Assembly (NCBI GenBank): GCA_947624165.1
Contig: CANQJC010000009.1
Location: forward strand, 1 to 64,000
DNA: 64,000 nucleotides
Source of the DNA: an uncultured Clostridia bacterium
Lineage (GTDB): Bacteria; Bacillota; Clostridia; UBA1381
Direction of reading: 5' to 3'
Position 1 is the first letter of the stretch; each line of letters begins with the position of its first letter. The notes beneath the pieces were generated by a model, which saw only the letters and a program-made list of their open reading frames with translations, had not been told where the DNA came from and did no database searches. A program made the position numbers and the translations under genes. This document shows positions 1 to 64,000 of this stretch, in pieces.

Positions 1-1711
1 AAGCCTCGTCATAATACAGCTTGACCGAAAATGAACTTGACGAGATCGAATTGGTGAAAATATTAGTCTTGCGTCTGTTCCACCGTTCCTCATTGCTTAC
101 AATATCGGTGCCGGCACTTGTAACGGTGTGTGAATAATTACCGGCTTCCGATTCCTTTGTCCATTCAATCTGATAGCCGCTGTAATCGTAATGTTCTCCT
201 GTGCTTGCGGATATTTGCGCAAACGGATCAATATTTCCGATCGCATTTAAATAATACATTTTAGGCAAGGTCAGAATGTATTCGTCCCCGCTCTTAATTA
301 CCTGTCCGCCGAGGTTTACTTTCATATTGTTGAAAAACGTTTTCATGTCGACTTTATCGCCGAGAATAACATCCGACGCGGTAGCGTCCGCCATAAGTTT
401 TGCGTCGCTGCCGTCCTGTGTTTCATAATCCGTGCCTTTGAAATCGTAGCTTTCGCTCTGTGCGTCGATAATACCGCGCGCAGCGTCAAGATTACCGATT
501 TCGCAGTTTGTCGGAGTGTTGAGCTTCAGCTTAAACGACGCGTTTTCCTCCGCGTAGTCGCTTCGTATCGGAATATTTATCGTTCTCTCGCTCACTCCGT
601 ACGGAAATACGAGCGTCGTGTCGACCTGCGAATAGTCGCGGTCCTTTTGCGCCGTCTCGTCCTCCGTAGCAAGCTTTACCGATACCACTTGATTTATCGC
701 GCCGTCTCTTTTTACCGTTACTTTTACGAAGCCGTCCGCGGGGTGATATTCGGCGTCGGAAAATTCAACCGTCGCTTCTTTCTGTTCCTCGTCGTCGATA
801 ATCGAAACGTTTACGCCGGACAAGCCAACGACCGCAGTAGGCGTTTCGGACACGAGATTTATCGTAAAAATTCTGTCTCCGTCGCCTTTAAGGTTGTTTT
901 TCGGCTTTATCGCTATACTTTTTTCCGTTTCGCCTTCCGCGAAATTAAGCGGAAGGTACGCGCTGTCGAGTGACTGCGAAAGTCCGTCAAGCATTTGATC
1001 CAAAATCATTTGCGACGTATCCTCCGAGGAAATTTCCCCGCCTTCCATAGGTGCTATGTCGTTTTCCATACCTGTGGCAAGGCTCTTTATGCCGCGCAGA
1101 GTGGACGGGTCATCTGTCTTGACAGTCTCGTCCTCTTTTTCCTGATCTTCCTCGTCCAATTCCTCAGCGGCTGTTCCGTCGTTTGTTATACCGAACATTT
1201 TATTAACGTATTCGATCGCCGTATTTGCGTCCTCACGGAAGGTCTCGATTTCCTCTTCCATATCTACAAATTCGCCGGTAACCAGTCGGTCGGTATCGTT
1301 GACCTCCTTGATTTCGTCGGCATTGTCAAGCATTTCATCAATGATGGACTTATGCTCGCGTGAATTTTCCACGTCCGCACTGTCGTCATTGTACAGTTCA
1401 AGCTTATAATCTTTGCCGAACGTTGCCGTAATGTCGATCAAATCAAGACGAAGCGTCGCTTCAGGCAGATAGTCTCCGCCTCTTTGCACCTTGAAAATAT
1501 ACGGTGCTCCGGCGTTTTCATCTATTTCCGCTCCTGCGACCGACAGATTGAATGCACCGCTGTTAAGCGCGGCTTCACTCAGCTCCGTCTCCGGCAAATA
1601 AATCGGTTCCCCTTCGGCGAAAGCCGGAAGCTGGATCATAGGAGCCGCAAGAGCGACAGCAAGCGTGACGCTTATCAATCGTCTTAAATTTTTCTTTACC
1701 CATGATGTCAT
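1..1711 (-). CDS. Secreted Calx-beta repeat surface protein (3' end outside window)
   Basis: Reading from 1711, the protein starts with MTSWVKKNLRRLISVTL and a hydrophobic stretch ending in PAFAEG, a typical signal peptide, so it is exported. A GGGGG ribosome site lies about 8 bases before the ATG. At least two regions look like Calx-beta folds: residues about 45-115, and a clearer one near residues 285-390, where a DAEYHPADGFVKVTVKR segment is followed by KDRDYSQVDTTLVFPYG. A very acidic stretch (EELDEEDQEKEDE) near residue 165 separates them. Calx-beta domains bind calcium in some families and serve adhesion or spacing at the surface. The reading frame stays open to base 1, so the C-terminus is unseen. 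It lies downstream of the polC terminator. Surface location is well supported; the function is an inference. Confidence 0.8.
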   Translation of the reverse strand, partial: MTSWVKKNLRRLISVTLAVALAAPMIQLPAFAEGEPIYLPETELSEAALNSGAFNLSVAGAEIDENAGAPYIFKVQRGGDYLPEATLRLDLIDITATFGKDYKLELYNDDSADVENSREHKSIIDEMLDNADEIKEVNDTDRLVTGEFVDMEEEIETFREDANTAIEYVNKMFGITNDGTAAEELDEEDQEKEDETVKTDDPSTLRGIKSLATGMENDIAPMEGGEISSEDTSQMILDQMLDGLSQSLDSAYLPLNFAEGETEKSIAIKPKNNLKGDGDRIFTINLVSETPTAVVGLSGVNVSIIDDEEQKEATVEFSDAEYHPADGFVKVTVKRDGAINQVVSVKLATEDETAQKDRDYSQVDTTLVFPYGVSERTINIPIRSDYAEENASFKLKLNTPTNCEIGNLDAARGIIDAQSESYDFKGTDYETQDGSDAKLMADATASDVILGDKVDMKTFFNNMKVNLGGQVIKSGDEYILTLPKMYYLNAIGNIDPFAQISASTGEHYDYSGYQIEWTKESEAGNYSHTVTSAGTDIVSNEERWNRRKTNIFTNSISSSSFSVKLYYDEA

Positions 1712-1842
1712 AAATATACCCCCTGTTCTTTGGTTTTATTTTATTACTTTCCGATTATGCAATAATCACATATACATTATAATTTTGTACGTAAGGCAAT
1801 ATTCATTTACGACGTTAAACAGTTTTTTTGTGTAAAATTAGC

Positions 1843-1871
1843 AAAAAAAAGAAAGACGTTTTTCGTCTTTC
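1843..1871 (-). terminator. Rho-independent terminator after polC
   Basis: Read on the minus strand, GAAAGACG-AAAAA-CGTCTTTC forms an 8-bp stem followed by a run of eight T, only a few bases after the polC stop. This separates polC from the Calx-beta gene. Confidence 0.85.
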
Positions 1872-1875
1872 TTTC

Positions 1876-4800
1876 TCAGTCAAACAGAGATACCTGGTCG
1901 GTATCGGGCAAATCGTCCAAACAGCCGCTTTCTTCAAGTATGGCAAGCGGTACCTTGCCTATCCCCGTGCGCAGACGCAAGTCCTCAACATTACGGAATT
2001 CTCCGTTTTCTCTTTCCGAGGTAATGCTTTTTGCGTCGTTTTCGCTCAATCCAGGCAGCGCGCTCAGCGGCGGGAGTATTCCGTCGTCCGTTTTCAAAAA
2101 ATCCACCGCGTCGGATCTGTATAAATCAACGGGAACAAAATTTATTCCGCGCGCGTACATCTCAACGCATATTTCAAGTATGGGAATAAGATTTTCTTCT
2201 TTCGGCGTTGCCGTTCCCTCGCGTTTCTTCGAGTTTATTGAGCGTATCTCGGCTCTGACGCGTTCAATACCGCGTGTCATCACAGATGCGTCGAAGTCGT
2301 CGGCGCGTACCGAAAAATACGCTATATAAAACGCTTCGGGATAATGTACTTTGAAATATGCGATCCTGACCGCCGACATTACGTAAGCCACCGCATGGGC
2401 TTTAGGGAACATATACTTTATCTTTTTACATGATTCAATATACCAGTCGGGGACGTTATTGTCCCGCATTTCCTGTTCGTATTCGGGGGTCAATCCCTTG
2501 CCCTTTCTTACCATTTCCATTATTTTGAACGAATGTTCTTCGGGAACACCGCAGGATATCAAGTAAATCATAATATCGTCGCGGGCGCATATCGAGTGTG
2601 ACAAATCGGTTTTTCCGGCGCGTATAAGCTCCTGAGCATTTCCAAGCCAAACGTCCGTACCGTGCGACAGACCCGAAATTCTGACAAGCTCCGAAAATGT
2701 TGTCGGTTTTGTATCTTCAAGCATTTGACGAACAAATTTTGTACCGAATTCAGGAACTCCGTAAGTACCGAGCGACGTGCCTATATCCTCGCCTTGTTTT
2801 ATCTTTAACGCCTTATTTGACGTGAAAAGGCTCATTGTCTCAGGGTCGTCCATGGGGATTTCCTTCGCCTTGACGCCAGTAATATCCTCAAGCATACGTA
2901 TAACGGTAGGGTCGTCGTGTCCAAGCTCGTCGAGCTTTAATAGATTCTGGTCGATTTTATGATAGTCGAAATGCGTTGTTATAATGTCGGAATCTACGTC
3001 GTCGGCAGGGTGCTGAACGGGACAAAATTCGTGTATATCGTTTTCATGAGGTACGACGATGATCCCGCCCGGATGCTGACCCGACGTGCGTTTTACGCCT
3101 TCGCAGCCTTTCGCAAGACGCATCATTTCCGCTTTGCGCATCGTAACGCCTTTTTCCTCGCAATATTTGCGAACATAGCCGAAGGCGGTTTTTTCGGCTA
3201 CCGTTCCTATTGTTCCGGCGCGGAAAACCTTACCGGCACCGAAAAAGGTCTCTGTGTACTTGTGTATAACGGGCTGGTAAACGCCGGAAAAGTTAAGGTC
3301 GATATCAGGCTCTTTATCGCCTTTAAATCCCAAAAAAGTCTCAAATGGTATATCGTGTCCGTCCTTTTTGTACGGCGTACCGCATTTGGGACATGTTTTA
3401 TCGGGCAGGTCGCAGCCCGAAAGACCGATTTCGGAACTGATAAATTCCACATTTTTACACTTGGGACAAATATAGTGTCCCTGAAGTGAATTTACCTCGG
3501 TTATATCGGATAAAAAAGCGACGAAGGATGAGCCGACCGAACCGCGCGAACCGACAAGATACCCGTCGTTCAACGAATGTCGGACAAGCTCCTGAGCTAT
3601 GCGATACATTACAGAAAAGCCGTACGTCGTGATTGAGTGCAGCTCTTTATCGAGCCGCTCCCGAACTGTTTTCGGCAGAGGGTCGCCGTATATTTCCTTT
3701 GCGCGCTTAATTGAATCGTTGACTATTCCCTCCTCCGCACCGTCAATTACGGGCGGGCATTTTTTTTCGGGTATCGGTCTTACGTCCTCGATCATATCCG
3801 CAATAAGATTTGTGTTTTTTACGACTACTTCGTATGCCTTTTCCCTGCCGAGATACTCAAATTCTTCAAGCATTTCGTCCGTTGTACGGAAATAAAGCGG
3901 TGCCTGGTTATCCGCGTCGGAAAAGCCCTTGTAATTCATAAGTATCTTTCGGTAGTCCGCGCCCTCCTTATCCATAAAATGTACGTCGCATGTGGCGCAT
4001 ACCGGCATTGAACATTTTTCGCCGATTTCAACGACACGTCTGTTTAAATTCATTAAATCTTCGTCCGTGTTGATATTTGAATGATGCGGATCCGTTTTCA
4101 TATACGCGTTGTTTCCGATAGGCTGAATTTCGAGATAGTCATAGAAAGACGCGATTTCTTTAAGCTCGTCGTCCGATTTACCGTCAACGACGGCGCGGAA
4201 AAATTCTCCGGCTTCACACGCCGAACCCAAAATCAATCCTTCCCTTTTCTCCTCAAGCAAGCTTCTCGGTATTCTCGGAGTTCTGTAAAAATAATCAAGA
4301 TGCGATTTCGAAATGATTTCATAAATATGCCGCAGTCCGATTTGATTTTTTGCGAGAATGATTATATGGAACGCTTTGTTTTTCTTCGCGGCTCCGCGAA
4401 GGTCGAAGGCGTTGTTAAGATTTTCCGTATCCGTTATGCCATGCGCAGATAATTCTTCAAGCATCTTTATAAAAATATCTGCGGTCGCTTTCGCATCGTC
4501 CACCGCGCGATGATGATTTTCAAGTATCACATGGAGACGGTGAGTAAGCGTATCGAGACGGAAATTTGGCAAATCAGGGTACATACAGCGCGCAAGAATC
4601 AATGTATCTATATACGGAAACTTAAATTCAAGCTCACAGTCACACGCCGCTTTTTTTATAAATCCGATATCAAACGCAGCGTTGTGCGCAACAAGCGTGC
4701 AGCCGCGGCAGAAATCAAAAAAATCCGGCAGTATCTCCCCTATTTTGGGCGCGTTTTTAACCATATTGTCATTGATACCCGTAAGATTAACAATATTTTC

Positions 4801-5907
4801 GGGTATCGGACGACATGGGTCAACAAAAGTTGACCACTTATCCGTGATAACACCGTCGATTACCTTAACGGCACCTATTTCCGTGATTGCGTCCCTGTCC
4901 TTGTCCAATCCTGTCGTTTCAATATCAAAAACAACAAAAGCGTTGCTTATTCCGTTTCCGTAAACGATTTTTTTGCTGTCGTCGATCAGATACCCTTCAA
5001 CGCCGTAGAGAACCTTTATTTTTTTGTTAAAATTCGATGCTTTCATCGCGTCGGGGAAAGACTGAACAACTCCATGGTCGGTAAGCGCGATGGCTTTATG
5101 TCCCCAATAAACCGCTCTGTTTATCAAATCTTCGATCGGTGAAACCGCATCCATTGCCGACATTTGCGTATGAAGATGAAGCTCAACACGTTTTTCGTCC
5201 GCGTCGTCGGTGCGTATGTCGGGTTTGTCGATTTGAGCTATATCGCTAAGCATTAAAATTGTTTCGCCCGCATATTCGTCAAACTGCGCCTTGCCGCGCG
5301 CCGCAATATACATATCGCCGTTTTTTACGCCTTTTTTCAATGCGGAGTATAATTTTTTAAACGGCGCGTCATCATCTGTTTTACGAATAAACAGCTTCGC
5401 GGATATTGAATCGTCGTTATCGGTGATATCAAGTAATATTAAATGATACTCCTTCCCCGTTTTTTTCGAGGAAATTGAACGTTCGTCAAGAAAAAAAACT
5501 TTGCCGCAGACGGCTACCCTACCTGAATTGTTGTTTATCGAGCGTATCGAAACAATGCTGTCGTTAATTGGTCTGCCGTACAGAACATCAACTGCGTCCG
5601 TCTTACCCACATAGCGGTTCTCGCTCAGAGAATTATATTTGCCGTTTTCTCCCTTTTTTACGACATAAACCATTTCATTTTCGGACGAATCGGTCTCGTT
5701 TTTCTTTACGGCGGCTATCACATCGGTCAGATTGCATACCTTCTTTACCGCGCTTTCCGCTTTTGAAGCAAGATATGCAGATGTGTCGGGAGCAAGTAAA
5801 AGCTTTATCTTTCTTCGGTTTTTGGAAACGCTGATTTTTTCCACATAAATTTCCGATATATCGCTGTCCGTTATCTGTGGAAAAATTACGCCCAGTTTAG
5901 GTTTCAA
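1876..5907 (-). CDS. polC: DNA polymerase III alpha subunit, PolC type
   Basis: Replicative polymerase of low-GC Gram-positive bacteria with built-in 3'-5' proofreading. Domains seen in order: N-terminal and OB-fold region (residues 1-230), PHP start with HLHTQ (about 243), a DEDDh exonuclease inserted in PHP (VVFDIETTGLD, about 327; VAHNAAFD follows), a zinc knuckle with two CPKC pairs (about 817-850), the palm motif PDIDLNFSG (about 870), and a C-terminal helix-hairpin-helix (GIGKVPLAILEESGC). I choose TTG at 5907 because AAAGGAG stands about 10 bases before it. The longer frame to 6036 only translates an intergenic repeat. The length, 1343 residues, is a little below the usual 1400-1450. 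It lies downstream of purL rather than in the common rseP/ispG or proS neighbourhood. Confidence 0.96.
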   Translation of the reverse strand: MKPKLGVIFPQITDSDISEIYVEKISVSKNRRKIKLLLAPDTSAYLASKAESAVKKVCNLTDVIAAVKKNETDSSENEMVYVVKKGENGKYNSLSENRYVGKTDAVDVLYGRPINDSIVSIRSINNNSGRVAVCGKVFFLDERSISSKKTGKEYHLILLDITDNDDSISAKLFIRKTDDDAPFKKLYSALKKGVKNGDMYIAARGKAQFDEYAGETILMLSDIAQIDKPDIRTDDADEKRVELHLHTQMSAMDAVSPIEDLINRAVYWGHKAIALTDHGVVQSFPDAMKASNFNKKIKVLYGVEGYLIDDSKKIVYGNGISNAFVVFDIETTGLDKDRDAITEIGAVKVIDGVITDKWSTFVDPCRPIPENIVNLTGINDNMVKNAPKIGEILPDFFDFCRGCTLVAHNAAFDIGFIKKAACDCELEFKFPYIDTLILARCMYPDLPNFRLDTLTHRLHVILENHHRAVDDAKATADIFIKMLEELSAHGITDTENLNNAFDLRGAAKKNKAFHIIILAKNQIGLRHIYEIISKSHLDYFYRTPRIPRSLLEEKREGLILGSACEAGEFFRAVVDGKSDDELKEIASFYDYLEIQPIGNNAYMKTDPHHSNINTDEDLMNLNRRVVEIGEKCSMPVCATCDVHFMDKEGADYRKILMNYKGFSDADNQAPLYFRTTDEMLEEFEYLGREKAYEVVVKNTNLIADMIEDVRPIPEKKCPPVIDGAEEGIVNDSIKRAKEIYGDPLPKTVRERLDKELHSITTYGFSVMYRIAQELVRHSLNDGYLVGSRGSVGSSFVAFLSDITEVNSLQGHYICPKCKNVEFISSEIGLSGCDLPDKTCPKCGTPYKKDGHDIPFETFLGFKGDKEPDIDLNFSGVYQPVIHKYTETFFGAGKVFRAGTIGTVAEKTAFGYVRKYCEEKGVTMRKAEMMRLAKGCEGVKRTSGQHPGGIIVVPHENDIHEFCPVQHPADDVDSDIITTHFDYHKIDQNLLKLDELGHDDPTVIRMLEDITGVKAKEIPMDDPETMSLFTSNKALKIKQGEDIGTSLGTYGVPEFGTKFVRQMLEDTKPTTFSELVRISGLSHGTDVWLGNAQELIRAGKTDLSHSICARDDIMIYLISCGVPEEHSFKIMEMVRKGKGLTPEYEQEMRDNNVPDWYIESCKKIKYMFPKAHAVAYVMSAVRIAYFKVHYPEAFYIAYFSVRADDFDASVMTRGIERVRAEIRSINSKKREGTATPKEENLIPILEICVEMYARGINFVPVDLYRSDAVDFLKTDDGILPPLSALPGLSENDAKSITSERENGEFRNVEDLRLRTGIGKVPLAILEESGCLDDLPDTDQVSLFD

Positions 5908-5937
5908 GGTTGCCGAACTCCTTTCGTAATTTGTGTG

Positions 5938-6232
5938 ACTAAACAACGGGCGGCCAATGACCGCCCCTACGGTGTCGTTGACATTGGGTTTCGCGGACGG
6001 GCGACCGCAAGGATCGCCCCTACGGAAGGCTCCCATTTGCTACGGCGTTTGTTGCTGCGCAACACGCCTACAACACGCTATGCGTGTTGTTCACTTGAGA
6101 GGAGCTGTCGCCTAAGGCGACTGAGAGGTGTTTTTTAATTCATTGCCACCTCTCCGTCATCGCTTCGCGATATCACCTTCCCTCAAGGAGAGGCACACGA
6201 GATGCGGCGTGCGGACGCGCACGCCTGAATCA
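5938..6232. repeat. Block of intergenic palindromic repeats between purL and polC
   Basis: This stretch holds no gene. Two similar units, 5946-5972 and 5997-6025, both begin ACGGGCG and end CGCCCCTACGG, and each folds on itself. A perfect hairpin follows at 6071-6089 (CAACACGC-TAT-GCGTGTTG). Next come two facing units: 6094-6130 (starts CTTGAGAGG, contains the hairpin GTCGCC-TAA-GGCGAC, ends GAGAGGTG) and 6147-6193 (starts CACCTCTC, ends AAGGAGAGG), which together form a larger inverted repeat around a T-rich centre. Similar GTAGGGGCG and GAGAGGTG elements are, from general knowledge, scattered between genes in many clostridial genomes. In-frame translation of the block wrongly lengthens polC by 43 codons. 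Confidence 0.8.
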
Positions 6233-6244
6233 CAATTTATCTCA

Positions 6245-9200
6245 TCATCTAAAATATCCAACGCCCGCTTCAAAGAGTTTTTGGTTCTTATTACCCGGGA
6301 CATTGAACGCGGTATTATCAAGTGTGGTACGTTCGCTGTGTCCCATTTTGCCCAATACTCGTCCGTCGGGGCTTGTTATGCCCTCAATCGCAGATACCGA
6401 GCCGTTCGGATTCCACGCTATGTCGTAGGTCGCCTTGCCTTCGAGATTTACGTACTGCGTCGCGATTTGTCCGTTTTTCGCCAATTCTGCAACCTGCTCG
6501 GGCGACGCGATAAAGCGTCCCTCGCCGTGCGATACCGCGATCGTGTGGATATCTCCGGCGTTCACGTTCGCGAACCACGGCGATTTGTTTGACGCGATTC
6601 TCGTCTCGACCATGCACGAAACGTGTCTGCCTATCGTGTTAAACGTAAGCGTCGGCGAATTGCCGTCGAGGTCGCGTATCTCGCCGTACGGCACAAGCCC
6701 TAATTTTATTAACGCCTGGAAACCGTTGCAGATACCGAGCATAAGTCCGTCGCGGTTTTTGAGCATATTCATGACCGCGTCCTTCACAAGCGGATTGCGG
6801 AACGCCGTCGCGATAAACTTACCGCTGCCCTCCGGCTCGTCGCCGCCCGAGAAGCCGCCCGGGATCATCACTATCTGCGAATTGTTGATACGCTTTTCCA
6901 TCTCGCGCATCGAATATTCAACGTCGCTGCCGCTTAAATTCCTGATAACGAACACGTCGGCAACGCCGCCCGCATCCTCGAAGCAGCGCGCTGTGTCGTA
7001 CTCGCAGTTTGTGCCGGGGAACACAGGAATGAATATCCTCGGCTTTGCGAATTTTTCGTTTGCGACCGTGATACCGCGCTTATCGTATGTGTACGTTTCC
7101 GGCTCGGACGTGAATTTGCCCGCTTTTGTCGGGAATACCTTTTCAAGCGGCTTTGTCCACGCGTCGATCGCCTCATCGAGCGGGATTTTTACGCCGCATA
7201 TGTCGATTTGAGCCGTGTCGGTCGTTTCGCCAAGCTCCACAATTTCGGGCATATTATCGTCTGTTGTAAACAGAGCCGCCATATCCTCAACTTCCAAAAC
7301 TATCGAGCCTATCGGCGCGCCCCAAATGTCCTCCGCGCTTATATTTTCGTTAAACGTAAATCCTATCTTATTACCGAACGCCATTTTTGAAATCGTTTCC
7401 GCAAGACCAAAGCCCTTTACTACGCTTGCCGAAAGGATTTTCGCGCCCGCTTTAATTTGCTTGCCCTTTATTTCAACCGTTTCCTGCGGCTGGTCGAGGA
7501 AACGTACCAAATCATACATAGCTTTGAGCTTGTCAAAATCAGGCATATCGTTTTCGTCGCGCTCCGCTTTAAGCATGATTACGGTTGAACCCGCCTTTTT
7601 AAACTCCTGCGATTTGACCTTGTCCGCCTTTACGGGAGCTACCGCGAACGACGTAAGCGTCGGCGGTACGTCGAGGTCGTTAAACGAGCCGCTCATCGAG
7701 TCCTTACCGCCTATCGCCGCGATACCGAGCTCGAGCTGTGCTCTGTATGCGCCCATTAAAGCCGCGAACGGCTTGCCCCAGCGTTTCGGGTCTGTGCCGA
7801 GACGCTCGAAATATTCCTGGAATGTTAAGTAAATCTTTTTATAGTCTGCGCCAAGTGCAACAGCCTTTGAAACAGACTCAACGACCGCGTACGCCGCGCC
7901 GTGGTACGGGCTCCACTTTGACAATGTCGGATTATAGCCGAACGTCATAACGGTAGCCGTATTAGTCTTGCCACCCTGTACCGGCACCTTCGCAGCCATA
8001 CCGTCGGACGGGGTTAGCTGGTATTTGCCGCCGAACGGCATAAGTACGGAGTTCGCGCCGATAGTCGAGTCGAACCTCTCGCAAAGTCCCTTCTGCGAGC
8101 ATACATTCAAATCAGATAAAACATCGAGCCATTCCTTCTTTATATCCGTAATTTTCTTTTCCTTGAAATACCCGTTTTTGCTGTCGGGAAGCTCTACCTC
8201 CACGTCGGTGTTCTTCGTTGCGCCGTTGGTATTGAGGAAATCGCGCGAGATGTCGCATACCGTTTTGCCGCGCCAGTTCATCACGAGCCTGTTCGCGCTC
8301 GTCACAACCGCTACCTCGGTCGCTTCCAAGTTTTCCTCGTGCGCGTATTCTATAAACTTTTCCGCGTCGGACTTTCTCACAACGACAGCCATTCTCTCCT
8401 GCGACTCGCTTATCGCAAGCTCCGTGCCGTCAAGTCCCTCGTATTTTTTCGGCACCTTGTCGAGGTTTATGGTAAGACCGTCCGCAAGCTCGCCTATCGC
8501 CACGGACACGCCGCCCGCGCCGAAGTCGTTGCATCGCTTTATAAGCGTCGTGACCTTCTCGTTTCTGAAAAGACGCTGAATTTTGCGCTCAACCGGCGGA
8601 TTACCCTTCTGGACCTCGCTGCCGCACGTTAAAACGCTCTGCTCCGTATGAGCCTTTGACGAGCCTGTCGCGCCGCCTATGCCGTCACGTCCCGTTCTGC
8701 CGCCGAGAAGTATGATAACGTCGCCCTCAGTAGGCACTTCGCGTATAACGTTTTTCTTCGGTGCCGCGCCTATTACTGCGCCTATCTCCATTCGTTTAGC
8801 AACGTAGCCCTCGTCGTAAATCTCCTGCACCTGTCCCGTCGCAAGACCTATCTGGTTGCCGTACGAACTGTATCCCGCAGCCGCGCCGCGTGTGATTTTC
8901 CTTTGCATAAGCTTGCCCTGAAGCGTGTCCTTTAGTGACGCGCGCGGATCGCCGCTGCCTGTTACGCGCATAGCCTGATACACGTACGAGCGTCCCGACA
9001 GCGGATCGCGTATCGCTCCGCCGAGGCACGTAGCCGCGCCGCCGAAAGGCTCGATTTCGGTCGGGTGGTTGTGCGTTTCGTTCTTAAACATTATAAGCCA
9101 GTCCTCGTCAACGCCATCCACATCAACTGGAACGACTATCGAGCAGGCGTTGATTTCCTCGGACTCGTCTATTTCCTTTAAAAGTCCGCGCTTTTTGAGC

Positions 9201-10045
9201 TGCTTTACTATAATCGTCGCCATATTCATAAGACAAATATCCCTGTCGGGCGCGTATAATTCCGCCTTTGCGCGCTTGTATTCCTCATAGGAATCGCGTA
9301 TAATGTCCGCGTATTTGCCGTCGCATATCGTGACGTTGTTTATGCGTGTCGAAAACGTGGTATGGCGGCAATGGTCGGACCAGTACGTGTCGATCATACG
9401 AAGCTCCGTAACGGTTGGGTCGCGGTGTTCGGTGTTTTTGAAATAGTCTTGGCAGAACTTCAAATCGTCCAAATCCATCGCGAAACCCATTTTAGTCAAA
9501 AAATTGTTCATAGCCGCTTCGTCCATGCTGATAAAGCCTTCAACAACGGCAACATCGTCGGGTACGATATGCTCCATATCGAGCGACGCAGGCTTGTCCA
9601 AACTTGCCTCGCGCGCTTCGACGGGGTTGATAACGTACTTCTTAACGCGCTCAACGTCCTCGTCGGAAACGTCGCCTTCAAGCACGTACACCTTCGCGCT
9701 ACGTACTCTCGGACGCTCCTTCTGCGTGAGAATTGAAATACATTCCTCCGCCGAAGCCGCGCGCTGGTCGAACTGTCCCGGAAGATACTCGACCGCGAAC
9801 ACCTTTCCGCTCTCTATCGGGATATTTTCGTCATACGCGTCGTCTACGGGCGGCTCGGAAAAAATCAGTCCGCGCGCAGCCGTGTACTCTTCGTCCGTTA
9901 TACCCTCGACGTCGTAGCGGTTTATAAGGCGCACGTTGGTTAAACCCGTCATTTCAAGGTTTTCGCGCAGATCCTCGAAAATTCCCTTCGCTTCAACGTC
10001 GAAGCCGTCCTTTTTTTCAACGTAAATTCTTCTTACCTGTTCCAT
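6245..10045 (-). CDS. purL: Phosphoribosylformylglycinamidine synthase, single-chain
   Basis: Catalyses the fourth step of purine synthesis, FGAR + glutamine + ATP to FGAM. At 1266 residues it is the large form with synthetase and glutaminase fused. The synthetase part shows TYWSDHCRHTTF, the ATP-binding NETHNHPTEIEPFGGAATCLGG and GGRTGRDGIGGATGSS. The glutaminase begins near residue 1002 (PVFPGTNCEYD), with the nucleophile cysteine in LGICNGFQ (about 1103) and the histidine/glutamate of SHGEGRF (about 1173). AAAGGAG precedes the ATG. It starts 17 bases after the histidine phosphatase gene, so the two are probably cotranscribed. No other pur genes are in the window. I see no purine riboswitch upstream. 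Confidence 0.97.
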   Translation of the reverse strand: MEQVRRIYVEKKDGFDVEAKGIFEDLRENLEMTGLTNVRLINRYDVEGITDEEYTAARGLIFSEPPVDDAYDENIPIESGKVFAVEYLPGQFDQRAASAEECISILTQKERPRVRSAKVYVLEGDVSDEDVERVKKYVINPVEAREASLDKPASLDMEHIVPDDVAVVEGFISMDEAAMNNFLTKMGFAMDLDDLKFCQDYFKNTEHRDPTVTELRMIDTYWSDHCRHTTFSTRINNVTICDGKYADIIRDSYEEYKRAKAELYAPDRDICLMNMATIIVKQLKKRGLLKEIDESEEINACSIVVPVDVDGVDEDWLIMFKNETHNHPTEIEPFGGAATCLGGAIRDPLSGRSYVYQAMRVTGSGDPRASLKDTLQGKLMQRKITRGAAAGYSSYGNQIGLATGQVQEIYDEGYVAKRMEIGAVIGAAPKKNVIREVPTEGDVIILLGGRTGRDGIGGATGSSKAHTEQSVLTCGSEVQKGNPPVERKIQRLFRNEKVTTLIKRCNDFGAGGVSVAIGELADGLTINLDKVPKKYEGLDGTELAISESQERMAVVVRKSDAEKFIEYAHEENLEATEVAVVTSANRLVMNWRGKTVCDISRDFLNTNGATKNTDVEVELPDSKNGYFKEKKITDIKKEWLDVLSDLNVCSQKGLCERFDSTIGANSVLMPFGGKYQLTPSDGMAAKVPVQGGKTNTATVMTFGYNPTLSKWSPYHGAAYAVVESVSKAVALGADYKKIYLTFQEYFERLGTDPKRWGKPFAALMGAYRAQLELGIAAIGGKDSMSGSFNDLDVPPTLTSFAVAPVKADKVKSQEFKKAGSTVIMLKAERDENDMPDFDKLKAMYDLVRFLDQPQETVEIKGKQIKAGAKILSASVVKGFGLAETISKMAFGNKIGFTFNENISAEDIWGAPIGSIVLEVEDMAALFTTDDNMPEIVELGETTDTAQIDICGVKIPLDEAIDAWTKPLEKVFPTKAGKFTSEPETYTYDKRGITVANEKFAKPRIFIPVFPGTNCEYDTARCFEDAGGVADVFVIRNLSGSDVEYSMREMEKRINNSQIVMIPGGFSGGDEPEGSGKFIATAFRNPLVKDAVMNMLKNRDGLMLGICNGFQALIKLGLVPYGEIRDLDGNSPTLTFNTIGRHVSCMVETRIASNKSPWFANVNAGDIHTIAVSHGEGRFIASPEQVAELAKNGQIATQYVNLEGKATYDIAWNPNGSVSAIEGITSPDGRVLGKMGHSERTTLDNTAFNVPGNKNQKLFEAGVGYFR

Positions 10046-10062
10046 AAGTCAAACTACTCCTT

Positions 10063-10659
10063 TTATAAATTAAGCTTTGTCAGCACTCTGCTTTTTTCGT
10101 CGATTTCAAGACACGCCACCGCCGCGTTGTAAAGCGTGAACCTCCAGCTTTGCTCGGCTGTGAGGTTGAGCACGTTCGATATAATGTGACGCGCCGCGCC
10201 GAGGTGCGTTACTATGAGCACGCTCTTGCCGTTGTTTTCGGCTATGATACTGTTTACCGCGCCGCCGACGCGTTTATGTACCTCGTCGGAGCTTTCGCCG
10301 TTCGGTATCTTAAAAGCCGTACCCTGCCTGTCGCTGCGCCACTCCGCGTACAGTTCGGGATCCTTTTGTTTGATTTCCTCGTACGTCATATCGTCCCAGT
10401 CGCCGAAGTCGCGCTCTATTAGGTCGTCAACCGTCGTGATTTTAAGCCCTTTCATCTTTGCAGTAGGCATTGCGGTGTCAACCGCGCGGCTTAGCGGGCT
10501 TGCATATATCGCGTCGAGCGGCACGTCGCGGAGCTTTTCCGCGAGTTTTTCCGCCTGCGCCCTGCCCGTTTCGTTAAGCGGTACGTCCTTATGCCCTATA
10601 CACGTGTGTCTTACATTGGAGTTCGTCTCGCCGTGGCGGACTACGTATAATGTTGTCAT
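10063..10659 (-). CDS. Histidine phosphatase family protein (phosphoglycerate mutase-like)
   Basis: The 198-residue protein has the RHG signature near the N-terminus (LYVVRHGETNSN), the conserved YASPLSRAVDTA arginine block, ERDFGDWD, and a second catalytic histidine in VTHLGAARHII. These fit the cytosolic branch-1 histidine phosphatases (GpmB/CobC/PhoE type). The substrate cannot be told from sequence. A strong GGAGG site precedes the ATG. It is the first gene of a unit that continues into purL, with its own promoter upstream. A role in removing phosphate from a nucleotide or sugar phosphate is possible, but this is inference. Confidence 0.9.
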   Translation of the reverse strand: MTTLYVVRHGETNSNVRHTCIGHKDVPLNETGRAQAEKLAEKLRDVPLDAIYASPLSRAVDTAMPTAKMKGLKITTVDDLIERDFGDWDDMTYEEIKQKDPELYAEWRSDRQGTAFKIPNGESSDEVHKRVGGAVNSIIAENNGKSVLIVTHLGAARHIISNVLNLTAEQSWRFTLYNAAVACLEIDEKSRVLTKLNL

Positions 10660-10695
10660 AAACAGTTGTTCCTCCGTGCAATCTTTATAGAATTT

Positions 10696-10724
10696 ATTTT
10701 AACATATGCCGTCCGAATTTTCAA
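10696..10724 (-). promoter_or_regulatory. Sigma-A promoter for the phosphatase-purL unit
   Basis: Minus strand: -35 TTGAAA (10719-10724), 17-base spacer, -10 TAAAAT (10696-10701), about 40 bases before the phosphatase start. Confidence 0.75.
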
Positions 10725-10779
10725 CATAAATTCTGCATAAAGAAACGCATTTTTATAAATTTTACATATTTCACGCGAT

Positions 10780-10808
10780 TTGACTTTGACTTATATGCAT
10801 GATATAAT
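10780..10808 (+). promoter_or_regulatory. Sigma-A promoter for thiE-thiD
   Basis: -35 TTGACT (10780-10785), 17-base spacer, -10 TATAAT (10803-10808). GGAGGTG at 10827-10833 and the thiE ATG at 10839 follow, so the leader is short. There is no room for, and no sign of, a TPP riboswitch. Confidence 0.85.
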
Positions 10809-10838
10809 TTCAATTAAACCAAACGCGGAGGTGATTTT

Positions 10839-11474
10839 ATGAAATTTGAGCCGAAAATGCTTCGTTTATACGCCGTGACCGACAGAAAATGGCTTAACGG
10901 AAGAACGCTTATGTACGACGTTGAAAGGGCTTTGGACGGCGGCGCGACGATGGTTCAGCTCCGTGAAAAAAACATTGAAACCGACAAGCTTTTGGATATC
11001 GCGGTAAAAATGAAAGCTTTATGTGAAAAATACGGCGCGCCGCTTATTATAAACGATAACGTCGAGGTCGCCAAAATTTCCGGCGCGGACGGAGTTCACC
11101 TCGGTCAAAACGACATGAACGCGCATGACGCGCGGCAGCTCCTCGGGAATAATAAAATCATAGGCGTGACCGCAAAAAGCGTGCGGCAGGCGCGTGACGC
11201 CGAAATGTCTGGCGCGGATTACCTCGGAAGCGGCGCGGTTTTCGGCACATACACAAAACCCGACGCAAAAAGAATTGAGCCGAAAGACTTAAAGGAGATC
11301 GCTTCGTCCGTTTCGATCCCTATTGTCGCGATAGGAGGAATAACGGCTGAAAACGTCGAACTTCTCAAAAATACGAATATTGCCGGCTGCGCCGTTGTCT
11401 CAGGAATATTCGCGCAGGAGGACATAAGAAAAGCGGCGCGGACGCTGTACGAAAGGATCGGAGAAATAATATGA
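10839..11474 (+). CDS. thiE: Thiamine phosphate synthase
   Basis: Joins HMP-pyrophosphate and the thiazole phosphate to make thiamine phosphate. At 211 residues it has the usual size, with the family motifs along a TIM barrel: [58 protein letters not shown] and the phosphate-binding VAIGGI near residue 168. The start is supported by GGAGGTG 5 bases upstream. It overlaps thiD by 4 bases (ATGA), which points to translational coupling. The thiazole branch (thiG, thiH, thiM) and thiC are not in the window. Confidence 0.96.
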
Positions 11475-12256
11475 AAACCGCATTAACAATAGCAGGTTCG
11501 GACCCAAGCGGCGGCGCAGGTATCCAAGCCGATTTAAAAACCTTCGCAGCGCACGGCGTATACGGCATGTCGGTTCTGACTTCCGTCACGTCGCAAAACA
11601 CTTCGGGTGTGTTCGATGTTTTCGATATACCGTCCGCGCTCGTCTACTCACAGCTTCAGGCTGTCTTTACGGATATATTTCCCGACAGCGTTAAAATCGG
11701 CATGGTGTCAAACTCGGAGATAATCGAATCGATCGCGCGTTCTTTGTCGGAATACAAAGCAACGAAAATCGTACTTGATACGGTGATGATCTCAACGAGC
11801 GGACGACCGCTGTTAAGCGGAGAATCATTGAATACGCTTACGTCGCGTCTCTTTCCTATTGCTGACATTATTACGCCGAATTTGCCGGAAGCGTCCGTTT
11901 TATGCGGCTTTGATATAAAAAACGAAAATGACATGCTTGGCGCGGCGAAGGTAATTTATGAAAAATTCGGCACCGCAATACTTTTAAAAGGCGGTCATTT
12001 GAATGACGATTGTAATGATTTGTATTTTGACGGAAGAGAAATATGGCTTACGTCGGAAAAAATAAGCAATCCGAACACGCACGGCACGGGCTGTACGCTT
12101 TCAAGCGCGATATCGGCGAATCTCGCGTTGGGGTTCGATATTGTAACGTCCGTAAAAAAGGCGAAGGAGTACGTATTCGGAGCAATTAACGACGGCCTTG
12201 ACCTTGGCAGCGGCAACGGACCGCTAAACCATATGTACAAAATAAAATTTGATTAA
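11471..12256 (+). CDS. thiD: Hydroxymethylpyrimidine/phosphomethylpyrimidine kinase
   Basis: Ribokinase-fold enzyme phosphorylating HMP and then HMP-phosphate to feed ThiE. The 261-residue protein starts with the typical [20 protein letters not shown]. It carries the substrate and ATP loop [13 protein letters not shown] near residue 205, with the catalytic cysteine of the HGTGC motif. It overlaps thiE by 4 bases and ends at a strong terminator. The pair likely supplies thiamine phosphate by salvage or as part of a pathway spread across the genome. Confidence 0.96.
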
Positions 12257-12293
12257 AAATATCCGGCTCATAAAATGAGCCGGATATTTTTTA
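12255..12293. terminator. Bidirectional terminator between thiD and the protease gene
   Basis: ATATCCGGCTCAT and ATGAGCCGGATAT form a 13-bp stem with a 3-base loop, flanked by A-rich and T-rich tracts. It serves the two convergent genes and overlaps the stop codon of the minus-strand gene. Confidence 0.92.
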
Positions 12294-14849
12294 CGGAATA
12301 GGCGGCGTCCAATAATGTTTATTGTAAATATCCGTGATCCTATATGTCGCCTTTGTCGAACCGCCTACGTCGGTATTGCTTATCAGCATATTATCCGTGA
12401 CGGTCATGGGTTCACCGAGATAATAGCTGTCTTGATATTCGCCGTTATAGCTGTAATAGTCGCACAGGAAGTCGAGTTTGTCACCGGCTTTAAGCTCCGT
12501 TAGACCTCTCGCCACCGTTTCGGTCGTTTCTTCATCGTAATCCGTTCTCGCGCCCAATATCCTGCCGTTAGGATTCTCGCTGTCAAACGATAGAATAAGG
12601 TCAACTCTCGTACCGTTAAGCATAGCGGGAACGCGTCCGAGAATCGTGTAACTCTCGCCGTCGTCTATGTCGCTCATAAAATAGTACGCGACGGGCTGAC
12701 CGTTTATCGAAAGCCATGTGTTGTCATTTTCGCCTATCAGATTACCTTCATCGTCAAATTCGTATACGTTGTCAAGTCCCAAATCAATAAATCCTTCGCC
12801 GTCGTCATAAAACATGTTAAGTTCAAGATTCTGAACGAGATCCCACTCCTTGGAAGTCAGATTCATGACTATTTGACCGTCGTCGTTTTCGCTCCAAACA
12901 ATATTACTCTCGTCGATCATGTTTTCTTCGAGATATTCAGCCGTATCGTCGATCGAACGACCGCTTCCGAGCAGAGTTGAGAGAAAGTCGACATTAGAGC
13001 TTGTGAGCCCCGAAACGCCGCCGTAATTCCCGCCCGCAAGACCGTTTAATATCTGCGTTATGGAATCCGCATTTATACCGCCGCCGGAGGAACCCAAAGT
13101 ACCCAAGAGCGAACCGAGCGGCGAACCCGAGCCGCCCGACACAGCCTGACCGCTTACCGACATGCCGGCAAACTGACTGATACAGCGCGCATAATTTTCA
13201 TCCATGCCTATCTGTTCATAGGTTTCAAGCATTTTATCTACCTTGGAGACCGTCTTGTACGGGAAATATATTGATAATCCGTAAGCATGGGTCATGTTTC
13301 TCGACGTAAGATTATATTTGATCGCGCTTGTCAGCATTTTTGAGAGCTTCTTGCTTTCGCTCGTACCGATATTATCGGCTAAATTTATCAAATCGACCTG
13401 GTCGATACTCTGTGTCTGGGCAAATTCTCTTGTTTGACTTCTTGCGTTCGACACTATTTTATAATCCTTGCTTTGTATCAATTTGCTTGTTTTTTCGGAG
13501 AAATTCGAAAGCGCGTCGGGAACTGTCGTTTCAAGCTCAGCCAAATCAACCACGGAAAGCGTTGTCTGCTGTCCGGGGCATCTTTGAGCGCATACGTTCA
13601 CAAAATCATCCGTTATTTGTTTGCCTATTTCTATCGTCGGAAGCGATGTATTCTGCGACAGAGCCGTGAGCCAATTTGTATAGTACCAGCCGACGCCGGG
13701 CTCCGTTTCTTCGGACGCGATCATATAATCCGCATATTTACTGAGCATCATCGCATTTTCAAGCGTAGCCATCAAGCATGCGTCGAAGCCTATAAAATCA
13801 AATTCGACTCCCGAACTTGAAAGAGCTTGATTTATTCCCGCAAGCGTCATGGAACCGCTGTTTTTGTGCTTTTCATCATAACCGTAACCCGAGATCGAAC
13901 CGCCGCCATGATCCCACAGGATAAGCTCGTTCCTGTCGGCGGGAAAATTCTCGGCGCAGAAGCGTATGTAATCCGACAATGTTTTCGGATCGGTCATTGA
14001 TGAGTTGCCCGCATTTTGGTTAATGCAGGTCAAGCCCCCGTTTTCGATTCGATAAATCTGATTTACGCGATTGCTTACTACATTATTTTCCCAATGTTCA
14101 CAGCCGCCGGTAAATACGATTAAATTAACGTTGTCCGAAATCTGTGCCGCCGCCATTTCCTGCAAGTCGAATGTTGCCATGCCGCCGTTTGACTCAAGAT
14201 CCGTTCCGCACATATATACCATGATCGTTACGGTATCGCGTCCGCCGCCTTTTATAACTGTACGCTTCGCGCGTGCACCGTCCGCGACGGAGTAGTTTAG
14301 CGTGCCTGTATTACCGCCGTCCCACGGATTTGAAGAGTAGCTGCTTGTATTCGCACCGCCCGTAAGCGATGAGATCAAATCGCCTATCCCGCTTGACTGC
14401 TCCGTATAGTCGCCGTAATCATAATAATTCCCGCTTCCTCCGTAATATCCGCTGTACAGCGGCGACGAGCTTGGCACGCCCGTTCCCATAAGCGAGAACA
14501 TATCGGAAAGCATACTGCCGCCGCCAAGGAATATAAACAGAGCAATAATGATTATTAACAAGCAACCGCAGCCGCTTTTCCTGCGGCTGTTTTGACTAGA
14601 CATAAGCGAAGACAGCAAACTGCCCATACCTCCCGCGCCGCCCATTGCGGATCCGAGCATACTTTCAAATATGCCCTTGTCGTCTTTTGAAGAAGCGTTG
14701 TGCGGCGCGGCGTTGTGACCTGCGTTATGATACCCTCCTTGATTGCCGACAGGCTTTGATGAGCCGAATCCCTCGCCGCGTTTATGTACGCCCATACCGC
14801 CGCCCGTAACGTTTTTTTCGCGTCCGCGCGGTCTGTTTGTTCTGTCCAT
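12291..14849 (-). CDS. Membrane-anchored clostripain-type (C11) cysteine protease
   Basis: The 852-residue protein opens with about 90 residues rich in Gly, Asn, Ser and His, then has one membrane segment (CLLIIIIALFIFLG, about 95-110) and a Ser/Tyr/Gly linker. A C11 caspase-like core follows. DTVTIMVYMCGTDLES starts the fold, the catalytic histidine is in LILWDHGGG (about 314), and the catalytic cysteine in FIGFDACLMATL (about 360). The last 250 residues form an acidic beta-rich domain of unknown role. Such proteins cleave after basic residues and may mature themselves. With a single N-terminal anchor, the catalytic part should face outward. A GGGGAG site precedes the start. Confidence 0.88.
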   Translation of the reverse strand: MDRTNRPRGREKNVTGGGMGVHKRGEGFGSSKPVGNQGGYHNAGHNAAPHNASSKDDKGIFESMLGSAMGGAGGMGSLLSSLMSSQNSRRKSGCGCLLIIIIALFIFLGGGSMLSDMFSLMGTGVPSSSPLYSGYYGGSGNYYDYGDYTEQSSGIGDLISSLTGGANTSSYSSNPWDGGNTGTLNYSVADGARAKRTVIKGGGRDTVTIMVYMCGTDLESNGGMATFDLQEMAAAQISDNVNLIVFTGGCEHWENNVVSNRVNQIYRIENGGLTCINQNAGNSSMTDPKTLSDYIRFCAENFPADRNELILWDHGGGSISGYGYDEKHKNSGSMTLAGINQALSSSGVEFDFIGFDACLMATLENAMMLSKYADYMIASEETEPGVGWYYTNWLTALSQNTSLPTIEIGKQITDDFVNVCAQRCPGQQTTLSVVDLAELETTVPDALSNFSEKTSKLIQSKDYKIVSNARSQTREFAQTQSIDQVDLINLADNIGTSESKKLSKMLTSAIKYNLTSRNMTHAYGLSIYFPYKTVSKVDKMLETYEQIGMDENYARCISQFAGMSVSGQAVSGGSGSPLGSLLGTLGSSGGGINADSITQILNGLAGGNYGGVSGLTSSNVDFLSTLLGSGRSIDDTAEYLEENMIDESNIVWSENDDGQIVMNLTSKEWDLVQNLELNMFYDDGEGFIDLGLDNVYEFDDEGNLIGENDNTWLSINGQPVAYYFMSDIDDGESYTILGRVPAMLNGTRVDLILSFDSENPNGRILGARTDYDEETTETVARGLTELKAGDKLDFLCDYYSYNGEYQDSYYLGEPMTVTDNMLISNTDVGGSTKATYRITDIYNKHYWTPPIP

Positions 14850-14885
14850 CTTTTTTTTCTCCCCTCAATAGAAATCGTTTGCATA

Positions 14886-14914
14886 ATCGTACCATATTTC
14901 CCTGTAAATTTCAA
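14886..14914 (-). promoter_or_regulatory. Probable promoter for the C11 protease gene
   Basis: Minus strand: -35 TTGAAA (14909-14914), 17-base spacer, -10 TACGAT (14886-14891). The -10 box departs from consensus, so the call is moderate. Confidence 0.6.
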
Positions 14915-14954
14915 TATAAACAGACACGATTTTTATCTCCTCGCGGGACATAAT

Positions 14955-15065
14955 ATGAACGTGAGGGAATCGAATGATCCATACGTATTTTCCTCTCTTA
15001 ACGTCTTGTTCGCCCACGGCAGGCGCGTTAAAATACTTGTGGGCGGAAAGGACGCGTTAGTTTAA
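14955..15065 (+). CDS. Small ORF of unknown function (36 residues)
   Basis: Encodes MNVRESNDPYVFSSLNVLF followed by AHGRRVKILVGGKDALV. No good ribosome site is visible before the ATG, and no promoter could be placed. Its TAA is followed at once, in the same frame, by the ATG of the next ORF. It is either a tiny separate gene or the front half of one gene broken by a stop. I do not recognise a family. Confidence 0.35.
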   Translation: MNVRESNDPYVFSSLNVLFAHGRRVKILVGGKDALV

Positions 15066-15281
15066 ATGAAAAAGAAAAAATACGGCGAACATATAATCTT
15101 TCACAGTAAAATGTTCGACCTTGACGTTTGCGACGCAATATCAACGCACGAATGTACGGGGCTTATACCTTGGGGACCGAACGCCGAATCACAGCTCGAT
15201 TCATACGATGAAATTATAAATTATTCGCCCGAAAGCGCGAATATATACAACTACACAAGAGAGCAAACGGATAATCTATAA
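15066..15281 (+). CDS. Small hypothetical protein (71 residues)
   Basis: Starts MKKKKYGEHIIFHSKMFD and contains STHECTGLIPWG followed by an acidic tail. The composition and codon choice look like real coding sequence. It follows the previous ORF with no gap (TAA-ATG, same frame) and overlaps the convergent phosphopantetheinyl transferase gene by 31 bases at the 3' end. It has no signal peptide or membrane segment. The ECTGLIP stretch around a single cysteine is the most distinctive element, but I cannot name a family. Confidence 0.5.
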   Translation: MKKKKYGEHIIFHSKMFDLDVCDAISTHECTGLIPWGPNAESQLDSYDEIINYSPESANIYNYTREQTDNL

Positions 15282-15844
15282 CCCTTCGGCGCGTTAGAAC
15301 ATTCAATAAATTTGTACAAATTTCCGTCGAACGTAACTCTCGGATCCAGTACGGAAAACATACGCATGTTTACCGCAATTCCCTTCCCCGCCGCCTTTGT
15401 AAGACTTTCCTTGCGTGTCCAAACAAAAAAGAAAGCGTCGGTCAAATCGCTTGAGGATTCGATAAATGCGGTCTCGTCGGGAGAAAAGAAACGTTTTGCG
15501 GTCTTTATGTCACATTCGCGGTACTTTTGAATATCTATACCGACGGGAGACGAAGACGACACGCATGCGGCGTAGTCTCCCGAATGTGACAGGTTTACAT
15601 AAATATCATTATGACGCGCCAAATATAATTTACCGTTTTTGTCGGTATCCCATAAGGGAATTTCATCTGTTCCCGTTATGTCCTTTACGGCGCGGCGAAG
15701 CAAAAGCTCCGCGCCTATGGACTCGGCTTTTTGTTCGCGTCGTTTAAGCTTCTTAACTTTTTCGATTCGTTTTTCGGATAAATAATTGAACCACTTATCA
15801 TCGTCGGGATTTATCGACGCAACGTTCATTATATATATTTTCAT
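15251..15844 (-). CDS. 4'-phosphopantetheinyl transferase
   Basis: Transfers the phosphopantetheine arm of CoA to carrier proteins. The 197-residue length and motifs place it in the Sfp/Gsp group: NLSHSGDYAACV, the Mg-binding GIDIQKYRE (about 103), and WTRKESLTKAAGKG (about 150). The partner could be a fatty-acid or secondary-metabolite carrier protein; none is encoded here. It is the last gene of the rnhB operon and overlaps the sirtuin gene by 4 bases. AcpS types are shorter (about 120 residues), so this is not the basic housekeeping AcpS. Confidence 0.9.
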   Translation of the reverse strand: MKIYIMNVASINPDDDKWFNYLSEKRIEKVKKLKRREQKAESIGAELLLRRAVKDITGTDEIPLWDTDKNGKLYLARHNDIYVNLSHSGDYAACVSSSSPVGIDIQKYRECDIKTAKRFFSPDETAFIESSSDLTDAFFFVWTRKESLTKAAGKGIAVNMRMFSVLDPRVTFDGNLYKFIECSNAPKGYRLSVCSLV

Positions 15845-16548
15845 ATTTTTAAGCTTCCCATTACCTTGCCTATTGGCTCGTTAATAACCAAATCCGCATT
15901 ATTGTCGGCGGGCGTCGACGCCTTGTTTATTATGACGAGCTTGCGTCCGTTGAAATAATTGACAAATCCCGCGGCAGGATATACGTTTAAAGACGTACCG
16001 CCGATTATCAGCACATCCGCCGCTTTGATATAGGCAACAGCCTTACTTATCGCGGTATCGTCAAGCATTTCTTCATACAAAACGACATCGGGCTTAATTA
16101 TACCTCCGCATTCGCACCTCGGAATACCCGTCGTATCGCGTATTGTTTCTATACCGTGCGGTTTGCCGCATTTCATGCAATAATTCCTCAGCGTGGAACC
16201 GTGAAGTTCTATTACTTCCTTACTGCCCGCCGCCTGATGAAGTCCGTCTATATTTTGCGTTATCACGGCTTTCAACACGCCTTTCTCCTCGAGCTTGGCG
16301 AGCGCGATATGTGCTTGATTCGGTTTTGCATCGTTAACAATAAGCTTGTCCCGATAAAACTTAAAAAATTCCTCGGTCTTTTGGATAAAAAATGTGCGGC
16401 TGAGAATCGTTTCGGGAGGATAATCGTACTTTTGATTATACAATCCGTCCACGCTTCTAAAGTCGGGTATCCCGCTTTCCGTGGAAACTCCAGCACCGCC
16501 GAAAAAAACAATATTATCGCTGCTGTCGATAATTTCCTGCAATGTCAT
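15841..16548 (-). CDS. cobB: NAD-dependent protein deacylase, Sir2 family
   Basis: Removes acetyl or other acyl groups from lysines using NAD+. In its 235 residues it shows the NAD site GGAGVSTESGIPDFRS, the TQNIDGLHQAAG motif with the catalytic histidine in IELHGS, a four-cysteine zinc site (CMKC about 120-123 and CEC about 142-144), and GGTSLNVYPAAG. The start has AAAGGAGG 9 bases upstream. It is coupled to both neighbours: a 1-base overlap with rsmE upstream and 4 bases with the transferase downstream. The target proteins cannot be read from the context. Confidence 0.94.
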   Translation of the reverse strand: MTLQEIIDSSDNIVFFGGAGVSTESGIPDFRSVDGLYNQKYDYPPETILSRTFFIQKTEEFFKFYRDKLIVNDAKPNQAHIALAKLEEKGVLKAVITQNIDGLHQAAGSKEVIELHGSTLRNYCMKCGKPHGIETIRDTTGIPRCECGGIIKPDVVLYEEMLDDTAISKAVAYIKAADVLIIGGTSLNVYPAAGFVNYFNGRKLVIINKASTPADNNADLVINEPIGKVMGSLKI

Positions 16549-17305
16549 TATAAAACGCCTCCTTTATTTATATCTCCAATTTCATACATTATCATCGCAA
16601 GCACCGCTTCGCCCGCAGTTTCCGTGCGCAGAATACGTTTGCCGAGCGTAACGGTCTCGATACCGTTTGCCCTAAGCTTCTCAGCTTCGCTTATGTCAAA
16701 GCCGCCTTCGGGTCCTATGATAAAGCCCGCGCTCTTTATATTCCCTTTGGACAAAAGAACGCTTCGAAGCGTTGTATTCTCCTCACATTCGTACGGTGCA
16801 AAAAATATGTCAAAATCCTTTGAACGGGAAATTACGCCGTCCAACGAGGTTATTTCCGATATTTGGGGTACAATACCGCGTCCCGACTGTTTTGCCGCCG
16901 CTTCGGCGATTTTTCTCCACCTGTCAAGCTTTTTGTCGGCGTCCTTTTTTTCGTTTATTTTTGCAACGCATCTCGACGTCGTAACCGGAACTATCTCGCT
17001 TATACCCAATTCCGTCGTTTTTGTATTATATATTCCATTTTTGACGCTTTGGGCAACGCTTGAAAAACAGTAACCTTCAGTTCAGGCTCGGACGAGCTTT
17101 TATTCTCGCCGGTAACGGTGCAAACAACGCGGTTCGGCGAGATCTCGGAAATGACCGCCGTATAATCCGTTCCGCTGCTGTCGCACACAGTGAGCGAGTC
17201 TCCGGGGCTTAGCCGTAAAACACGCGTTATATGCGTTACGTCGGACGTGTCTATTATGATTTTCCCGTCTGATATTTTATCTCTCGATACAAAAAATTTA
17301 GGCAT
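16548..17305 (-). pseudogene. rsmE: 16S rRNA (uracil-1498-N3)-methyltransferase, frameshifted
   Basis: The two halves of RsmE lie in different frames. The front part (17305 to 17000) runs MPKFFVSRDK to QALPKASKMEYIIQK and then leaves the family pattern as RRNWV-stop. The back part (from about 17022 down to 16548) resumes with TELGISEIVPV and holds the SPOUT knot motifs GFIIGPEGGF and LGKRILRTETA. One base is missing next to an A5 run (T5 at 17018-17022 on the plus strand); adding a base after CAAAAA restores QKATELG. Everything else is intact, so this is a recent single-base loss or a sequencing error. RsmE methylates the ribosomal decoding region and is dispensable in several bacteria. Confidence 0.88.
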
Positions 17306-18189
17306 TATAAATTCTCCGTTACTCTTTTAAAATTTTTATGTGTTATCTTTTCTATCACTTCATCGGAATATCCCATATCTTTCAGTCTGTCAAACAGCTT
17401 ATACAGATCCTGAACGCCTTCTATGCCCTGCGGCAGACAGTCTACGCCGTCAAAGTCGGTGCCGATACCAACGTTATTTTCACCGCCAAGCTCCATAAAT
17501 CGGTCGATGTGGCGTATAATATCGTCAATACCGCATTCGTGCCGATCGCTCAAAAATACGGGATAAAAATTAACTCCCACGCAGCCGCCGCTTTCCACGA
17601 TAAGCTTGAATTGCTCGTCGGTAAGATTTCGCGGGTGCGGACATAGACGGTCGGAACAGGAATGAGTGGCTATCATCGGCGCGGACGTTATTTTAGCAAT
17701 ATCGAAGAACGATCTGCGGTTCAAATGCGATACGTCGACGAGCATTCCGATCTCATTCATGGCACGAACAATTTTTGCCCCGAATTGCGTAAGTCCCCTC
17801 CGTTCGTCCTTTTCATACGCGCCCGAAGCGATATGATTGGAGTAATTCCACGTGAGCGCGGCGATTCGTACTCCGAGCCTGTAAAAACATCTGAGCGAGG
17901 AAATCGAGCGTATACCGTCGCCGCCTTCTATGCTTAAAATAGCATGGACGTTTTTCGGCATGGTTTTCTCCCGGGAGTAAAACGCGTCCAAAAGTTCAAC
18001 GACGCGCTCGGCGGCGCGGCTTCTGTGCGCCGGACTTACAAAGCATGCGAAAACCTGAGTATAATCAGCATATTCCGACATTCTTGAAAAATCAGCGTGA
18101 CAATTGTTTTCCGCGAGCGACGCGCCGAAGTCGCGCGCCATACAGAGCGTATCGGAATGTGCGTCAAATACCGAATAATTATGTTTCAT
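17305..18189 (-). CDS. Membrane-dipeptidase family (M19) metallopeptidase
   Basis: Zinc dipeptidase of the renal dipeptidase/AcyP family, cutting dipeptides and possibly acting on D-amino-acid or cell-wall peptides. The sequence shows the metal-binding HSD of FDAHSDTLCMARD, the bridging glutamate of SIEGGDG, SHLNRRSFFD, ATHSCSDRLCPHPRN and GTDFDGVDCLPQG. It has no signal peptide, so it acts in the cytosol. I start at 18189, where GGAG stands 8 bases upstream, giving 294 residues. The in-frame ATG at 18213 lies inside yraN and has no such site. It overlaps rsmE by 1 base in the operon. Confidence 0.92.
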   Translation of the reverse strand: MKHNYSVFDAHSDTLCMARDFGASLAENNCHADFSRMSEYADYTQVFACFVSPAHRSRAAERVVELLDAFYSREKTMPKNVHAILSIEGGDGIRSISSLRCFYRLGVRIAALTWNYSNHIASGAYEKDERRGLTQFGAKIVRAMNEIGMLVDVSHLNRRSFFDIAKITSAPMIATHSCSDRLCPHPRNLTDEQFKLIVESGGCVGVNFYPVFLSDRHECGIDDIIRHIDRFMELGGENNVGIGTDFDGVDCLPQGIEGVQDLYKLFDRLKDMGYSDEVIEKITHKNFKRVTENL

Positions 18190-18202
18190 AACATTATCTC
18201 CG

Positions 18203-18559
18203 TTAAAAAGCATTTTTTATGTGATTGATCTTGTTTATAACGCTCCCGCCGTTTTTTTCGGCATAAAACACTTCAACGATATCAAATCTTATATCGTTGT
18301 TTTCGATGTCGGTATAACATGCCGCGGCTTTCTTTATACGCGACTGCTTACGACTGTCGACATATTCGCTCGGCTCGCCGAATAAGTTGCTCCTTCTTGT
18401 TTTCACCTCAACAAAAACAATACAGCCGCCGTCCTTCGCGATGATGTCTATTTCGCCGCACTTTAATCTGAAATTACGCTTTAATATCCTATAACTCAAA
18501 TCCGACAGATATTTTACCGCCGCATTTTCGCCGAAATCGCCTATTTCCTTTGTATTCAT
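18203..18559 (-). CDS. yraN: YraN family (UPF0102) endonuclease-like protein
   Basis: The 118-residue protein has the restriction-endonuclease-like core: [19 protein letters not shown] and [10 protein letters not shown], where E, D, E and K match the nuclease-fold metal site. YraN next to rnhB is a very common pairing in bacteria and suggests a nucleic-acid task, but its reaction is not settled. It overlaps rnhB by 4 bases. Confidence 0.93.
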
Positions 18560-19209
18560 ATCTGTTCTCCCAGTATCTTTTTCAGGAATGTTTTCCTGTG
18601 AATTTCACACGGTCCGTACTTCAGAACGGCTTCCGTATGCTCTTTCGTGCCGTATCCCTTATTTCGTTCGAAACCGTATTCTGGATATTTATGCGCGACG
18701 TCCTTTATGAAACGGTCACGGCTTACCTTTGCCAATATTGACGCGGCGGCGATAGACGCGCTTTTTGCGTCGCCTTTTACGATCGTTTCATGCGGTATGT
18801 CCATTCCCGATATCCTGTTCCCGTCTATAAGAACAAAATTCGGTTTTACGGATAAACCGTTTACGGCGTCGTTCATCGCTTCATATGTGGCGTTCAGTAT
18901 ATTTATTTCGTCTATACGCTTTTCGTCCACACATGCAATATTATATGACACGGCTTTTTCCTTTATTTCCTCAAAAAGCTCTTCTCTGCGTTTTTCCGTA
19001 AGCTTTTTTGAATCGTTTATTCCCTTTATGATCGTATCGGGCTTTAAAATTACGGCTGCGGCATATACGGGACCGGCAAGCGGACCGCGTCCGGCTTCGT
19101 CCACGCCGGCGATATTAAGATATCCCGCCGACAAATATTTCCTTTCGATTTCGTACAATGAAAGCACGCGTTCTGTTTCTTCCGCGTCCGTAAGTCTTTT
19201 TCTCGGCAT
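18556..19209 (-). CDS. rnhB: Ribonuclease HII
   Basis: Cleaves RNA strands in RNA/DNA hybrids and single ribonucleotides in DNA. The active-site signature [15 protein letters not shown] appears at about residues 34-48, with [13 protein letters not shown] and the later acidic residues in [17 protein letters not shown] and [19 protein letters not shown] are also typical. The length, 217 residues, is normal. GGAG precedes the ATG. It is first in a six-gene operon running to 15251. Confidence 0.96.
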
Positions 19210-19295
19210 TTTTATTCTCCTATTTTTATATTTACTCTATCTTTTTTATTTTTTTTGTGATATACTTGTTTATAAGAACAAACGGAGGTAATACA

Positions 19296-19847
19296 ATGCT
19301 GTACCAAAAAGAAATTGACGATTCTGTGCTGATACAATTCATTATACTTTACACTCTGAGCCGCGTTGACAGCGCGGTTGCGTATGACGAGCTGATAAAT
19401 CTCGTGCTGGACAACTGCAACATCAATTATAACGACTTTCAAATCGCACTCGATAACCTTGTCGCAACGAATCACGTTCGCGCGCACCTGGAAAATAAGC
19501 ACAGCCAGAAATATGAGATAACGCAAAAAGGACTGAACGCAGCCGATCTTTTTAACGCCAACATTCCCGTGTATATCCGCGAACCGATAGACGCTTCCGT
19601 AAAGGAGATGTTTATTGAATCGCGGCGTAAAAACGCGGTACAAAGCGGAATATTACCCGTTCGAAACAACGAATACAGCGCGGAATGTCGTCTCCTTGAC
19701 GATGACAATACACAGATATTACAGCTTAATCTTTATGCGGGTTCACGCGAAGAAGCAGAGAGAATGGCTGAATTTTTCCGTAAAAATTCCGAATCTGTTT
19801 ATACAAAAATCTTATCCGCTTTCAACGAGACTTCGGATAACGATTAA
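19296..19847 (+). CDS. DUF4364 family protein (winged-helix-like)
   Basis: The 183-residue protein starts MLYQKEIDDSVLIQFIILYTL and fits the DUF4364 family of Clostridia. Its N-terminal 90 residues look like a winged helix (helices, then KYEITQKGLNAADLF, as in PadR/MarR-like folds). The C-terminal part is mixed alpha/beta. Function is unknown; a DNA-binding role is inference. Start: GGAGG at 19284-19288, 7 bases before ATG; the in-frame upstream ATG has no site. It is divergent from rnhB and ends 4 bases before the luxS stop. Confidence 0.85.
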   Translation: MLYQKEIDDSVLIQFIILYTLSRVDSAVAYDELINLVLDNCNINYNDFQIALDNLVATNHVRAHLENKHSQKYEITQKGLNAADLFNANIPVYIREPIDASVKEMFIESRRKNAVQSGILPVRNNEYSAECRLLDDDNTQILQLNLYAGSREEAERMAEFFRKNSESVYTKILSAFNETSDND

Positions 19848-19851
19848 ACGG

Positions 19852-20325
19852 TCAAATCGCTTTGTTTACGTCGTCATAATCAGGTACGATATGCAAATCC
19901 TTAATTATGTCCAAATACTTTTTGCATACCTGTTTTGCTTTTTCAAGATCGAGCGTTTTGTAATTACCGCATTCCTCTTCGCTTGCGCCGAACACGTCTC
20001 CCGTGTGTTCGATCGTCTTTTTCAGCGAATCCTTCACGGCTTCAAGCACCTTTTCGGGCGGTACGGAATTTCTGACGAGCAGATAAAATCCCGTCTGACA
20101 ACCCATCGGTCCGAAGTAAACAACGTCGTCCCCGATATCCGAATTTCTTGCGAAGGTGGCTATCATATGCTCAACGGTGTGCATGGACGAATTATCGAGC
20201 GTAACGCCGCTGTTAGGACGGCAAAATCTCAAATCATATGTCACAACGTCGCCGTCCGTTCTTGCCGTATATATTCCTTCGCTAAGCTTTTTATGATTTA
20301 CGGTAAAGCTCTTGATTTTGTTCAT
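19852..20325 (-). CDS. luxS: S-ribosylhomocysteine lyase
   Basis: Splits S-ribosylhomocysteine into homocysteine and DPD, the precursor of autoinducer-2. The 157-residue protein has the metal motif HTVEH (about residues 53-57), the conserved RFCRPN with the catalytic cysteine, and GPMGCQTGFYL with the metal cysteine. AGAGGAG precedes the start and sits inside the end of mtnN, one base away, so the two are coupled. Together they complete recycling of S-adenosylhomocysteine. No AI-2 receptor or importer is seen nearby. Confidence 0.97.
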   Translation of the reverse strand: MNKIKSFTVNHKKLSEGIYTARTDGDVVTYDLRFCRPNSGVTLDNSSMHTVEHMIATFARNSDIGDDVVYFGPMGCQTGFYLLVRNSVPPEKVLEAVKDSLKKTIEHTGDVFGASEEECGNYKTLDLEKAKQVCKKYLDIIKDLHIVPDYDDVNKAI

Positions 20326-20326
20326 T

Positions 20327-21022
20327 TCAGCGTCTCCTCTTTAAAAATTCAAGTATGATTTTAACCGAATTTTCGGCTGCTTTTTTTGCAAATGTCGGGT
20401 AATCGGTTACGGAGTCCCCGTTCGCACAATCGGAAACGGAGCGCAGAACGCCGAACGGTACGCTGTTCATCACAGAAACGTGACCTATACTCGCTCCCTC
20501 CATTTCCGCGGCGGCGGCGTTAAATTCGGATTTTATTCTGTTTCGTTCCGTATCGTTACAGATAAACTGGTCGCCGGACGCGATAACTCCGCGCAGCACG
20601 TTTACGCCGTCCAATTCTTTTGCGGCGGCAATAAGCGCGTCTGTTATATCCTTGTCACATTCCATATAGACCGTATCGAGACCCGAAATAAATCCCTTCG
20701 GGTCGCCGATGGGCGTTGTGTCCATGTCATGCTCGGCTACCTTGTCCGCCACGACTATATCGCCTATTTTAAGCGAATCGTCCAGACCTCCCGCGACGCC
20801 CGCGTTTATTATCATGTCGGGCGAATATGTAAGTATCATGCTTTGCGCGCAGACGGCGGCATTTACCTTGCCCACGCCCGCGACCGCCACGACCGCGTCC
20901 GCGCCGTTGATTTTTCCTCTGCAAAAATCAATACCGCTTATTTTTTTTGTTTCCGTATCAGTCATAAGTTTTTTCAGCGCGTCTGTTTCTATATCCATCG
21001 CACCGATTATTCCAGTAAGCAT
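20327..21022 (-). CDS. mtnN: 5'-methylthioadenosine/S-adenosylhomocysteine nucleosidase
   Basis: Releases adenine from MTA and SAH, giving S-ribosylhomocysteine for LuxS. Motifs: GIIGAMDIETDAL at the N-terminus, AVAGVGKVNAAVCAQ, INAGVAGGLDD, and MEGASIGHV (the catalytic Glu-Met-Glu region), followed by the catalytic aspartate in RSVSDCAN. GGGAGG precedes the ATG, and a full consensus promoter lies upstream. It forms a two-gene unit with luxS. Confidence 0.97.
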   Translation of the reverse strand: MLTGIIGAMDIETDALKKLMTDTETKKISGIDFCRGKINGADAVVAVAGVGKVNAAVCAQSMILTYSPDMIINAGVAGGLDDSLKIGDIVVADKVAEHDMDTTPIGDPKGFISGLDTVYMECDKDITDALIAAAKELDGVNVLRGVIASGDQFICNDTERNRIKSEFNAAAAEMEGASIGHVSVMNSVPFGVLRSVSDCANGDSVTDYPTFAKKAAENSVKIILEFLKRRR

Positions 21023-21048
21023 TTTACCGCCTCCCCGTTATAACTGTA

Positions 21049-21077
21049 ATTATACCCCAACGCGCCGCATATGTCAA
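21049..21077 (-). promoter_or_regulatory. Consensus sigma-A promoter for mtnN-luxS
   Basis: Minus strand: TTGACA (21072-21077), 17-base spacer, TATAAT (21049-21054). A perfect match, 26 bases before the ATG. Confidence 0.92.
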
Positions 21078-21118
21078 TTTTATGTATGATAATTTATTTT
21101 TCAAATTTTTATATTCCT

Positions 21119-21147
21119 TTGACATTCGACAAAAAAAGTTGTATAAT
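21119..21147 (+). promoter_or_regulatory. Consensus sigma-A promoter for the exonuclease gene
   Basis: TTGACA (21119-21124), 17-base spacer, TATAAT (21142-21147). The start codon follows at 21170, with TAGGAG between. This promoter diverges from that of mtnN, 42 bases away. Confidence 0.9.
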
Positions 21148-21169
21148 GATGAAAGTTAGGAGAGATAGT

Positions 21170-21781
21170 ATGGATTTTGTCGCAATAGACTTCGAAACGG
21201 CAACATCGGATTACACGAGCGTGTGCAGTCTCGGTATATGTGTTGTCGAAAATAATATAATTACTGACAGAAAAGAAATATTGATACGGCCCGTACCGTT
21301 CGAATTTAACGAATATAATATAAAAATACACGGAATACAGCCTTACATGGTCGAAAACAAGCCCACGTTCGATATGTACTGGGACGAAATAAAGCCGTAT
21401 CTTGAAAACAAAACGGTTATCGCGCACAACGCGTCCTTCGACGTCGGCGCGCTTTGCGCCACACTCGAATATTATAATATCACGTTTCCGACGTTCGATT
21501 ACCTGTGTACCGTAAAGCTTTCGCAAAAAGCCTACCCTGAGCTGTCGAGCCATAAGCTCAACAACCTATGCGACGCGCTCGGTATTAAATTTCAACATCA
21601 CAGAGCGTATGACGACGCATACGCGTGCGCCATGGTTCTTTTACGCATCCTGGAGGATTACTCGCTCATATCGCTTGAGGAAATCGAGGAATGTTTTGAA
21701 ATGGAGATAGGTCGCCTGACTCCCGACACGCATTTCAAATGCAAGAAGAACAAAGATAAAAAGAAAGCCGTAAACGAATGA
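21170..21781 (+). CDS. DEDDh 3'-5' exonuclease (DnaQ-like)
   Basis: The 203-residue protein has the exonuclease motifs: Exo I VAIDFETATS (about residues 4-13), Exo II VIAHNASFDVGAL (about 83-95) and Exo III HHRAYDDAYACAM with the DEDDh histidine and aspartate. It resembles stand-alone epsilon-like nucleases. About 40 basic residues follow the core. The start is set by TTAGGAG 8 bases before ATG; the 33 upstream in-frame residues run through the promoter. It may act in DNA repair or RNA trimming; the substrate is not decidable. It is likely a single-gene unit. Confidence 0.9.
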   Translation: MDFVAIDFETATSDYTSVCSLGICVVENNIITDRKEILIRPVPFEFNEYNIKIHGIQPYMVENKPTFDMYWDEIKPYLENKTVIAHNASFDVGALCATLEYYNITFPTFDYLCTVKLSQKAYPELSSHKLNNLCDALGIKFQHHRAYDDAYACAMVLLRILEDYSLISLEEIEECFEMEIGRLTPDTHFKCKKNKDKKKAVNE

Positions 21782-21834
21782 ACCGCCGAATTTTGCGCGT
21801 ACAGCGAAAATACGGTGGTACATAATATACGAAT

Positions 21835-22533
21835 TTAATCTCTGATTTTTATCGGGTCAAACGCAATATAATCGCCCGATACAAGCTTATATTCGATCCC
21901 GTTCAACACGCCCTCGACCGCATTTTTGTGAGACGGCGCGTGCAGATGCCCGTAAAAGCATTTTGTGACGGGGTATTTCCGCATCATATCCGTAAATTCA
22001 TTTTCCTCCCGCGCGGACGACATGGGCGGATAATGTGTAAAAACATATATTTCGCCGTACTTCTCGGCTGCGCGCAGCGATAATTCAAGCCGCGCGACTT
22101 CTCTGTCGTAAATCTTTCTGTCGTCGCTGCCAAAATTATCCCATGCGGGATATATCCAGCCGCGCGTGCCGCAAAGGGCAACGCCGTCGTACTCGAAGAA
22201 ATTATTATGCATGAAATCAACGGACAAAAAGCCGCGTTCGGACACAAACGCTCTCAGCTTGCTCAGCGTTGTCCACCAGTAATCGTGGTTTCCCTTTAAC
22301 AGTATTTTCCTGCCGTTTAACGAATTAAGAAATTCAAAATCTCTTTCGCTTTGTTCAAGATACGTAGCCCAAGAAAAATCACCCGGAATTACAACGACGT
22401 CGTCGCGGCCGATTTTTTTTTGCCAATTTTCTCCGAGCCGTTCAACGTAATTGGTCCATTTACTGCCGAATATATCCATCGGCTTATCTATACCGAGCGG
22501 CAAATGCAAGTCGGAAATTGTATATAAAGCCAT
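21835..22533 (-). CDS. Metallophosphoesterase (calcineurin-like)
   Basis: The 232-residue protein has the dimetal phosphatase signature: ISDLHLPLG (DxH), VVIPGDFSWA (GD), LLKGNHDYWW (GNHD), FTHYPP and FYGHLHA (GHxH). This is the clostridial group with a conserved DIFGSKWTNYVERL stretch near the start. The substrate is unknown; members act on nucleotides, phosphoproteins or lipids. I use the ATG at 22533 because AAGGAG stands 7 bases upstream; the two earlier in-frame starts lack it. It has its own promoter. Confidence 0.9.
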   Translation of the reverse strand: MALYTISDLHLPLGIDKPMDIFGSKWTNYVERLGENWQKKIGRDDVVVIPGDFSWATYLEQSERDFEFLNSLNGRKILLKGNHDYWWTTLSKLRAFVSERGFLSVDFMHNNFFEYDGVALCGTRGWIYPAWDNFGSDDRKIYDREVARLELSLRAAEKYGEIYVFTHYPPMSSAREENEFTDMMRKYPVTKCFYGHLHAPSHKNAVEGVLNGIEYKLVSGDYIAFDPIKIRD

Positions 22534-22563
22534 TACTGTTCTCCTTATACTTAATGCCATTAC

Positions 22564-22592
22564 ATTATACTTCAAATTTTCGAAGAAATCAA
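22564..22592 (-). promoter_or_regulatory. Promoter of the metallophosphoesterase gene
   Basis: Minus strand: TTGATT (22587-22592), 17-base spacer, TATAAT (22564-22569), 30 bases before the chosen ATG. It also argues against the earlier start codons. Confidence 0.82.
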
Positions 22593-22650
22593 GTAAAAGA
22601 AAAATTGAACCCTTCCCCTATCGTCCGTTACGCCGCGTGCCAAAATAATC

Positions 22651-22679
22651 TTGACTTTCAAAAGCGACTGTGTTATAAT
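22651..22679 (+). promoter_or_regulatory. Promoter of tRNA-Leu
   Basis: TTGACT (22651-22656), 17-base spacer, TATAAT (22674-22679), 23 bases before the mature tRNA end. Confidence 0.88.
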
Positions 22680-22702
22680 ATAGCGTGTTTAAAATACACC
22701 GC

Positions 22703-22791
22703 GCCGATGTGGCGGAACTGGCAGACGCCCGGGACTTAAAATCCCGTGGGAAGTGATTCCCGTACCGGTTCGACCCCGGTCATCGGCACCA
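22703..22791 (+). tRNA. tRNA-Leu (anticodon TAA)
   Basis: The acceptor stem GCCGATG pairs with CATCGGC. The anticodon stem CGGGA/TCCCG encloses the loop CTTAAAA with anticodon TAA. A long variable arm (TGGGAAGTGATTCCCGTA), typical of leucine tRNAs, and a GGTTCGACC T-loop follow. The CCA end is encoded (22789-22791). Confidence 0.97.
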
Positions 22792-22793
22792 AG

Positions 22794-22836
22794 AAAAATG
22801 GCTTGAAACTGCGGGTTTCGGGTCATTTTTTATTTT
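22794..22836 (+). terminator. Terminator after tRNA-Leu
   Basis: CTTGAAAC and GTTTCGGG pair around a short loop, extended by AAAAATG/CATTTTT, and end in a T-rich tract right after the tRNA. Confidence 0.75.
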
Positions 22837-22868
22837 AGTCGGATTTTTAAAAAATTTGATTTTGCGAA

Positions 22869-22904
22869 TTTTACCACCACTTTTACCACCACTTTTACCA
22901 CCAC
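22869..22904. repeat. Three 12-base tandem repeats
   Basis: The unit TTTTACCACCAC occurs three times head to tail, with a fourth partial copy after it. It lies in the 230-base gap between tRNA-Leu and the BspA-like gene, upstream of that gene's promoter. No gene is seen in the gap. Confidence 0.9.
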
Positions 22905-22969
22905 TTTCACACTTGGATCCGCTCCGTTCTCTCCGCGGCGGTTCGGAATCTGGGGACGAAAAGGATCAT

Positions 22970-22998
22970 TTGACAAAAATCGGTAAACATGATATATT
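22970..22998 (+). promoter_or_regulatory. Promoter of the BspA-like gene
   Basis: TTGACA (22970-22975), 17-base spacer, TATATT (22993-22998). GGAGGGG follows just before the ATG at 23028. Confidence 0.88.
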
Positions 22999-23027
22999 GA
23001 ATACAGATACAATCTGGAGGGGAAAAT

Positions 23028-26000
23028 ATGAAAAAAAGGATTTTGAGTTTAATTCTTGCGTCCGCGATACTTCTGTCGCTCGCGCCCTATTCGGTGAGCG
23101 CGGAAAATGGGACAAAATACGACAAATATCTTTATTACACAATAAATGACGACGGCGAAACAGTCACAATTTCAGATTGTGATCCTGAGGCTGATTACGT
23201 TGCCATTCCTGAAAAAATAAACGGACGGACAGTCACAAGCATCGGAGATTCCGCATTTTGGGCTTGCTATGAATTAACAAGCGTAGAAATACCGAACAGC
23301 GTCATAAGTATCGGTCAGAGCGCGTTTGAGGATTGTTACAAATTGACAAGCGTTAACATACCGAACGGCGTCACAAGCATTTCTTACGGTGCATTTTATT
23401 CCTGCTATAGTTTGGCGAACATAGAAATACCGAACAGCGTTACGGAAATAGGCGAATTTGCTTTTCATGACTGCGGATTTACCGACGTTACGATACCCGA
23501 CAGCGTAAAAACCATCGGAGACAGTGCGTTCAGCGCATGCAGTAAATTAGAAACAGTCAATATCGGCAGCGGTACGGACAGCATCGGCGATACTTCGTTT
23601 ACTTCGAACCAATCATTAACAAGTATAAACGTAAGCGGTCAAAACCAAAGCTATTGTTCGGTAGACGGTAATTTATTCGACAAAAGCATGGAAACGCTGA
23701 TATGCTACGCTGTGGGAAAGCCGGAAACCTCATATTCTATTCCCTACGGAGTTAAAAAAATCGGCGGTTACGCGTTTCACAGCGGCAACTTCGGAAACAA
23801 ACTGACAAGCATCACAATACCCAACAGCGTCACAAGCATCGGAGATCGCGCATTTTTTTACTGCTCATCGTTACCCGAGATTGAAATACCCAACAGCGTA
23901 ACGGAAATCGCTGAATATGCGTTCGCGGACTGCACCAATTTGAAAAGCATAGAAATACCGAGCAGTATTACGCGCATCAATAATGGTACATTTTATGATT
24001 GTAATAGTTTAACCGATGTCAAAATACCGAGCAGCGTAACAGAAATCGGTGCCGGAGCATTTGCGGCGTGCGGATTTTCAAGTATAACGCTTCCGAACAG
24101 CATTAAGGAAATAAATGCTTCTACATTTTCAAGTTGTATATATCTGACAGATATAAATATGCCCGACATCGTGACGACTATCGGTTACAGTGCATTTGCC
24201 GGTTGTAAAAGTCTGGAGAATATCGATTTTTTACCTGACAGCGTCACATCTATCGGAGAAGGAGCGTTTTCATACTGCGGATTAACAAGCGTCACCCTGC
24301 CCGATAATATTACGGAGATTGCAAAAGAAACATTCAAATCATGCGAAAAACTGACCGATGCGACAATACCCGACGGCGTTAAATATATTGGATACAGTGC
24401 GTTTTCCGGCTGCAAAATGCTGTCAAAAGTGAAAATACCGAGCAGCGTTACTTCTATCGGTATGTACGCGTTTGAGAACTGCGGATTTGTTAAGATCAAG
24501 ATACCCGAAGGCGTCGAAAAAATAGACGACGGCGCATTTCAAAACTGCGGTATTATTGAGATCAAGATACCCGACAGCGTTACAAGTATTGGCAGTAATG
24601 TATTCGCGAACTGCAAAAAATTGATTTTTGCAACATTGTCGGACAATATAACCGAAATCAGTGCAAGTATGTTTTCAAACTGCGAAAAGCTTGCAAGCAT
24701 TGTGATCCCCGAAAAAGTCATGAAAATCAACTCCTACGCATTTTATAATTGTAAAAACCTAAAAAACATCATAATTCCGAATAACGTTACGAGTATTGGA
24801 GCGAGCGCGTTTTACGGCTGTGAGAAATTAACGGGCATTGAAATCCCCGAAGGTGTAACAAAAATCGAAGACAGCACGTTTTATGGCTGCACAAATTTGG
24901 AAAAAGCTATAATGTATGGCGATATAACAAGTATCGGATTCAATGTATTTAATTATTGTGAAAAAATTGGGAGCATTACATTGCCCAAAAGCGTTACGCG
25001 CATAGGAAACAATTCGTTTGTCGGCTGCGACAATTTATCGAACATTTATTTCTGCGGAACCGAAACCGATTGGAACGAAATTCCCAACAAGCCTAATTTC
25101 AAAGACGTCAAAATACACTTTGAATGTAAAAAACCGACTCCCCCGCCGGAGCTTATTCTGCCCTCGGATATCAATGACATTACGATAATCGGCAAGGGAA
25201 CGGCTTACGGAAGATTTAAAGTGAAGTATACAAACAATGTATTGGCAAGAAATCAAATCGTTGATTACAGTATTGACGGCGGCAATAAAAAAAGCGGCGC
25301 AACGGACAGCGACGGGTATTTGCTGGTTGAAATAAACGATATTCAGAAAAGCCACAACTATTCGATAAGTATTTCAGGAGACAAAATCAAGCCCACTACG
25401 GAGACTATGTCCGTAACCGTTAAGCCGCTCGAATATACATATGAAATGTCCGGCTCGGCGTCAGCCGGTAGCGAAGGCACGTTGATATTGGGTTATGAAA
25501 AAAAATTGGGCAAATTTGAATTTGGAGCGCGCTTGGCGCAATTGGGCGTCGGAGGTTCAAGAGAGAAAGCAATGACATGTACTATAAAACAGACCGACGG
25601 TAAAACAAAGCTATCCCTGTCGGCGACGGAAAATCTTGACGCAGCACTTCGAGCAACGATCGGTTTATGGGGTGAGGCTAGCCTTGGCGAAAACGCAAGC
25701 ATACAAATATGCCCGGTTCAAGCGAGTGCTAATGCAACAGCCGGAAACCTTTATACAGTGACTTATGAAGATGATGACTTTAATATTAACGACACGAAAG
25801 ACTTGGGGGACGTTGCATTAAATCTTCTCTGTTTTTCGCTCGAATGTATGAACACAACTCCAACTCCAAATATTATCACGGATCAATTGGGGAAACTTCT
25901 GATATCATTTCACGCAGACAGCAGAGAGACGGGCTGGATGCTTTCGAAAAAAGCCGGTCTTGAACGCGGACGAATTCAATTTAAAGACGAGCATGGAAAC

Positions 26001-28118
26001 ACATTCTATGTGTCAGTATCCAATAAAGGTACAAATGTAGTTTACTCATCATCGGTAAAAGAAAACAAGGATAAAACCATCGACCGAAACTACTCCATAA
26101 CCGCAGTCCGCAACGCAAATCTTTTTGACGTTGGTGCGTTTGTGAACATAAATGGAGAAAATACAAATAACAGTAATACGGAAGGATCAGACAAACCCAA
26201 ACAAACTAATACGTTAAATGTAGGATCCACCGCATACGCCATAAAATCAAATAACAATACACAGCTTTCGGCAAAAAGCGACGAAAACAATAATGTATCG
26301 TCTCTCGGAATATCATTTACAGATAACTCTGTCGCTGCCGAGCTTGATGGTCTCGAGGGTAGCTTCACAGACATACTGAACATTTCATATAGCGGCGACG
26401 CAATTGACAAAGTCGCGGAGCTGGATCCTAATTTAAGTGATTTTGTGAATAATAAACAACCGTTTTTCATCGACGCTATAGAAATGGCATCCGTAGCCCG
26501 TGCCATGGGAAAATCAAATATAAAAGGTATGTTTGCACATTCGAAAAAATATACGAAAGAATTATCCGGGTCTGTTTCCGAATCAAATATTTTTTGTGAT
26601 ATGTTTAAATATGGCTTCAACCTTAATTTCAGCGGTATTGAAAGCGTTGATTATAAAAAGCACAGCGGTATTTATTATAACAATACGCAATATATACAGG
26701 CGGAAAACGATCTTGATGAACAAATGGATAACATGTTTGGTCTTAGTATAGGCAATATTATAGAAAAGGCTCAATCGTATATATCTCAACGCTTAGATAA
26801 ATGTTTTGATACCTCAAGCGGTTATCTCGACAACCCGCTCGATATTTTTATCGACAACGGAAAAGCGATGGTCAAGAAGGCCGGCGACACGTTGAGCGGC
26901 TGGAAGGTAAGCATTTCACGGCTTGTCAACAATGAAAACGCTCTTTCAATTCTTGCGGTAGAGGACGATTACTCACTGTTTTCACCTTCTTCCCTTGCGA
27001 CAACGGTGGGCAGTCCGTATATCGTATATGTTGAAGACGAAAACGAAAAAACGGTTGATGATTTATCGTCCAATCCGCTTATGCTCACTCTCAAATATAC
27101 CGACGACGAGCTTGCGGCGGCGGGTGTAACGGATGCAAACGAAATTGCGATTTACCGCTGGAGTGATGAGAAGTGTGTATACGTCCGCATGGGCGGTACG
27201 CTTAACGAAGCCGACAAATCGGTTTCGCTGCAAATCGACGAACCAGGACAGTACGTACTCGCGGTCGATAACCAGTCGCCGGCGGTTACGGACTTTAAAG
27301 CGTTGTCAGTGGACAGCGCGCCCATTCTCACCGCAACGATAAGCGATATGAGCGGTATTGCGGATTTTGAATTGCAGATAGACGGACGAACGGTTGTTGA
27401 TAATGATAACCTCAGCGATTACTACTCATACAATATCGGCGAGTTTAGATATCAAACGAACGGTCTTTCATCGGGAACGCATCAAGCGGTAATATACGCG
27501 ACGGATACGGCGGGCAACTCCTTAACGGACGGCGCGGCTCTTGAATTTACCGTAGACACTGACGCGCCTATAATAAGCAACGTGACGCAGCTGCCGTCTC
27601 AATGCTCGGGTGAATTAAGCGTCAGCGCGACCGTAACGGGTGAAAATGTTTCATCTGTATATCTCAATGTCGAGGAGGTAGACGCGGCGGGCAACAGCAT
27701 TTTGAATACGTATGAAATGACCGAGGAAAACGGTACGTACACAGCTTCAAGCGATAATTTCGCCGAAGGCAATACTTTAAACGTATGGGTAGAAGCATAC
27801 AACAAGAACGGCAACTTGTCGCAGTCGGAAAAGCAATCGGTACTGTGCGCTTCAGATGAACCGCTGCTTGTATTCAAGAAAGTAGACCGTGAAAGCGCGG
27901 TCGTTGAGCTTGTAAACTTCTACAGTTTTGTCGACGGAAGGATAATTCTCGCGGTATATGATAAAAAAGGCACGCTCACCGATGTAATTACAAAGGATTG
28001 CGACCAGACGGTTACGTTCGATAATCTCGACTTAAATAATTGCGTTGTAAAAGCAATGTTTTTTGACGGTTCGGATTCGGTAAAACCGCTCGCAAAGGCG
28101 GCAAGATTTGTTGTTTAA
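23028..28118 (+). CDS. BspA-type leucine-rich-repeat secreted surface protein
   Basis: The protein has 1696 residues. A signal peptide (MKKRILSLILASAILLSLAPYSVSA) is followed from about residue 55 to 690 by roughly 24 LRR_5 units of about 23 residues, of the form LTSVEIPNSVTSIGxxAFxxC. This is the Treponema pallidum/BspA repeat type, known for binding fibronectin and host or microbial surfaces. A segment of unclear fold follows (700-1380), then an Ig-like part with DTDAPIISNV (about 1520). The last 85 residues end in VKPLAKAARFVV and resemble the ends of two other secreted proteins here. No LPXTG, SLH or membrane anchor is seen, so how it stays on the cell is open. It has its own promoter, ribosome site and terminator. 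Confidence 0.93.
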   Translation: MKKRILSLILASAILLSLAPYSVSAENGTKYDKYLYYTINDDGETVTISDCDPEADYVAIPEKINGRTVTSIGDSAFWACYELTSVEIPNSVISIGQSAFEDCYKLTSVNIPNGVTSISYGAFYSCYSLANIEIPNSVTEIGEFAFHDCGFTDVTIPDSVKTIGDSAFSACSKLETVNIGSGTDSIGDTSFTSNQSLTSINVSGQNQSYCSVDGNLFDKSMETLICYAVGKPETSYSIPYGVKKIGGYAFHSGNFGNKLTSITIPNSVTSIGDRAFFYCSSLPEIEIPNSVTEIAEYAFADCTNLKSIEIPSSITRINNGTFYDCNSLTDVKIPSSVTEIGAGAFAACGFSSITLPNSIKEINASTFSSCIYLTDINMPDIVTTIGYSAFAGCKSLENIDFLPDSVTSIGEGAFSYCGLTSVTLPDNITEIAKETFKSCEKLTDATIPDGVKYIGYSAFSGCKMLSKVKIPSSVTSIGMYAFENCGFVKIKIPEGVEKIDDGAFQNCGIIEIKIPDSVTSIGSNVFANCKKLIFATLSDNITEISASMFSNCEKLASIVIPEKVMKINSYAFYNCKNLKNIIIPNNVTSIGASAFYGCEKLTGIEIPEGVTKIEDSTFYGCTNLEKAIMYGDITSIGFNVFNYCEKIGSITLPKSVTRIGNNSFVGCDNLSNIYFCGTETDWNEIPNKPNFKDVKIHFECKKPTPPPELILPSDINDITIIGKGTAYGRFKVKYTNNVLARNQIVDYSIDGGNKKSGATDSDGYLLVEINDIQKSHNYSISISGDKIKPTTETMSVTVKPLEYTYEMSGSASAGSEGTLILGYEKKLGKFEFGARLAQLGVGGSREKAMTCTIKQTDGKTKLSLSATENLDAALRATIGLWGEASLGENASIQICPVQASANATAGNLYTVTYEDDDFNINDTKDLGDVALNLLCFSLECMNTTPTPNIITDQLGKLLISFHADSRETGWMLSKKAGLERGRIQFKDEHGNTFYVSVSNKGTNVVYSSSVKENKDKTIDRNYSITAVRNANLFDVGAFVNINGENTNNSNTEGSDKPKQTNTLNVGSTAYAIKSNNNTQLSAKSDENNNVSSLGISFTDNSVAAELDGLEGSFTDILNISYSGDAIDKVAELDPNLSDFVNNKQPFFIDAIEMASVARAMGKSNIKGMFAHSKKYTKELSGSVSESNIFCDMFKYGFNLNFSGIESVDYKKHSGIYYNNTQYIQAENDLDEQMDNMFGLSIGNIIEKAQSYISQRLDKCFDTSSGYLDNPLDIFIDNGKAMVKKAGDTLSGWKVSISRLVNNENALSILAVEDDYSLFSPSSLATTVGSPYIVYVEDENEKTVDDLSSNPLMLTLKYTDDELAAAGVTDANEIAIYRWSDEKCVYVRMGGTLNEADKSVSLQIDEPGQYVLAVDNQSPAVTDFKALSVDSAPILTATISDMSGIADFELQIDGRTVVDNDNLSDYYSYNIGEFRYQTNGLSSGTHQAVIYATDTAGNSLTDGAALEFTVDTDAPIISNVTQLPSQCSGELSVSATVTGENVSSVYLNVEEVDAAGNSILNTYEMTEENGTYTASSDNFAEGNTLNVWVEAYNKNGNLSQSEKQSVLCASDEPLLVFKKVDRESAVVELVNFYSFVDGRIILAVYDKKGTLTDVITKDCDQTVTFDNLDLNNCVVKAMFFDGSDSVKPLAKAARFVV

Positions 28119-28135
28119 CGATTACAGATTTACAG

Positions 28136-28171
28136 AACGGCGGTAAGTTAAAGCTTACCGCCGTTTTTTGT
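28136..28171 (+). terminator. Terminator after the BspA-like gene
   Basis: AACGGCGGTAAG and CTTACCGCCGTT form a 12-bp stem with a 6-base loop, followed by TTTTT. Confidence 0.93.
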
Positions 28172-28226
28172 GTCTTATCCCCTTTTCGATTGCGTTTTAT
28201 TCAAGCTTAAACGACTGATATTTATA

Positions 28227-28255
28227 TTGAATATTTGTTGAAAATAGTGTATAAT
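28227..28255 (+). promoter_or_regulatory. Promoter of the 28.3 kb secreted-protein gene
   Basis: TTGAAT (28227-28232), 17-base spacer, TATAAT (28250-28255). Confidence 0.8.
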
Positions 28256-28309
28256 TATTTTGATTTCGACAACAAAATATTCTGTTTTTTTCTTTTTACA
28301 AACAATTTT

Positions 28310-28321
28310 AAGGAGGTGATC
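28310..28321 (+). promoter_or_regulatory. Full-length Shine-Dalgarno with an overlapping four-codon ORF
   Basis: AAGGAGGTGATC is complementary to the whole 3' tail expected of 16S rRNA. Two starts follow: ATG at 28322 opens ATG-CGT-AGT-GAA-TAA, and GTG at 28329, in another frame, opens the long gene. The GTG has the better distance from the full match and is the start used here. Confidence 0.75.
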
Positions 28322-28328
28322 ATGCGTA

Positions 28329-30293
28329 GTGAATAAGATGTTAAAGAAGCTGTTTGTGTTTATGACCGCGGTATTGATTATGCTCTGCGGCTTAAACGCC
28401 GTATATGCCGTGGATGAAATATCTTTTTCGGGCGAAATGATCACCTCATGGAGCAAAAGTCTCAAAGAGTATCATATGCGCCTTTCGGATAATGATGATT
28501 ATTTGAAAATATCCGATGTTAAATATATAAATTTATATGCGATCACCGATTCGGAGGGTAATAAATACAAGTATTTTCTCGGCGAGGAACGTGTTGAGGA
28601 GCGCGGCGGTACGTATTCCGTCTCCAATCCCGACAAGTGGTTCAATATTAACGGGTCGATCATAACTTTAGACTGCGCGCCTAAACCAAATTCTGCGGCG
28701 GTGACGCTGGAAATACCTGTAACGCTGCTCAAGGAAAGCACGGAAATCTCAGGAACTCTTATATGTTCGGGTAATGCGGACAATACCGCCGTTTCAGCAA
28801 GTATCGAAGGAATAAAAATCGGCGCGGATGTACTTTCTCCCGACGTGTTCGCGGACGAGCGCGGTACGATTACATTCGCACCGTATCTATGCGGATTTGA
28901 CGACGAGAACGGCACGGCAAGTAATGTATTTATACGATATGATTTTGTAACGATCTCGCCCGACGCTTCCGGCGTATATGATATGAGCGGTATTCTCGGT
29001 ATAAGCGGACTTTATTCCGACGGATATTTCGGGTTATTTGCCGCGCATGACGCAAGCGGGGCGATTCATTATTCAAATCCGATCAAATACGTTACGATAA
29101 ACAGTTTCACGGACGATGTGGAAATCGGTCTGATAAAGCCCATGGCTTACACCGGCTCGGAAATAAAGCCCGAAGTCAAGCTTTACTGCGGCGGCGTTAA
29201 TGTTTTGGAGGAAAACACGGATTATTCCGTCTCCTTTTCGAATAATACAGAAAAAGGAACGGCACGCGTAACGGTAAGATCGCTTATGGACGAAGAAAAT
29301 CTCAGCGGTACCCTTACGTCTGAATTTACAATATGCGACGAGCGCGACATATCCCGCGAATGTCTGAAATTGATATCCAACGATCCTCTTAAATCCGTCA
29401 TGCCGGAAAGATATCTCACCGATCAGCTTTCTCTCTGTGAAACGGCATATATGAATTATGCATTTTATAACAATACGCTCAGCGACACGGAGCTTTCCAA
29501 GCTTGCGGCGCGCAAAAACGAGCTATACGAAATCTTCGATTATAATTTAGAGAACAATGAAATTGAGATTTCAAACGTATGTAACGGTCTTTATTCGAAC
29601 GGCGGAGAGAATGTACCGCTTTCCCTTGAAGCGGTCGATGCGGATGAAACGTTTCTTTCTTCGAGTAAATATACGGATACTCTTCTTGCCGTACGTTCGG
29701 AAAATACCGACGCGCAGCTTGTCCGCTGCTCGTCTGTCTCCGTATACGCAAAATCAAACGATACACGAAAAAATGCGAAGGTACGGCGCGGAGAAAATGT
29801 GATGATAAAGATACATATCCCGTCGGGATATGATGCGTCGACGGCTTCGGTATACAAAATAGGAGACGATACTCACAAGATAAAGTGTAATATTAAAAAG
29901 AACGGTTCGGAAAGCGACGCGTTTATCCTTACAAACGAATTTGGCACATACGCCCTGTTTGCCGCGCCGCTTGCGGGTGACGGAAAAGTACATATAGACG
30001 ACGTGTCGGTTAACGATGACAAGTCGCAGTCCTCGCTGATCATCGACACGACTATCACAAACGGTACCGGCGAAAATGTATCATGCGGCATTACAGCCGC
30101 CGTATACAATAAAAACGGAACGCTGCTTTCGGTGCGCAGCGAGTCGGAGCAGTATATCGGTAAAGGGAAACAAGAGCATGAATTTATTTTGGGAAGCGAC
30201 GAAAATGCCTATTTGGTCAAAATAATGGTATGGAACGATATGAAACCTCTTGCCTCATACAGAGCCTTATATTTAAATACGGACGACACATAG
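28329..30293 (+). CDS. Secreted protein with an Ig-like domain and a shared C-terminal module
   Basis: The 654-residue protein has a GTG start, a signal peptide (MNKMLKKLFVFMTAVLIML to NAVYA) and no membrane segment after it. Near residues 275-340 it has a domain of the type PMAYTGSEIKPEVKLYCGG then ENTDYSVSFSNNTEKGTARVTV, matching a known clostridial extracellular Ig-like repeat (YTG, GTDYxVxYxNN, GTAxVT). The C-terminal 100 residues (TTITNGTGENVSCGITAAVYN to KIMVWNDMKPLASYRALYL) resemble the ends of the BspA-like and transglutaminase proteins. The remaining parts are unknown. It lies directly after the BspA-like gene but has its own promoter. An adhesion or surface-polymer role is inference. 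Confidence 0.82.
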   Translation: MNKMLKKLFVFMTAVLIMLCGLNAVYAVDEISFSGEMITSWSKSLKEYHMRLSDNDDYLKISDVKYINLYAITDSEGNKYKYFLGEERVEERGGTYSVSNPDKWFNINGSIITLDCAPKPNSAAVTLEIPVTLLKESTEISGTLICSGNADNTAVSASIEGIKIGADVLSPDVFADERGTITFAPYLCGFDDENGTASNVFIRYDFVTISPDASGVYDMSGILGISGLYSDGYFGLFAAHDASGAIHYSNPIKYVTINSFTDDVEIGLIKPMAYTGSEIKPEVKLYCGGVNVLEENTDYSVSFSNNTEKGTARVTVRSLMDEENLSGTLTSEFTICDERDISRECLKLISNDPLKSVMPERYLTDQLSLCETAYMNYAFYNNTLSDTELSKLAARKNELYEIFDYNLENNEIEISNVCNGLYSNGGENVPLSLEAVDADETFLSSSKYTDTLLAVRSENTDAQLVRCSSVSVYAKSNDTRKNAKVRRGENVMIKIHIPSGYDASTASVYKIGDDTHKIKCNIKKNGSESDAFILTNEFGTYALFAAPLAGDGKVHIDDVSVNDDKSQSSLIIDTTITNGTGENVSCGITAAVYNKNGTLLSVRSESEQYIGKGKQEHEFILGSDENAYLVKIMVWNDMKPLASYRALYLNTDDT

Positions 30294-30373
30294 ACAAATG
30301 ACGGTACGAAAATAAGCTTTTTGGTATTTTGAGATGTTTTTAAAGAACTGCTATAAATTTATTTAGAAAAGAC

Positions 30374-30402
30374 TTGACTTTTTATCGTCTTTGAGGTAAA
30401 AT
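30374..30402 (+). promoter_or_regulatory. Promoter of the tRNA-Trp/tRNA-Ala unit
   Basis: TTGACT (30374-30379), 17-base spacer, TAAAAT (30397-30402), 16 bases before tRNA-Trp. Confidence 0.83.
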
Positions 30403-30418
30403 AGATTGGTAGTTATTT

Positions 30419-30494
30419 AGGGGTGTAGCTCAGTTGGTAGAGCAGCGGTCTCCAAAACCGCGTGCCCAAGGTTCGAGTCCTTGTACCCCTGCCA
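30419..30494 (+). tRNA. tRNA-Trp (anticodon CCA)
   Basis: The acceptor stem AGGGGTG pairs with TACCCCT with one G-U pair. The anticodon stem GCGGT/ACCGC encloses the loop CTCCAAA with anticodon CCA. The T arm is CAAGG-TTCGAGT-CCTTG. The discriminator is G and CCA is encoded. Confidence 0.97.
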
Positions 30495-30518
30495 AAGCCG
30501 CCGCAAAAGCGGCGGTTT
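30494..30518 (+). other. Hairpin between the two tRNA genes
   Basis: CCGCCGC-AAAA-GCGGCGG with AAA/TTT flanks forms a very stable stem 3-4 bases after tRNA-Trp. The T run is only three bases long, so it is more likely a partial terminator or processing signal than a full stop. Confidence 0.6.
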
Positions 30519-30525
30519 CGTTTAT

Positions 30526-30601
<76 letters not shown>

Positions 30602-30650
30602 GAGAAAACGCGTAAATTTCTGTTTAAGCAGGAATTTACGCGTTTTCTCT
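30602..30650. terminator. Bidirectional terminator after tRNA-Ala and the kinase gene
   Basis: GAGAAAACGCGTAAATT and AATTTACGCGTTTTCTC form a long stem around a 14-base loop between two convergent units. A and T flanks on both sides suit either direction. Confidence 0.85.
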
Positions 30651-30655
30651 ATTTA

Positions 30656-32035
30656 TCACTCATAGTTCATATTCAGTCTTATTCTTGCCGTGAATGTTCC
30701 CTCCTCGGCGTTAAATCGAAATTTCGCGCTGCCGCCGTATTTTTGAGCCGTATGAGCTATACTTCTCAAGCCGTACCCTACCCCATTATGACTGTCAAGG
30801 AATGTTTCGGCTGGCGAGAAACCGTCTTCCGACTGAAGATGATGATTTATATTTACTCCCATACACGAATTTGATATTTCTATCGCCAAAGAGCCTTGAA
30901 CTGTTCCTATTTTTAGCTTGATCCATCTGTTATCTGGACATTTTTTGCACGCGTTGATTGCGTTTTCCAAAGCGTTGCCGAATATGACCGTTAAATCGGA
31001 CGCTTCTATTGACAGCTTATCACAGTCGGCTTGAACCTCACACCGAATATTTTCATTCGCGGCAATACCGATATAATATTGAAGCAAGCCGTTGACCGTC
31101 ATATTTTTACAATATGTTTTATTGTCATGACTGACGGTCGTGTCGATAAGCTCTGACAGATAATCCTTTATCTCGTCAAGCTGTCCTCTGCAAATCATAT
31201 CGTTCAGGGAATTGTAATGATGACGCATATCATGGCGCATTTTACGCGTATTTTCTATATCCTCGGCAATCTTTTTATATTGGAGCTGCTGAATTTCAAC
31301 AGTACGCTGAAGCTCGCTGTCTCGCTCACGCTGTAAGGATTCATGAAAAATCAGCCAATATATGAAGATTTGGTACAGAAGCAGCACGAAAAACAGCATC
31401 AGCATAAGCAAATACGATTTATACGCCATATAATAATAAACGACGTCAACGTATATCATCATAGCAATAAAGACAATCGTCGAAAAAATCAAAACAAAGG
31501 ATTCACGGCGCATGTAGTACGTTTTAACCTCACAAATATATATGCGAAGTATCCTGATAAGAAACGTGAGCATGAGCGGCAGCATAAACGCGGACGTGAT
31601 AAGGTACAGCGTTATGTCATACCAAGAATATACTTCGTTGGCTCTGAGCGTCATGGTAATATTAAGAAAATCAGATGAAAATCCTATAAGTACGTTCACC
31701 AGACAATATTGAAGAGCGGCATATGACATTACAACGAAAAAAACGAGGAGTTTTTTTACAAACGAATCTGACACAATGAAGAAATAAGCCGCAAGTGTTA
31801 TAAGGATAGATAAAAGCATAAACAAATTAGCGAAAAGAGCTGTTTTTATGCCCGTATCAATGCACATGAACACAGCAAAGAAAAGCGAAAGAAGAATTGC
31901 TGAAATCGTGACGACAGAAAAAATGCGTCTGCGGCGAAAACGATACATGTCCTGCGGAAACGGCAGAAAAATCATAATGGCGCACGGAAAAAACTGTATA
32001 AAAAAACCTATGGCATTCCAAATAGAAAGCGTCAT
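30656..32035 (-). CDS. AgrC-like sensor histidine kinase (GHKL, LytTR partner)
   Basis: The 459-residue protein has about six or seven membrane segments in the first 235 residues, then a short coiled region. MRHDMRHHYNSL carries the phosphorylatable histidine (about 270), the N box is FGNALENAINACKK (about 360) and the G box is GVGYGLRSIAHTAQKYGG (about 420). This layout matches the AgrC/ComD/FasB group of kinases that sense peptides or membrane signals and pass phosphate to LytTR regulators. TAAGGAGG precedes the start. It follows the regulator gene by 12 bases. No AgrB or AgrD pheromone gene is nearby, so the signal is unknown. Confidence 0.9.
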   Translation of the reverse strand: MTLSIWNAIGFFIQFFPCAIMIFLPFPQDMYRFRRRRIFSVVTISAILLSLFFAVFMCIDTGIKTALFANLFMLLSILITLAAYFFIVSDSFVKKLLVFFVVMSYAALQYCLVNVLIGFSSDFLNITMTLRANEVYSWYDITLYLITSAFMLPLMLTFLIRILRIYICEVKTYYMRRESFVLIFSTIVFIAMMIYVDVVYYYMAYKSYLLMLMLFFVLLLYQIFIYWLIFHESLQRERDSELQRTVEIQQLQYKKIAEDIENTRKMRHDMRHHYNSLNDMICRGQLDEIKDYLSELIDTTVSHDNKTYCKNMTVNGLLQYYIGIAANENIRCEVQADCDKLSIEASDLTVIFGNALENAINACKKCPDNRWIKLKIGTVQGSLAIEISNSCMGVNINHHLQSEDGFSPAETFLDSHNGVGYGLRSIAHTAQKYGGSAKFRFNAEEGTFTARIRLNMNYE

Positions 32036-32047
32036 GGTTATACCTCC

Positions 32048-32764
32048 TTAAAGCCCCTTCCGCCGTGAAAGACGTTCAAAGACATAATTGTCGTATGCGG
32101 TACGAATCGTCGCGCTTTGGCGAATGGTTATCGGCAGTCTTATTCCGTTTTGAAGGACGCACGTGTCTGTCCCCATTTGCGTTATATAATTCATATTGAC
32201 AACGATACCTCTGTTTATCCTCAAAAAGTTCTTGTTCATTTTCTTCTCAAGCTCTTTGAATGACATACGAACCTTCAAGCGGCGTCCGTCGGAAAGAGAA
32301 ACGTTTACAGCGTGATTGTCGCTTTCAAGCAAGCAAATCTGATCGAGAAAAACAGTATGCCGTTCACGTCCGACAGTGAGTGTGATACGCTCGTCTACCG
32401 CGGAACGCGAACGAGTAAGCCGTCTGAATACCTCGGTTATGTCGTCTGTTGTCACGGGTTTTACGATATAATGTATCGCATAGAGAGAAAATGCGTCGAC
32501 GGCGTGGTCGGTACTTACCGTAACAAAAACGATCTCGGTTTTGGGAGAAATTTCTTTTAGTTTTTTTGCAATATCCATACCGTTTTCATCTGACAAATAA
32601 ATATCCAAAAAAACAATGTCAAACTGAGGGGACTTTTCGGCTGACGCAATAAGCGACGCACCGTCAAAAAATTTTTCAGCTTTGCTTTTTGGATCCCAGT
32701 CGTGCATCGCTTCCTCAAATCGTTTATGTTCTCTCAATTCATCGTCACAAATCGCGATTCGCAT
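32048..32764 (-). CDS. LytTR-family response regulator
   Basis: The 238-residue protein has an N-terminal receiver domain (AICDDE, phospho-acceptor in IVFLDIYLSD about residue 56, conserved lysine in YIVKPVT about 104). The C-terminal LytTR DNA-binding domain (about 135-235) contains HTVFLDQICLLESD, FLRINRGIVVNMNYI and ITIRQSATIRTAY. The organisation is that of AgrA/ComE regulators, which bind paired short direct repeats. It is cotranscribed with the kinase from the promoter at 32820, and may control itself or the MFS gene upstream (inference). Confidence 0.93.
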   Translation of the reverse strand: MRIAICDDELREHKRFEEAMHDWDPKSKAEKFFDGASLIASAEKSPQFDIVFLDIYLSDENGMDIAKKLKEISPKTEIVFVTVSTDHAVDAFSLYAIHYIVKPVTTDDITEVFRRLTRSRSAVDERITLTVGRERHTVFLDQICLLESDNHAVNVSLSDGRRLKVRMSFKELEKKMNKNFLRINRGIVVNMNYITQMGTDTCVLQNGIRLPITIRQSATIRTAYDNYVFERLSRRKGL

Positions 32765-32790
32765 AAATCATTCCCCCTAATATCGGTCAG

Positions 32791-32808
32791 ATAACGATAA
32801 AACGTTAT
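32791..32808. promoter_or_regulatory. Inverted repeat in the regulator leader (possible operator)
   Basis: ATAACG-ATAAAA-CGTTAT is a perfect 6-bp inverted repeat with a 6-base gap, lying between the -10 box and the ribosome site of the response-regulator gene, where a bound protein could block transcription. Confidence 0.45.
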
Positions 32809-32819
32809 TTAACTTTTTA

Positions 32820-32848
32820 ATTATATCACGATTTAAAGCCGTTTTCAA
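32820..32848 (-). promoter_or_regulatory. Promoter of the two-component operon
   Basis: Minus strand: TTGAAA (32843-32848), 17-base spacer, TATAAT (32820-32825). Confidence 0.85.
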
Positions 32849-32927
32849 TAAAAGAACGCGTCATTTCGCGGTCTTAAATATGATTTTTACGAAAATCCTC
32901 ATAAAAACAATGCGGGAAAGACATATC

Positions 32928-34121
32928 TTAATCGCTCGCCGTCTTTTTGCGCGTTTTAATAATCAATACCGATATTACGAGAATAATTGGGAATATAACG
33001 CCGGCAAGCAAGCCTATATGCAGATCATCATTTGCGAATTGAGACGCCGCTCCGACAAATACAGGTCCCAAGGACGCGCCCAAATCCCCCGCAAGAGCCA
33101 AAAAAGCAAATAAAGCCGTTCCTCCCAACGGAAGTGCGGAAGATGAAATGCTGACTGCCCCGGGCCACATTATTCCGACCGCAAATCCGCACAGCATACA
33201 CCCCGCAAGTCCAACGATCGGTATGTCCGAAAGAGCCGCCGCCAAATAACACAACACGCACAATAATCCAGAAATAATCATAAAAACATTCAAATCGACC
33301 TTTTCTCCGAATTGTCCGTATAAGACTCGGCTTATTCCCATAAATGCGGCAAAGCCGCACGGTCCCGCCAAATCACCCACCGCTTTGGGAACATGAAGAG
33401 CGGATTCCGCGAATGCCGAAGCCCACTGTGCAATTGACGCTTCGGCAGAGCCGGCGCAAATCATCAAAAGTATCAACACCCAGAAGATCCTTTTCGAGAA
33501 AAGCTGTTTCTGCGTCATGCTTTTACCGTTCTCAACAAGCGTTTCGATCGGACATACGGCAAAATTATACACGTTATATAAAGGAACGACCGCCCATAAG
33601 CATATTAAAATACGCCAATTCTCAACGCCCGCAGCGAGGAAAAATAAAGTTGAAAAAAGAATTACGGCTACCGCGCCCCAGCAGTAGAATGAATGAAGAA
33701 AGCTCATTATCCCCTCCTTATTTTTGAACGGGCAAGCCTCTACTATCGGACTGCAAAGAACTTCTATCAATCCGCTTCCGATAGCGTATATTACCGTACA
33801 AACAATTATTCCCGCAAATGGCGAAGGAAATATGTCGGGCAAAAAAGCAAGTCCGATCATTCCTACGGCAGATATTATCTCGGACGAAACGACGCATACT
33901 CTGTATCCGATTTTATCGGCTATCCTCGCGCATAAAAGGTCGACAATAAGCTGAGTTATGTAAAAGCATGCCGAAATCAACGCGAGAAGTCCGAAAGAAA
34001 CGCCGTATGCTTTATGGAATGTGAAAAAAAGCAGCGGTGGGAAATTTGCCGCAATTGCCTGCGTAACAAATCCAAGACAGCATGCTCTGAAGGTTTTTGT
34101 ATATTTATTCTCCAAGTCCAT
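32928..34121 (-). CDS. Major facilitator superfamily transporter
   Basis: The 397-residue membrane protein has about 12 hydrophobic segments. After the second it shows DLLCARIADKIGYRVCVVSSE, matching the loop 2-3 signature of MFS carriers. A central cytosolic loop (CPIETLVENGKSMTQKQLFSKR, about 210) divides the two halves. It resembles fucose/hexose-permease-like or YbjJ-type carriers, but the cargo cannot be assigned. I use ATG at 34121, with GGAG 8 bases before it, rather than GTG at 34130. It has its own promoter. It lies upstream of the two-component genes, on the same strand. Confidence 0.87.
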   Translation of the reverse strand: MDLENKYTKTFRACCLGFVTQAIAANFPPLLFFTFHKAYGVSFGLLALISACFYITQLIVDLLCARIADKIGYRVCVVSSEIISAVGMIGLAFLPDIFPSPFAGIIVCTVIYAIGSGLIEVLCSPIVEACPFKNKEGIMSFLHSFYCWGAVAVILFSTLFFLAAGVENWRILICLWAVVPLYNVYNFAVCPIETLVENGKSMTQKQLFSKRIFWVLILLMICAGSAEASIAQWASAFAESALHVPKAVGDLAGPCGFAAFMGISRVLYGQFGEKVDLNVFMIISGLLCVLCYLAAALSDIPIVGLAGCMLCGFAVGIMWPGAVSISSSALPLGGTALFAFLALAGDLGASLGPVFVGAASQFANDDLHIGLLAGVIFPIILVISVLIIKTRKKTASD

Positions 34122-34197
34122 ATGATCCACTCCGTTTCTACGTATTCGCTACGATATGCGCATTTGTCGACTGTGAGATAAACTGACAATCATCGTT

Positions 34198-34226
34198 AGT
34201 TTAACATAGTTTTAATTTATTATCAA
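34198..34226 (-). promoter_or_regulatory. Promoter of the MFS gene
   Basis: Minus strand: TTGATA (34221-34226), 17-base spacer, TAAACT (34198-34203). Confidence 0.68.
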
Positions 34227-34233
34227 TACGTTT

Positions 34234-34268
34234 AAAAATATCCGAGCCGTAAGACTCGGATATTTTTT
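34234..34268 (-). terminator. Terminator after the transglutaminase-like gene
   Basis: AAAAATATCCGAG and CTCGGATATTTTT pair around an 8-base loop right at the stop codon of the upstream minus-strand gene, with a T run on both strands. Confidence 0.9.
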
Positions 34269-37200
34269 ATTCTAAATTAAACGAAGATGATGCAAGCGGT
34301 TTTAAATTTCCGTCCCAAACGAACAGTTTTGCTTTGCAGTCGTTTGAGAGCGTGCAGGGAATATCAATGTCCCTGCTGTCGGATATTATTTCGCTTCGTA
34401 TCGCCCTTACGCCCGACAGAGTATTATCGTCATATTCGGCAACGTAGAATACGGCTTCGCAGCTTCCGTCTCCGCTGACCGTTACGGGAAGAGAGAGACC
34501 GTCCGTTGTTTTTGAAGGGCTGCCGAACGATACGGAAAACGGCTCGCTTATCATTGGCGAAATCAATACCTCGCCTTCTCCGAGAGAATTGAGCTTTTCA
34601 TCATATACGTCTTTTTGAGTAAAGCTTACGTTTACGACCGCGCCGTTTTCGATCTCGTCATAGTTTATATCAAGAGATTTTCCGTTTCTCTCGCTGTCCG
34701 AAACATCGATCGGCTTTTTGCCGATACAAACACTCTCTATGACATATCCCGAATCGGGCGTAACTGTCAGCGTCCTGCTTTCATTTTCCGCAAGTTTAAG
34801 CATACCGTTCATATCCGACGCACCCGCCGAATCATACGTAACGCTTCCTCCCGATGAATTTGATATGAACGCCGTTTTATCCGTAGACGACGGCGTCTCA
34901 CCTTTTACAGCCGCTATTGTAAACGGGCTGAAAGCATCACACCAAATTATCAGACCGTATTTTGTTATTTCGCACGGGATTTCTTCCACGCCCGTAATCT
35001 CGCCGGCGTCGTTTGTGATGAAATGGTACGCTTTAAACGTAACGCCTGCGTCGTCGGGTCCGTATCCCTTCGGGAAACCGACGCGAACTCTTACCTTTTC
35101 TCCCGTTTTAACTATCTGCTTCTTACAAAGCGTAAGACGGATATTATAAGTATCGGTCGCCAGAGTTTCGGGCGGGAGCGAGCCGTCGCTATGCATATCG
35201 GGATCCATGAGCGCGTCGTTCATTTTTTCCGCTGTGCTCGGCGTCGTGTCCGACGCGACGAGAGCAAGTCTGTGGGAAATTTTATTATCCGACGCGTCAA
35301 GCGATCCTTCGTTTGACTGCCAATTCTCAGCTTTTGAAAGGATATCGCTGTTCTCAAGCAGCTGCGGTTTACCGAATACGTTCCAATCACAGCCCATCGA
35401 CGCTTTCAGCGAGCATGACGCACATCTGTATGACGCGAAATACGATATCTCGTTAGGTATTTTTTGGGATATCTTACCCTGTAAATTCGTCAGCGAGATA
35501 AAATACGTTACGCTGTCGTTTGCAAAATCCTTCTTGGGAGTAAATTTAAACGTAACGGTACGGTCGCCGTCCCATTTAAAATTCTTTACTATGGTATCGT
35601 CGAGGATAATATCCGCGCTGCTGCCTTCAAGAGGATCCTCGGCTCTCAGGTCGAATCCCGCGGGTTTGCTTTTATCTATTTTAACAAGCGGCTGGTCGTA
35701 CACAACGGTCACGTCCTTTGTTCCGTCGTCAATATAAACCCTGCCGGTGAGCGCGGGCGAAGCAGTTTTAATATACGGCGGCGCGACGTAAGTACCGTTC
35801 GGGTTATGGAGCATATCCGTTTGATATTCAAGCGATACGGGATCGCCGTAAAAATGAATATCATAATTCTCTCCCGTAAAATTCGGGTCGTTCGGGTCGG
35901 TTACGCCGCGCGGAGGGATATCTGTGACAGCAAATTCCATCATGGAGATATGCGGCGCGGGGAAAACCGTCCAGCCGGTGCTTTCATCTTGAATATCTTT
36001 TATATTGTACGCCGAAACATCCGCGTATACCCACCCCGAATCAACGTATTGATTTTCGTTTTCAAGACTGGGCTGATAAAATTTTGCGAGAATATATTTC
36101 CCCTTTGACGCGGCTGTCGAGTAACCCATTCCCTCATAGCTTACCCTAAACGCGCCGGTACCTTCGTACTCATTCATGCCCCAGAACGCCATATCGGGAC
36201 AATATTGAACATTCAGTCCTCCCGATGAAAATACATCCTTATAACCTAAGCTGCAAGCGTTAAGAGCGGGGTATGAGAAGTTATATTCGTTTGCCGACCA
36301 TATACCCGACGTAATATGTTTTCTGTTCATATTATCCTCGCCGACAAGAAGATACTCGGTCGATTCCTGTCCGTCCACGCCGTTTGCATTAACGGGATTC
36401 GAAACGATCGGGTCGTCGAACGTCGTGTCGACCGCATACCATTTACCGTCTATCTGAACGTAATTCCACATATGCGGCTCGGCAATATCGTTTGTATGCA
36501 TATAAACTCCGTTTACAAGTATACACGGAATATTAAGCTTATCGAGAATGTATTTAAACGCTCTTGAATAACCCTCGCATAGACTTTCGTGTTTTACAAG
36601 CGCGCCGTATGGCGTTCTTATATTTTCCTCGTTACCGTCGGAGCAATTATTTTCAAGGCGATATGACGTGTTTCTGATAAGGTTGTCGTGAACGAATCTC
36701 ACGAGGTACTCGTCCCGTGTTTTAACTCTGCTCGATTCCAATTCATCGTTTGAATCGATCAATTCGTCCATTTCATATATGTTTGGGTCCGAATCATTTT
36801 TTGCGGTACCCGCACCGTCTGCTTCCATGCCCGAATTTACAAGAGCTTCATCGGCATATTCGTTGGCTTCAGCAATTATTTCATCGGCTTTGGCTTCCAT
36901 TTCATTTTGCGCCGTCTCGATCGACTGAGCGGTCTCAAAACCCGGACGAAGATAACTCAGAGTTCTTCCCGTTCCGAATGTGAGCTTATATTTACCGTCG
37001 CCGGACAACGTAATTACGAACGATATATTGTCAAAATTAACATAAAATATTTCGGGATGATCCGCGTAAAATGCGTCGCGTCCCGCCGACATCGCATAGA
37101 GAAGCGTTGGATTTCCGTTTGTATAGCTCTCTGCATCCTCCTGCGAGATCATGTTATTATCGGTCAGCGTTCTTACCGCTTTACCTGTTTTCAGCTCGCC

Positions 37201-37446
37201 GCTTTTGTACATTTCGTCAAGCGCGTCGTAAAAAACCTTTGCAATCGAGCCTACCTTCGGATTGTATCTGTATGAATCCTTATTATGTTCTCTGTGATAT
37301 GTATCGTTAAGCTGTCCCGCGAAATAGCTGTCCGCAGCGGCAGCCTCGGCGTTATCGGCAATATCAGGCACAGGCATGAGCCATGCCGCTCCCGCCATAG
37401 CCGCAACAAGAAGCATGGACAATAATCTTTTGACGTAGTAATTCAT
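34267..37446 (-). CDS. Secreted transglutaminase-like domain protein
   Basis: The 1059-residue protein has an N-terminal signal (KRLLSMLLVAAMAGAAWLMP). A transglutaminase/protease-like core spans about 245-355: the cysteine of SLCEGYSRAFKYIL, the histidine of PHMWNYVQIDGKWYAVD and the aspartate of DTTFDDP form the expected triad. Such domains crosslink or cleave proteins or peptidoglycan peptides outside the cell. The rest includes beta-rich segments, a TVTPDSGY bacterial-repeat domain (about 930) and a final 85-residue module ending KLFVWDGNLKPLASSSFNLE, shared with two other proteins here. GGGGGATC precedes the ATG. It begins 19 bases after the alpha-galactosidase gene, so they are probably one transcript. 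Confidence 0.86.
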   Translation of the reverse strand: MNYYVKRLLSMLLVAAMAGAAWLMPVPDIADNAEAAAADSYFAGQLNDTYHREHNKDSYRYNPKVGSIAKVFYDALDEMYKSGELKTGKAVRTLTDNNMISQEDAESYTNGNPTLLYAMSAGRDAFYADHPEIFYVNFDNISFVITLSGDGKYKLTFGTGRTLSYLRPGFETAQSIETAQNEMEAKADEIIAEANEYADEALVNSGMEADGAGTAKNDSDPNIYEMDELIDSNDELESSRVKTRDEYLVRFVHDNLIRNTSYRLENNCSDGNEENIRTPYGALVKHESLCEGYSRAFKYILDKLNIPCILVNGVYMHTNDIAEPHMWNYVQIDGKWYAVDTTFDDPIVSNPVNANGVDGQESTEYLLVGEDNMNRKHITSGIWSANEYNFSYPALNACSLGYKDVFSSGGLNVQYCPDMAFWGMNEYEGTGAFRVSYEGMGYSTAASKGKYILAKFYQPSLENENQYVDSGWVYADVSAYNIKDIQDESTGWTVFPAPHISMMEFAVTDIPPRGVTDPNDPNFTGENYDIHFYGDPVSLEYQTDMLHNPNGTYVAPPYIKTASPALTGRVYIDDGTKDVTVVYDQPLVKIDKSKPAGFDLRAEDPLEGSSADIILDDTIVKNFKWDGDRTVTFKFTPKKDFANDSVTYFISLTNLQGKISQKIPNEISYFASYRCASCSLKASMGCDWNVFGKPQLLENSDILSKAENWQSNEGSLDASDNKISHRLALVASDTTPSTAEKMNDALMDPDMHSDGSLPPETLATDTYNIRLTLCKKQIVKTGEKVRVRVGFPKGYGPDDAGVTFKAYHFITNDAGEITGVEEIPCEITKYGLIIWCDAFSPFTIAAVKGETPSSTDKTAFISNSSGGSVTYDSAGASDMNGMLKLAENESRTLTVTPDSGYVIESVCIGKKPIDVSDSERNGKSLDINYDEIENGAVVNVSFTQKDVYDEKLNSLGEGEVLISPMISEPFSVSFGSPSKTTDGLSLPVTVSGDGSCEAVFYVAEYDDNTLSGVRAIRSEIISDSRDIDIPCTLSNDCKAKLFVWDGNLKPLASSSFNLE

Positions 37447-37465
37447 TTTGCGATCCCCCTTTTAT

Positions 37466-39613
37466 TTAGTCCGTCTGCTCAAGGAGCATAACGACCGACG
37501 CAAAATCACAAGCATCGTAATTTAGCATTATCCCTCTATACATAAGCAAATCTCCGCGATAAATTTTACCCGAAACAACATCTTTATATTGTTTATCCGT
37601 ATTTAAATTCCTTAGTTTTATCCTTGCGTTTTTTTCCTGTCCCGCAGTTAATACTTTACAAGCCGTGAGCAACGCTTTTCTTCTGTCCTTCGACACTATT
37701 TCCGATACGCTGAAATTTGTGTCGTAGGGGCTTAAAATTCTGTATAAGTCCCCTTCGCGTACAAGCGTCTGTATACGCCTGTCAAAAGAAATCTGCTCCT
37801 TGATCTGCGTGATTTCATCATCTGTCAATTTTGTAACGTCAAGCTCGTATCCGAACGTACCCATATAAGCCGAAGCCGCCCGAGTTTTCAGCGAGGTTAT
37901 CCGTCCGCACTGATGATTAGGAGACGCGGTAACATGGCTCGATATCGAATAAACAGGATACGGTATTGACGTTGAATACTGAATTTTAAGTCTCGATACC
38001 GCATCTGAATTGTCGCTCGCCCATATCTGCGGCATATATGCAAGAATACCCGCGTCAAAGCGTCCCCCGCCCGCGCTGCATCCCTCAAACAAAACGTCAG
38101 GGAACATCGACGTGATCTCGGACATAACTCTGTACACTCCGAGCGTGTACCTGTGATTATATCCTGCGCAGGGAATATCTGTCATTTGCCTGTTCATATC
38201 CCATTTCACATATTCGATATTCGCGTTTGAGAGTATATTTTTGACCGCGTTTATAACATATTCGCATACATCGTCACGGCTTAAATCAAGAATAAGCTGA
38301 TTTCGTATCTCCACGGGCTCGCGTCCCCGAACGTGGACAGCCCAGTCGGGATGAGCGCGATACAATTCGGAATCGGGGCTTATCATTTCCGGCTCTATCC
38401 AAATACCGAATTTTAAACCAAGTTTGTTTATTTTGTCCGCAAGACCGCTCAGTCCCGACGGAAGCTTGTCTTTGTTTACGGTCCAGTCGCCGAGACTTGA
38501 TTTATCGTCGTTTCTCTTACCGAACCAACCGTCGTCCAAAACAAACAAATCAAGTCCGAGTTCCTTTGCCCGCGCCGCCATATCGAGAAGTTTTTCCTCA
38601 GTAAAGTTAAAATACGTGCCTTCCCAGTTATTTAAGAGAAGCGGTCTGTTCATGTGCGTCCATTTGCTGCGCATCAGATTGTTTCTGAAAAGATCGTGGT
38701 ACTCCCGCGAAATTGCCCCAAATCCCGATGATGAGTAGCATATGACGCATTGAGGAGTGTAAAATTCCTCGTCTTTTCCGAGCACGCATTCGAATCCGTT
38801 CGGGTTTATTCCCTGCTGTACGCGCAGTCCCCTGAATTGATCGGATTTTGCCACGGAAGAGTGATTTCCGCTGTATATAAGAGAAAATCCGTATACCTCG
38901 CCTTTTTCCTCGTCTGCGTCGACGGAGGAGATCATCACAAACGGATTTAGCTGATGACCGCTTCCCCCTCTTGCGTTTTCGATTTCAGCTTTCATACCGA
39001 TTTTAATGGGCGTTCGAGCCAATTCACGCTCACGTCCCCACGATCCGGCAAAATGAATCATGTCGTATTCGCCGACAGGCAAGTCAAGACTTGCCGAATA
39101 CGCGCTGAGAAGTTTGATATTATGTTCCGATCTGTTTACGATCGCCGCGCTTCGCGCAATAACATTATATTCATCGAATACGGTGTAGAATAGACGTACT
39201 TCAAGGCAAGTCACTTCATCGTACAATATGACCTCGAGAGTGTCGCACGGCGATTTTGCGGAAAACAAGCACGGCAGTCCGTTTATTTGATACGCCTGTC
39301 CTTTATGTATGATAAAGTCTTTGACGCAAAGCATTGATAAATTGTTGTTATCCGAATTCAAAACGGAGTACGCGGGATTTCGCAAATCGGTAAGACCGTA
39401 AGACGGGTATTCCTGCGGATAAACGTCAAGAGGAAACTGATTTGTTGCATATCCCCATTCCTCGTGCCATTCGTCGGTCATACGCGAATAATCCATGGAT
39501 TTTATTTTTTTACCGAAATGAAAATGAAGAAGATCTCCGTTTTCATTCGTAAACATAATGTAGCTTATGTCTCTGCCCGTAAGACATACGGTGTTGCCTA
39601 TTCTTTCAATCAT
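37466..39613 (-). CDS. Alpha-galactosidase, glycoside hydrolase family 36
   Basis: Cleaves terminal alpha-1,6-galactose from melibiose, raffinose or galactomannan fragments. At 715 residues it has the usual family size. The N-terminal beta-sandwich is followed by the barrel with DDGWFGKRNDD, the nucleophile aspartate in YVKWDMNRQM (about 471), the CSAGGGRFD loop and the acid/base aspartate in WASDNSDAVSRL (about 533). There is no signal peptide, so it works on imported sugars in the cytosol. GGAGG precedes the start. No sugar transporter is adjacent apart from the MFS gene 3 kb away. Confidence 0.95.
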   Translation of the reverse strand: MIERIGNTVCLTGRDISYIMFTNENGDLLHFHFGKKIKSMDYSRMTDEWHEEWGYATNQFPLDVYPQEYPSYGLTDLRNPAYSVLNSDNNNLSMLCVKDFIIHKGQAYQINGLPCLFSAKSPCDTLEVILYDEVTCLEVRLFYTVFDEYNVIARSAAIVNRSEHNIKLLSAYSASLDLPVGEYDMIHFAGSWGRERELARTPIKIGMKAEIENARGGSGHQLNPFVMISSVDADEEKGEVYGFSLIYSGNHSSVAKSDQFRGLRVQQGINPNGFECVLGKDEEFYTPQCVICYSSSGFGAISREYHDLFRNNLMRSKWTHMNRPLLLNNWEGTYFNFTEEKLLDMAARAKELGLDLFVLDDGWFGKRNDDKSSLGDWTVNKDKLPSGLSGLADKINKLGLKFGIWIEPEMISPDSELYRAHPDWAVHVRGREPVEIRNQLILDLSRDDVCEYVINAVKNILSNANIEYVKWDMNRQMTDIPCAGYNHRYTLGVYRVMSEITSMFPDVLFEGCSAGGGRFDAGILAYMPQIWASDNSDAVSRLKIQYSTSIPYPVYSISSHVTASPNHQCGRITSLKTRAASAYMGTFGYELDVTKLTDDEITQIKEQISFDRRIQTLVREGDLYRILSPYDTNFSVSEIVSKDRRKALLTACKVLTAGQEKNARIKLRNLNTDKQYKDVVSGKIYRGDLLMYRGIMLNYDACDFASVVMLLEQTD

Positions 39614-39640
39614 CGTCTACATTCCTCCGACAGTTACTAA

Positions 39641-39670
39641 AATACCCGATACCGTTCAAGCATCGGGTAT
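39641..39670 (-). terminator. Terminator after the coiled-coil gene
   Basis: AATACCCGAT and ATCGGGTATT form a 10-bp stem with a 10-base loop, followed on the minus strand by a short T run. It lies 8 bases after the stop of the 39.7 kb gene and before the alpha-galactosidase gene. Confidence 0.7.
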
Positions 39671-39677
39671 TAAGTTT

Positions 39678-40502
39678 TTACGAAAGCATCAACAGAACTT
39701 CAAGAACGATTACTATCGCGCTTAAAATACTGAGTACGGTAATTCCGAGAACGCATTTCCGTTTGAGGCGTCCGAACGACGTTTCGAGGTCAAGTATCGC
39801 ATTCTTAGTGTTAAACTGAGTATTTTTCAGGTCAAATATATTGTCGTTCAGTTTCGAGACAGAACCGACCGCCTGTTTTACCTCGAAAAGATTTTCGGCT
39901 GCGGACGTTATCGAATCATGAATTTCGGAATATCCGTTTTCGTTATTACTGATTTTGTCGTTCAGCCTTGTTTCGGACGCGTCAAGCTTCTTTGAAAGCT
40001 CGTCGAGCTGAGCGGAAACTGCTTCGATTTCCTTGTATAAACCATTGATTTTATCGGAAAATTCTTCTTTCGCTCCGTCCAATTTTTCGGTAAGCTCAGC
40101 AGATTTTCCCGCTCCCGAATGAATATTGTTTGATATATTCTCAATTGCGGACTTGACCTTTTCCGTTACCGCTTCAACGTCATGCTCGCCGTTATCATCT
40201 TCGCCGTTTGCTTCTTTTTTTTGTTTGAGCATATCCATTTTGCTTACGACGGTATCTTTAAACGATTTCGCACCGCTTCCGATCTCGCCCGCGGTTTTTT
40301 TGAATTTGTCTATTACATTCTGAAGATTGATCGTCTCGTTAAGATTAACACGCTGTGTGTTTTCAACCGGCTCGGCTTCCGCACCCGCGTCGATTTTTAC
40401 GTCGGCATTTTTCAGAAACTCTTCGTATTCCTCGTCGCTGCCGGTGTAAAATGCGTCGCTGCCGTCATACGATTCTATGTTCATATCCTTTTTCTTATAC
40501 AT
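39678..40502 (-). CDS. Coiled-coil protein with a C-terminal membrane anchor
   Basis: The 274-residue protein is acidic at the front (MYKKKDMNIESYDGSDAFY). It has long helical, coiled-coil-like segments rich in Lys, Glu, Ala and Ser (about 90-230) and one hydrophobic tail segment (VLGITVLSILSAIVIVLEVLLML) at the end, so it is probably tail-anchored with the bulk in the cytosol. I do not recognise a family. I choose ATG at 40502 because AGGTGG stands just upstream; an in-frame TTG at 40520 is weaker. It follows the zinc-ribbon gene by 38 bases and probably shares its transcript. Confidence 0.75.
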   Translation of the reverse strand: MYKKKDMNIESYDGSDAFYTGSDEEYEEFLKNADVKIDAGAEAEPVENTQRVNLNETINLQNVIDKFKKTAGEIGSGAKSFKDTVVSKMDMLKQKKEANGEDDNGEHDVEAVTEKVKSAIENISNNIHSGAGKSAELTEKLDGAKEEFSDKINGLYKEIEAVSAQLDELSKKLDASETRLNDKISNNENGYSEIHDSITSAAENLFEVKQAVGSVSKLNDNIFDLKNTQFNTKNAILDLETSFGRLKRKCVLGITVLSILSAIVIVLEVLLMLS

Positions 40503-40540
40503 ATATCCACCTTTTTTCAAGCGATTTTTTCGCGGTAAAA

Positions 40541-40978
40541 TTATTCCTCCGCTGTCGTTTCGGTTTCCGCTTCTTCCTCCGCAAACTCCTCCGCGGCACG
40601 AAGCTTTTCACCGCACTTGGAACAGAATAAATCATCCTCATGATTGTACGCGCCGCACTTCGGACATCTTACGGTCTCCTTAAGCTGAGCAAGCTGTTCT
40701 TTGAGGTCTGAAAGCTCCGATTGAAGCTCGTCTATCTTCGCACATTTCTCGGTAACGGAATCAGCTGCGTTTTCGGCGGTTTCACGCGCTTCATAAACCG
40801 ATTTGCCTATTTCGGTATAAATATCCTTGATTTTATCCTCTGTTTCGTTTATGGCAAATTTAAGCTTTGTTTGGTTAACGACATTGTTTGTCTTGTCGAT
40901 AACCGTTTTTGTCCACTTTACAGCTTCGTCCTTTGCTTTATTTGCCTGTACCTTGATCTTGTCAAACATTTCCTCCAT
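40541..40978 (-). CDS. Helical protein with a zinc-ribbon
   Basis: The 145-residue protein starts MEEMFDKIKVQANKAKDEAVKW and forms a long amphipathic helical region. A zinc ribbon follows (CPKCGAYNHEDDLFCSKCG, two CxxC pairs near residues 103-122) and an acidic tail (EEFAEEEAETETTAEE). AAGGAG lies 8 bases before the ATG at 40978, which is better placed than the in-frame ATG at 40999. Similar ribbon proteins are common in Clostridia; their role is not known. It is first in a two-gene unit with the tail-anchored coiled-coil gene. Confidence 0.78.
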   Translation of the reverse strand: MEEMFDKIKVQANKAKDEAVKWTKTVIDKTNNVVNQTKLKFAINETEDKIKDIYTEIGKSVYEARETAENAADSVTEKCAKIDELQSELSDLKEQLAQLKETVRCPKCGAYNHEDDLFCSKCGEKLRAAEEFAEEEAETETTAEE

Positions 40979-41027
40979 TTTCAGTTCTCCTTCCGACATT
41001 TTTTATAAACCGAGTTTAACTGCTAAT

Positions 41028-41068
41028 ATTATACCACATAATACATAAGAATACATAATATTTATGTG
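41028..41068 (-). promoter_or_regulatory. Promoter with a palindrome and direct repeats upstream of the zinc-ribbon gene
   Basis: Minus strand: -10 TATAAT (41028-41033) has no good -35 box. Directly upstream, CACATAA (41035-41041) and TTATGTG (41062-41068) form an inverted repeat, and AATACATAA occurs twice inside it (41040-41048 and 41050-41058). The lack of a -35 box together with the repeats suggests a regulator site. Confidence 0.5.
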
Positions 41069-41108
41069 ACATTTTTGTTATTTTTATATTTCATCATTTA
41101 AAGCGTAT

Positions 41109-41141
41109 AAAAAACAGGAGCGCGTTATGCTCCCGTTTTTT
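41109..41141 (-). terminator. Terminator after trkH
   Basis: AAAAAACAGGAGC and GCTCCCGTTTTTT pair with one mismatch around GCGTTAT, just past the trkH stop on the minus strand. Confidence 0.88.
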
Positions 41142-41153
41142 ATTTTACGTTTG

Positions 41154-42599
41154 TTATTTGGAACGTTTCCATATATGCGGCGAAAAGAGGACAAGTATCG
41201 GATAAAGCTCAAGTCTGCCCGCAAGCATATCTATCGACATTACGATTTTCGATAATGTTGAGAATCCGCTGTAATTTCCCGAAGGCCCAACCTCCGAAAG
41301 TCCCGGTCCGATATTATTCATTACGGATATGACCGACGTGACCGTAGTCGCAAAGTCTTTATTGTCGAGACTGATAATAAGAATTGACGCCGCCATAAAA
41401 AGCATGTAAACGACGAAGTATGCAAGAACACCGCGTACTATTGTTTCCTCTACCTTCTTGCCGTCGGTTTTTACCGACAGAACGCTTCTGGGGCTTGCCG
41501 CCTTCTTTACCGCGTGTATTCCGGCTTTCATCAGTATCAGAACGCGGATAACCTTCATACCGCCGCCCGTCGAGCCGGCGCAGCCGCCCATAAACATCAG
41601 CAATACCAATAATATCTGCGACAGCATTGGCCATGTGACAAAATCGGCGGTCGAATAACCTGTTGTCGTTACAATAGACGAAACCTGGAAAAACGAATAC
41701 CTGAACGCATTTGAAAAGGTATGGTATATCGGCATTATATTAAACGTGATTATAACGGTCACGGCGGCTATAACGCCGAGATAAAATTTTATTTCATCGT
41801 TACCACGTATCTGTGCGAATTTTCGTATAAGAAGAAGGTAGTATATGTTAAAGTTAACGCCGAACAGCATCATGAAAATCGCGACAACATAGTCGATATA
41901 CGCACTGTTATAGTAGCCTATCGACAGATTTTTAATACCGAATCCGCCGGTACCCGCCGTACCGAACGCGTGGACGAGACTGTCAAACAAAGGCATGCCG
42001 CCCAAGAGGAGAAAAATCGTTTCAAGTGCGGTAAGCGCGATGTATATCATATAAAGAATACGTATTGAAAACTGCCATTTGCTTGCGATTTTTCCTACCA
42101 CGGGTCCCGGCATTTCGGCGCGCATCATATAAGTTGTGCGGGTGTCCTTAGCCGACAAAATAGCCATAGTGAAAACAAGCACGCCCATACCGCCGAGCCA
42201 ATGCGTAAAGCTTCGCCAAAACAGGATACTGCGTCTCATCGACTCTACGTCGGTAAGTATGGTTGAACCCGTCGTTGTAAAACCCGAAGCGGTCTCAAAA
42301 AAGCAATCCACGAAGCTTGGTATCTCGCGGCTGATAAAAAACGGAAGACCGCCTATAACGGATATTATGATCCAGCTCAGCGCGACGATCACCATGCCGT
42401 CGCGCACGAACAAGCTTTTGTCTTTGGGTGCCTTTATCGATACAAGCGCGCCGATCGCAACGGATATAATAATCGGTATGAGATATGCCGACGCAATATT
42501 TTCCTTGTAATATATCGAAATAAAGAGCGGGAACAGCATTGTTGCCGCTATGACGGTCAAAATCCGTCCGACGGAGTACGCTATCATTCTGAAATTCAT
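41154..42599 (-). CDS. trkH: Potassium uptake protein, TrkH/KtrB family
   Basis: Membrane pore of a Trk/Ktr potassium system, with 481 residues in about ten membrane segments. The four P-loop regions are visible as FETASGFTTTGST, FGTAGTGGFGIKN, SSIVTTTGYSTADF and NNIGPGLSEVGP, the glycines of which line the filter. I start at 42599, with AAGGAA just upstream and a 25-base gap to trkA; the upstream in-frame ATG at 42632 overlaps trkA. It works with TrkA encoded directly upstream. Confidence 0.95.
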   Translation of the reverse strand: MNFRMIAYSVGRILTVIAATMLFPLFISIYYKENIASAYLIPIIISVAIGALVSIKAPKDKSLFVRDGMVIVALSWIIISVIGGLPFFISREIPSFVDCFFETASGFTTTGSTILTDVESMRRSILFWRSFTHWLGGMGVLVFTMAILSAKDTRTTYMMRAEMPGPVVGKIASKWQFSIRILYMIYIALTALETIFLLLGGMPLFDSLVHAFGTAGTGGFGIKNLSIGYYNSAYIDYVVAIFMMLFGVNFNIYYLLLIRKFAQIRGNDEIKFYLGVIAAVTVIITFNIMPIYHTFSNAFRYSFFQVSSIVTTTGYSTADFVTWPMLSQILLVLLMFMGGCAGSTGGGMKVIRVLILMKAGIHAVKKAASPRSVLSVKTDGKKVEETIVRGVLAYFVVYMLFMAASILIISLDNKDFATTVTSVISVMNNIGPGLSEVGPSGNYSGFSTLSKIVMSIDMLAGRLELYPILVLFSPHIWKRSK

Positions 42600-42624
42600 T
42601 TTTCCATTCCTTCCCCAAAACGCG

Positions 42625-43977
42625 TCAAGCAAGTATATCGCTCAGCGTCGTCAAATGCTTTGTTGTTACAACCACTACCGTATCACCGACCGATATCGTA
42701 CTGCCGCCCTCCGGCAGAATTATTTTATTATTTCTCAATATTGCGGCTATAAGAACGTTGCTGCTCATTCGTATTTGAGAAAGGGGCTTCTGCGTAAGCT
42801 CGGATTCCTTGTTTACGATAAATTCAACAGCTTCGGCGCGGTTATCGACTATGCGGTACAGAGTTACCATTTCCGTGTCCTTTGCCGATTTCATCGCGCG
42901 CGCATAACGTATTATCATGTCGGCGGTAATGTTTTTCGGCGTCACGATACTGTAAACGCCGGTTCTTTCCATCAAATCACCGAATGAAAGTCTGTTTATC
43001 TTGGTAACGATTTTATCGACGTTCCTTGTCTGCGCGTACATGGATATTATCATGTTTTCCTCGTCGATCCCCGTAAGCGCGACAAGAGAATCGACCCTGT
43101 CTATACCCTCCTCGGCAAGAACGTTTCTGTCCGTGCCGTCGCCGTATACGATATCGGCTTTGGGAAGGTTTTCGGCAAGCTCCTCGCATCGCTTCATGTC
43201 GCATTCAATTATCTTGACCTCCATTCCGCTTTCGATCAAGAGCTGCGCAAGATAAAACGAGATCCTGCCGCCACCTATGAGTATAACGGATTTCAGTTTT
43301 TTCTGTATCACTCCGATTTCGCGCATGAATAACGTCAATTCCTTATGCGGCGCGGTTATATGCAGTTTGTCGCCCGCCATGATTATGAAATCGCCGTTTG
43401 GGATAAATACGTCGTCGCCGCGCTGTACGGCGCATATAAGCACCCTTATCTTGTACTTTTTGTATATTTCATAAATCGCGTGGTTGCAAAGCGCGTTGTC
43501 CTCGCCTACGTTAAATTCAATAAGCTCTATACGCCCTTTCGCAAAAGTTTCCGTATTTATCGCAGCGGGGAAGCGAAGCATGCGTGATATTTCGCTTGCC
43601 GTTGCGTATTCGGGATTCACTATCAAATCAATACCGAGTGCGGAGCGCATAAAGTCAAGCTGTTTAAAATATATTCTGTTCCTAACTCTCGCAACACATT
43701 CAGCCGCGCCCGCCTTCTTTGCCATAACGGCGCAAAGCGCGTTGTATTCGTCGTTTTCCGTAACGGCGATAAACAAATCGGCTTTTTTTATTTCAGCCTC
43801 ATTGAGCGTTTCGAGCGCGGTCGCGCTTCCGTTTACGCAGCGCACGTCGAAGCTTTCCTCTACTCTTTCGCACACGGACTGTACGATATCTATAAGGATC
43901 ACATTTTCTCCTTCGTTATTAAAATCCTCGACAAGCTTTCTTCCGACTTTTCCACCGCCGGCTATAACAACGTTCAT
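42625..43977 (-). CDS. trkA: Potassium uptake regulator TrkA
   Basis: Cytosolic gating subunit that binds nucleotide and controls TrkH. The 450-residue protein has two RCK_N (Rossmann) and two RCK_C domains. MNVVIAGGGKVGRKLVEDF opens the first nucleotide site and SVILIGGGRISFYLAQLL (about 236) the second. FNVGEDNALCNH and EFIVNKESELTQKPLSQ belong to the C domains. GAAGGAGA precedes the start. It begins 35 bases after gpsA, so potassium uptake appears tied to the der-plsY-gpsA transcript. Confidence 0.95.
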   Translation of the reverse strand: MNVVIAGGGKVGRKLVEDFNNEGENVILIDIVQSVCERVEESFDVRCVNGSATALETLNEAEIKKADLFIAVTENDEYNALCAVMAKKAGAAECVARVRNRIYFKQLDFMRSALGIDLIVNPEYATASEISRMLRFPAAINTETFAKGRIELIEFNVGEDNALCNHAIYEIYKKYKIRVLICAVQRGDDVFIPNGDFIIMAGDKLHITAPHKELTLFMREIGVIQKKLKSVILIGGGRISFYLAQLLIESGMEVKIIECDMKRCEELAENLPKADIVYGDGTDRNVLAEEGIDRVDSLVALTGIDEENMIISMYAQTRNVDKIVTKINRLSFGDLMERTGVYSIVTPKNITADMIIRYARAMKSAKDTEMVTLYRIVDNRAEAVEFIVNKESELTQKPLSQIRMSSNVLIAAILRNNKIILPEGGSTISVGDTVVVVTTKHLTTLSDILA

Positions 43978-44012
43978 ATCAAAAAATCTCCTTCCGAAAA
44001 ACGCGGACTGCG

Positions 44013-45002
44013 TCAGATCTCATCTCTTTTTTCACGCGTCATAAGCTTCAGTACGGCTTCACCCGCGTTTTTTCCGTTATATAATATGTTGTATGCCTCT
44101 TCGACGATAGGCATTTCAACACCGTATTTCTTCGCCATTTCGTAAGCGGCTGTTGCCGTGTTCACGCCCTCAACCACCATATGGACGCTTTCAAGCGTTT
44201 CCTTAAGGCTTTTCCCTTGTCCCAAAAGTATGCCGGCTCTGCGGTTACGCGAATGCATGCTTGTGCATGTCACTATAAGGTCTCCCACGCCGGAAAGTCC
44301 CATAAAGGTTTTTTCGTCCGCGCCCATTGCTTTTCCCAGACGCGCGATCTCGGCAAGACCTCGGGTCATAAGAGCGGCTTTCGTGTTATCGCCGTAACCC
44401 AGTCCGTCGCTTATTCCGGCGCAAAGCGCGATTACATTTTTCAGCGCGCCGCCCAGTTCAACTCCGATTATATCGGAGGACGTGTAAACTCGGAACATTT
44501 CGCTCATAAATATATCCTGTATCTTTCTTGCCGTTTCAATACTGTGCGCGGCGACAACACTCGTCGTGGGCAGTCCCCGCGACACCTCCTCCGCGTGAGA
44601 CGGTCCGCTCATAACCGATATGTCGGCGTTCGGTATTTCCTCTTCATAAACGCTTGAAAGCCGAAGCAGCGATCCTTCTTCAAGTCCCTTGGATATATTT
44701 ACTATTTTTTGTCCGTCCTTCACGAACGGCGCAAGCTGTTTTGCGGTTGTCCTTGTCGCGGGCGACGGAGCCGCCGTGACGATAAGCTCCGCGCCGTCCG
44801 CACATTCCTTCATATCGTGCGTGCAATAAATATTTTTCGGGAATTTAACCCCGGGAAGAAATTCAACATTCTCACGGTCGCGGCAAAGCCTGTCCGTCTC
44901 TTCCTGTATCCATGACCACAGATACACATCGAAGCCTTTTGCGGCAAGGTGTACGGCTATTGCGGTCCCCCACCCGCCGGAGCCTATAATTGCAATTTTC
45001 AT
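44013..45002 (-). CDS. gpsA: NAD(P)-dependent glycerol-3-phosphate dehydrogenase
   Basis: Reduces dihydroxyacetone phosphate to sn-glycerol-3-phosphate for phospholipid synthesis. In 329 residues it shows the Rossmann start IAIIGSGGWGTAIAVHLA, the conserved SGPSHAEEVSRGLPT, the active-site lysine region ELGGALKNVIALCAGISDGLGYG and GLAEIARLGKAMG. GGGAGG precedes the ATG. It lies 13 bases after plsY, the enzyme that uses its product. Confidence 0.97.
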   Translation of the reverse strand: MKIAIIGSGGWGTAIAVHLAAKGFDVYLWSWIQEETDRLCRDRENVEFLPGVKFPKNIYCTHDMKECADGAELIVTAAPSPATRTTAKQLAPFVKDGQKIVNISKGLEEGSLLRLSSVYEEEIPNADISVMSGPSHAEEVSRGLPTTSVVAAHSIETARKIQDIFMSEMFRVYTSSDIIGVELGGALKNVIALCAGISDGLGYGDNTKAALMTRGLAEIARLGKAMGADEKTFMGLSGVGDLIVTCTSMHSRNRRAGILLGQGKSLKETLESVHMVVEGVNTATAAYEMAKKYGVEMPIVEEAYNILYNGKNAGEAVLKLMTREKRDEI

Positions 45003-45015
45003 GTGTACTACCTCC

Positions 45016-45720
45016 CTATTTATTGGTAAAGCTCAACTTATTTTCCGTTCCGTTTATCAGTCGTTTTATATTGGCATGGTGGCGGAGTATGAGAAGTCCT
45101 CCGAGTATTACGACGCATACAAAACACACCTTATTCGCGGGTTCTTTCATTAGTATCCGCGTACCCTCTATCAATATGTAAGATGCGCCGCCAAGCACAG
45201 AGCCGAGTGAAACATACCTTGTAATCGCCATAATGAGTATGGCGAACGCCGCGACGATAAGTCCGACCTTCCAGTCAAGCGTCATCACCACACCCAGTGC
45301 CGTCGCGACGCCTTTACCTCCCTTAAAGCCGAAGAACACCGGAAAACAGTGTCCGAGCATAACCAACAGTCCGGCTATGTATGGAAGTGCTTCGCACAGC
45401 GTATCATTAACGGCCGATGTATTTATTGCATATGAACCCGGGTCGATCATTTCAAGCGTTGCGGAATCCATCCATAGATAAATCGCCGCAAAATAGGCTA
45501 ACACAACAGCCAGAACACCTTTTGCAATATCACATATAAGCGTGATTACAGCAAATTTCTTACCGTGCGTGCGGAGCATATTTGTCGCGCCCGCGTTGCC
45601 GGAACCGCTCTCTCGTATATCCTTGCCGCTTATCGCCTTTGAAATCAGTATAGAAAAATTAACCGAGCCGATCAAGTACGATACTATTACGATAGCTGCA
45701 ATACAAATAAAATTGGTCAT
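45016..45720 (-). CDS. plsY: Acyl-phosphate:glycerol-3-phosphate acyltransferase
   Basis: Membrane enzyme that transfers an acyl group from acyl-phosphate to glycerol-3-phosphate, the first step of phospholipid synthesis. Its 234 residues contain five membrane segments and the three loop motifs: GSVNFSILISKAISGKDIRESGSGNAGATNML in part, HCFPVFFGFKGGKGVAT and YVSLGSVLGG. It is slightly longer than usual because of an insertion near residue 75 (DSATLEMIDPGSYAINTS). GGGAG precedes the start. It sits between der and gpsA, as in many Clostridia. Confidence 0.96.
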   Translation of the reverse strand: MTNFICIAAIVIVSYLIGSVNFSILISKAISGKDIRESGSGNAGATNMLRTHGKKFAVITLICDIAKGVLAVVLAYFAAIYLWMDSATLEMIDPGSYAINTSAVNDTLCEALPYIAGLLVMLGHCFPVFFGFKGGKGVATALGVVMTLDWKVGLIVAAFAILIMAITRYVSLGSVLGGASYILIEGTRILMKEPANKVCFVCVVILGGLLILRHHANIKRLINGTENKLSFTNK

Positions 45721-45734
45721 AACAATTCTCCCGT

Positions 45735-47060
45735 TTACATCTTTTTTTCATTTTTTTCTCTTACAATAAATTTTATCGGAGTACCCTCGAATCCGAACGC
45801 TTCCCTGACCTGATTTTCTATGAAGCGCAGATACGAATAATGAAACAGTTCCTTCGAATTTGCGAACAAGACAAATGTCGGCGGCGCGGTCGAAGCCTGC
45901 GTGCCGTAATATATTTTAAGTCTTCTGCCTTTATCTGAAGGCGGCTGTTGTTTGGCTATGGCTTCATTCAGAACGTCGTTCAGCATACCTGTTTTTATTC
46001 TGCGTTTATGCTGCTCGTTGACCGCTTTGATCAAATCCGGCAGCTTGTCCACTCTTTGCCCCGTTTTTGCGCTGATAAATATTATTTCGGCATACGGCAT
46101 AAAAGCAAATTCCTCTCTCAGCCGCATGGTAAACTGCTTCATGGTCTTATCGTCTTTATCGACGATATCCCACTTATTTACGGCGAAAATACAAGCCCTT
46201 CCCTGTTCGTGCGCATAACCGGCTATCTTGGTATCCTGCTCGGTTATTCCTTCTTTTGCGTCTATCATAATAACGCACACATCGGAACGGTCGACCGCGG
46301 CAAGCGAACGAACAACGCTGTATCGTTCCACATTTTCGTCTATTTTACCGCGCTTTCTCATTCCGGCGGTATCAATAAACAGAAATTTGTCGCCGTTCTT
46401 TTCGAAGCGCGAATCGATAGCGTCGCGCGTCGTTCCCGCAATATCGCTGACGATAACTCTGTCCTCGCCGAGAATTTTGTTTATAAGCGACGATTTTCCC
46501 GCGTTCGGCTTACCAATTACCGCAACTCGTATTTCGTCCTCGTCCTCGGACGTATCCGCGTCGGGTGGGAATTTTTTCGTCACCTCGTCAAGCAAGTCCC
46601 CGACGCCGAGTCCGTGCGTTGACGAAACTGCTATCGGATCGCCCAAACCAAGATTGTAAAATTCATAAAATTCAAAAGGCACGTCGCCCGTATTGTCAAC
46701 CTTATTGACTGCAAGAACGATTTCTTTTTTTGCTTTCAGGAGCATCTGAGCTACGTCGCTGTCATTCGCCGTAACGCCGTCCTTGACGCTCACCATAAGC
46801 ACGACAACGTCAGCCATTTCTATCGCAAGCTGCGCCTGACGACGCATTTGCACAAGAATTTCGTCCTTGGACTTCGGCTCGATGCCGCCGGTATCGACCA
46901 GCGTAAAATGCTTGTCCAGCCATACCGCATCCGAAAATATCCTGTCCCTGGTAACGCCCGGCGTATCCTCAACAATGCTTATTCTTTTCCCTGTTATTTT
47001 ATTGAACAAAGTCGATTTTCCGACATTCGGTCTGCCGACTATCGCCACGATCGGTTTCAT
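45735..47060 (-). CDS. der: Ribosome-assembly GTPase Der (EngA)
   Basis: Double GTPase needed for large-subunit assembly. In 441 residues it shows two G domains: first P-loop GRPNVGKSTLFN (about 8) with DTPGVTRDR, NKVD and SSTHG; second P-loop GKPNAGKSSLIN (about 183) with DIAGTTRDAID and NKWD. A KH-like C-terminal domain ends in FIVREKNEKKM. It lies 24 bases after the radical-SAM gene, a conserved clostridial order. Confidence 0.97.
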   Translation of the reverse strand: MKPIVAIVGRPNVGKSTLFNKITGKRISIVEDTPGVTRDRIFSDAVWLDKHFTLVDTGGIEPKSKDEILVQMRRQAQLAIEMADVVVLMVSVKDGVTANDSDVAQMLLKAKKEIVLAVNKVDNTGDVPFEFYEFYNLGLGDPIAVSSTHGLGVGDLLDEVTKKFPPDADTSEDEDEIRVAVIGKPNAGKSSLINKILGEDRVIVSDIAGTTRDAIDSRFEKNGDKFLFIDTAGMRKRGKIDENVERYSVVRSLAAVDRSDVCVIMIDAKEGITEQDTKIAGYAHEQGRACIFAVNKWDIVDKDDKTMKQFTMRLREEFAFMPYAEIIFISAKTGQRVDKLPDLIKAVNEQHKRRIKTGMLNDVLNEAIAKQQPPSDKGRRLKIYYGTQASTAPPTFVLFANSKELFHYSYLRFIENQVREAFGFEGTPIKFIVREKNEKKM

Positions 47061-47084
47061 CTTGTTTCCCTTTCTGTAAATCCA

Positions 47085-48407
47085 TTAAAATTCAAGTTCC
47101 TCTCCAAGCACCTTTTCCACAAATTCATATCCATCGTTAAGAACAGGCAAGACCTTTACGTTTAACGCGTTCTCAACGTCGCGAACCGTTACATCGTCGA
47201 GGAATATATTGTCGTCGTCTCTCAGCATGCTGTGCGGTATAAGCAGCGTATCGGTATCTATAACGCCCCTGAGAGCATCTATTATATCCGATCCGCACAC
47301 AAGTCCCGAAACGTTCACGCCGCCGCCGAAAAAATTATTTTTTATCGCGTATACGGTTACGCTCACGCCCTCGAACATATTCTGAATTTTCTTCGCCAGC
47401 CCGTTTATGAAATCATATGCAATTTCGCCCGTGGCTATCGAAACTCGTCTTGAGCGTTTTTTCTTTTTGATCATTCCTATCGCCGCGTCAAATTCTTCCT
47501 TCATACTCGCGATAAGCCCAACGCCGTTTTCAAGCTGCGGAAAACCCTCGTACGCGTCCGCCGCCGGTATCGGCACGCCGGCGTTCAAGTAAAACTCGTC
47601 CGAAAGATACACGAGACGCGTACCGAGCTTTTCAAGAAATTCATCTTGTATCTTACCCACAAATTCTACTGTCTCCATGCTGCTCATACTCGTAAACGGC
47701 TTTATGGGGTAAAGTCCGTCGCGGTAACGGGTAAGACCGACAGGCACGACCGAAACGCTGTTAACATTCGGATACAGCGCGGCAAGATCGTCTAAAGTAC
47801 GCCTGAGATGCTCGCCGTCGTTTATTTCGGGGCAAAGAACTATCTGACAATTCATAAAGATGCCGTTTTGCGCAAATTTTTTCATTATTTCATAGCACTT
47901 GCCTGCAAAACGATTGGAAAGCATCATGCATCTGAGGTCGGGCTCTGTTGCGTGGACGCTGATATTTATCGGCGAAACCCGCATTTCTATAAGCCTGTCT
48001 ATCTCTTCGTCGGAAAGATTTGTAAGCGTTACGTAATTCCCTTGAAGGAATGACAGACGAGTATCGTCGTCCTTAAAATACACAGTCTCGCGCATACCCT
48101 TCGGCAGCTGGTCGATAAAGCAAAAAATGCATTTATTGGTACAGCTTTGTGCTTCGTCGATAAGTCCCTCTGTAAATTCAAGTCCCACGTCTTCGTAGTC
48201 GTTCTCCACCGTGATGATTTCCGTGGTGCCGTTCTTCTTTTTTATCTCCAGCGTTACCTCGTATTCGGCGGTCAAATAACGATATTCGAGAATATCGTGG
48301 ATCTCGTGACCGTTTACGCTTACAAGTATGTCGCCCTCCTCAATTCCGGCATCGTCCGCAGCGGAATCGGGTTCGACATATTTAATTGTTGTATCGACCT
48401 TTCTCAT
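47085..48407 (-). CDS. DUF512 radical-SAM protein with PDZ-like N-terminus
   Basis: The 440-residue protein begins with a PDZ-like region (IKYVEPDSAADDAGIEEGD then LVSVNG). A radical-SAM-type cysteine cluster follows, CxxxCxxC at residues 89, 93 and 96 (CTNKCIFC). The DUF512 part follows (VGLTRYRDGLYPI, then FPQLENGVGLIASM about 295). The family is widespread in Clostridia and Cyanobacteria next to der, but its reaction is unknown. A weak GGGG ribosome site precedes the ATG. It heads the long operon to trkH, with its own promoter upstream. Confidence 0.92.
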   Translation of the reverse strand: MRKVDTTIKYVEPDSAADDAGIEEGDILVSVNGHEIHDILEYRYLTAEYEVTLEIKKKNGTTEIITVENDYEDVGLEFTEGLIDEAQSCTNKCIFCFIDQLPKGMRETVYFKDDDTRLSFLQGNYVTLTNLSDEEIDRLIEMRVSPINISVHATEPDLRCMMLSNRFAGKCYEIMKKFAQNGIFMNCQIVLCPEINDGEHLRRTLDDLAALYPNVNSVSVVPVGLTRYRDGLYPIKPFTSMSSMETVEFVGKIQDEFLEKLGTRLVYLSDEFYLNAGVPIPAADAYEGFPQLENGVGLIASMKEEFDAAIGMIKKKKRSRRVSIATGEIAYDFINGLAKKIQNMFEGVSVTVYAIKNNFFGGGVNVSGLVCGSDIIDALRGVIDTDTLLIPHSMLRDDDNIFLDDVTVRDVENALNVKVLPVLNDGYEFVEKVLGEELEF

Positions 48408-48441
48408 AACCGTACCCCAACTGCATTATTTTCCATTTTCT

Positions 48442-48470
48442 ATTATCTCACAAAGTATTAAAATAATCAA
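48442..48470 (-). promoter_or_regulatory. Promoter of the DUF512-der-plsY-gpsA-trkAH run
   Basis: Minus strand: TTGATT (48465-48470), 17-base spacer, GATAAT (48442-48447), 34 bases before the start. Confidence 0.72.
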
Positions 48471-48533
48471 GCGTTTTGGGATAATTTATATATTACTGTT
48501 TTTAATATTCTTCGAATCGTAATTATGTAAACC

Positions 48534-48564
48534 AAAAAAAGACGCCTACTTTGACGTAAGCGTC
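48534..48564 (-). terminator. Terminator after the small helical protein gene
   Basis: On the minus strand GACGCTTAC and GTAGGCGTC pair with small mismatches around a short loop and are followed by seven T. Confidence 0.8.
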
Positions 48565-48570
48565 CTTGGA

Positions 48571-49005
48571 TCACAGGAACGATCTGATATTCATCGCAAG
48601 ATCCTGCTCGATATTTATCAGTCGTTTCGCTATATCTTTTGAATTTTCATCAGCCGCTTCATACTTGTTTAAGTATTTGTTAAGCGTCTTAACTCCCATG
48701 TTGCACCCGTCCGTGATCAGGTCGGCAACCGTATTGTCGGATTCCTTGGTAAGCATTTTTGCGTTTGTCTTGACCCATGACATTGTTTTCGCCATAGGAT
48801 TGGGTTCTTTACCGTCGTCGTGAAATTTTGCAAGCGACGTTTCTATCTCTGAACGAAGCTCCTCATGTTTTTCCTTACATTCGGACAAATTTTGTTTTAA
48901 TTCGTTGTTCTTTACATAATCAAGCGTTTCGTCTATCGAAGCGACGCCCATCTTAACTCCCGCGTCGCACTCGCGTAACAGCTTTATTGTGTCCTGTTCT
49001 ATCAT
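48571..49005 (-). CDS. Small all-helical protein, possible ferritin-like bundle
   Basis: The 144-residue protein (MIEQDTIKLLRECDAGVKMG...) has four predicted helices and conserved segments EPNPMAKTMSWVKTNAKM and TVADLITDGCNMGVKTLNKYLN. I recall this as a common clostridial protein without a settled function; the helix layout suggests a four-helix bundle. The Glu/His pattern is not clear enough to claim a metal site. The ATG at 49005 has AAAGG 9 bases upstream, while the in-frame ATG at 49014 is too close to it. It is flanked by terminators on both sides, so it is a single-gene unit. Confidence 0.78.
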   Translation of the reverse strand: MIEQDTIKLLRECDAGVKMGVASIDETLDYVKNNELKQNLSECKEKHEELRSEIETSLAKFHDDGKEPNPMAKTMSWVKTNAKMLTKESDNTVADLITDGCNMGVKTLNKYLNKYEAADENSKDIAKRLINIEQDLAMNIRSFL

Positions 49006-49089
49006 TTTGTTCATCCTTTCATGAATTTAATTGCTGCCGAACGGTCAGTCTTTACTATTAAAATGTTCATTTACTGCGGTAATTATACA

Positions 49090-49124
49090 AAAATACGGCG
49101 GTACATAATGTACCGCCGTATTTT
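49090..49124 (-). terminator. Terminator after the PEP carboxykinase gene
   Basis: AAATACGGCGGTACAT and ATGTACCGCCGTATTT form a near-perfect long palindrome, with T runs on both strands, just past the stop. Confidence 0.92.
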
Positions 49125-49138
49125 AATAAGCCGTTGAA

Positions 49139-50920
49139 TTACTTTGAAAGATTAGCCTTAAGCTTTGTAAGCTCTTCAGCCATTTCCTTCGGAAGTCTGT
49201 CGCCGAACTGAGCGAAATATTCCTCGATATTTTTAACGTCCTCAAGCCATACGTCCTTATCTATCGCGAGGAGACCCTCAATGTCGATATTTTCATCCTC
49301 AAGGCCCGTAACGTCTATATCTCCGGGCTTGGGAACATAACCGATGGCAACCTCGTCCGCGTCGACTTTGCCTGCGCAGCGGTCGAGTATCCAAAGAAGA
49401 ACTCGCATATTATCACCGAATCCCGGCCACATGAAATGACCCTCGTCGTCCTTTCTGAACCAGTTAACGTGGAATATCTTCGGTGCTTTGTCGCCGAGCT
49501 TCTTGCCCATTTCAAGCCAATGACCCCAGTAATCCGCCATGTTATATCCGACAAACGGTTTCATAGCCATCGGGTCGCGGCGTACTACGCCTACCGCGCC
49601 GGCAGCGGCAGCGGTCGTTTCGGAAGCCATAGTCGCGCCGACAAACGTACCGTGCTGCCAGTCTCTCGACTGATATACCAGCGGAGCGCACTTAGCGCGT
49701 CTGCCGCCGAATACGATAGCGTCGATCGGAACACCCTGCGGATTTTCAAATTCCGGCGAAATGCACGGACAGTTAACGGCGGGTGCCGTAAATCTCGAGT
49801 TGGGATGAGCAAGATTATTGCCCGCTTCTATATACTCGGGACCGTTTACCTTCGCGCCCTTCCACTCGGTCGCGTTAACGGGCGGGTTCTTGTCAAGTCC
49901 TTCCCACCAAACGGTCATATCGTCGTTGTTTATAGCAACATTCGTGAATATCGTATTCTTCTTTGTGGATTCAAGCGCGTTGAAGTTTGTCTTTACGCTC
50001 GTACCCGGAGCAACGCCGAAGAAGCCCGATTCGGGGTTGATTGCATACAGTCTGCCGTCGGGACCTATGTTAAGCCATGAAATATCGTCGCCTACCGTCC
50101 ATACCTTATAGCCCTGCTTCTTCAAATATTCCGGCGGGATAAGCATGGCAAGATTTGTCTTTCCGCACGCCGACGGGAACGCCGCGCAGATATATCTGAC
50201 CTCGCCCTGCGGATTTTCAAGACCGAGAATAAGCATATGCTCTGCCATCCAGCCCTGATTCTTGCCGAGGTACGATGCGATTCTCAAAGCGAAGCATTTC
50301 TTACCGAGAAGAACGTTACCGCCGTAAGCGGAGTTGATCGACCATATTGTATTGTCCTGCGGGAACTGAACGATATATCTGTCATCGGGATTTACGTCTT
50401 TCTTTGCGTGCAGACACTTTATAAATTCCGCGTCGGGATCGTTTCCGAGCTGGTCGATAACCTTCTTGCCGACTCTTGTCATTATAGCCATGTTAAGTAC
50501 AACATAAATACTGTCTGTAAGCTCTATGCCGATTTTTGAGAAAGGCGAACCGACGGGACCCATTGAATACGGAATTACATACATCGTTCTGCCGTTCATG
50601 GAACCTGTGTAAAGAGCCTTTAATTTAGCGTACATTTCATCGGGAGCCATCCAGTTGTTGATAGGTCCGGCTTCCTCCTCTGTGGGTGTGCATATAAACG
50701 TTCTGTCCTCAACGCGGGCAACGTCGTTTTCAGCTGTTCTGTGATAATAACAACCGGGCAGTTTCTCCTCGTTGAGTTTGATCATCTCTCCTGTCGATAC
50801 GGCTTCCGCTCTCAAAGCGTCAAGCTGTTCCTCGCTTCCGTCAATCCAAACGATCTTGTCCGGCTGACACATGGCTGTCATTTCGTCAAGCCACGCAAGC
50901 ACTGTCTTGTTTTGTGTCAT
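49139..50920 (-). CDS. pckG: Phosphoenolpyruvate carboxykinase (GTP)
   Basis: Interconverts oxaloacetate + GTP with phosphoenolpyruvate + CO2 + GDP. At 593 residues it is the GTP type. It shows the P-loop AAFPSACGKTNLAML (about 245) with the mobile catalytic cysteine, the metal-site WLNIGPDGRLYAINPE, NCPCISPEF, and FGGRRAKCAPLVYQSRDWQHG. In anaerobes it often runs toward oxaloacetate for succinate formation or anaplerosis. The start at 50920 has GGGAGG 9 bases upstream; the 19 in-frame residues before it have no such site. It is a single-gene unit. Confidence 0.97.
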   Translation of the reverse strand: MTQNKTVLAWLDEMTAMCQPDKIVWIDGSEEQLDALRAEAVSTGEMIKLNEEKLPGCYYHRTAENDVARVEDRTFICTPTEEEAGPINNWMAPDEMYAKLKALYTGSMNGRTMYVIPYSMGPVGSPFSKIGIELTDSIYVVLNMAIMTRVGKKVIDQLGNDPDAEFIKCLHAKKDVNPDDRYIVQFPQDNTIWSINSAYGGNVLLGKKCFALRIASYLGKNQGWMAEHMLILGLENPQGEVRYICAAFPSACGKTNLAMLIPPEYLKKQGYKVWTVGDDISWLNIGPDGRLYAINPESGFFGVAPGTSVKTNFNALESTKKNTIFTNVAINNDDMTVWWEGLDKNPPVNATEWKGAKVNGPEYIEAGNNLAHPNSRFTAPAVNCPCISPEFENPQGVPIDAIVFGGRRAKCAPLVYQSRDWQHGTFVGATMASETTAAAAGAVGVVRRDPMAMKPFVGYNMADYWGHWLEMGKKLGDKAPKIFHVNWFRKDDEGHFMWPGFGDNMRVLLWILDRCAGKVDADEVAIGYVPKPGDIDVTGLEDENIDIEGLLAIDKDVWLEDVKNIEEYFAQFGDRLPKEMAEELTKLKANLSK

Positions 50921-51003
50921 GGTAAATTCCTCCCATTCGTCATAAAATTTTACCGCGGTACCGCGCGGCAGCTGCAAAGATAATTTTGTAACACATTAAC
51001 GGT

Positions 51004-51032
51004 ATTATAGCATATTTTTTATCCGTTTTAAA
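51004..51032 (-). promoter_or_regulatory. Probable promoter of pckG
   Basis: Minus strand: TTTAAA (51027-51032), 17-base spacer, TATAAT (51004-51009). The gap 50921-51237 (317 bases) otherwise holds only this, the divergent promoter at 51188 and AT-rich sequence. Confidence 0.6.
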
Positions 51033-51187
51033 GGACTTATGATAAAAAAAATAATTTTTATGAAATTTAATTAGTTTAAGGCTGATTATTGCATTGTAAA
51101 ATGTATAGTTTTTCATAAATTCCACAAAATACATGTTATTTCGGTGTGATTTTTTTATAATGACACTATATATTACGTCTCATACTC

Positions 51188-51216
51188 TTGATTAAAGAGA
51201 CGAGAAATGATATAAT
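51188..51216 (+). promoter_or_regulatory. Promoter of the DUF6062 gene
   Basis: TTGATT (51188-51193), 17-base spacer, TATAAT (51211-51216), 21 bases before the start. Confidence 0.8.
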
Positions 51217-51237
51217 TTATAATGTGAGGTGATTACT

Positions 51238-51990
51238 TTGAAGGAAAAAATATATACAATACCCGTAAACGAAGCGTATGATACCGACTGTGAATGTCCG
51301 ATGTGTCTGTTGGAGAAAAATCTTGAGCGGGAAACGCTCGATTACACTCTCGGCGCGGCGATGATGGAGCCGGATTTTCGCGAAAACTCAAATAAAAAAG
51401 GCTTTTGCCGCCGTCATTTTTCCATGTTGTTCGATATGCCGAACAAGCTTCCCCTCGCGCTCGTGCTCGACACTCACCTGGAGCAAATAAGAAAAGAGCT
51501 TGATTCGTATTCGAAATCGGCGAGATCCCTCGCCGCGGAAAAGGGCGGACTGTTTAAAAAATCGGGCGCGGACGATTTTGCCAAAAATTTGTCCGAAACG
51601 CTTGATAATATCGCGGACGGCTGCGTTGTATGCGAAAAAATAAACCATACCATGGAACGTTATGCCGATGTGCTTTTGTACATGTGGGCGAACGATGAAA
51701 AATTCAAGGCGAAATTCGACAACTCGAAGGGTGTGTGTCTGCGTCATGCGCGTATGCTTGCGTCTATGGCAAAGAAATCGCTCAACTCCGCACAATGCGC
51801 AAAATTTCTGCCGACGCTTTACGAGAAGGAAATGTCACAGCTTCGGCGCATACAAGACGATATACACAAGTTTACGCTTAAATTCGATTACAGAAACAAG
51901 GATATGGAATGGGGTACGGCGCAGGACGCGCCGATACGTGCGATCGAAAAAATTACCGGCTTTATCAAAAACGACGCGGAAGGCAAATAA
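51238..51990 (+). CDS. DUF6062 family cysteine-rich protein
   Basis: The 250-residue cytosolic protein has a repeated Cys/His pattern: CECPMCLLEK (about 16-25) and GFCRRHFSMLFDMPNK, echoed by GCVVCEKINHTMERY (about 125-139) and GVCLRHARMLASMAK. The two halves look like a duplication, each with CxxC and CxxH, and probably bind metal or a cluster (inference). DUF6062 proteins are found in Clostridia without a known function. The likely start is TTG at 51238, with GAGG 8 bases upstream; GTG at 51229 overlaps that site. It is transcribed from its own promoter. Confidence 0.83.
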   Translation: MKEKIYTIPVNEAYDTDCECPMCLLEKNLERETLDYTLGAAMMEPDFRENSNKKGFCRRHFSMLFDMPNKLPLALVLDTHLEQIRKELDSYSKSARSLAAEKGGLFKKSGADDFAKNLSETLDNIADGCVVCEKINHTMERYADVLLYMWANDEKFKAKFDNSKGVCLRHARMLASMAKKSLNSAQCAKFLPTLYEKEMSQLRRIQDDIHKFTLKFDYRNKDMEWGTAQDAPIRAIEKITGFIKNDAEGK

Positions 51991-52005
51991 GCCGATTTTA
52001 TCAAT

Positions 52006-52035
52006 AAAAAAGACAGCTCCGAAGAGCTGCCTTTT
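52006..52035. terminator. Bidirectional terminator between DUF6062 and the aquaporin gene
   Basis: CAGCTC-CGAA-GAGCTG with flanking AAAAAAGA/CCTTTTT forms a stem between two convergent genes, with T runs on both strands. Confidence 0.87.
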
Positions 52036-52045
52036 TACTTTACTT

Positions 52046-52753
52046 TTATTTTTTCTTCGCGCCCTCAAGGAACTTGTATACGACCGCCGCAATAGCCGCT
52101 CCTACAAGCGGACCTATAATAAATACCCATACGCAGGCGATAGGTTCCGTGTTGCCGCTTATAGCCGCCACGATAGCGGGTCCGATACTTCTTGCGGGAT
52201 TTACGGAGGTACCCGTAAGACCTATACCGAGGATATGAACAAGCGTAAGCGTGAAGCCGATAACAACTCCGGCAAACGAGCCGTGCTTCGCGTTTTTGGA
52301 CGTAACGCCGAGAATTGTAAGCACAAAGATGAACGTGAGTACAATTTCGACAAGAAGTCCGGCGGCAAAGCTGCCGTTAACTCCCGCAAGTCCGTTTGAA
52401 CCGAAGCCGCCGGTCATATCCGTTACGCCGCCAAGTCCGAATATAGCGGCAAGAATACCCGCTCCGGCAAGCGCACCGAGACACTGGGAAATTACATAGC
52501 CTATGAAGTCCGAAACACTCATACCGCCGCTCATAAGAACGCCGAGCGAAACGGCGGGATTGATATGACAGCCGGAGATGTTGCCGACGCAATACGCCAT
52601 ACCAACGATCGTCAAGCCAAAGGCAAGAGCCGTAAGAATATATCCGCAGCCCTTATCCGCCGCGCAGCCCACAAGCATTGCGGTTCCGCAGCCGAGGATG
52701 ACAAGTACCATTGTGCCGATAAATTCAGCAATAAATTTTTTTGAAGAAGTCAT
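52046..52753 (-). CDS. Aquaporin family (MIP) channel
   Basis: The 235-residue protein has six membrane segments and two half-helices carrying NPA: GCHINPAVSLGVL (about 64) and GTSVNPARSIGPA (about 185). The second has the arginine of the selectivity filter. The histidine and short loops near the first NPA (ISGCHINPAV) and the VNPARSIGPA form match the water-selective AqpZ group more than the glycerol facilitators. A role in osmotic adjustment is likely. AAAGGAGGG precedes the ATG, and a promoter lies upstream. Confidence 0.94.
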   Translation of the reverse strand: MTSSKKFIAEFIGTMVLVILGCGTAMLVGCAADKGCGYILTALAFGLTIVGMAYCVGNISGCHINPAVSLGVLMSGGMSVSDFIGYVISQCLGALAGAGILAAIFGLGGVTDMTGGFGSNGLAGVNGSFAAGLLVEIVLTFIFVLTILGVTSKNAKHGSFAGVVIGFTLTLVHILGIGLTGTSVNPARSIGPAIVAAISGNTEPIACVWVFIIGPLVGAAIAAVVYKFLEGAKKK

Positions 52754-52783
52754 GTTGTTTCCCTCCTTTTATTTTATAGTTAA

Positions 52784-52812
52784 ATTCTACCATATTTTTC
52801 ATCAAAAGTCAA
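52784..52812 (-). promoter_or_regulatory. Promoter of the aquaporin gene
   Basis: Minus strand: TTGACT (52807-52812), 17-base spacer, TAGAAT (52784-52789). Confidence 0.75.
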
Positions 52813-52838
52813 CATAATATGTATTATTTCTACAAAAT

Positions 52839-54347
52839 TCAATATATCCATTCGCCCGTCTCACCGCCCGAGAGCGCGCTTACATTTCCGTAATAATCCG
52901 ACGCGTACAATCGTCCGCTTTTAGCGTCGGTAAAGAAAACGGTTTCATCGAAAATTTTGAATCCGCTGACGTTTCCTTCATATATCTGAGCCGACTGCGA
53001 GCCGTCCTTCGCGATACTGTACAACCCTTCATACGAAGCAACGATTCTGTCCGCTCCGACTTTAACGTCGTCGGCATAGCATACATACGCGTCGCCGCTC
53101 GTATCGAGATTTACCCTATAAACCTCCATACGCATGGGGTTTTTGTAGTATATCGTATCGCCGTCGCGGGCGATCACGTCTATATCGAGCCAGGAATCAT
53201 CACCCTCATGAACAAGATGATTATCCGTACCGTCTGTGTTGACACAAAATATATCCTGCCCGTTATCGGGACTTTTATATACTATTTTATCGTTTACGCC
53301 TGAAGCGTCACAGATTATCGAATTGCAGTTCGTAAGTATTCTCACATCGCTGCCGTCAAGATTGACGCGCATAAGATTACCGTACCACATTCCGTTTTCT
53401 ATAAATATGTAGTCGCCCGAAAATACGCAATTGAACGAATTAAGCCGCGTATACGCGCTGTCGCCAATATCTATAATGCTAAGCTGTTTTCCGTCGCGTG
53501 TAAGCGCGTAAAGCCTGTTGTCGCCGTCGAGATTAAAATACAGTCTGTCACGGTAAAGACGCGGATAATATACGGGATTATCCGTAAGACGCTCAATATC
53601 GCGCGAATCAATATTTATACGGTAAAGCACTCCGTCCTCATTGTCGCGATAATACGCATAACCGTCGTCAACGGCAATTTTGTCCGCGCTTCTGTTCAGT
53701 ATAAGTTCCTCGCCGTCATATGCGTCAGCCCTGTATAAAAAGCCCGTATCGCCGGAAGTATAATAAACATAATTGCCGCACATTTCCAGATCGCGCGCAG
53801 GTTTGTTCGAAAGTCTGCGTCTCTCGCCGTCCGGCGTGAATACGTACAGTTTGCCGTAGTCTGAAAGAGACGTATAATACACGGGTTTGTCGACCGCGCC
53901 GTATGTGTGAATATCGACCGAATTGTCTTCTCCGTTCCACTTTACCGACGCGCCAAGCGTTTCGGATACGGCGCGTATCGGTACATATGTATAATCGTTT
54001 ATAATCATCGTCGGTACGTCAAGGGCGATTTCATCGGTCCACACGCGCGCGCCGTCCGAATTGAAAATACCGCATCGCATCATAGGGCTGTCAACGGTAA
54101 GCTCCATAAAATCGCTTCCGCGCTCGGAATAAACTTTTCTTTCCGTTTCGTCCCAGCTTACCGACGCGCCGAGTGCTTCAAAGACCGCGCGTATAGGCAC
54201 AAGCACGCGTCCGTCTGTATTTACCGGCTCGGCTTCGCCGTGAATTTCGTTTCCGTCAATACGCACTTCGATCTCGCCGCGCGCAAAAGCCGACGTACCC
54301 AAAATTAACGCGAGTACGGCAGCGGCGGCAGCTATACATCTTTTCAT
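52839..54347 (-). CDS. Secreted stalk-domain and DUF5050 beta-propeller protein
   Basis: The 502-residue protein has a signal peptide (MKRCIAAAAAVLALILGTSAFA). Two copper-amine-oxidase N-like 'stalk' motifs follow: RVLVPIRAVFEALGASVSWD (about 48-67) and YTYVPIRAVSETLGASVKWN (about 118-137). Residues 150-495 form repeated beta units such as YVYYTSGDTGFLYRADAYDG, YAYYRDNEDGVLYRINIDS and TIYYKNPMRMEVYRVNLD, fitting a DUF5050-type propeller. It likely sits in the cell wall; ligand unknown. Despite the domain name, no amine oxidase activity is expected. AAAGGAG precedes the ATG, and it starts 1 base after tmk, so it is cotranscribed. Confidence 0.88.
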   Translation of the reverse strand: MKRCIAAAAAVLALILGTSAFARGEIEVRIDGNEIHGEAEPVNTDGRVLVPIRAVFEALGASVSWDETERKVYSERGSDFMELTVDSPMMRCGIFNSDGARVWTDEIALDVPTMIINDYTYVPIRAVSETLGASVKWNGEDNSVDIHTYGAVDKPVYYTSLSDYGKLYVFTPDGERRRLSNKPARDLEMCGNYVYYTSGDTGFLYRADAYDGEELILNRSADKIAVDDGYAYYRDNEDGVLYRINIDSRDIERLTDNPVYYPRLYRDRLYFNLDGDNRLYALTRDGKQLSIIDIGDSAYTRLNSFNCVFSGDYIFIENGMWYGNLMRVNLDGSDVRILTNCNSIICDASGVNDKIVYKSPDNGQDIFCVNTDGTDNHLVHEGDDSWLDIDVIARDGDTIYYKNPMRMEVYRVNLDTSGDAYVCYADDVKVGADRIVASYEGLYSIAKDGSQSAQIYEGNVSGFKIFDETVFFTDAKSGRLYASDYYGNVSALSGGETGEWIY

Positions 54348-54348
54348 T

Positions 54349-55020
54349 TTATATGAACTCCTTTATGACCGAATATATGTCTTGATGTATTTCTTCAACG
54401 CCGCGCAGCTTTCCGCACTCCACGCATGGGATACGCTTCCAGCCGCAGCGTTCGGCAACGTAAAGGGCGTTGTCATAGCTTTTTTTCAGATACAGATAGT
54501 CGTTTTCATGAATATCCTTTGTGTCCGAACCGTCCGACTTGTTTGCTCTTCCTTTCATGAGTTGTATTCCGTATTCGGGCGGCATATCGAGGAAAACGGT
54601 TACCGACGCTCTCGGCAAGCCGTATATCTCATGTTCGAGACTGTCAAGCCATTCGATAAATTTGTCCTTTTCTTTATTATCGTCGATTTTACTTGCCTGA
54701 TGTATCAGATTTGAGGAAACATATCTGTCGGCAAGGATAATTTTGCCGTTGGCGTAATCCTCTCCCCAATCCGTTCTGTACGTAGCAAAGCGATCCGCCG
54801 CATAAAACGTTGAAGTCGCGTAAGCGTTCACATCGGACGGATTTTTACCGAAATCGCCGTTTAAATACATTTTTACAAGTGCGGACGAAGGTTTGTCATA
54901 TGCCGGAAAAGAAACGCTTCTGACGTTCCTCCCCTCTTTTGCAAGACGCTCCGAGAGCAAACGAGCCTGCGTTTGCTTACCGCTCGCGTCCACACCGTCA
55001 ATAACAATCAGCGTACCCAT
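54349..55020 (-). CDS. tmk: Thymidylate kinase
   Basis: Phosphorylates dTMP to dTDP for DNA synthesis. The 223-residue protein has the P-loop VIDGVDASGKQTQA (about 6-19), the DR(Y/H) motif in LADRYVSSNLIHQA, and a lid region further on. The aspartate-alanine variation (DGVDASGKQT) is the form seen in many clostridial Tmk proteins. TAGGAG precedes the start. It lies 8 bases after the glycosyltransferase gene. Confidence 0.93.
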   Translation of the reverse strand: MGTLIVIDGVDASGKQTQARLLSERLAKEGRNVRSVSFPAYDKPSSALVKMYLNGDFGKNPSDVNAYATSTFYAADRFATYRTDWGEDYANGKIILADRYVSSNLIHQASKIDDNKEKDKFIEWLDSLEHEIYGLPRASVTVFLDMPPEYGIQLMKGRANKSDGSDTKDIHENDYLYLKKSYDNALYVAERCGWKRIPCVECGKLRGVEEIHQDIYSVIKEFI

Positions 55021-55028
55021 AATATCTC

Positions 55029-55775
55029 CTAAAATTGATCCTGTTTAAACTTTCCGCCCTTGGTTATGACCGTCGCGGCGAATTTGGGAAGATCCATCAT
55101 TCTCCCTATACGCCACGGTTCCTTACACAGTCTGTAAAACCATTCAAGACCTGTTTTGCAGAAAAATTCGGGCGCGCGCTCCGCTGTACCGGCAAAAACG
55201 TCAAGACTTCCCCCGATACCCATAGCTACGCGTATATTCTTCAGCTTGTCCTTATTCTTGTCTATCCATTGTTCCTGTTTCGGCGCGCCGAGACAAACAA
55301 AAATCATATCCGCGCCCGATTCGTTTATTTCATTTATAATAGCGTCCTCTTCGTCCTCACCGAAATAGCCGTTGCGCGTACCCGCGATTTTTAAACCGGG
55401 ATAATCGTTTAACAGATTTTCACGCGCCTTTTCGGCAACCCCCGGCTTCCCTCCGAAAAGGAAGAGCTTATGCTCGGAAGCACTGACGTCGGCAAGCACT
55501 TTTTTTGCAATATCAAATCCCGCCGCACGCTCTTTTATCGGTTTTTTCAGTATTTTTGAAGCATATACCACACCTATGCCGTCGGCGGTCAGCAAATCGG
55601 CTCCGTTAAGTATATCGGCAAAGGCGGCGTCTCTGTATGCGCGCATAATAATTTCGGAATTTGGAGTGAAAACGGAATGAAATCTCTCCTCCTCCATAAA
55701 TTCCATTATCTGTCTTGCCGCTTCGTCTATCGTGACCATATCGACGCCGACGCCGAGTATATTAACTTTATCCAT
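55029..55775 (-). CDS. WecG/TagA/CpsF family glycosyltransferase
   Basis: Transfers N-acetylmannosamine or a related sugar to an undecaprenyl-linked acceptor in teichoic acid or capsule synthesis. The 248-residue protein shows the GT26 motifs: FTPNSEIIMRA, LLTADGIGVVYAS (catalytic aspartate about 63), LFLFGGKPGVAEKA and VCLGAPKQEQWI (about 178). It is peripheral to the membrane. I start at 55775, with AAGGAG 6 bases upstream, leaving 13 bases after gltA; the in-frame ATG at 55799 falls inside gltA. No other cell-wall polymer gene is nearby. Confidence 0.93.
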   Translation of the reverse strand: MDKVNILGVGVDMVTIDEAARQIMEFMEEERFHSVFTPNSEIIMRAYRDAAFADILNGADLLTADGIGVVYASKILKKPIKERAAGFDIAKKVLADVSASEHKLFLFGGKPGVAEKARENLLNDYPGLKIAGTRNGYFGEDEEDAIINEINESGADMIFVCLGAPKQEQWIDKNKDKLKNIRVAMGIGGSLDVFAGTAERAPEFFCKTGLEWFYRLCKEPWRIGRMMDLPKFAATVITKGGKFKQDQF

Positions 55776-55788
55776 ATGTTTCTCCTTT

Positions 55789-57153
55789 TTACCGTTCATC
55801 TATTTTTTTATAATCCTTACTCTTTAAAATCGACTTGTAAGCCGGACGAATAATTCTGCCGCAGCCTATTACCTCCTCGAGACGATGCGCGCACCAGCCC
55901 ACTATACGTGAAACGGCGAAGAGCGGCGTGTACATTTCCTGCGGTATACCGAGCATTTTGTACACGAAGCCTGAATACATGTCGACATTGGCGCACATTA
56001 CCTTCGGGTTATGCTTTATTTGAGCGAATACGTCGGGAGTAAGCCTTTCGACAGCGCAGTAAAGATTAAATTCCTTCTCAAAATCGGGATTCTTTTTCAC
56101 AAGACTCTGCGCCTTTTCCTTAAGAAGGATACATCTTGGGTCGCTGTATGTGTATATGGCGTGTCCCATACCGTAAACAAGTCCCGAGCGGTCAAAGGCT
56201 TCCTTGCGAAGGATTTTTGCAAGATAAGCGCGTACTTCTTCATCGTCGTCCCAGTTTTTGACCTCGCGTTTTATTTCCTCCATCATACCCATGACTTTTG
56301 CGTTTGCGCCGCCGTGTTTCGGTCCTTTTAAGGAACCGATGGCAGCCGCGATCGCCGAATATGTATCGGTATCGGACGATGAAACAACTCTTGCCGCAAA
56401 CGCCGAGTTGTTACCTCCGCCATGCTCCGCGTGTATCATAAGCATAACGTCGAGAAGCTCCGCTTCCTCGCGCGTATACTTATTGTCGGGACGAAGCATA
56501 TACAAAAAGTTTTCCGCGGTTGAAAGACGCGGCTGCGGCGCGTGCAGATAAAGACTGTTTCCGTCATGATAATGGCTCTTAGCCTGATATCCGTAAGCCG
56601 CCATAACGGGCAGTCGCGCGATAAGTTCTATCGACTGTCTTATTATGTTGCCCGTCGAGATCTCGTCGGGATTCGGGTCGTAGGAGTATGCGGCGAGAAC
56701 GCTTCTCGCCATTTTATTCATTATATTCGTACTCGGTGCCTTTAAAATCATATCCTCCGCGAATCCGTCGGGCAAAGGACGCAGGCTGCCTATAAAACGA
56801 GTAAAGTTTTGGAGAGTATCCATATTGGGCAGCTGTCCGAATAAAAGAAGATATGCTACCTCCTCAAATCCGAACCTGTTCTCTTTTTCGCAGTTTCTTA
56901 CAATATCGGCAAGGTCGTAACCCCTGTAACGGAGATGTCCCTCCATGGGGATTTTTTCTCCGTCCTCTATATAGTAGCCTATAACTGCACCGACGGACGT
57001 AAGCCCTGCCATTACGCCTGTTCCGTCATCGTTTCTCAATCCTCTTTTTACACTGTACTGCTTAAACAATTCCCTTGGAAAAGGCTTATATATATCGGCT
57101 GCCTTTTCTCTGAATAATTCCTGGAGCCTTTCTCTTTCTTCGTTATCGAGCAT
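55789..57153 (-). CDS. gltA: Citrate synthase
   Basis: Condenses acetyl-CoA and oxaloacetate to citrate, usually for glutamate supply in anaerobes. At 454 residues it is the long clostridial form with an N-terminal extension (LQELFREKAADIYKPFP). Catalytic residues: histidine in LMIHAEHGGGNNSAF, histidine in GMGHAIYTYSDPR and the aspartate in NVDMYSGFVYKMLGIP. GPKHGGANAKVM is also present. AAAGGAG precedes the ATG. It lies 37 bases after the topoisomerase A gene, and its substrate oxaloacetate can come from the pckG product nearby. Confidence 0.96.
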   Translation of the reverse strand: MLDNEERERLQELFREKAADIYKPFPRELFKQYSVKRGLRNDDGTGVMAGLTSVGAVIGYYIEDGEKIPMEGHLRYRGYDLADIVRNCEKENRFGFEEVAYLLLFGQLPNMDTLQNFTRFIGSLRPLPDGFAEDMILKAPSTNIMNKMARSVLAAYSYDPNPDEISTGNIIRQSIELIARLPVMAAYGYQAKSHYHDGNSLYLHAPQPRLSTAENFLYMLRPDNKYTREEAELLDVMLMIHAEHGGGNNSAFAARVVSSSDTDTYSAIAAAIGSLKGPKHGGANAKVMGMMEEIKREVKNWDDDEEVRAYLAKILRKEAFDRSGLVYGMGHAIYTYSDPRCILLKEKAQSLVKKNPDFEKEFNLYCAVERLTPDVFAQIKHNPKVMCANVDMYSGFVYKMLGIPQEMYTPLFAVSRIVGWCAHRLEEVIGCGRIIRPAYKSILKSKDYKKIDER

Positions 57154-57190
57154 ATTTTCTCCTTTCCGTCCGCCGTGCGGCGAAGCATTA

Positions 57191-59401
57191 TCAAATCAGG
57201 CTGAGCTGCGTGTCCTCTGTCTTAAGAACCGCGCCCGCAGCCGGAATATTTTTCGTTTTAAAACGATTCGGATCCTCCAGTCCGCTTTCATTCGCGGCGA
57301 CGACTTTAATAACCTTCGCTCCTTTTTTTCTGAGCGTCATAGTTTGCACGCCCTGCGTACTCTTTGTCGCCTTAAGCGGTATCTTTGCCGTATTGACGCA
57401 AAGGACCCTGTTATTGTCGGACATAAGCACAACGTCGACGTCGCCGTCTGTAAGACGTATATCGCATACCGGCGATTTGTCTCCGTACGCGCCGACAAGC
57501 TTTTTTCGGTTTGTTTTTGTTTCATAATTTTTAAGCTCGACCTTTGCCATTTTGCCGTTTTCAAAGGTGAAAAGCATATTGCCCTTATAATCCGTCGTAA
57601 CAACAGTATACAATATTTTTTCATCTTCATCAAGTCCCAATATTACGGGGAGATACTCGCCCATCGTGCTTACCTTTGCGTCCGGCATGTCATAAGTGCG
57701 CATTTTATACGCGCAATGCTTGTTGGAGAAGAAAATCATTTCCGATCTGTTCGTCGTCTCTATCGTCTGCAATACCTCGTCGCCGTCCTTAAGCTTATGC
57801 TCGGTCGTACTTGAACGCAGAGAAACGGCGGAAATCTTTTTTAGGTAGTTTTCTTTGGTAAAGAATACCGTAAGCGGATAATCGTCAATGCTTTCCGTTT
57901 CCTTGTATTCGGAGATATCGTCGCCGGAGATGAGCGTTGTTTTTCTTTCCTGTCCGTATTTTGCCGCAATCTTTTTAAGCTGTTCGGAAATCAGCTTCTT
58001 AACCTCTCTGTCGTCTCCGAGGATCCTGTTTAATTCCTCAAGCTCGTCCGTCAGCTTCTCAATATCCGCGGTTCTGTTAAGAATGTACTCTTTATTGAGA
58101 TTTCTCAGCTTGATTTCCGCAATATACTCAGCCTGAACTTTATCTATATCGAAACCGTCCATGAGATTGGGAACTACGTCCGCTTCATATTCGGTATGGC
58201 GTATTATCGAGATAGCCTTGTCGATATCAAGAAGTATTTTTTTCAGACCCGTCAGAAGATGAAGACGTTCGCTTTTACGTTCGATATCAAATTTTATCCC
58301 GTTTTTTACACATTCCATACGGAAATCTATCCAGTTGAGAAGTATGTCTCTCACTCCGAGGACGACGGGGCGCGCTTTGATCAGCACGTTAAAATTACAA
58401 CTGAAGCTGTCCTCAAGCGGAGTAAGCTTATAAAGCTTGGTCATAAGCGCGTCGGGATCCGTACCGCGTTTTAAATCGATCGCTATTTTAAAGCCGTCAA
58501 GTCCCGTTTCGTCGCGCGCGTCGGCAATTTCACGCAGTTTATTTGCCTTCACAAGCTCCATGATCTTTCCTATTATTGCTTCGACAGTCGTCGTGTACGG
58601 GATTTCGTTTATCTCAACGCAGTTGTTTTTCTTGTCGTAAGTATACTTTGCGCGCATTTTGAAGCTTCCTCTGCCCGTATCGTAAATCTCGCGCATTTCG
58701 CTTTCGGAATATATTATATCCGCTCCCATGGAGAAATCCGGCGCGGGCATATACTTTATCACGTCTGCATTTTCATTTTTTAAAAGCTCCCTTGCCGCCT
58801 TGCATACCTCGGCCAAGTTAAACGAGCATATATTACTTGCCATACCTACGGCTATTCCCTGATTCGGATTGACAAGAATATTTGGGAAAGCGACCGGCAG
58901 GAGCGTAGGTTCCTTCATTTCGCCGTCGTAGCTGTCGACAAATTCGACCGTATTTTTATTTATGTCAGCGAAAAGCTCGGCGCATATCGGCTCCAGTCTT
59001 ACCTCCGTATAACGCGGCGCGGCGTATGCCATATCTCGCGAATACTGCTTACCGAAATTACCCTGAGATTCGATAAGCGGGTGAAGAAGTGCTTCGTTTC
59101 CTCTTGTCAAACGTACCATCGTTTCATAAATAGCCGCGTCGCCGTGAGGGTTTAATTTCATCGTCTGTCCGACAACGTTCGCGGATTTTGTGAGCTTACC
59201 GCCGAGGAGCCCCATTTTGTACATCGTAAAAAGCAGCTTCCTGTGCGACGGCTTCAATCCGTCGATTTCGGGGATCGCTCTCGAAACTATAACGCTCATT
59301 GCGTAAGGCATATAGTTTTTTTCAAGAGTTTCCGTGATCGGCTGTTCGTCGATCGGAGCATATATAATTTCCTCCGACGCTGTTTTTTTCTTTCCTGCCA
59401 T
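57191..59401 (-). CDS. parC: Type IIA topoisomerase subunit A (ParC/GyrA-like)
   Basis: Breakage-rejoining subunit that cuts both DNA strands and stays linked through a tyrosine. The 736-residue protein shows YAMSVIVSRAIPEIDGLKPSHRKLL, the HGDAAIYETMVRLTR region, and the catalytic tyrosine in AAPRYTEVRLEP (about 127-130). The GyrA-type C-terminal propeller is shortened and no GyrA box is evident, so it is named after ParC. It is paired with the B subunit 37 bases upstream. The pair looks divergent from textbook Gyr/Par sequences, and whether it is the main topoisomerase IV is not certain. Confidence 0.88.
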   Translation of the reverse strand: MAGKKKTASEEIIYAPIDEQPITETLEKNYMPYAMSVIVSRAIPEIDGLKPSHRKLLFTMYKMGLLGGKLTKSANVVGQTMKLNPHGDAAIYETMVRLTRGNEALLHPLIESQGNFGKQYSRDMAYAAPRYTEVRLEPICAELFADINKNTVEFVDSYDGEMKEPTLLPVAFPNILVNPNQGIAVGMASNICSFNLAEVCKAARELLKNENADVIKYMPAPDFSMGADIIYSESEMREIYDTGRGSFKMRAKYTYDKKNNCVEINEIPYTTTVEAIIGKIMELVKANKLREIADARDETGLDGFKIAIDLKRGTDPDALMTKLYKLTPLEDSFSCNFNVLIKARPVVLGVRDILLNWIDFRMECVKNGIKFDIERKSERLHLLTGLKKILLDIDKAISIIRHTEYEADVVPNLMDGFDIDKVQAEYIAEIKLRNLNKEYILNRTADIEKLTDELEELNRILGDDREVKKLISEQLKKIAAKYGQERKTTLISGDDISEYKETESIDDYPLTVFFTKENYLKKISAVSLRSSTTEHKLKDGDEVLQTIETTNRSEMIFFSNKHCAYKMRTYDMPDAKVSTMGEYLPVILGLDEDEKILYTVVTTDYKGNMLFTFENGKMAKVELKNYETKTNRKKLVGAYGDKSPVCDIRLTDGDVDVVLMSDNNRVLCVNTAKIPLKATKSTQGVQTMTLRKKGAKVIKVVAANESGLEDPNRFKTKNIPAAGAVLKTEDTQLSLI

Positions 59402-59438
59402 AATGCAATAAATTTCCTTTCGTTATATAAAGCTGATT

Positions 59439-61457
59439 TTATGACAAATCCAGCATTTCCATATAATCGCCGCCGTTTTCGGCAATATAGTCCTTTCTGT
59501 CCTGTATATTATCGCCGAGAAGCACGTCGAACATTCTCGCCGTACGCTCCGCGTTCTCGGGAGTGACCCTAATGAGTCGGCGCGTTGACGGGTGCATGGT
59601 CGTAAGGCTCATCATCTCCGGCTGGTTCTCGCCCAGTCCCTTGGAACGTTTTATATCATAGTCGTCGTTATCCTTGGAAAGTCCGCTGTCGGCAAGACGG
59701 CGAAGTATTTCTTCCTTTTCACCGTCCGTATACGCAAAATACTTTTCGCCCTTGCGCTTCGTTTTCGTAACGGAGATTTCGTAAAGAGGCGATTCCGCTA
59801 TATAAACCTTTCCCCTCTCTATAAGCGTGGGCATCAGGCGGTAAATCATCGTCAGCACGAGAGTGCGTATCTGGAAGCCGTCCACATCCGCGTCCGTGCA
59901 TATTATAACCTTATCCCACCGCAAATTGTCTATATTAAAGCTTTCTATTCCGCGGTTGTTTGCTGTTTTTATTTCAACCCCGCAGCCGAGTACCTTTACA
60001 AGGTCGGTTATTATATCGCTTTTGAATATTCTCGGATAGTCGGCTTTAAGGCAGTTTAATATTTTACCTCTAATCGGCATTATCGCCTGAAACATCGGGT
60101 CCCTCGCAAGCTTGCACGACCCCAACGCCGAATCTCCCTCGACGATGTATACTTCTCTTTGCGTAACGTCTTTGCTGCGGCAGTCGACAAACTTTTCAAC
60201 TCTGTTCGTGATGTCCATGTTGCCGGTAAGTTTTTTCTTAATGTCTATTCTAGCCTTCTCGGCGTTTTCACGGCTCTTTTTGTTTACCATGACCTGATTG
60301 GCGATTTTTTCGGCGTCGGCTCTGTTCTCGATAAAATAGACCTCAAGCTGCGCGCGAAGAAACTCCGTCATCGCGTCCTGTATGAATTTGTTGTTTATCG
60401 CTTTCTTTGTCTGGTTCTCGTAGCTTGTTTGCGTTGAAAATGAGTTGATTACCAGAACAAGACAATCGGCAATATCCGCGAACGTGATTTTTGAGTCGTT
60501 CTTGTTGTATTTGTCGTTTTGCTTTAAATATCTGTCGATTGCGTACACGAACGCGTTTTTGACCGCCTTGTCGGGAGAACCGCCGTGCTCAAGATAGCTT
60601 GAATTGTGGTAGTATTCAAGCATATTCACCTTATTTGAGAAGCAGAACGCGACCTGCATTTTCATCTTATAGTCCTCTTTGTCGGCTCTGTCGCGTCCCT
60701 CTCGCTCCGTTTCCCATGTCTCGACCGTGGTAAAGGCGTTGTCGCCCACGGCGTTTTTTACGTAATCGACAATACCCTCTTCGTAGTAATACTCAAACAT
60801 TTCTATGCCGGATTCCGTCTCGTTATATAAAACGAATTTTATTCCGGCATTTACCATTGCCTGTTTATTTAACACGTCCTGATAAAATTCGAGAGGAATA
60901 TCTATATCGGTAAACACGTCTCTGTCGGGACGCCATTTCTGCGTCGTGCCCGTCCGAGTGCTTCGCGTCTCCTGTTTCTTCAGCCCGCCTATATTTTCCC
61001 CCTTTTCGAAATGAAGCGTGTAAAGCGTTTTGTCTCTGACAACGCTAACGTCCATATATTCGCTCGAATACTGCGTCGCGCATGCGCCGAGACCGTTAAG
61101 ACCGAGACTGTACTCGTACATGCCGCCTTTGTTATTATTGTATTTTCCTCCCGCGTAAAGCTCGCAGTAAACAAGCTCCCAGTTAAAACGTCCCTCTCCT
61201 TCGTTATAGTCGAGCGGAACGCCGCGTCCGTGATCCTTGACCTCTATCGAGCCGTCCGCAAATCTCGTGACCTCAATAAGATTGCCGTATCCCTCGCGCG
61301 CTTCGTCGATAGAGTTTGATAATATCTCAAAAAAAGAATGTTCGCAGCCCTCAAGCCCGTCAGAGCCGAATATTACCGCCGGACGTTTCCTCACCCTGTC
61401 CGCGCCTTTCAGGCTCGTTATGCTGTCGTTTCCGTATTCCTGCTTCTTCTTCGGCAT
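59439..61457 (-). CDS. parE: Type IIA topoisomerase subunit B (ParE/GyrB-like), divergent
   Basis: ATPase and TOPRIM subunit. The 672-residue protein shows the GHKL site (EILSNSIDEA about 44, DHGRGVP about 76, GLNGLGACATQ about 119), the QTK loop (ENQTKKAINN) and the TOPRIM metal acidic residues in YIVEGDSALGSCKLARDP (about 437) and CTDADVDGFQIRTL (about 520). The C-terminal PLRGK-like MPIRGKILN and KGLGE are present. The motif EGDSALGS has leucine where most GyrB/ParE have glycine or alanine. It has a promoter upstream and heads the run to the stalk protein gene. Confidence 0.88.
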   Translation of the reverse strand: MPKKKQEYGNDSITSLKGADRVRKRPAVIFGSDGLEGCEHSFFEILSNSIDEAREGYGNLIEVTRFADGSIEVKDHGRGVPLDYNEGEGRFNWELVYCELYAGGKYNNNKGGMYEYSLGLNGLGACATQYSSEYMDVSVVRDKTLYTLHFEKGENIGGLKKQETRSTRTGTTQKWRPDRDVFTDIDIPLEFYQDVLNKQAMVNAGIKFVLYNETESGIEMFEYYYEEGIVDYVKNAVGDNAFTTVETWETEREGRDRADKEDYKMKMQVAFCFSNKVNMLEYYHNSSYLEHGGSPDKAVKNAFVYAIDRYLKQNDKYNKNDSKITFADIADCLVLVINSFSTQTSYENQTKKAINNKFIQDAMTEFLRAQLEVYFIENRADAEKIANQVMVNKKSRENAEKARIDIKKKLTGNMDITNRVEKFVDCRSKDVTQREVYIVEGDSALGSCKLARDPMFQAIMPIRGKILNCLKADYPRIFKSDIITDLVKVLGCGVEIKTANNRGIESFNIDNLRWDKVIICTDADVDGFQIRTLVLTMIYRLMPTLIERGKVYIAESPLYEISVTKTKRKGEKYFAYTDGEKEEILRRLADSGLSKDNDDYDIKRSKGLGENQPEMMSLTTMHPSTRRLIRVTPENAERTARMFDVLLGDNIQDRKDYIAENGGDYMEMLDLS

Positions 61458-61522
61458 AAATACACCGTTCCTTTCACATTGTTTTTAATCAACATATAGA
61501 AGTTTTGTTCTGTATTTTAATA

Positions 61523-61552
61523 ATTATACTACCATATATGTTTGTTTGTCAA
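61523..61552 (-). promoter_or_regulatory. Promoter of the topoisomerase operon
   Basis: Minus strand: TTGACA (61547-61552), 18-base spacer, TATAAT (61523-61528), 65 bases before the ATG. The gap 61458-61743 is otherwise AT-rich, with a divergent promoter at 61677. Confidence 0.8.
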
Positions 61553-61676
61553 ACTAAGCTTATGTTAAATCATTGTTACAATTTAATTATACGCCGCAGC
61601 GGTTTATGCAAAATAAATAAAATACGCTTCGCGCGGAAGCAAAAATCATCTATTGCGTAAAAATTGAATTTGGCTA

Positions 61677-61705
61677 TTGTTTTAAAAAAGGATTTGTGAT
61701 AAAAT
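61677..61705 (+). promoter_or_regulatory. Probable promoter of the cysteine-cluster gene
   Basis: TTGTTT (61677-61682), 17-base spacer, TAAAAT (61700-61705), 38 bases before the ATG. Both boxes deviate somewhat from consensus. Confidence 0.58.
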
Positions 61706-61743
61706 TACCGTGTATAAAGAAAATTCACGATGTGAGGTTTTAT

Positions 61744-62262
61744 ATGAATACCGCGTATGTATATTTACAGCTTTACAGACTTTTCGACGAGATAACGCCC
61801 GTTCCGACGGATTGCGGACGGCTGTGCAAAAAAGCGTGCTGCAAGGGCGACGACGGAGGAATGTTTCTGTTCCCCGGTGAAATAAGCGTGTACAAGCTTC
61901 TTGGTCCCGACTGGATAAAAACGGATAAAACGGACTTTTACTATGAATACAACTCGAAACGCTATAACGTTCCGATAGCCTTCTGTTCGGGAGACTGCGA
62001 CAGATATCAGCGTCCCCTCGCGTGCAGGATTTTTCCGCTTACGCCGTATCTCAATGAAAACGGCACAATCGAGGTTATAACCGACCCGCGCGCAAAAAGG
62101 CTCTGTCCGCTTGCAAAAGCATTTTTTATTGACGATTACGACGCGGCATTTGTTAAAAACGTTAAAAACGTGTTTACGCTTCTTGCAAAAAACAAACAAT
62201 TCTTCACATTTTTAAAAGCATATTCAGAATATTTGGACGAGTTCAGGCGTTTTTATGACTGA
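61744..62262 (+). CDS. YkgJ-like cysteine-cluster protein
   Basis: The 172-residue cytosolic protein has the conserved cysteines of the CxxCx(n) cluster family: CGRLCKKACC (about 24-33), AFCSGDCDRYQ and RPLACRIFPLTPY, plus a final CP pair in RLCPLAKAF. The RP..CR.FP block is the family signature. Such proteins probably bind zinc or an iron-sulfur cluster, and the function is unknown. GAGG lies 8 bases before the chosen ATG; an upstream in-frame start has no site. It is followed 17 bases later by the VanW gene, so the two are likely cotranscribed. Confidence 0.87.
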   Translation: MNTAYVYLQLYRLFDEITPVPTDCGRLCKKACCKGDDGGMFLFPGEISVYKLLGPDWIKTDKTDFYYEYNSKRYNVPIAFCSGDCDRYQRPLACRIFPLTPYLNENGTIEVITDPRAKRLCPLAKAFFIDDYDAAFVKNVKNVFTLLAKNKQFFTFLKAYSEYLDEFRRFYD

Positions 62263-62279
62263 AGAAAGGAACGAAACCG

Positions 62280-64000
62280 ATGAATAAAGATAAGTACACG
62301 GATAAGGATTCGGATTACGACGCTTCCGTTACCGCCGACGAGGATGATTTTGAATTTGATTCGGATGATTCGGAGGTTACAAACTCCGAAAACATTTCCG
62401 CAGACACGGAACATGAGGATAATTTTTCATTCGATACCGAGGACGATTTTAACGATTATCCCGATAACGACGATGATTTTGAGATCCTCCCCGACGATGA
62501 AGACGAAGAAGAAAATTTTGACAAACACGAAAGGAAGAAAATAAAAAGAGAAGAACGCCGTGCAAATAGGCGCAATTTCTTTCGGCGCGTCAAAAAACCC
62601 GCGCTGATAACCGCGGCGGCGATCGCGTCAGCGTTTGTTATTCTGTTCATATTTTCCCTTCTCACGATAACGCCCGACAAAATAATGAAAAACGTATATA
62701 TAGAGAACGTCGACGTAGGCGGTTATACCTATGACGAAGCACTCGAAACGGTCAATTCCACATATCTGCTCTCCGACAAGCAAATTACGCTCATAAACGG
62801 CGAGAAAACGTTTACAATAAACGGAGCGGACGTGGGGCTGAGCGCGCTGCCGGAGGAAACTGTCCAAAAAGCCATGGATTACTGTAAAGGCGGTAATTTT
62901 CTTCAAAACGGATTCAAATCACTTAAGCTTATATTTAAAGAACATGTTATAGTTCCGGCTCCGCAGCTCGACACAAATCTATTGGACGCGAAGCTTAACG
63001 AATTCGGAAACGAGGTCTTGGGCGAGCTTAAACAGCATTATATAGAGCTTGGCGACGACGGAATGGTTACCGTATATTCGGGTCGGACCGGCTATAACGG
63101 CAATCCCGAAGCCGCGAGAGAAGCCGTCCTAAACGCAATATCAAACGAGCAATTCACGTTCATACCCGTTACATATGAAACCGCGCCGCCGGACGACATG
63201 ACGATAGAGAGCTTCGACGCGCTTGTTTATAAGGATCCCGTCGATGCAAGATATGAAATAGACGGCAACAGCGTCACGATCGTCCCCGGAGATACGGGAA
63301 GATATATAAACAAAGACGAAGCCGCTCCGCTTCTTCAAAATGTTTACGAAGGATGCGAGCCGGTAAGGATCCCGTTTTATGTTTCACAGCCGGAAAAAAC
63401 TTCGGATTTGCTGCGTGCAAAGCTCTTTGAAACTACCTTATCGTCCTATTCCACATCATACGGTTCCTCCAATTCAAACAGACGCGCCAACATATCGCGC
63501 GCAGCAAGCTTGATAAACGGTACCGTCGTCGCGCCCGGGGACGTATTTTCGTTTAACGACACGGTAGGAAGCCGCACGACCTCGAACGGATTTTACACGG
63601 CAAAGGAATATGTTGACGGCAAGAGCGTCGACGGCATAGGCGGCGGCGTATGCCAGGTAAGCAGCACGCTTTACAGTGCCGTTCTTTACGCCGATATGTC
63701 TATTGTGGAGCGTCTCAATCATATGATGACCGTCGGGTACATTCCTCTCGGTCAGGACGCAACGGTATCTGACGGCGGCGTAGACTTCAGGTTTAAGAAC
63801 ACGAGCGATTATCCGATAAAAATATCGGCGTATACAAGCGGCGCGACTATCACGATAAGTATCATAGGCGCGGCATGGGAGCCGGACAGAGATGTTAAAG
63901 TGGTAAACAATACAACTACCTCCGGCGAAAACACAGTCGTTTATTCGACAAGATACGTATATTCCAACGGTGAACTGATATCGACCGATACGCTCAATTC
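62280..64000 (+). CDS. VanW family membrane-anchored wall protein (3' end outside window)
   Basis: The visible 573 residues start with an acidic cytosolic segment of about 85 residues (DDFEFDSDDSEV...), then a basic patch and one membrane segment (ALITAAAIASAFVILFIFSLL, about 108-128). Outside lie two repeats resembling the PG-binding_4 domain (GGYTYDEALE, about 150; SGRTGYNGNPEAAREAV, about 265). The VanW domain follows (about 390-510: ISRAASLINGTVVAPGDVFSFND, GGGVCQVSSTLYSA, PIKISAYTSG). VanW has no settled reaction; the layout suggests a cell-wall role. An AAAGGAA site precedes the start. The frame is open at the window end. Confidence 0.9.
   Translation, partial: MNKDKYTDKDSDYDASVTADEDDFEFDSDDSEVTNSENISADTEHEDNFSFDTEDDFNDYPDNDDDFEILPDDEDEEENFDKHERKKIKREERRANRRNFFRRVKKPALITAAAIASAFVILFIFSLLTITPDKIMKNVYIENVDVGGYTYDEALETVNSTYLLSDKQITLINGEKTFTINGADVGLSALPEETVQKAMDYCKGGNFLQNGFKSLKLIFKEHVIVPAPQLDTNLLDAKLNEFGNEVLGELKQHYIELGDDGMVTVYSGRTGYNGNPEAAREAVLNAISNEQFTFIPVTYETAPPDDMTIESFDALVYKDPVDARYEIDGNSVTIVPGDTGRYINKDEAAPLLQNVYEGCEPVRIPFYVSQPEKTSDLLRAKLFETTLSSYSTSYGSSNSNRRANISRAASLINGTVVAPGDVFSFNDTVGSRTTSNGFYTAKEYVDGKSVDGIGGGVCQVSSTLYSAVLYADMSIVERLNHMMTVGYIPLGQDATVSDGGVDFRFKNTSDYPIKISAYTSGATITISIIGAAWEPDRDVKVVNNTTTSGENTVVYSTRYVYSNGELISTDTLN

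Follow-up and report, generated by a model that had tools for sequence, protein, structure and literature searches.

A one-base frameshift in rsmE of an uncultured Clostridia bacterium: an ordinary singleton, by recent mutation or sequence error

The window, by which we mean the whole stretch of 64,000 nucleotides analysed here, lies on contig C9 of the draft genome of an uncultured Clostridia bacterium (1,761,283 bases, 40 contigs, 81.9% complete). The rsmE gene found on its minus strand encodes the RsmE domains in their normal order but not as one continuous protein, the two being separated by a one-base offset at 17018-17022 (Table 1). In Pfam, the front frame matches PUA_4 (PF20260, E 4.6e-12, residues 18-64) and its protein, translated from the minus strand, terminates in KMEYIIQKRRNWV and a stop. 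The back frame, which translated from 17018 starts with TTELGISEIVPV and reaches its stop at 16548, matches Methyltrans_RNA (PF04452, E 1.5e-40) over profile positions 27-164 of 165. A sequence-only reading had proposed a single-base frameshift at the A5 run, and the two frames with their Pfam halves bear this out. An independent start for the back half is limited to a TTG at 17009, which lacks a good ribosome-binding site, and no second rsmE copy was found elsewhere in the 1.76-Mb, 82%-complete draft.

Table 1. Features of the rsmE locus, in window coordinates.
Feature	Position	Strand	Description
Peptidase_M19 (membrane dipeptidase family), upstream	17305-18213	minus	Intact; one-base overlap with rsmE
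rsmE front frame	17305-17000	minus	101 aa: PUA domain, first SPOUT part, 5 off-frame residues, stop
A5 run	17022-17018	minus	Point of frame change; the intact frame of relatives goes on in the -1 sense
rsmE back frame	17018-16548	minus	156 residues, TTELG to stop; SPOUT methyltransferase domain with GPEGG and TLGKRILRTETAGEA
Sir2 family gene, downstream	15841-16548	minus	Intact; one-base overlap with rsmE end

The lesion is isolated, as had been proposed from the sequence, because each of the 12 neighbouring proteins tested is encoded in a single open frame and matches its family in Pfam; they include the M19 dipeptidase, Sir2, a phosphopantetheinyl transferase, UPF0102, RNase HII and LuxS. 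The intact flanking genes of the earlier description are likewise confirmed, with overlaps of one base each at the M19/rsmE and rsmE/sir2 junctions, and sir2 has its own Shine-Dalgarno-like AAAGGAGG directly upstream. The stop that usually follows GDIN in RsmE has been lost (16548-16565, minus), apparently by substitution, which adds the five residues KGGVL; the extended end traverses the sir2 Shine-Dalgarno and finishes in TAATG, overlapping the sir2 start. The C-terminal end beyond GDIN varies in other relatives too. An antisense open frame of 305 aa (16156-17073, plus) that covers rsmE and sir2 was dismissed as a shadow frame, its counterpart in G001 having several stops.

Comparison of the same locus in close relatives, which the sequence-only reading had suggested, found these relatives in frame and the window's genome alone shifted. 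An rsmE match is present in 14 of the 16 genomes in the genus, the window's own included. The 13 congeners among them carry intact open frames of 248-259 aa; no match was found in the remaining two (88% and 81% complete). At the level of the family, rsmE is matched in 63 of 70 genomes, with a near-full-length domain in 59 and partial matches at contig ends in three (G018, G020 and G061), leaving the window's genome as the only one in which rsmE is broken, by a frameshift, inside a contig. The frameshift site is thus not conserved among the homologues.

The junction itself differs from what had been expected. Insertion of one base after CAAAAA had been thought to restore QKATELG, a motif that is absent from all 37 intact relatives compared at this point (one locus, L029, escaped the motif pattern), while all 13 congeners carrying rsmE have QKTTELG. 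Since the back frame already encodes the TTELG of this motif, it is the A run itself that has contracted, and no base beside it was lost. In seven of 13 close relatives (L016, L017, L022 and L025-L028, of the set L016-L028) the run at this place is A6 or A7 and the frames are intact.

Both halves of rsmE look conserved to the degree seen in intact relatives. The read-through RsmE shares 65.6-73.3% identity with the 13 congeners and departs at 5 of 121 columns that are invariant in the rest of the congener set (13 sequences), which ties for the highest count (others 0-5); when the set is widened to 26 sequences, it differs at 1 of 70 invariant columns (others 0-3). Identity to congeners is 55-68% and 70-76% for the two halves, compared with 57-67% for M19 and 78-85% for Sir2. 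Neither the invariant columns nor these identities revealed further decay beyond the frameshift in either half. As the halves are free of decay and evolve much like their neighbours, the break is either very recent or not real.

How often such frameshifts occur in this genome was estimated from a 464-kb sample, window included, which was set against the open frames in 2.0 Mb of three congeners. This matched about 162 distinct conserved places totalling 183 kb (about, since two shadow frames remain counted), among which rsmE is the only clean frameshift. The matched places contain 315 A/T runs of at least six bases, namely 216 of six, 83 of seven, 15 of eight and one of nine, and the assembly is therefore not generally rich in homopolymer errors. 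Several rows flagged in G000 were rejected, two with intact frames (C2 17572-19058 and C2 51320-52726) and three as shadows of opposite-strand open frames (C3 4913-5605, C2 2930-3277 and C3 48779-49243). The control genomes G015, G012 and G001 gave nine, six and five flagged rows (frameshift-type 2, 2 and 1), which are raw flags and not a clean comparison. Pyruvate formate-lyase on contig C7 of G000, a case that fell outside the filter, was also rejected as a second frameshift; it is a true gene split, because the C-terminal piece is served by a start and a ribosome-binding site of its own. This locus (L057, about 16658-19034, outside the window) consists of a core frame and, beyond a short gap, a small frame with a separate ribosome-binding site and ATG, which is about 76 codons long and contains the glycyl-radical motif RVSGY. 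Eight of the 16 genus genomes (G000, G002, G003, G005, G006, G007, G009 and G014) encode the C-terminal part separately, seven have it fused, and G004 fits neither class clearly.

We tentatively favour the view that rsmE in the assembled strain is a very recent null allele, which arose by one-base contraction of the A run and involves no special mechanism. Two collinear frames that span all of RsmE, together with the lack of a second copy, support it. The short A run at codons 95-96 would have contracted by a single base, most likely through replication slippage; translation would then halt after 101 residues and yield a fragment whose only domain is the PUA, and the SPOUT half would have no credible start beyond the poorly served TTG. 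With both of these effects, U1498 methylation of 16S rRNA would be lost, while sir2 should still be made via its own ribosome-binding site. The gene is non-essential in E. coli, and within the family it appears to be dispensable at times, as judged from the lack of a match in three of 26 genomes with at least 90% completeness and at most 5% contamination. The SPOUT domain of RsmE houses the dimerisation site as well as the catalytic one, according to the structural account in PMC5699498, and since the break divides this domain, neither fragment is likely to function alone, the front lacking most of SPOUT and the back its first part.

The absence of decay in either half is, however, also how sequence errors look, and a consensus or assembly error, or a minority-strain variant chosen by the assembler, with the real rsmE intact, is a very real possibility. 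The genome is a draft of many contigs, and the frameshift is a singleton of one base at a homopolymer with undecayed halves on both sides; singletons of this kind that are validated by BLASTp are expected, in the part of PMC3711429 that deals with them, to be sequencing errors and not genuine indels, which weighs against a null allele. The run of A5 or A6 is nevertheless short for a homopolymer error, and a single clean frameshift among so many conserved places and A/T runs of six or more speaks against an assembly filled with homopolymer errors, although one lone error at rsmE would still fit.

Alternatively, the frame could be restored during expression. In leaky or programmed -1 frameshifting, tRNA-Lys in the P site on AAA would slip back before the rare CGA and full-length RsmE with QKTTELG would be made. 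AAA would re-pair with AAA and the residues of the congeners would be restored exactly; of all arginine codons in the sample CGA is used least (335 of 5839), and both halves are still conserved. Yet no relative examined has such a site, all being in frame, and whereas both tandem codons re-pair at a classical -1 frameshift heptamer, only one of the two does so here. No stimulatory structure stands out in the 77 nt downstream (z 0.44; 127 of 200 shuffled sequences fold equally well or better). The A5 is also far shorter than the nine-base runs to which transcriptional slippage is linked for many genomes in the relevant portion of PMC1088944. We regard such slippage as very unlikely, and it is barely credible that the lineage makes RsmE solely by -1 tRNA-Lys slippage on the A5 before CGA, with frameshift efficiency setting U1498 methylation. 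Phase-variable switching of rsmE on and off via the A run seems most improbable as well. The longer runs at the same place in some relatives do mean that run length differs between species, but a run of A5 to A6 is short for a mononucleotide switch, all relatives examined are in frame, and rsmE is not known as a typical contingency locus; moreover, the 315 runs in matched places accompany no other clean frameshift. Given a short run, a site that lacks conservation and no outstanding structure downstream, neither programmed frameshifting nor phase variation finds support, so that from the three options of the sequence-only reading recent loss and assembly error survive and the phase-variable homopolymer does not.

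The locus shares with the known 16S rRNA m3U1498 methyltransferase RsmE (PF20260 PUA_4 plus PF04452 Methyltrans_RNA) its domains, their order and their motifs, and sequence comparison pairs the intact RsmE of one congener (L007) with solved structures of RsmE, among them 5vm8, 4e8b and 5o95. It differs in that the gene is not one open frame, and U1498 methylation is here a prediction from sequence. With genes that use transcriptional slippage on A runs, as presented in the same portion of PMC1088944, or programmed -1 frameshifting, it has in common that the frame changes on an A run, in a sense that slippage could reverse; it differs in a run of five rather than about nine, in a site that is not conserved and in that no stimulator was found. 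A further likeness is to the GeneTack singletons, classed as hypothetical pseudogenes or sequencing errors, in which a single frameshift is backed by homologues and Pfam but not common to the homologues; as far as the class is described in that part of PMC3711429, nothing sets rsmE apart from it, its frame being broken where those of the relatives are intact, as in a singleton pseudogene. The GeneTack authors treat such unshared frameshifts there as recent indels or sequencing errors.

Altogether, the rsmE break is an ordinary singleton frameshift, explained by recent mutation or sequence error rather than by a new mechanism, and its overall significance is small. If it is an error, it calls for caution about single-base frames in draft genomes. 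If it is real, an uncultured Clostridia-like bacterium would carry a natural null of rsmE, consistent with a dispensable gene.
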